Shown one piece after another: positions 1-20,323 of a stretch of 20,323 bases of DNA. The translations under genes were made by a program, and so were the position numbers. The notes beneath the pieces are model-generated. The model searched no databases and was not told the DNA's origin. It saw nothing but the letters and a program-made list of their open reading frames with translations. The stretch lies in IMG/VR virus record IMGVR_UViG_3300022602_003131, positions 1 through 20,323 of that record, one strand, 5' to 3'. The DNA comes from a virus. The first letter of the stretch is position 1. Each line of letters opens with the position of its first letter.

Positions 1-471
1 GGCACTACCATGCATGCTCATCTGGAAGCCTATGTGTTAGGTGAGCCACGTCCGGGCGGCAACAACTATGGCAGGCTCATGGCGCAGCGCATGGCTGATA
101 CTGTGATCGCAGAAGGGTTGATTGACGTTGACGAGGTATGGGGTGTTGAGAGCCATCTTTACTATGAAAACCTCTGGGCCGGTACCACCGACTTGGTTGG
201 CATGTACATGGGACGCCCGGCTATCATGGATTTCAAGACCACCATCAAGCCTAAAAAAAGAGAATGGGTGGAAGATTATCGCCTGCAGCTAGCCGCCTAT
301 GCCATGGCGCACAACAACATACATGGTACCAACATTGAAACCACGGTGGTATTCATGGTTAGCAGAGAATGCGAGTTCCAAAAGTTTGTGTGGAGCGGCC
401 ACGAGTTTGAAGAAAGCACTTTGCTTTGGAGCCAGAAAGTGGCTGACTATTATGAGCGGTTCGTGTTCTAA
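1..471 (+). CDS. RecB-like PD-(D/E)XK nuclease, 5' end cut by window
   Basis: This is the C-terminal part of a PD-(D/E)XK superfamily nuclease, probably a DNA exonuclease used in phage recombination or replication. The reading frame is open to the first base. The residues before and after the first ATG (position 10) read GTTMHAHLEAY, which matches the early G-T-x-x-H-x-x-x-E-x-Y motif of RecB/Cas4-like nucleases, so the true start lies upstream of the window. Further on are an acidic residue in AGTTDLVG, the D-x-K core in MDFKTT, and the QLAAY match to the RecB-family QxxxY motif. These cover the expected metal and DNA-binding positions, so the domain looks intact. The next gene starts 1 nt after the stop, which suggests co-translation. 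The family is clear; the exact role is inferred. Confidence 0.75.
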   Translation, partial: GTTMHAHLEAYVLGEPRPGGNNYGRLMAQRMADTVIAEGLIDVDEVWGVESHLYYENLWAGTTDLVGMYMGRPAIMDFKTTIKPKKREWVEDYRLQLAAYAMAHNNIHGTNIETTVVFMVSRECEFQKFVWSGHEFEESTLLWSQKVADYYERFVF

Positions 472-472
472 C

Positions 473-1918
473 ATGGCTGATGTAAAGGTGGGGTATGCCA
501 TATGGAACCGCAGGAAACAATTCCAGGCCAACATAGAAGATGTCCTCATTGATCTAGATTTTGCTTTGGATAGCATCATAGTACCCTATGTAAATGCTGA
601 TTGTAATGCCATACTGAACCACATGGCAGATTTCACAGATTTCACGCACGTGGTGATATATGCAAGCGGTACAGGCCTAAGAAGAAGTTATGCTCTTGAT
701 AGCTATTGGCACGATCACTGCCAGAAACCATGGATGATATCTGGTCACATCTTGATGCATAATGAGGACCAATATCCCAATTTACATGAACAGGCATTTG
801 CAATCAATCTGTCACTATGGAAACTGTGCGGTCGCCCGCAACTTGGATACCGCGAAAAAGGCATAAAACACCTAGTACCTTTCACTCGCAGCAATCAAAA
901 TATTCATGATGATTACACCCCCAGGTGGTTACAACCAAGTCACAGCCCATTGTTGCACACCGACCAACGAAAATTTGGATGGAACATTATATCAAAATCA
1001 TTGGAACATGGGTTTCGTGTGGTGAATGTGCCAATAAACATACGTGAACAAAAATTCTACATATACCCGGAAGATGACGGTCAAAAGTTGGTAAAAGCTG
1101 TGTCTCAAGTGAGATCAAATCATGATGCTATGGTTGAACCATTTGAAAACGAGACACAGGAAAAATTCATAGAATGGTTGCGTCATAGATTAAAGCAAGC
1201 CAAGACACCTGTGTTCCTATTCAACACTGGGGTGCTTTGGTTTGAACAGTCTTATATTGAGATCAAGGCCGATAGCTTATGGACCACTGCCAGTGGTTTC
1301 AAAAGCTTTGTGGAATGGTACATGCGCGGAGCGTCTGCAGAATGCAGAATAGATACCTATGACTACAACTCGCGTTCTCTGAATGTCTGGCGACACATTC
1401 ATGCCAATTGGCAAGGCAGTGATCTATACAGTTTTATGAAGGACTATGATCCTAACATTGAGATTGAAGAAGAATACTGCTGGGGTAACAAACTTGCGCA
1501 TGAAACTTTTAGGCAAGCCAGTAATAGGCAAGAACAGGAAATAGTTGACTATTTTGGTGATCGGGAAAATATGATCAAACACTGGAAGATTTTTCAAGGT
1601 CTGTTTCACTGCTATCATCACTGCAACTTGGTCACAGGCTATCATGATATGGTAAGACATCTGGAACCAAGCAAAACTCATTTCATCTGGATAAACAACA
1701 TTTTCTTTTTTAGACAAAACATCCTGCAGTATGGTTTGAACTATCTCAACACCAAGCTCTGTGATTTTGTAGATGACATAGCAGTGCAGGCTCCAAACAC
1801 TTATGTGTTTGGACAGTGTTCAAAATTCTATTTTGGACACAGGGTAGATGACATATCAGCAGAGATCAAACGTGTGCCAGAACATCGGCACCAATGGGAT
1901 ATGGATAACAATCCATAG
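473..1918 (+). CDS. unknown 481-residue protein, possible glycosyltransferase-like plus methyltransferase-like domains
   Basis: I do not recognise a named family. The ATG at 473 is chosen because it follows the preceding stop by 1 nt; the frame is open further upstream but would overlap the nuclease gene. The first half (about residues 1-210) has alternating hydrophobic strands and segments such as GHILMHNEDQYPNLHEQ, in a style I associate with GT-A-like sugar-transferase proteins of marine phages. The second half carries VFLFNTGVLWF followed by YDYNSRSLNVWRHIHANW, which resembles the strand-acid-helix layout of a Rossmann methyltransferase, but no clear glycine-rich SAM motif is visible. There is no signal peptide or membrane segment. 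It lies just upstream of the late-promoter-driven tail spike gene. The domain assignments are tentative. Confidence 0.7.
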   Translation: MADVKVGYAIWNRRKQFQANIEDVLIDLDFALDSIIVPYVNADCNAILNHMADFTDFTHVVIYASGTGLRRSYALDSYWHDHCQKPWMISGHILMHNEDQYPNLHEQAFAINLSLWKLCGRPQLGYREKGIKHLVPFTRSNQNIHDDYTPRWLQPSHSPLLHTDQRKFGWNIISKSLEHGFRVVNVPINIREQKFYIYPEDDGQKLVKAVSQVRSNHDAMVEPFENETQEKFIEWLRHRLKQAKTPVFLFNTGVLWFEQSYIEIKADSLWTTASGFKSFVEWYMRGASAECRIDTYDYNSRSLNVWRHIHANWQGSDLYSFMKDYDPNIEIEEEYCWGNKLAHETFRQASNRQEQEIVDYFGDRENMIKHWKIFQGLFHCYHHCNLVTGYHDMVRHLEPSKTHFIWINNIFFFRQNILQYGLNYLNTKLCDFVDDIAVQAPNTYVFGQCSKFYFGHRVDDISAEIKRVPEHRHQWDMDNNP

Positions 1919-1927
1919 CAAGGTTGC

Positions 1928-1935
1928 GATAAATA
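1928..1935 (+). promoter_or_regulatory. T4-type late promoter (GATAAATA)
   Basis: GATAAATA matches the NATAAATA late-promoter element of T4-like cyanophages (TATAAATA in T4). It lies 28 nt before the tail spike start, in the only gap between two genes here. A late structural gene directly downstream fits this reading. Confidence 0.65.
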
Positions 1936-1962
1936 TCTCTGTTCACTGGAGATAACCCTTAG

Positions 1963-3492
1963 ATGGCCATAGTTTCAATCAGCCGCTTGCAGCAACGCCG
2001 GGGGCTCTTCGCAGATTTACCAGCCAGCCTGAACGAAGCCGAGTTTGGATGGTGTCTGGACACTCGGCAACTGTTCATCGGCAACGGCAACACGTATACC
2101 GGAAACAGCCAAATCCTCACCCAGTGGAGTCCCAACGATCAAATCATCACACATACCTATCAGGGTTATACTGGGATTTCTGCTCAGGGCACAGTGCCCA
2201 GAGAACTGGGGTCGATACTGGACGATAGCTTGAACGTCAAGGATTATGGTGCTGTGGGCGATGGCATCGCAGACGACACTGCAGCCATACAGCAAGCCAT
2301 AGCCGATCAATGGGCTAGAATAGCAGCAAATCCAGTTTCAAATCTCAGCAGCAGGAATGTGATAAATTTCCCTGCAGGTACCTATCTGGTCACACAGACC
2401 ATAGACATATATCCTTATATAATCCTATCAGGTGAAGGTCGCGGCCATACCAGCATAAAACTTGCAGCTGGCGCTACAGCTCCTATCTTTAGGACAGCTG
2501 ATAGCCTAGGACAGACAGGCACCAACATTGGATTGAATGGCGCTGTGTTGCCCACAGGGATCACTTGGCGATATATGAACATAGATGCTAGCCTCAGCAC
2601 TGTCAATCAAGCAGTGTTGTTACAGCGTTGCTCCTACATCAATTTCCAATATGTTTCAATCATCGGATCTTGGTCCAGCCCCAATGATCCTGCATTCAAT
2701 TCAGGCGGCATATTGATTGAAAGCCTTGGCAATGCTTTCGCGACCTCTGACATCACAGTGATCGATTCAACCTTCTCGAATTGCAGTTATGCTTTGTCAA
2801 CGAGTGATGCAATACAACGCATTGCTATGCAAACCTCGCAGATAAGAAATTGCTATGTTGGCCTGCAGTTGCTGGGTACCACATCTGGGCCAAGCTATGT
2901 GAATGTCACGCAGAATCTATTTAACAACATTGATTCCTATGGCATCCAGGTTGACACATATAATCGCGGAGTAACCAGCGTGGGCAATAGTTTCAAAAAC
3001 GTTGGTACTGTTGCCGTGGTACCGGCTATATATTGGACTCCGGGAAGCCAAGCATGCAGCAGCGTAGGAGACGTGTTTGATCAGAACAACAGGACTTACC
3101 GCATCTATAACGGTCAGCCAAATGTCAATATGGTTTTAGATGCACAGCAAACAGAAATAGTTCAAAACGTGCCAACCCCCATGAGTGTGACTCTGTTGCC
3201 AAACCAAACCAGCGTCAGCACCGGCATAACCTACAGTCTATCGGGCATATCCACTTTCACGCTGCAGATACCCTACACAGTGACCATGGACACCTATCGC
3301 AGAGGGGGAACATTGTATGTGGTCAGCGATGGTGCTACAGCTGAGCTTGTGGATCAGTCAGTGTCGTTGAACAATGCAGTGTCTATAACCTTTGGTGTGA
3401 CAGTGGTTTCGGGAACGTTGGAAATTCTCTATACCAGCACAGGTTCAGCGTCGGGTATACTGAAATATATTACCACAGAATGGAAATTCTAA
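1963..3492 (+). CDS. tail spike/fibre with pectate-lyase-like beta-helix
   Basis: This is probably a receptor-binding or polysaccharide-degrading tail spike of 509 residues. The N-terminus (about 8-45: RRGLFADLP, then EAEFGWCLDTRQLFIGNG) looks like the short virion-attachment module common at the start of phage fibre proteins. Residues 91-106 (NVKDYGAVGDGIADDT) are the signature opening of Pectate_lyase_3-type right-handed beta-helices. The rest is rich in Asn, Ser, Thr and short beta repeats, as expected for a helix trunk, and it ends in a small beta-rich region. The ATG at 1963 has GGAG about 11 nt upstream and a late promoter before that. Catalytic residues cannot be assigned by eye, so enzymatic activity is open. 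The following gene overlaps its end by 13 nt. Confidence 0.85.
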   Translation: MAIVSISRLQQRRGLFADLPASLNEAEFGWCLDTRQLFIGNGNTYTGNSQILTQWSPNDQIITHTYQGYTGISAQGTVPRELGSILDDSLNVKDYGAVGDGIADDTAAIQQAIADQWARIAANPVSNLSSRNVINFPAGTYLVTQTIDIYPYIILSGEGRGHTSIKLAAGATAPIFRTADSLGQTGTNIGLNGAVLPTGITWRYMNIDASLSTVNQAVLLQRCSYINFQYVSIIGSWSSPNDPAFNSGGILIESLGNAFATSDITVIDSTFSNCSYALSTSDAIQRIAMQTSQIRNCYVGLQLLGTTSGPSYVNVTQNLFNNIDSYGIQVDTYNRGVTSVGNSFKNVGTVAVVPAIYWTPGSQACSSVGDVFDQNNRTYRIYNGQPNVNMVLDAQQTEIVQNVPTPMSVTLLPNQTSVSTGITYSLSGISTFTLQIPYTVTMDTYRRGGTLYVVSDGATAELVDQSVSLNNAVSITFGVTVVSGTLEILYTSTGSASGILKYITTEWKF

Positions 3493-3995
3493 GCTCAGCA
3501 CTGTACATGCATAACCCCTTTTTGGTACATTCTCAGCAGTTAAGACAGCACTGGAAAGATCTCAGGATCAAATTGGAAACTGAGGTTGATCCAAAGATAA
3601 AGTCTAAGATAGCATTGGATTTTTGGAACCAAGCTCCGACCAGCAAGCCATTCCTCGATTACATGGAGCCGTCCACATGGCCTGATCCGTGGACGCTGTT
3701 AGATAACAAGATTTTTGATGCAAACAGCATAAGTCTTGGTATCTTTTGGACACTTCAGCTTGGACAGGTCCACAGCGATAAACTGACATTGGCCATGCTG
3801 AGACAACCCAGCCAAGCCTGGGAAGGTTTGGTATGCATAGTAGATGACCAATTGGTGGTTGGATACGACAGACACAAGGTCTGGCATTTGGCAGAACTGC
3901 CAGATATGCGTGTCATGCATATGTACAAGTACGATTTGCAAAAACGCTGTATCAGAGAAATTCCAATAAACACGCTTCACGCACAAGTGGCCTGA
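3480..3995 (+). CDS. unknown protein, 171 residues
   Basis: No family is recognised. The ORF begins inside the last codons of the tail spike gene (13 nt overlap), typical of translational coupling. There is no good ribosome binding site before the ATG at 3480, and the ATG at 3507 (beginning MHNPFLVHSQQ) is an alternative. The protein is soluble, rich in Trp, Leu and Gln, and has repeated short amphipathic segments (LRQHWKDLRIKLETEV, SLGIFWTLQLGQV). It contains no signal peptide, membrane helix or Cys cluster. Position directly behind the spike would suit a fibre assembly helper, but this is position-based only. Confidence 0.65.
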   Translation: MEILSSALYMHNPFLVHSQQLRQHWKDLRIKLETEVDPKIKSKIALDFWNQAPTSKPFLDYMEPSTWPDPWTLLDNKIFDANSISLGIFWTLQLGQVHSDKLTLAMLRQPSQAWEGLVCIVDDQLVVGYDRHKVWHLAELPDMRVMHMYKYDLQKRCIREIPINTLHAQVA

Positions 3996-4233
3996 TGTGA
4001 GTTTTAACTCCAAAGATTTCAACCTCATATGCTGCAGAAATGGTTGGTCAATCAGGTCAAGACGCATTAAGACTTTTGTCAAAAATATGCCAAATTATGC
4101 TTATTTTTCCAAGCATTTGTTGGGTTTTTAGCGTTTTCTTGATGCTGTCATAAACCAATACAGGCGTTAAATATACCTGTTGCTGAAAGCAACTGTCCAC
4201 CATACAATAGCAGGGAAAGATAAAGAGATGATC
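3996..4233 (+). other. non-coding gap upstream of nrdA
   Basis: This is one of the longest gaps without a gene in the window. It is more AT-rich than its neighbours. It contains a terminator-like hairpin (4090-4130), then a small perfect hairpin GTTGCT-GAA-AGCAAC (4179-4193) in the likely nrdA leader. TTGATG at 4139 is -35-like but has no well-spaced -10 element, and TGCTGTCA at 4143 only loosely resembles a T4 MotA box. A nrdA promoter probably lies here, but I cannot place it. Confidence 0.5.
4090..4130 (+). terminator. probable rho-independent terminator after the tail spike operon
   Basis: Inverted repeat: CCAA...ATGCTT (4090-4103) pairs with AAGCAT...TTGG (4111-4123), giving a 6 bp inner and 4 bp outer stem with a mismatched bulge between. 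GTTTTTA follows directly at 4124-4130. It lies between the tail spike/unknown pair and nrdA, where transcription units should be separated. The stem is AT-rich, so strength is uncertain. Confidence 0.5.
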
Positions 4234-6549
4234 ATGGCCACTTCACCAAAAAACGAGATACTAGTAACCAAGCGTAACGGCAGCAAGGAGGCACTGAACA
4301 TCGAGAAGCTGCATAAGGTGGTGTTTTGGGCCACTGAAGGTATCCAAGGTGTCAGCGCCAGCGAAGTGGAGATACGCAGCCAGATACAGTTCTACAACGG
4401 CATCAAGACCGCTGATCTACAAGAAACGCTGATCAAGGCAGCAGCTGATCTGATCAGCGAAGAAACACCAAACTATCAGTATGTGGCCGGACGTTTGGTC
4501 AACTATCATCTGCGCAAGGAGGTTTACAACGCATATAAACCTTGGCATATCCTTGATCTCGTGAAAAAGAACGTGGCTGACGGTTTCTATGATGCACAGC
4601 TGTTGGAAGAATACACTGAGAACGACTGGGATCAGATCAATCGCTTCATTGATCACGAGCGGGATGCAAGCCTAACCTACGTGGCCATGGAGCAGATGCG
4701 CGGCAAGTATCTGGTACAGAATCGCGTCACTGGCGAGATCAAGGAAACTCCGCAGATGGCCTATGCACTGATCGCAGCCACGCTGTTCATTCGCCATGAT
4801 AAGCTGACCAGATTAAATGTCATACGTGACTATTACGATGCCATCAGCAGGCACGACATCAGCTTGCCTACGCCTATCATGGCAGGCGTTCGCACTCCGC
4901 AGCGCCAGTTCAGCAGTTGCGTGCTGATTGAAACAGGTGACAGCCTAGACAGCATCAATGCCACTGCCAGTGCTGTTGTGAAATACGTTAGCCAGAAAGC
5001 TGGCATTGGCATAGGTGCAGGATCTATCCGTGCTATTGGTAGTCCTATCAGGAACGGCGATGCCAGCCACACTGGTGTGGTACCCTTCTACAAGCTGTTC
5101 CAGGCAGCTACTCGTTCTTGCTCACAGGGCGGTGTACGCAATGGAGCAGCTACCCTTTACTATCCGATCTGGCATCTTGAAGCAGAAGAGATGCTGGTGC
5201 TCAAGAACAATCGCGGAACGGAAGACAACCGCGTGCGCCACATGGATTATGGTGTGCAGTTCAGCAAGCTGTTCTATGAGAGGCTGATACAGGGAGGAGA
5301 CATCACTCTGTTCTCACCCAGCGACGTACCCGGATTGTACGACGCATTCTTCGCTGATCAGGATCGTTTCCGCACTCTTTACGAAGCAGCCGAGAAGAAC
5401 AAGAAGCTACGCAAGAAGACAGTCAAGGCCATTGACCTATTCAGCAACTTCATGCAAGAACGCAAGGACACTGGTCGAATCTATCTACAGAACGTGGACA
5501 ATGCTAATCAGCATGGCGCTTTCATTGAAAGCATCGCACCAATCAAGCAAAGCAATCTCTGCGCTGAGATTGACTTGCCTACCAAGCCATTGAATGACCT
5601 CAACGACGAGGACGGAGAGATCAGTCTGTGCACGCTCAGTGCCATCAACTGGGGCAACATCAAGAGCCCAGCAGACTTTGAAAAGCCCTGCAAGCTAGCA
5701 GTGATGGCTTTGGACAACCTCTTGGATTATCAGAGCTATCCAGTGAAGGCTGCATATCGCAGCACCATGAACCGCCGTCCTCTGGGAGTGGGCATCATCA
5801 ATTTTGCCTATTGGCTAGCCAAGAACGGTGTGAGCTACAGCGATCAAGCGGCATTGCCATTGGTAGATGAATACATGGAAGCCATGAGCTACTACTTGAT
5901 CAAGGCCAGCGTAGATCTAGCACGCACCAAGGGCGCATGTGCCAAAAGCGAAGAAACCAAGTATGGCAATGGCATCGTACCAATTGACACTCGCAAGCGT
6001 GACATTGACGAGTTGGTTCCGCATGTTGAGCGCATGCCTTGGGCAGAACTGCGCGAGGATCTGCAGGTAGTTGGCATACGCAACAGCACGCTGATGGCAG
6101 TGATGCCAGCGGAAACTTCAGCGCAGATCGCCAATGCCACCAACGGCATCGAACCACCGCGCAGTTTGATCAGCGTGAAACAGAGCAAGCATGGCGTGCT
6201 CAAGCAGGTGGTACCAGAGTTCCGCAGGCTCAAGAACAAGTACGAGCTGCTCTGGGATCAGAAGAGTCCGGAAGGCTATCTCAAGATATGCGCAGTGCTA
6301 CAGAAGTACATTGACCAAGGCATATCGGTCAATACGTCATACAATCCTCAACACTATCAAGATGATAAGATACCGCTAAGCGAGATGCTGGGCCACTTGT
6401 TGATGTTTTACAAATACGGTGGCAAGCAGCTTTATTATTTTCAGACTTACGATGGTCAAGGCGAGCTTAATGTGACCAAGATGATCTCAGAGGATGTGGC
6501 CGAGCTGCCGCCGGTTGACGATGCCAACTGCGAGAGCTGCACGATCTAA
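4234..6549 (+). CDS. nrdA: ribonucleoside-diphosphate reductase class Ia, large (alpha) subunit
   Basis: This enzyme reduces ribonucleotides to deoxyribonucleotides for phage DNA synthesis, together with NrdB. With the ATG at 4234 (771 residues), key residues align with E. coli NrdA at a constant offset of +4: Cys229 and Cys466 (redox pair), Cys443 and Glu445 in NLCAEIDLPT (thiyl radical centre), Tyr734-Tyr735 (radical transfer) and the C-terminal Cys766-x-x-Cys769 swinging arm. An ATP-cone occupies about residues 8-100, so allosteric activity control is probably retained. Start choice: GAG lies 6 nt upstream of 4234; the ATG at 4228 and a TTG at 4180 are less likely alternatives. nrdB follows after 60 nt. 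All catalytic residues are present, and the gene looks functional. Confidence 0.96.
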   Translation: MATSPKNEILVTKRNGSKEALNIEKLHKVVFWATEGIQGVSASEVEIRSQIQFYNGIKTADLQETLIKAAADLISEETPNYQYVAGRLVNYHLRKEVYNAYKPWHILDLVKKNVADGFYDAQLLEEYTENDWDQINRFIDHERDASLTYVAMEQMRGKYLVQNRVTGEIKETPQMAYALIAATLFIRHDKLTRLNVIRDYYDAISRHDISLPTPIMAGVRTPQRQFSSCVLIETGDSLDSINATASAVVKYVSQKAGIGIGAGSIRAIGSPIRNGDASHTGVVPFYKLFQAATRSCSQGGVRNGAATLYYPIWHLEAEEMLVLKNNRGTEDNRVRHMDYGVQFSKLFYERLIQGGDITLFSPSDVPGLYDAFFADQDRFRTLYEAAEKNKKLRKKTVKAIDLFSNFMQERKDTGRIYLQNVDNANQHGAFIESIAPIKQSNLCAEIDLPTKPLNDLNDEDGEISLCTLSAINWGNIKSPADFEKPCKLAVMALDNLLDYQSYPVKAAYRSTMNRRPLGVGIINFAYWLAKNGVSYSDQAALPLVDEYMEAMSYYLIKASVDLARTKGACAKSEETKYGNGIVPIDTRKRDIDELVPHVERMPWAELREDLQVVGIRNSTLMAVMPAETSAQIANATNGIEPPRSLISVKQSKHGVLKQVVPEFRRLKNKYELLWDQKSPEGYLKICAVLQKYIDQGISVNTSYNPQHYQDDKIPLSEMLGHLLMFYKYGGKQLYYFQTYDGQGELNVTKMISEDVAELPPVDDANCESCTI

Positions 6550-6581
6550 GCAGGTTGGCAACCAAGCCTGCCTGCTATATA
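6550..6581 (+). promoter_or_regulatory. nrdA-nrdB intergenic hairpin and possible extended -10 promoter
   Basis: GCAGGTTGG (6550-6558) pairs with CCAA-G-CCTGC (6562-6571), giving a 9 bp stem with one bulged G and a 3 nt loop. It is not followed by a T run, so it is not a clear terminator. TGCTATATA (6573-6581) resembles an extended -10 element (TGnTATAAT). The hairpin could protect an mRNA end or tune the alpha/beta ratio, and the promoter could boost nrdB. Confidence 0.35.
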
Positions 6582-6609
6582 CTAGAAACACACAGATGAG
6601 GAAACAATC

Positions 6610-7719
6610 ATGAGCGTTTTTGACGTCGCTAACCGATCAGATCACACCAAGAGCCTGGCTTTCTTGGATCCACTTGGGGGTGTGAGCATCCAGCGCTATG
6701 ATACAATGAAGTACAAGACGCTAGACAAGCTTACGGAGAAACAATTATCCTTTTTTTGGTTACCAACAGAAGTTGATATATTCAGAGATGCCAAGGACTT
6801 CAAGGATCTCACTGCGCACGAACAGCACATATTCACCAGCAACCTCAAGCGGCAGATACTGCTGGACAGCGTGCAGGGGCGTGCACCAAGCGTAGCATTT
6901 GGACCAATCTGCAGCTTACCTGAGCTGGAAAACTGGATCACCACCTGGACGTTTAGCGAGACCATCCACAGCCGCAGCTATACCCACATTATTCGCAACG
7001 TCTACACCAATCCCAGCAAGATCTTTGACGAGATGATGGACATCCAAGAGATCGTGGACTGTGCTGGGGACATCAGCAAGAACTACGATGAACTGATTGC
7101 CATGAACAACGACCTAGCATTGAACGGACCTGGTCCACGTCCAGGTTATGATCAATACAGGCACAAGAGGCTGCTTTGGTTGGCCCTGATGAGCGTGAAC
7201 ATACTGGAAGGTGTGCGCTTCTATGTGAGCTTTGCATGCAGCTGGGCCTTTGCCGAAGTCAAGAAGATGGAGGGCAACGCCAAGATCATCAAGTTCATCG
7301 CTCGTGACGAGAACCTGCACTTGGCCAGCACGCAGACGCTGCTCAAGATCCTGCCAAAAGATGATCCAGACTATGCACAGATAGAAGTAGAATGCCAAGC
7401 AGAAGCCATCCAGCTGTTTGAAGATGCAGTGGATCAAGAAAAGCGTTGGGCAGAATATCTGTTCAAAGATGGCAGCATGATCGGCCTCAACTATCAGCTG
7501 CTCAGCGATTACGTGGAATGGATTGCGCACAAGAGAATGACAGCCGTGGGCCTGCCAAGCAAATATCGAGGCAGTACCAATCCCTTGCCTTGGACGCAGA
7601 AGTGGATAGCTGGTGCAGAAGTCCAAGTAGCCCCTCAAGAAACAGAAATCTCGGGGTATGTGAGCGGTGGTACCAAACAGGACGTAAGCACAGATAGCTT
7701 CAGAGGCTTCAGCCTCTGA
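6610..7719 (+). CDS. nrdB: ribonucleoside-diphosphate reductase class Ia, small (beta) subunit
   Basis: NrdB holds the di-iron tyrosyl-radical cofactor that starts NrdA catalysis. The 369-residue protein has all ligands: Asp86 (LLDSVQG), Glu117 and His120 (SETIHS), Glu200 (ILEGVRF), Glu234 and His237 (RDENLH). Radical Tyr124 sits in SRSYTHII. The residues equivalent to E. coli Asp84, Glu115, His118 and Tyr122 are shifted by only +2. The C-terminus (DSFRGFSL) would dock on NrdA. The ATG at 6610 has GAGGAA about 7 nt upstream. The stop overlaps the next start (TGATG), so the following glycosyltransferase is translationally coupled. No intron or frameshift is seen, although nrd genes are frequent homing targets in T4-like phages. 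Confidence 0.96.
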   Translation: MSVFDVANRSDHTKSLAFLDPLGGVSIQRYDTMKYKTLDKLTEKQLSFFWLPTEVDIFRDAKDFKDLTAHEQHIFTSNLKRQILLDSVQGRAPSVAFGPICSLPELENWITTWTFSETIHSRSYTHIIRNVYTNPSKIFDEMMDIQEIVDCAGDISKNYDELIAMNNDLALNGPGPRPGYDQYRHKRLLWLALMSVNILEGVRFYVSFACSWAFAEVKKMEGNAKIIKFIARDENLHLASTQTLLKILPKDDPDYAQIEVECQAEAIQLFEDAVDQEKRWAEYLFKDGSMIGLNYQLLSDYVEWIAHKRMTAVGLPSKYRGSTNPLPWTQKWIAGAEVQVAPQETEISGYVSGGTKQDVSTDSFRGFSL

Positions 7720-8405
7720 TGCAAGTTGCCATCATCACGCCCTATCATGCCGAAGATACTGCTACTTTACGCCGCTGCCATGACAGCGTGTTGGCACAGA
7801 CTTTTGCCAACACTCGCCACATGATGGTCAGCGACGGCAATCCACATCCCATGATAGACAAGCTGGATGCGGATCACTACAAGCTGCCCAGGGCGCATGC
7901 AGATGCTGGTGCTACCCCGCGAGCATTGGCAGCAATAAGTGCTTTCAGCCAGGGCTATGATGCTGTTGGTTTCATTGATGCCGACAACTACCTGAAGCCT
8001 AATCATGTGCAGATGATGGTTGACGTGCTGTCTCAAAGCGGGGCAGACGGCGTGATAGCCACCAGGGTCATACACAGCCAAGACGATCGTGAGATGTATG
8101 TGGACCGCATTGAAAGCAACGGCGAGAACATGATTGATACCAACAGCTGGTTTCTCACGCGCAAGGCTTTGCCTGCCATGACTGGTTGGATAGTTGAACC
8201 AGGACAGCGCCTGTGGAGCGATAGGTATTTTGCCAAGGCAGTGTTAGATTCTGGTATGGTTATAGTGCGCAGCGAAGAACCTACAGTGGTTTATGTGACC
8301 AAATGGGCATGGCATTATCAGCATGCAGGTTGGCCCATCCCTGCCGGTTCTGTGTGGATAAATCGTGCTGCAGATGGCACACTAACCCACGCTGTACACC
8401 AATAA
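7719..8405 (+). CDS. family 2 (GT-A) glycosyltransferase
   Basis: This 228-residue protein probably transfers a sugar from a nucleotide-sugar donor. The N-terminus (VAIITPYHAEDTATLRRCHDSVLAQTF) is the classic GT2 opening. VSDGNP is the first acidic nucleotide-binding site, and Asp87-Ala-Asp89 in GFIDADNYL is the DxD metal/UDP-sugar motif. There is no membrane segment. The acceptor is unknown: phage DNA bases, virion proteins or host surface glycans are all possible. The start codon overlaps the nrdB stop by 1 nt, and the end overlaps a late promoter for glutaredoxin. Its place between nrdB and grx is unusual, because a glycosyltransferase has no role in ribonucleotide reduction. It may modify a nucleotide or base made by this cluster, or may simply be an insertion. 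Confidence 0.85.
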   Translation: MQVAIITPYHAEDTATLRRCHDSVLAQTFANTRHMMVSDGNPHPMIDKLDADHYKLPRAHADAGATPRALAAISAFSQGYDAVGFIDADNYLKPNHVQMMVDVLSQSGADGVIATRVIHSQDDREMYVDRIESNGENMIDTNSWFLTRKALPAMTGWIVEPGQRLWSDRYFAKAVLDSGMVIVRSEEPTVVYVTKWAWHYQHAGWPIPAGSVWINRAADGTLTHAVHQ

Positions 8406-8408
8406 ATA
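8401..8408 (+). promoter_or_regulatory. T4-type late promoter (AATAAATA)
   Basis: AATAAATA matches NATAAATA and lies 18 nt before the glutaredoxin ATG, overlapping the glycosyltransferase stop codon. It would drive grx and the downstream cell-wall hydrolase late in infection. A late signal fits the hydrolase better than it fits grx. Confidence 0.55.
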
Positions 8409-8425
8409 TCTCAAAGGATACGTTC

Positions 8426-8686
8426 ATGCATGCCATCATCTACACCAAAGATCACTGCCCATACTGCACACGCGCCAAAGCTCTGTTTGACAATAAGGGC
8501 ATCACCTATGACGAGAAGATCATAGCAGTCAATGGCAAGGATGGTAGGACCCTCAAAGAAAATCAAAAGTGGACCACCAGAGAGGCATTGCTGGAAATAG
8601 CGCCAGCTGCCAAGACTGTGCCTCAGATTTGGTTGGATGGGGTGTATATTGGCGGGCATGACGATCTCGTCAAGCATCTGAGTTAG
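8426..8686 (+). CDS. grx: glutaredoxin
   Basis: This small redox protein of 86 residues likely regenerates the C-terminal cysteine pair of NrdA. The thioredoxin fold is complete: the active site Cys11-Pro-Tyr-Cys14, the cis-proline loop Thr64-Val-Pro66, and the glutathione-binding Gly-Gly (76-77) followed by HDDL. An insertion of about 15 residues rich in Lys and Thr (residues 37-55) lies between strand 2 and helix 2; compact glutaredoxins are shorter here. The ATG at 8426 has AAGGA about 8 nt upstream. It lies downstream of nrdA and nrdB, separated by the glycosyltransferase, and 3 nt before the hydrolase gene. The function assignment is firm; NrdA as the partner is inferred from neighbourhood and known phage biology. 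Confidence 0.93.
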   Translation: MHAIIYTKDHCPYCTRAKALFDNKGITYDEKIIAVNGKDGRTLKENQKWTTREALLEIAPAAKTVPQIWLDGVYIGGHDDLVKHLS

Positions 8687-8689
8687 TAC

Positions 8690-9667
8690 ATGCCTTACAT
8701 CACAGCTCTAGTACCACAAGCATTGGATCTCACAGATCCTGGTGTCGTAGACGTATATAGCAGTCCCACTGTGTTTGTCAACTATCAACAGGTGGCTTTG
8801 TGGAATGCTCCTCAGTTGGGCAATAGCGTGCTCTCGCAATTAGCCATACCAGTACCTCCGCCATTAGCAAACTATGCACCTAATCCAGAACAAATAGCAT
8901 ACTATAAACTCACTACTGCAGCGGCGGAAGCATCCCCTATACAGATAGAAATAGGGGCAGGCGGAGGCGGTACTCCAGGTAGCACCATCAACCAGGCACA
9001 AGGTGAACCTGCTGGTCCTAAAACCAGCGATCCAAATGATCTTGCTGGCAATCCAGATGTTGCAGGTGGAGTACCAGTGGCATCTGGCGATTCGGTATTT
9101 GGTAGATTGGAAAATCTGCTGAATCAATGCATACAGGAAGGGGCAGGCGGAGCCTGGAAAGCACAAGGCGGCGCACCAGGTAATCCAAACATCATGAATT
9201 GTTTTTCACACACCGGAGGTATTGCAGCTGCTGCAAGGTTAGGCCCGGGTGATTCAGTCGCCTGGTGCGCTGCGTTTGCTGGTACCACATTGCAAGGAGC
9301 AGGAGCCAAAGCCCTTGTATCATTCCAAGCAGATTCATACAGGACTCAATGGATAGCAAAGACCGGTGCTACAGCTCTACCATTAACAGACCCAACCACA
9401 TGGCGCCGTAATGATTTGGTAGTGATGCTTACACCAACTGCAACTGGCATACAGCATCATGTGGCATTTATCAGAGGTGTTGACCCTAGTACAGAAAGAG
9501 TAAGATTGGCGGGCGGTAATCAAGGTCATAATGTCAACGAAGCCAATTGGCAGGCTGGCAGCTTGCGTAATGTTGGATTTGTTGGCCGCCAATGGGACAT
9601 ACCTGCTGAGTTTGATAAGCCCATTATTGGAAAGCTTACCACGGGTGGCGTAGTACAGACCCGCTGA
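8690..9667 (+). CDS. TIGR02594/NlpC-P60-like cell-wall hydrolase with possible PAAR-like N-terminus
   Basis: This 325-residue protein is likely a virion-associated or lytic peptidoglycan hydrolase. The C-terminal half (about 140-310) resembles the TIGR02594 family: catalytic Cys193 in DSVAWCAAF, His256/His257 in IQHHVAFI, and a GGNQGHNVNEANW segment near the end. The N-terminal region (about 18-60: VVDVYSSPTVFVNYQQVALW) resembles a PAAR-type spike motif (name the object, then VFVN..PVA). A Gly/Pro-rich linker (about 85-130) joins the two parts. A spike tip carrying a peptidase would suit a tail puncturing device, although the PAAR part is weaker. There is no signal peptide. The gene follows grx by 3 nt, downstream of the late promoter at 8401. 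Confidence 0.8.
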   Translation: MPYITALVPQALDLTDPGVVDVYSSPTVFVNYQQVALWNAPQLGNSVLSQLAIPVPPPLANYAPNPEQIAYYKLTTAAAEASPIQIEIGAGGGGTPGSTINQAQGEPAGPKTSDPNDLAGNPDVAGGVPVASGDSVFGRLENLLNQCIQEGAGGAWKAQGGAPGNPNIMNCFSHTGGIAAAARLGPGDSVAWCAAFAGTTLQGAGAKALVSFQADSYRTQWIAKTGATALPLTDPTTWRRNDLVVMLTPTATGIQHHVAFIRGVDPSTERVRLAGGNQGHNVNEANWQAGSLRNVGFVGRQWDIPAEFDKPIIGKLTTGGVVQTR

Positions 9668-9669
9668 TC

Positions 9670-9698
9670 TTGTGACTTTGATCTATTGTTGGTACACT
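9670..9698 (+). promoter_or_regulatory. sigma70-type promoter TTGTGA-17-TACACT
   Basis: TTGTGA (9670-9675) and TACACT (9693-9698) are separated by exactly 17 nt, with 4 of 6 consensus bases in each. The expected transcription start is about 9705. AGGAG follows at 9709-9713, and the LSm-like ATG is at 9722. The transcript would run through the zinc-ribbon gene into the tmRNA acceptor piece. Confidence 0.45.
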
Positions 9699-9721
9699 AT
9701 GACAAAACAGGAGCACAGCAC

Positions 9722-10057
9722 ATGTTATTAGAGAAATCGTGGAAGGTTGACGATGTCTGCACCGTGAAGATGGTTAGCGGCGAAGAGATTATAACGAAGA
9801 TAACTGCAGCGGACGATCACAGCATAACAATGAGCAAACCTCTGAGCGTGCAGATCGGCATGGATCCACAGAGCGGAAGGATGGGCATGCAGCTGTTGCC
9901 TGGATTTGTGCTCACGGTCAATGTTGATGCCAAGATCAAGGTTGGCATGAACAACGTGATGTTCATAGCACCCACGGAAGAGGGAGTGAAGAAAAGCTAC
10001 CTTAGCCAGACCACAGGCTTGGCCATATCCAGTGGTACCAGCGGTCTGAAGATTTGA
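9722..10057 (+). CDS. LSm-like (Sm-fold) phage protein
   Basis: The 111-residue product resembles the LSm-like proteins known from marine T4-like phages, including a structurally solved Sm-like protein of putative cyanophage origin. The start of the Sm1-like region reads VDDVCTVKMVSGEEIITKI (strand, Gly in the turn, strand), followed by alternating strands and a Gly/Met-rich loop (GRMGMQLLPGF). Sm-fold proteins form rings and often bind U- or A-rich RNA; RNA binding here is inferred. The ATG at 9722 is preferred over an upstream TTG (9686) because AGGAG lies 8 nt before it. The zinc-ribbon gene overlaps its stop, and the tmRNA follows. This grouping suggests an RNA-related unit, with no direct proof. 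Confidence 0.7.
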   Translation: MLLEKSWKVDDVCTVKMVSGEEIITKITAADDHSITMSKPLSVQIGMDPQSGRMGMQLLPGFVLTVNVDAKIKVGMNNVMFIAPTEEGVKKSYLSQTTGLAISSGTSGLKI

Positions 10058-10287
10058 GATATCCACCAGACGCAGATCCCAACAAGACCATGCAGTGGAC
10101 ACAGGGGCAACCCTGCAGCCACTGTGGCCAGCCAACCGAAGCAATGCTGCACCAATTCCAAGGCGGAAACCAACAGTGGGCCTATTGGGCCCCATTGTAT
10201 CACAATGCTGAAAAGAACGTCGGTTTCTGTGACGTGAAATGTGGATTTGAATGGTCTAAGGTTGACTATCTCGAGGAAGATGCTTAA
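10054..10287 (+). CDS. small zinc-ribbon/treble-clef-like protein
   Basis: This 77-residue protein has a likely zinc site: Cys21-x-x-Cys24 (CSHCGQ) and Cys59-x-x-x-Cys63 in VGFCDVKCGFEW, a pattern like FCS/treble-clef fingers. It has several aromatic residues (WAYWAPLYH) and an acidic tail. The chosen start is TTG at 10054, which overlaps the LSm stop (TTGA). The ATG at 10090 would still keep all four cysteines but has no ribosome binding site. It ends only a few bases before the tmRNA acceptor piece, so both are probably on one transcript. The function is unknown; such modules bind zinc and often nucleic acid or protein. Confidence 0.65.
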   Translation: MRYPPDADPNKTMQWTQGQPCSHCGQPTEAMLHQFQGGNQQWAYWAPLYHNAEKNVGFCDVKCGFEWSKVDYLEEDA

Positions 10288-10289
10288 AT

Positions 10290-10359
10290 AGAAATGCTGA
10301 TGTTGATAGCATCATAATAAGCGGGCTGGACGGCGGTTCGAATCCGCCCAGCTCCACCA
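10290..10359 (+). ncRNA. ssrA: tmRNA acceptor piece (permuted gene, 3' half of tmRNA)
   Basis: This is the tRNA-like 3' half of tmRNA, placed upstream of the 5' half. T-stem GGCGG (10332-10336) and CCGCC (10344-10348) enclose the T-loop TTCGAAT. CAGCTCC (10349-10355) pairs with GGGGCTG at 10864-10870, including the G3-U70-type wobble that AlaRS reads, and then ACCA (10356-10359) is encoded. The GGAC before the T-arm resembles E. coli tmRNA. Upstream, ATGCT (10294) can pair with AGCAT (10308). The exact 5' end is not readable, and I could not find a clean long helix 2 with the coding piece. It lies 3 nt after the zinc-ribbon gene and is probably transcribed with it. Confidence 0.85.
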
Positions 10360-10863
10360 AAAACAGAAGGAGGTAAGGACACGGTTTTTTGGACACGGGT
10401 ATAAATAACTACATCAGAAGATAATATGATGTTGGAAATTTATACAGCTGGATTCTTAGACGCAGATGGAAGTGTTTCCTTAATGCGCGATAGCAAACAC
10501 CAGCCAGAATATATACGAGGCCCATGTGTTGAATTTTTCAATTGCGATGAAGCTATATTGAAGGCAATACAAGAAAAATGGGGCGGCAGTATCAAGGCAC
10601 GTGCACAAAAGAACCAAAAGCATAATGTGTCATATGAGCTTAGGCTTATTGGCAATAACGCTTATAATCTTTTGAAAGATGTTGCTCCTTATATGCGGCA
10701 TCAGAAGAAAGGACACAGAGCAAGACTTATTGTTGATCATTACAAGGAATGCACACCTAGGAATGGCAAATACACTAATGAGCAGATTGAAATGAAGATT
10801 TGGTTAGTGGATCAGGTAATGGGAACGATAATGAGAGGTCCTGGAGCTTACTCTGCTTTTGAT
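10360..10863 (+). other. intervening transcribed segment of the permuted tmRNA
   Basis: This spacer joins the CCA end to the GGGG start of the tmRNA; permuted tmRNA genes of bacteria usually have a far shorter one. Being between the RNase P-type and 3'-processing sites, it should be removed from the precursor. It holds a perfect Shine-Dalgarno-like AAGGAGGT (10367-10374) with no start codon at normal distance, a direct repeat GGACACGG (10377-10384 and 10391-10398) split by six T, a late promoter and most of a LAGLIDADG ORF. Apart from the ORF I see no group I or II intron core. Confidence 0.75.
10400..10407 (+). promoter_or_regulatory. T4-type late promoter (TATAAATA)
   Basis: TATAAATA is the exact T4 late-promoter element. 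It lies 19 nt upstream of the endonuclease ATG and inside the tmRNA spacer. It would drive late expression of the endonuclease and, by read-through, of the tmRNA coding piece without the acceptor piece. Confidence 0.6.
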
Positions 10864-10935
10864 GGGGCTGATACTGGAATCGACAGACGTGTAAAGGGTC
10901 GCAGGAGTCAGTGGGTTAGGCACGCCTCCGGGTAA
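10426..10935 (+). CDS. LAGLIDADG homing endonuclease in the tmRNA spacer
   Basis: The 169-residue protein has one LAGLIDADG motif, YTAGFLDADGSVSL (residues 6-19), with the catalytic acid at Asp14. Single-motif members act as homodimers that cut a near-palindromic DNA target. The body (20-140) has the expected basic beta-strand/helix pattern and ends near LVDQVMGTIMRGPG. Residues 147-169 and the stop are encoded by the tmRNA coding piece itself (from 10864), so the tail is probably adventitious. The ATG at 10426 (or 10429) has AGAAG about 5-9 nt upstream and a late promoter before it. No intron surrounds it; instead, it lies in RNA that tmRNA maturation should discard. The target site is likely the uninterrupted tmRNA spacer of a related phage or host gene, which is an inference. 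Confidence 0.88.
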   Translation: MMLEIYTAGFLDADGSVSLMRDSKHQPEYIRGPCVEFFNCDEAILKAIQEKWGGSIKARAQKNQKHNVSYELRLIGNNAYNLLKDVAPYMRHQKKGHRARLIVDHYKECTPRNGKYTNEQIEMKIWLVDQVMGTIMRGPGAYSAFDGADTGIDRRVKGRRSQWVRHASG

Positions 10936-11010
10936 CCGGATAGTCCATAATGATAAATGCTAACGACAACAACGTTGCATCTGAGATCCGCCTAGCGGCT
11001 TGATCTCAAT
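10864..11010 (+). ncRNA. ssrA: tmRNA coding piece (permuted gene, 5' half with tag reading frame)
   Basis: It starts GGGGCTGATACTGGAATCGAC, nearly the same as the E. coli tmRNA 5' end. An H-type pseudoknot can form: GGAG (10904-10907) with CTCC (10926-10929), and GGTTA (10914-10918) with TAACC (10933-10937), matching PK1. TAGTC (10941-10945) follows, as before the E. coli resume codon. The tag frame GCT...TGA (10959-11003) encodes ANDNNVASEIRLAA, and the ANDN start and LAA end are typical of alphaproteobacterial tags. GAGATC (10983) and GATCTC (11002), with inner CCGC/GCGG, form the hairpin that closes over the tag end, like E. coli helix 5. The 3' end is approximate. All functional parts are intact, so I read it as active and using host SmpB and AlaRS. 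Confidence 0.9.
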
Positions 11011-11018
11011 GAGTTTTC

Positions 11019-11051
11019 GGTGGGTTTCCTTGGAAACAGAATAAACCCACC
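11019..11051 (+). terminator. hairpin between convergent tmRNA and methyltransferase genes
   Basis: GGTGGGTTT (11019-11027) pairs perfectly with AAACCCACC (11043-11051) around a 15 nt loop; within it, GTTTCC/GGAAAC (11024-11036) can form a competing hairpin. A weak T-rich stretch follows on the plus strand. The site lies between convergent genes, so it probably ends the tmRNA transcript and the minus-strand unit. Confidence 0.5.
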
Positions 11052-11055
11052 ACTT

Positions 11056-11778
11056 TCACTTTTGGTATTCAAAAAACAATCTGTCGCTGTCTTCTATGAA
11101 GGTTATCAGCGATACAGAATTTTCTTGTGCAATCATCAAAGCTGCTTGCTGGTCCCAGGCAAAAATATCTATGAACTTTGCATCTAGATACTGTTTTGGT
11201 TCTCCGCCGGGATTGGCTCTGACATACACACGGCCGCCGGGTGCAGTAAGTTCAAACACTTTCTTAAATGCCGCACTCACATCAGCGTATTCACCAAAAT
11301 TGATGCCACCGAACACGATCACTGCATCAAAGTGTTCCGGCGGAGCTTGATAATCTCGTATGTCAACGACCTGATCGGCCCAGGTATTGTATTTGTCTAT
11401 TCCTGTTAAATTGGGTATGAGCGATTTGAATTGATTATATCGGCATCCCACGTCCAGCACAGCTTTGGGCTGCAGCTTGTTGATCTCATTAACGATGTTC
11501 AACCCAGAGTAGACATACTCGGCAGTGCGAGGTTGCCATATGCCATGACCCCAGAAACGCCTGCTGTATTTCTCATCTATGGCCTCGGTGATTTCGCCTA
11601 GCGTGCCCCGCAAGCTCACTGTTAACTCAAATGTGCATGAGATGTTTTCGTGGAAAAATTCCAGAGACTCTGCGGTACATGGCAGATCCAACACCACCGT
11701 CTCTGGGCCGATATCGCCTTGTACATCCAAAATATTCTTCAAGGAAGTTTGAAGATAACGGAAAATCTTGTTATTCAC
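11056..11778 (-). CDS. class I SAM-dependent methyltransferase-like protein, copy 2, altered motif I
   Basis: The 240-residue product is a paralogue of the next gene (11844-12578), sharing the start MN-KIF, LRGTL, DEKYS-RFWG, WQPRT, YNQF, FELTAPGGRVYVRANPG and other blocks. The Rossmann layout is there: motif I VLDVGCRYN (108-115), acidic strand-2 end in GIDKYN, and VIVFGGINFG. Gly at the third motif I position is replaced by Arg113 (GCR instead of GCG), which would crowd the SAM site, so activity may be lost or changed. The start is GTG at 11778 with AAGGAAG about 8 nt upstream; an ATG 5 nt further upstream is out of frame. The substrate is unknown. It is last in a minus-strand pair that converges on the tmRNA. 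Confidence 0.78.
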   Translation of the reverse strand: MNNKIFRYLQTSLKNILDVQGDIGPETVVLDLPCTAESLEFFHENISCTFELTVSLRGTLGEITEAIDEKYSRRFWGHGIWQPRTAEYVYSGLNIVNEINKLQPKAVLDVGCRYNQFKSLIPNLTGIDKYNTWADQVVDIRDYQAPPEHFDAVIVFGGINFGEYADVSAAFKKVFELTAPGGRVYVRANPGGEPKQYLDAKFIDIFAWDQQAALMIAQENSVSLITFIEDSDRLFFEYQK

Positions 11779-11843
11779 GCATTCTTCCTTCGCTGCGTGT
11801 GATGTTGTTATTTAATGAGTAGGTGGTGACTTTACCGAGATGT

Positions 11844-12578
11844 TTATTTTTCGAAACAGAAATATAGCCTGTCGCCATTTTCTTTCTTGAAAGTCACAAG
11901 CTGTATGCCATTTTCTTTGGCCATCCTGTGTGCGCTATCAAAATCCCAGGGATAGATGTCGACCCATTGCCCGTTTGGATGGGGGTAGCCTGGATTGGCT
12001 CTCACATAGACTCTACCACCTGGGGCGGTCAGTTCGAATACCTTGCGGAATCTAACAGACACATCCTCGTAGTCTCCAAAGTTGATGCTGCCAAACACTA
12101 TCACGGCATCGTAGCTTTCTGGTTCAACGTTGTATTCCAAGATGTCTACCATGTAATCTGCGCAGTTGTTGAACTTGTCTATGCCTATGAGGTTTGGTAT
12201 GCGCGGTTTGAACTGGTTGTATCCACAGCCGACGTCTAACACTGCGCGAGGATTGCGCTTGTTTATCTCATCTACGATGTTCCAACCAGTGTACTGGTAA
12301 ACATCTGTGCGAGGTTGCCAAACACCTCCGCCCCAGAAACGGGCCGAATACTTCTCGTCGATGTCAGCAGTCACATCGGCTAAGGTGCCTCTGAGATCAA
12401 CTTCAACATCGAAGGTGGACATGATCTGGCTGCGAAACTTCTCCAAGCGCTTGGGTGTCCACGGCAGCTCTAGAACCTTGGTATCTGCAGCTATGGTATG
12501 TCTAATTTCGTCCCAGCGCGGTAAATTAAAGGTGTTGTGCAATTTTTCTAACAGATAGTCAAAAATTTTGTGGTTCAT
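11844..12578 (-). CDS. class I SAM-dependent methyltransferase, copy 1
   Basis: The 244-residue protein likely transfers a methyl group from SAM. Motif I VLDVGCGYN (113-121) is canonical, Asp134 in GIDKFN would bind the ribose hydroxyls, and DAVIVFGSINF (strand 4) and the LTAPGGRVYVRAN segment (motif III region) follow. Residues 1-105 form a separate N-terminal part with no recognised domain, conserved in the downstream paralogue. No DNA-type DPPY or NPPY motif is present, so a small-molecule, sugar or protein acceptor is more likely than adenine or cytosine in DNA. The ATG at 12578 has TAGGA about 8-9 nt upstream. The 65 nt gap to the paralogue contains only its ribosome binding site and no clear promoter. 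Confidence 0.82.
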   Translation of the reverse strand: MNHKIFDYLLEKLHNTFNLPRWDEIRHTIAADTKVLELPWTPKRLEKFRSQIMSTFDVEVDLRGTLADVTADIDEKYSARFWGGGVWQPRTDVYQYTGWNIVDEINKRNPRAVLDVGCGYNQFKPRIPNLIGIDKFNNCADYMVDILEYNVEPESYDAVIVFGSINFGDYEDVSVRFRKVFELTAPGGRVYVRANPGYPHPNGQWVDIYPWDFDSAHRMAKENGIQLVTFKKENGDRLYFCFEK

Positions 12579-12647
12579 TTAATTTTTCCTATGTGCCTTT
12601 GATATTCTATCATATATAATACAGAAACGCACAGAAAGCGAAACTCT
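12579..12647. promoter_or_regulatory. AT-rich divergent promoter region
   Basis: This gap separates the minus-strand methyltransferase pair from the plus-strand oxygenase. TATAAT (12615-12620) is a perfect -10 hexamer for the plus strand, but no -35 sits at 16-18 nt. On the minus strand TAGAAT resembles a -10, again without a -35. Phage-modified or activator-dependent initiation is possible. Confidence 0.4.
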
Positions 12648-13382
12648 ATGTCAGATATCAAATACGAAGATTGGCAAGGCAGCAGATGGAAATTCACCAA
12701 GAGCAGGAGCCGTTGGCATTTTGACACCACTAGGCCGCCAGAGCCGGGCAAGGACAGCTACACTTATGTGTGTGCGTTCAAAGCAGATTTCACAGACGCT
12801 ATCAACGAATGCATGCCGCGTACTAAGGTCAGCAGCTGGGGCACTCGCAACAATTTCAACAAAGACATAGCTGATCAGGGTTTGTATTCTGCCACTGCGG
12901 AAGAACAGGATCTGATCCGTGTGGGCGCTGATCCTCATGCAGAAGTTTTTCACAGGACAGCTGCTGATGATATAGAGTTGTTCCAAAAGATCAGCGAGTG
13001 CTTAGGTATGACAGATAGCATGATCAAGTTCCACAATCAAACCACCGGACAGATGTTGCACACTCACATTGATAACTTTGCTGCACGTCCAGAACGTGAA
13101 AACAGCTTCAAGGTCACTGCAATGGATGAAAACCCGCAGATCATGCGGCGTTTTGCCGTGATGCTTGCAGATTGGCAGCTGGGACAGATCTTCCAGCTGG
13201 GCAATGCCAACTTCACCGGTTGGCGTGCTGGAGACTGCATAACCTGGGAATGGCAAGACATGCCACACAGCACTGCTAACATGGGCTGGTGGGACCGTCC
13301 CATGCTGCAGATAACTGGTTATGTGACTGACAAGACCCAGTGGTTGCTGGACCAAAAACAACCAATCACTTTCAACGTCTAA
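12648..13382 (+). CDS. Fe(II)/2-oxoglutarate-dependent oxygenase
   Basis: The 244-residue protein likely hydroxylates a substrate using O2 and 2-oxoglutarate. The double-stranded beta-helix signature is visible: His140-x-Asp142 in HTHIDNF, distal His207 in DMPHSTAN (the iron triad), and Arg217 in WWDRPMLQITGYV, ten residues on, to hold 2-oxoglutarate. The FAVMLADW and WRAGDCITWEW strands fit the jelly-roll core, similar to aspartyl/asparaginyl hydroxylase-like and procollagen-hydroxylase-like phage proteins. Such oxygenases are frequent in aquatic T4-like phages; their substrates are mostly unknown. The symporter's ribosome binding site overlaps this gene's stop codon, so the two are coupled. 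Confidence 0.82.
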   Translation: MSDIKYEDWQGSRWKFTKSRSRWHFDTTRPPEPGKDSYTYVCAFKADFTDAINECMPRTKVSSWGTRNNFNKDIADQGLYSATAEEQDLIRVGADPHAEVFHRTAADDIELFQKISECLGMTDSMIKFHNQTTGQMLHTHIDNFAARPERENSFKVTAMDENPQIMRRFAVMLADWQLGQIFQLGNANFTGWRAGDCITWEWQDMPHSTANMGWWDRPMLQITGYVTDKTQWLLDQKQPITFNV

Positions 13383-13393
13383 AGGAGGATAAT

Positions 13394-14851
13394 ATGGACA
13401 TACAACACATGTTTCCAATGTTCAGCCCCATGACAGGCTTCGCTGTCATCGCGGCTTATGCATTGTTCATTTTTGCTATAACCAGCTGGTATAGCAAGGG
13501 CTACAACAAGGACAAGGAAGCTTTCCTGGTTGCCAATCGCAAGATTGGTTGGCTGCAAGGCAGCATGGGTGCAGGCGCGGCTTGGATCCAAGCACCGGGA
13601 CTGTTTGTGGCAGCACAACAGGCCTATCAAAACGGCATACTGGGGCTGTTCTATTTCAGCCTTGGTAATTTCTTCACTCTGATGATATTTGCATTTGGCG
13701 TGAACTATTTCCGCAACAAATATCCAGATGGCTATACGCTGAGCCAATTCCTTGGCACTAGGCTTGGTAAGATAGTGCAATGGATCATCATAGCTCAGAT
13801 AACCGTTGGCACGGTAATGAGCGTGACCTTTAGCCTGTTCGCAGGCAGCAAGAGCGTGGAGTTCCTAACTGGCCTAAGCCCGCTGATAACCAGCGTTTTC
13901 TTGGTAGGCATAGCTTTGGTTTACACCTTGCGCGGCGGCATCAAAGCCACGTTCGTCACGGACATGGTCAAGATTGGTGTGATCTGGGCAGGCATGGCTG
14001 TGATAGCCATCAGCGTGTTTGGTACAACTGGTCTGGCGCCGGTGTGGGCAGGACTGGGCGGCGTGACCGGCAACGGTACTGTGTTCTGGGGTACTCCGTT
14101 TGCTTGGGGTGTGTTCCTTGGTTTTGGCGTGCCTACGGTGGTTGGTCACTTCATGGGCCCATGGACAGATCATGCTTTCTATGAGAATGCTCTGAGCCAA
14201 AAGAAGGATACTATCATTCCGGCATTCATCATTGCTCCGTTCTACTGGCTACCTCTGCCAATCATAGGCGGGGCTTTGGGCTTCTTGGCCGCAGGCATGC
14301 ATGTGGGTGTCTCTGGACCAAACACACAGTTCATCAATCTCATCATGATGGCCACGGTTGCGGGTCCATGGTTGGCTCTGATGTACATCGCAGTGGTGTT
14401 CAGTGGATTGGTCAGCTTGATTGATACTGTGCTTATGACCAGTGCCACCATCAGCAGCAACGATTACCATGACTCGGTGGGCGCAAACAATCCCATGCGT
14501 TGGGGTTTTGCAAGCATGTTTGTCTTGGCTGCGGTCGGTGTAGCCATGGCCAACATACCCGGATTGGACATTGGCACGTTCTTCATGTTTGGTAAGGCCA
14601 TAGGGCTATCGTTGGCTGGTAACTACATCATAGCACTGCTGGCACGCAACTTCATCACCAGATGGGGTTTCTATGCCGGTGCCATAGTGGGCATGTGCAT
14701 AGGCAGTCCAATCTATGTGTATGGACTGTTTTTTGGTGGCGGTCCTCTGGTGATGGCAATTGGCACAGGTGTGCAGACAGTGGGCAGTGCAGTGGCTAAC
14801 GTGATCATAAGCTATCTCACTGCGCCCAAGACCGCACAGGTGGTTGCCTAA
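13394..14851 (+). CDS. sodium:solute symporter family (SSS) membrane transporter
   Basis: The 485-residue protein is an inner-membrane permease with about 13 hydrophobic segments. Family features include the early YSKGYNKDKEAFLVANRKIGW loop after the first helix, GSMGAGAAWIQAPGLF, the TLRGGIKATFVTDMVKIGVIW stretch typical of SSS proteins, and GHFMGPWTDHAFYENALSQKK. This last segment resembles an uncharacterised SSS branch related to urea/solute carriers. The substrate cannot be assigned. The ATG at 13394 is preceded by AAAGGAGG at 13381, the best ribosome binding site in the window, implying strong translation. The next gene starts 1 nt after its stop. Full length with no break, so it should be functional. 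A complete Na+-coupled transporter is very unusual in phage genomes. Confidence 0.92.
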   Translation: MDIQHMFPMFSPMTGFAVIAAYALFIFAITSWYSKGYNKDKEAFLVANRKIGWLQGSMGAGAAWIQAPGLFVAAQQAYQNGILGLFYFSLGNFFTLMIFAFGVNYFRNKYPDGYTLSQFLGTRLGKIVQWIIIAQITVGTVMSVTFSLFAGSKSVEFLTGLSPLITSVFLVGIALVYTLRGGIKATFVTDMVKIGVIWAGMAVIAISVFGTTGLAPVWAGLGGVTGNGTVFWGTPFAWGVFLGFGVPTVVGHFMGPWTDHAFYENALSQKKDTIIPAFIIAPFYWLPLPIIGGALGFLAAGMHVGVSGPNTQFINLIMMATVAGPWLALMYIAVVFSGLVSLIDTVLMTSATISSNDYHDSVGANNPMRWGFASMFVLAAVGVAMANIPGLDIGTFFMFGKAIGLSLAGNYIIALLARNFITRWGFYAGAIVGMCIGSPIYVYGLFFGGGPLVMAIGTGVQTVGSAVANVIISYLTAPKTAQVVA

Positions 14852-14852
14852 C

Positions 14853-15485
14853 ATGAAGATGATCATTCTCATAGGGCCACAGGGTTCTGGCAATCATCTG
14901 TTTGCAAAGATATTGAGCTTGCATGATGATGTGCATGGTTGGAAAGCAGCTCTGGAACCAGACGGCTATTTCATACCGCATCTGTACGAACCTTTCAATC
15001 CCTATTGGAATGATCCCAGCAAGATCACAGCAGATATCATGGGTGGTAAAGACTATGCAGTGACCAGCGTGAGCTGTCCATACATGGTCAATTACCTTCC
15101 CAAGTTACCTGCTGTGGCCGAATTCACTACACAGTTGGACAAGTGCGGCATCGATCACCAGATATTGGCCATAGGTCGAGATCGCAACATACTAACCACG
15201 CAGCAGACCAGGCTCAGAGGCGGACCAACCTGGGGAGCCATGAGCTTGCTGTTGAACAGTTTTGAGACACCGCCGTTCTTCGTGAGCCAGGAACTGCTAT
15301 ATCTGTACCGCAAGCATTATCTGCGCAGTCTCGCAGCCAACATTGATTTTCCCATAGCTTGGAATGATCCCAGAGTTGATCACATACTAGCTGCAGATGC
15401 CAACGAGAAATACGTGACACCCTGCGCTAGGACAGAGCTAGATGATTACGTCAACAACTTTAACAAGCCACCTTGGCTGAAATGA
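14853..15485 (+). CDS. P-loop sulfotransferase-like protein 1
   Basis: The 210-residue product opens with a strand and a P-loop, MIILIGPQGSGNHLF (GPQGSGNH at 8-15), as in nucleotide- or PAPS-binding proteins. HQILAIGRDRNILTTQQTR resembles the sulfotransferase 3'-phosphate-binding helix after strand VxxR. It looks like a divergent sulfotransferase-fold protein, but the true activity (sulfotransferase, kinase or none) is not proven. The ATG at 14853 comes 1 nt after the symporter stop; a TTG at 14844 is possible but overlaps. It is more distant from the following two genes than they are from each other. The ATGA overlap with the next gene indicates coupling in a symporter-plus-P-loop operon. 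Confidence 0.65.
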   Translation: MKMIILIGPQGSGNHLFAKILSLHDDVHGWKAALEPDGYFIPHLYEPFNPYWNDPSKITADIMGGKDYAVTSVSCPYMVNYLPKLPAVAEFTTQLDKCGIDHQILAIGRDRNILTTQQTRLRGGPTWGAMSLLLNSFETPPFFVSQELLYLYRKHYLRSLAANIDFPIAWNDPRVDHILAADANEKYVTPCARTELDDYVNNFNKPPWLK

Positions 15486-16105
15486 GATACTGCTTCGTGG
15501 TTGGCGCTCCTGGCAGCAGATGGAGCGGTGTGGCCAATTTTCTCAGCGAGAGTTCAGCCATAGACACTGGCGATCACACGGAAGCCCGGCAATATTTCCA
15601 CAAAGGTCTGCAAAAGTTTCGGCATTTTGGTTCATACTTTGGACCAAAGTTAGAATTTGGTGACTGGTTTGATCAGCTTAATCTGCGCAGCAAAACAGAA
15701 GCTGAACTGGAATTCAACAGGCCGTGGCTGGACAAACCTGTGACTGGAATTAGAATAATCAAGAGCCACATGTTTGCCTATCATTTGGATTACCTGCGCT
15801 CCGCATGGCCCGATTGTCCGATAGTATTGGTATATAGGCCAGATCAACGCTGTTTGGATTGGTGGTTGAATTATGGTGGATTTGAAATCACACATCCTAG
15901 CTATGCTTGGTACAGAGATGTTGGTACGATAAGCCAACACATAGCCAAACAAAATAGTTCGATCATGCACTTTGCCAATACACTTGGTTTGAAATTTGAT
16001 CTGTATGACACAGCTGATGCCTGCGATAGATTACACATACCTCGACCCAGCCGACATATCATGTCATACGGCGAAATGGACATACAAGTGGCGGTGATCA
16101 TATGA
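15482..16105 (+). CDS. P-loop sulfotransferase-like protein 2
   Basis: The 207-residue protein starts MRYCFVVGAPGSRWSGVANFLS: a strand and a 5'-phosphosulfate-type loop (GAPGSRWSGV) rather than a strict Walker A. IRIIKSHMFAYHLDYLRSAWPDCPIVLVYRPDQRC has the strand-K-S-H helix and the strand-R element (VYR, RCLDWW) expected of a 3'-phosphate-binding site in sulfotransferases. The acceptor substrate is unknown. It is clearly homologous along its whole length to the next gene (shared EFGDWFD, EFxRPW, IIKSH, WP-CP-VLV, YRD/YKD), so it is a tandem duplicate. ATGA overlaps link it to genes on both sides. Confidence 0.68.
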   Translation: MRYCFVVGAPGSRWSGVANFLSESSAIDTGDHTEARQYFHKGLQKFRHFGSYFGPKLEFGDWFDQLNLRSKTEAELEFNRPWLDKPVTGIRIIKSHMFAYHLDYLRSAWPDCPIVLVYRPDQRCLDWWLNYGGFEITHPSYAWYRDVGTISQHIAKQNSSIMHFANTLGLKFDLYDTADACDRLHIPRPSRHIMSYGEMDIQVAVII

Positions 16106-16731
16106 AATACATCTTTGTGGTAGGTGCTCCTGGAAGCAAATGGAGCAGCGTGGCTAAGAGCATCTATTATAGCCCAGACATAGATCGGGGCGATTACAGT
16201 GATGCACGGACCTATCAGCATGAACACAACCCGCACGGTGATCTCATGCACATCGGAGCATATTTTGACCCTGGGATGGAATTTGGCGATTGGTTCGATA
16301 ACCTGGACCAGCATAGCAAAGGCATGTGCGAAGCAGAGTTCGATAGGCCCTGGGCTGGGCATGCTCAAGGTGGTATAAAGATAATCAAGAGCCACGTGTT
16401 TGCTGCGCAGATAGATTTCCTGCGTGAGACATGGCCAGAATGTCCGGTGGTTTTGGTGCACAGAGAGAACGACGCTTGCATTGGATGGTGGGTTCGTTGT
16501 GGACATTTCAACATCACCTATCCAAAATACACCTATTACAAAGATCTAAAGCAGATGGCATGGCACATAGACTACCAAAACAATGCCATACTCAATGCAG
16601 CGGCTGCAGCAAACGTGGATTTTGATGTGGTGGATAATTGGCATCTGTGTCAACGTTTGGGCATCACACCGCCAAAAGATCATTGGCAAAATTATCCGCG
16701 ATCAGACGTAAAAGTTGCGGTTTTGAAATAG
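16102..16731 (+). CDS. P-loop sulfotransferase-like protein 3
   Basis: This 209-residue paralogue of the preceding gene begins MKYIFVVGAPGSKWSSVAKS. It keeps the same loop, the EFGDWFD block, IKIIKSHVFAAQIDFLRETWPECPVVLVHREND and a VKVAVLK end, while loops and the C-terminal third have diverged. In this copy, the strand-R element reads VHREND. The divergence without frame damage suggests both copies are maintained, perhaps for different substrates. It is the last gene of the run; a sigma70-type promoter for the topoisomerase gene starts 5 nt after its stop. Confidence 0.68.
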   Translation: MKYIFVVGAPGSKWSSVAKSIYYSPDIDRGDYSDARTYQHEHNPHGDLMHIGAYFDPGMEFGDWFDNLDQHSKGMCEAEFDRPWAGHAQGGIKIIKSHVFAAQIDFLRETWPECPVVLVHRENDACIGWWVRCGHFNITYPKYTYYKDLKQMAWHIDYQNNAILNAAAAANVDFDVVDNWHLCQRLGITPPKDHWQNYPRSDVKVAVLK

Positions 16732-16735
16732 GCTC

Positions 16736-16764
16736 TTGCGAAATCAACAGGTTAATGCTATAAC
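16736..16764 (+). promoter_or_regulatory. sigma70 promoter TTGCGA-17-TATAAC with extended -10
   Basis: TTGCGA (16736-16741) and TATAAC (16759-16764) are 17 nt apart, and TGC precedes the -10 (extended -10). Transcription should start about 7 nt downstream, at 16771, which is the A of the gp39 ATG. No Shine-Dalgarno sequence is seen, so the message may be leaderless. Confidence 0.6.
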
Positions 16765-16770
16765 TAGCTG

Positions 16771-18660
16771 ATGAAAAAACCACAGAGCAACGAAATCCAA
16801 AAGCTGACTGACTATCAGCACCACAGATTGCGCACCGAGATGTATCTGGGCAGCCGCAGTCCGCACACTCAGACCATAGTGAACTGGGACGGTAAAGCTC
16901 TCAAACCGGCAGAGATGACATGGACACCTGCGGTTTATTGTGCTTTCCGCGAGATCCTCGACAATGCGTTGGACGAAGTGGTTGGACACGGACACGGATC
17001 CAGCGTTGAAGTTAACTATGATCCGAAAGAACTGCTGTTCACGGTCAGCGACGACGGTCGTGGTATTCCCATTGACTGGGACGAGAACGAGAACATGCAC
17101 AAGGCTACGCTGGCCTTAACCCAGGCGCGTGCTGGACGCAACTTTGGCGCTCGCGAGGAAGTGCGCGGTACCAACGGTATCGGTGCCAGCACGGTGGTCA
17201 GCTGCAGCGAGCATTTCAGCATTGATATCATCAGGGACGGTCAGCGTTTCCAGCAGACTTTCCGTGAGGGCAATGCTGCGTTTGATGAGCTGGATATCAG
17301 AGAACCAAAGATCACAAAGAACAGCAGCAAGACTGGCACCACGATTGAGTTCAAGCTCAGCAAGGAAGTTTTCAAGAAAGCCAATCTACCTCTGGCCTTT
17401 GTAAAGGCACGCATGATGGAAATAGCGGCGAATCACCCAAAGATTCGCTTTAGTTTCAATGGCTCGCGCGTGGTGGTCAAGCCAACAGTAGCTCGCACCT
17501 TCTTTGACGGAAAGACGGTGATCAACATTGATGTCAAGGACAAAAACTTCAAGAGCAGCTTCTATCTAGTTCCCAACTTCGCAGAAGAGGGTGAATACTT
17601 ACACACCACAGTAAACGACATCCCTGCTTTCAACGGCGGTCAGCACATTGATACTTTCAAGAGGCTGTTCTACGGCGGATTGATACGTGCGTTGGAACGC
17701 GAAAGCAAGCGCAGAGGGCTCACTCCCAATCGTTCAGACATTGCTGAAGGACTGCTGATCTACAACGTGACCGTGATGCACGCGCCAAACTTTGACAGCC
17801 AGAGCAAGACTCGCCTGATCAACGATGACGTGGACGGCTACATCAAGGCCGTGCTGGAAGATGACGCTACACTGAAGAACATCATCAAGACCAACAAAGC
17901 TTGGATTGATGAGATCTACGCCCGCTGCGCTGCTCGCACGCAGAAGAAAGACGATGCTGAGCTGGCCAAGCAGGCACGCAAGATGATGCGCACCAAGGTG
18001 CCCAAGCTGTTGGATGCCAACGGCAAGGATCGCACCAAGTGCGTGTTGCTAATCACGGAAGGTGATTCAGCCAAGACCATGGTCAGTGCCGTGCGTGACC
18101 CAGAAGTGCATGGTGCGCTGCCTCTGCGAGGCAAGATCCTCAATGTTAGAGGTGAGGTACCCAAGGCGCTGTTGGACAACCAAATCCTCATGGATCTCAT
18201 GACCAGCATCGGCTGTGCGCTGGGACAGCGTGCAGAACGTGCAGATCTGCGCTATGGGCAAGTATGGTTAGCAGCTGACCAAGATCCAGATGGTGCCAAC
18301 ATCACTGCTCTGTTGGTCAACTTCTTCTACCTGCACTGGCCAGAGCTGTTTGATCCCAAGTTACCCACGTTCTTCTATGCGTTGCAGACACCTTTCATCA
18401 TACAAGAGAAAGGTAAGAATCGCCACTACTGGTATGCTGATGACTATCACACCTATGATGCCAAGGATTGGAAAGGGGCACCCAAGCCTACACGCGCTAA
18501 GGGTCTGGGTTCGTTGGAAGAAGCTGACTGGCGCCACAGCTTGGTCAAGCCCAAGCTGATCCCCATACAGGATGATGGTGGTCTTGCAGATGCTCTTCAG
18601 CTGATATTTGATCCCAAGGGCGCAGATGCTCGCAAGGACTGGATCGCGCTAGATGCTTGA
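16771..18660 (+). CDS. 39: DNA topoisomerase II large subunit (T4 gp39/gp60-type)
   Basis: This ATPase subunit of the phage type II topoisomerase manages DNA supercoils and decatenation at replication. It has 629 residues in one ORF, unlike T4, where the large subunit is split into gp39 and gp60. The GHKL ATP site is complete: Glu61 and EILDNALDE (61-69), DDGRGIP (94-100) and GTNGIGA (133-139). The TOPRIM domain has Glu430 in TEGDSAK and Asp503-x-Asp505-x-Asp507 in AADQDPDGANI for Mg2+. A start at 16771 is supported by the NEIQKLTDYQHHRLRTEMYLGSR block that opens this family. It has its own promoter and overlaps the next small ORF by 8 nt. Its partner gp52 begins at 20122. Confidence 0.95.
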   Translation: MKKPQSNEIQKLTDYQHHRLRTEMYLGSRSPHTQTIVNWDGKALKPAEMTWTPAVYCAFREILDNALDEVVGHGHGSSVEVNYDPKELLFTVSDDGRGIPIDWDENENMHKATLALTQARAGRNFGAREEVRGTNGIGASTVVSCSEHFSIDIIRDGQRFQQTFREGNAAFDELDIREPKITKNSSKTGTTIEFKLSKEVFKKANLPLAFVKARMMEIAANHPKIRFSFNGSRVVVKPTVARTFFDGKTVINIDVKDKNFKSSFYLVPNFAEEGEYLHTTVNDIPAFNGGQHIDTFKRLFYGGLIRALERESKRRGLTPNRSDIAEGLLIYNVTVMHAPNFDSQSKTRLINDDVDGYIKAVLEDDATLKNIIKTNKAWIDEIYARCAARTQKKDDAELAKQARKMMRTKVPKLLDANGKDRTKCVLLITEGDSAKTMVSAVRDPEVHGALPLRGKILNVRGEVPKALLDNQILMDLMTSIGCALGQRAERADLRYGQVWLAADQDPDGANITALLVNFFYLHWPELFDPKLPTFFYALQTPFIIQEKGKNRHYWYADDYHTYDAKDWKGAPKPTRAKGLGSLEEADWRHSLVKPKLIPIQDDGGLADALQLIFDPKGADARKDWIALDA

Positions 18661-18934
18661 TAACGTGTCCTTGGGCAAGTTTCAAGTCAATCTGGACATA
18701 GCCCAGCGATACGGAAAGACACAAAAGATTCAGCTGTTCAGAGACAGAAATCCTGACCTCTTTATCTGGATAGCTGAAAATATAGATCCTGATTTTGAAC
18801 GCATTTGCTGCAGGATCAAGCTGATCAGTTGGCCATTCAGGACCTATGATGAGGTCAGCGTTTACCTAGAGATACGCACCGAGAGCGAGCTCACACTTTG
18901 GAAGCTGCGCCCAGATAATCTGGTCTCTGGTTGA
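18653..18934 (+). CDS. small unknown protein overlapping gp39
   Basis: This 93-residue ORF starts within the last codons of gp39 (8 nt overlap), so it is probably translated by coupling. The sequence has mixed strands and helices, with no Cys pair beyond ICCRIKL and no membrane helix or signal peptide. Many aromatic and charged residues (IAENIDPDFERICC, WPFRTYDE) indicate a folded soluble protein. I do not recognise the family. It ends at a TGATCA palindrome shared with the stop codon of the convergent minus-strand gene, so no spacer or terminator exists between them. Confidence 0.6.
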   Translation: MLDNVSLGKFQVNLDIAQRYGKTQKIQLFRDRNPDLFIWIAENIDPDFERICCRIKLISWPFRTYDEVSVYLEIRTESELTLWKLRPDNLVSG

Positions 18935-20038
18935 TCAATCCCTGTTGCGGCGATCGCGCATGCAGCTGGTGCAGCAACCTGCGCCATGTGAGTCATCTGG
19001 ATCAGCTGGACCTATCACGTGCTCTGCGTTGATGCTGCTCCAACCACTGCCATTTGTGACTTGGAAAACACCTATGTAACCACCACTGTACAACTGGAAC
19101 GGTGCCGTGATGTGATTCATCTGATCGTAGCGATGGCCCGAGTGGTTGGTTATGGTAGTATCAAACCATGCAGGCCATACGAAGTCGCTGACTTGTATGC
19201 CATTGATCTGATAGCCAAGATTGTCTGCCTCTACTGCGTCGCAGGCCTCGTAGGCATAGATCAATCCAGCTGTGTCGCTGGTCTGGTTGAACACAGTGAG
19301 ATTCACATATGGATCCAGCATCATCTCCAACAGCTCATGGCTCAGCGTGACCGTCCAGTTATAACCATAGGTGATGTCGTCCTTGGCAAATACCCTGCCA
19401 TATGGTACACCTGAGGCTGTCTCGTCGTGGTAACCTAGCGCTCCTTGGGCGTCACTGTTGTCCAAGATGTAGATTGGCCATGCGCCTGTGGGAATGCTTT
19501 GGTTGCTGCTGACAAACACCAACGTAGCAGTGGTACCCCAAGCAGCTTGCCAATCTCTGTCTAATTGTATCTGCAGTGCTGCTACCACAGGAGTGATCTG
19601 AGAATCTGTGAGAACCGTGCACTTGTTCTGTATGGCTATGGTTGGTCCCATGCGTACCACGGTGTTGCCGCTGCTAGGCGGGGGAGTTGGTGTTGGAGCG
19701 GGCGGAGCTGTGTACGTATAGAGGCTGTTGGCTGCATTTGTACCGCTGCTGGTGGTCACTGTCACGCTGACAGCGCCTGCTGCGTGGGCTGGCGTAGTAG
19801 CATGTATCTGAGTATTGCTGTTGACAACCACGCTAGTAGCTGCTGTTCCACCAAACTTCACGCTGGTTGCACCTGCAAAATAGTTACCCGTGATGACCAC
19901 GCTGGTTCCGCCCGCGACGTTGCCGCTGCTGGGACTAACACTGCTCACGGTTGGAGCCGGTTTGGTGGCAGCTGTGATGCCCAATGCTGCAAATTTGGCT
20001 TGGATCTGTTCTTCTGTGGGCAGGCGGTAAGTGGCCAT
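18935..20038 (-). CDS. IPT/TIG-domain protein with HELLE metallopeptidase-like domain
   Basis: The 367-residue protein is on the opposite strand to its topoisomerase neighbours. Residues 28-110 form an IPT/TIG immunoglobulin-like domain (VSSVSPSSGNVAGGTSVVITGNYF), typical of surface or virion decoration modules. A Pro-rich linker (111-122) leads to a C-terminal domain with SHELLEMMLDP (HELLE at 234-238), YEACDAVEADNLGYQINGIQVSDFVWPAWFD and a Cys-rich tail. HExxE-like motifs suggest a zincin-type metal site, but catalysis is unproven. There is no signal peptide. The ATG at 20038 has AGGAG 8 nt upstream, and TGTAAATA (20064-20071, minus strand) resembles a late promoter. It is probably a late, virion-associated insertion between genes 39 and 52. 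Confidence 0.75.
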   Translation of the reverse strand: MATYRLPTEEQIQAKFAALGITAATKPAPTVSSVSPSSGNVAGGTSVVITGNYFAGATSVKFGGTAATSVVVNSNTQIHATTPAHAAGAVSVTVTTSSGTNAANSLYTYTAPPAPTPTPPPSSGNTVVRMGPTIAIQNKCTVLTDSQITPVVAALQIQLDRDWQAAWGTTATLVFVSSNQSIPTGAWPIYILDNSDAQGALGYHDETASGVPYGRVFAKDDITYGYNWTVTLSHELLEMMLDPYVNLTVFNQTSDTAGLIYAYEACDAVEADNLGYQINGIQVSDFVWPAWFDTTITNHSGHRYDQMNHITAPFQLYSGGYIGVFQVTNGSGWSSINAEHVIGPADPDDSHGAGCCTSCMRDRRNRD

Positions 20039-20065
20039 TGCATGATCTCCTGTTTGTACAAGCTA

Positions 20066-20094
20066 TTTACAATAACCAATAAATGTGTTACAGT
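20066..20094 (+). promoter_or_regulatory. sigma70 promoter TTTACA-17-TACAGT for gp52
   Basis: TTTACA (20066-20071, 5/6) and TACAGT (20089-20094, 4/6) are 17 nt apart. The expected transcription start is near 20101, before the gp52 ATG at 20122 with AGGGA at 20106. The -35 overlaps the late-like promoter TGTAAATA of the opposite strand, so early and late transcription in the two directions may compete. Confidence 0.5.
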
Positions 20095-20121
20095 AAATGA
20101 AAAATAGGGAAAAGTGACCGC

Positions 20122-20323
20122 ATGACCTTGCAAAGCACCACTGATTACATCAAGACTATCAGCAGAGATTACTCCATTTATGTGTGCCAGACTCGCGGAA
20201 TACCAAGTGTGTGTGACGGTCTCAAGGACGCACAGCGCAAAGGATTGGATGTAATCAAACCGCTGGGAGACAAGATCAAGACCATATCTTTGGCAGGGCT
20301 CATGATTAGTTCTAATAGATATC
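20122..20323 (+). CDS. 52: DNA topoisomerase II medium subunit (T4 gp52-type), 3' end cut by window
   Basis: This is the start of the DNA-cleaving (GyrA-like) subunit that partners gp39. The first 67 codons have no stop and run off the window. The visible sequence, including DYSIYVCQTRGIPSVCDGLK and DAQRKGLDVIKP, matches the conserved opening of T4 gp52 and other GyrA/ParC-type subunits (YS-Y-x-x-R-x-IP-x-x-x-DGLKxxQRK); the active-site Tyr lies beyond the window. The ATG at 20122 is preceded by AGGGA 11 nt upstream and a sigma70-type promoter. It is separated from gp39 by a small ORF and an opposite-strand gene, though the two subunits are functional partners. Confidence 0.92.
   Translation, partial: MTLQSTTDYIKTISRDYSIYVCQTRGIPSVCDGLKDAQRKGLDVIKPLGDKIKTISLAGLMISSNRY

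Follow-up and report, generated by a model that had tools for sequence, protein, structure and literature searches.

A LAGLIDADG gene between the two pieces of a phage tmRNA gene

A mobile LAGLIDADG homing endonuclease gene likely resides in the spacer of the permuted tmRNA gene of a tailed phage, where it would be discarded without splicing, spread by homing and be separately expressed. The phage is represented by a 20,323-nt IMG/VR virus record, the whole stretch analysed here and hereafter called the window, and its NrdB shares 59% identity with the NrdB of Cronobacter phage GAP32; the tmRNA and endonuclease features described below all lie on the + strand. The tmRNA gene consists of an acceptor piece, the tRNA-like 3′ part (10296–10359, its 5′ end approximate), a 504-nt spacer or intervening sequence (10360–10863) and a coding piece (10864 to ~11056, its 3′ end approximate and set by conservation with the related contig L020). 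The first-pass annotation had read an encoded CCA end at 10359 and a GGGGCTG start at 10864, and had taken the two pieces for a single permuted tmRNA. Both landmarks can be read from the sequence as claimed, and the covariance model RF04321 (tmRNA_permuted) joined the two pieces in one match that covers the whole model, positions 1–213 (window 10296–11003, E 7.6e-15, 82.8 bits vs. a cut-off of 47 bits). ARAGORN run on the window did not detect the permuted tmRNA gene.

The acceptor piece contains the T-arm GGCGG-TTCGAAT-CCGCC with an uninterrupted T-loop, the acceptor 3′ strand CAGCTCC, the discriminator A and the encoded CCA. The coding piece opens with GGGGCTG, the acceptor 5′ strand, and carries the tag reading frame ANDNNVASEIRLAA with its TGA stop (10959–11003); the same tag is found in L020 and L016, and it has the hydrophobic end that marks membership among the permuted tmRNAs. 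All seven acceptor-stem pairs and all five T-stem pairs are formed in the window, and they covary: the 12 tRNA-like pairs are complete in each of the nine loci counted, three of them insert-bearing, with two-sided changes at eight pairs, an extent reached by none of 500 shuffles. The mature tmRNA is identical at 231 of 245 positions to that of L020, the best relative with an empty spacer, and the T-stems of the two differ by compensatory changes at two pairs (GGCGG/CCGCC vs. GGGAG/CTCCC). For the tmRNA gene, a weak sigma-70-like promoter (TTGACT, 17 nt, TAAATA; 10262–10290) was read from the sequence and was missing from a stricter promoter scan, and the L020 counterpart is nearer to the sigma-70 consensus (TTGACA, 17 nt, TATAAA). 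By likeness to known permuted tmRNAs, the window gene would give rise to a two-piece mature RNA from which the spacer is missing.

Between the two pieces lies an ORF of 169 codons (10426–10935). Its homology with relatives begins at Met 10429, a start common to the related locus L111, and the conserved protein is encoded by 10429–10851. The protein carries one motif only, AGFLDADG, and the single-motif enzyme is presumably homodimeric. The first-pass annotation had named it a LAGLIDADG homing endonuclease, and this assignment is firm: the protein matches PHROG 5046 (8e-18), a profile of its family retrieves I-MsoI from the PDB (2.3e-12), and Foldseek pairs the AlphaFold model (pLDDT 88, the final 30 residues poorly predicted) with I-MsoI/I-CreI at a probability of 1.00 and a TM of ~0.55 over the full 168 aa, disordered tail included. 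The Pfam evidence that had been expected came only in part, as LAGLIDADG_1 scored 20.9 bits on the window protein, under its cut-off of 23.1; this is a threshold miss and not a missing feature, and the same profile matches 34 of the 38 family members at E<0.01. The label "HNH endonuclease", which is attached to the PHROG and, in GenBank, to the relatives in Lacusarx and WilliamBoone, is overruled by the fold and the profile. The GC content of the ORF is 40% and its GC3 36%, vs. ~50% and ~60% in the neighbouring genes, a compositional contrast that fits a foreign origin.

Related phages carry the same tmRNA gene with a short spacer

Relatives with the same tmRNA gene were collected as 11 contigs through a conserved-DNA scan, plus L021 through a second scan. 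Their spacers measure 31–80 nt, a range that excludes L018 and incomplete records, vs. 504 nt in the window, and the spacer is empty in L007, L010, L012, L015, L016, L020 and L021. L020 aligns to window positions 10281–10359 and 10858–11055 (95%) with nothing between, L016 aligns to 10285–10363 and 10857–11055, and L007 aligns up to 10331 and again from 10858. Because the three alignments break and resume at these points, the insert is bounded by the spacer, and the short, empty spacer that had been predicted for ORF-less relatives is indeed what they have. Among isolate phages, none was found whose tmRNA resembles this one at the DNA level. L018, which was assembled separately, represents the same type of phage and differs from the window at one position in 11,987 nt (99.99%); since the two are near-identical, decay of the window copy cannot be gauged.

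The spacer ends of the window can pair with each other (AAAACAGA with TCTGcTTTT), as can those of L111. Relatives with an empty spacer and the insert-bearing locus L102 have an unambiguous spacer-end stem; that of the window is weak. We considered on these grounds that the gene had entered the loop of such a conserved stem, and did not adopt the idea: the pairing is only suggestive, with shuffled sequences pairing equally well in 241 of 2000 cases for the window and 356 of 2000 for L111.

The same seat is occupied in other phages

Relatives of the endonuclease were found in permuted spacers at three further phage loci, L111 (=L026), L102 (=L027) and L123, so that with the window the arrangement recurs at four loci and is not unique to this phage. 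In a profile scan, the L026 and L027 proteins were 65% and 54% identical to that of the window, and L123 was picked up by its TPRNGKYT-encoding codons in a further scan. The spacers are 511 nt (L111), 463 nt (L102) and 457 nt (L123) long, and the tags read ANDNFAPRLALAA in L026 and ANESYALAA in L027. On L102, RF04321 matched the pieces separately (E 2e-6 and 3e-3), flanking the ORF. In both L111 and L102, the pairing and tags are complete despite the divergence of the proteins. Judged by eye from nearby gp32/gp59-like ORFs, L026 and L027 appear to be T4-type phages. In the protein tree, the window, L111 and L102 form one clade (100/99), and L123 lies in another (99/93); as L123 falls outside the window clade, permuted spacers were entered separately at least twice, the tree forces only two independent entries, and its deep branches are weak. 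In IMG/VR, no further members of the spacer clade of the window were found besides L018, L111 and L102.

The T-loop differs between the two kinds of gene (window 10331–10359 and related loci): it is of the TTCGAAT or TGCAAT/TGCAAAT type in all four endonuclease-bearing genes, whereas the alphaproteobacterial GGCGGTA is found in most of the empty relatives. This contrast might reflect target immunity or co-conversion.

A family of endonucleases is associated with tmRNA genes

The TPRNGKYT motif is invariant in 38 of 38 aligned members, most of which were picked by this motif; their location at tmRNA genes is independent of it, the codon scan reading protein-coding sequence only and being blind to RNA. 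The scan returned 46 genes, of which the covariance model or ARAGORN places 35 within or next to a tmRNA gene, a motif or an intron does so for eight more, and two are in tRNA genes. On viral contigs there were 22 LAGLIDADG ORFs, 13 of them at a tmRNA found by Rfam or ARAGORN, seven with a tmRNA 3′-end motif and/or an adjoining group I intron, and two in tRNA genes. Among 84,980 bacterial and archaeal genomes there were 24 ORFs, adjoining a tmRNA by RF00023 in 19 cases, by ARAGORN in three and by the motif in one, which leaves L167 unassigned. More distant relatives without the motif adjoin thyX, capsid, methylase and other genes.

The family is found at permuted, standard and T-loop-group-I-intron tmRNA genes, in phages and in several bacterial phyla. 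Most bacterial copies lie directly downstream of the 3′ end of a tmRNA in whose T-loop group I-like sequence was read by eye, several members adjoin T-loop group I introns of tmRNA genes, and in Lacusarx and L028 a relative lies immediately 5′ of a permuted tmRNA. Thus the permuted spacer is one of several seats of the family, as its members sit at tmRNA genes of various layouts. The cleavage site is not deducible by alignment, because members flank the tmRNA on either side and in either orientation. The first-pass annotation had described the spacer as a neutral niche for a mobile gene; an intron-free seat it is, but, with the family tied to tmRNA genes, it is not merely a niche of chance neutrality.

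In Gammaproteobacteria and Bacillota (L130–L166), free-standing members follow directly downstream of tmRNA genes, or face them convergently, and these tmRNA genes apparently hold a T-loop group I intron; the arrangement suggests, as far as the gene order goes, collaborative homing of tmRNA introns. Members of one branch (L118, L124 and L023, the last being WilliamBoone) are located at tRNA genes; in most cases they overlap tRNA-Ser, and the ORF either enters the tRNA or extends out of it.

Further features were observed in the window and the related contigs. The window encodes a sodium:solute symporter (SSF; 13340–14851; TIGR00813 3e-19, PHROG 20720 4e-54), an unusual phage cargo, and two tandem pairs of similar genes, one methyltransferase-like (11056–12578) and one possibly sulfotransferase-like, as judged by eye (15473–16731). 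Pistol ribozymes occur near endonuclease-bearing tmRNA genes in L103 (2145–2212) and L127 (4882–4950), and phage contigs also hold a GOLLD RNA (L128, 9693–10107), a partial OLE RNA (L126, 11275–11428) and a tRNA-Sec (L126, 6263–6348).

The endonuclease gene has a putative promoter of its own, a predicted start-hiding hairpin and a lost stop codon

The octamer TATAAATA, which resembles a T4-type late promoter, lies at 10400–10407 and has no other exact copy in the window. It precedes the start of the ORF by 18 nt in the window, 23 nt in L111 and 4–5 nt in L102. Since TATAAATA is rare in the window, its late use in this phage is an assumption. In read-through transcripts, a hairpin is predicted at 10396–10450 in which the start codon and the codons directly after it are paired with the octamer and leader (−12.6 kcal/mol, z −3.36; none of 200 shuffles reached so low an energy), and the transcript predicted to begin at ~10413 cannot form it (−2.9 kcal/mol). 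A hairpin burying the start is also predicted for L111 from a different sequence (z −6.07), and a weaker one for L102 (z −1.94). These features predict a T4-style regulation, in which the gene would have its own TATAAATA promoter and its start would be hidden in long transcripts only.

Two side observations concern this region. In the window (10376–10399) and in L111 (~3215–3244), a T6 run just 5′ of the endonuclease promoter is flanked on each side by GGACACG; this arrangement is absent in L102 and is possibly a regulatory site. The 5′ part of the acceptor piece (10297–10319) could pair in part with the endonuclease leader (10406–10431) through complementary arms of 12 and 10 nt, which may be chance arising from shared GATG/CATC hairpins. 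The occurrence of TATAAATA 5′ of the tmRNA in relatives was tried as a late promoter and dropped; lying 16–17 nt after TTGAC(A/T), it is better explained as a sigma-70 −10 box.

At the other end of the gene, the L111 and L102 proteins terminate in AY-stop ahead of the coding piece, with the stop codon aligned to window 10852–10854. In the window, TCT (10852) replaces this stop, and the frame runs on past the tyrosine for 26 codons plus one further codon; it thereby overlaps the coding piece by 23 codons (10864–10932) and stops at 10933–10935. Therefore, the placement of the ORF within the spacer holds for the conserved protein but fails for the last 23 codons and the stop (10864–10935): the ORF is not cleanly contained, and the layout is not fully neutral. 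The stop loss is limited to the allele of the window and L018, and a nonstop message as a trait of the whole family is out, since L111 and L102 stop before the coding piece. Judging from the sequence, an RNase P cut at 10863/10864 would leave the read-through message without a stop codon. An elaboration of this, which we regard as speculative and on balance unlikely, is that the stop loss is a selected regulatory feature: RNase P would mature the tmRNA and at once truncate the endonuclease message, translation begun on that message would stall, the tmRNA that accommodates the gene would itself tag the product for destruction, and the gene's own promoter would bypass this. If true, a selfish gene would be policed by the tmRNA hosting it.

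Alternative explanations

An insert that is spliced out as a degenerate or endonuclease-centred group I intron has precedent, in that LAGLIDADG genes are known in group I introns of the tmRNA T-loop (PMC11915505) and several members of the present family adjoin such introns. However, no Rfam group I intron match reached the threshold anywhere in the window, and the conserved ORF leaves only 66 nt of non-coding spacer on its 5′ side and ~12 nt on its 3′ side (about 80 nt in total), too little space for a P3–P9 core around it. Furthermore, no ligation is needed at the position of the insert, which has the CCA end on one side and the RNA 5′ end on the other, and the T-loop TTCGAAT is unbroken. 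The intron is thus already refuted on size and is exceedingly improbable, and the earlier claim of an insert without an intron stands. Fusion of an endonuclease gene with a tmRNA gene during assembly deserves a thought, as all four spacer cases are metagenomic contigs, but its probability is negligible: the two separately assembled contigs, the window and L018, agree at 99.99% over 11,987 nt, and the layout recurs, with 457–511-nt spacers, in three further lineages.

That the insertion destroyed the tmRNA gene and left its pieces as relics would agree with the weak spacer-end stem of the window, and a single difference from L018 in 11,987 nt allows no time for visible decay. Nevertheless, the 12 of 12 pairs, the intact tag and the compensatory nature of the T-stem differences from L020 speak against a dead gene, as do L111 and L102, whose proteins have diverged (65% and 54%) while pairing and tags remain complete; we consider a dead tmRNA improbable. 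The enzyme might alternatively be a host-takeover nuclease that cuts the chromosomal tmRNA gene of the host while the phage supplies its own tmRNA, which would suit a family strongly tied to tmRNA genes whose phage copies accompany a phage tmRNA. Yet bacterial chromosomes bear members beside their own tmRNA gene, which fits homing, and many related phages have the tmRNA without the enzyme, making host takeover very improbable. Homing into a pre-existing spacer is the reading we prefer.

Proposed mechanism and comparison with known systems

On the preferred reading of a homing gene in the spacer, tRNA-processing enzymes would cut the pre-tmRNA in the way known from other permuted tmRNAs, here at 10359 and 10864, and because the precursor would be cut at the ends of both pieces, the insert would be lost without splicing; we infer that maturation removes it without harm. 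The window protein would cut tmRNA genes that lack the insert, and repair would copy the gene in; the conserved T-arm/acceptor segment or its immediate surroundings are the probable place of the cut. In read-through RNA, the start codon would be hidden in the hairpin and RNase P would cut ahead of the stop codon. Transcripts from the TATAAATA promoter would be translated whole, because they are proposed to lack both the hairpin arm and the acceptor piece. Plain RNA trimming may hence stand in for splicing, since related selfish genes occur in or beside such RNA genes in phages and bacteria. This would offer a homing gene a second route into an important RNA gene, through a segment that ordinary trimming discards in any case, without splicing. 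The analysis also exposes a tmRNA-associated endonuclease family across phages, several bacterial phyla and three forms of tmRNA gene, which provides a concrete target-site hypothesis and suggests where mobile tmRNA introns may have come from. Genes of this kind can escape standard tools, as ARAGORN misses the long-spacer genes here.

A 2025 survey of 97,179 tmRNA genes, 11,946 of them permuted, reported homing endonuclease genes only in group I introns, and the odd permuted spacers it described contain a tRNA-Ala or a repetitive element, with no mention of an endonuclease gene (PMC11915505). No earlier report of an endonuclease in a permuted tmRNA spacer was found in the openly accessible literature. 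Openly accessible papers on two-piece tmRNAs of phages do not mention a spacer endonuclease; among them, the Methylophilales phage Melnitz shares the phage-borne, alpha-type two-piece tmRNA (PMC9004378). The T-loop intron genes resemble the window gene in being LAGLIDADG genes within a tmRNA gene that are removed in maturation, some of them belonging to the same family, but they lie in the T-loop and are spliced, whereas the window gene lies in the permuted spacer and needs no intron (PMC11915505).

In its expression, the window gene recalls T4 endonucleases: I-TevI has its own late promoter and a start-hiding hairpin, with similar arrangements for I-TevII, I-TevIII, SegB and MobE (PMC2988022). 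Shared with them are the TATAAATA-type promoter and the hairpin that hides the start in long transcripts only; however, the T4 enzymes are of the GIY-YIG or HNH type and reside in introns or free-standing in protein or tRNA regions, unlike a LAGLIDADG gene in the spacer of an RNA gene. SegB, F-CphI and other free-standing endonuclease genes, considered together with collaborative homing (PMC2988022, PMC3984707, PMC6083498), are likewise intron-free and beside the presumed target gene, and the bacterial family members resemble such free-standing genes in lying directly downstream of intron-bearing tmRNA genes. Free-standing endonuclease genes lie between genes, whereas the window gene separates two parts of a single RNA within one transcription unit. 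The nearest analogue is found in the intervening sequences and other non-intron insertions with ORFs in rRNA genes (PMC11270868, PMC4990558), where an unligated segment carrying a foreign ORF, sometimes a LAGLIDADG one, is also discarded. Those segments are cut by RNase III and encode an S23 protein in the classic case, whereas in the tmRNA gene of the window the discarded segment is one that pre-exists in every permuted gene.
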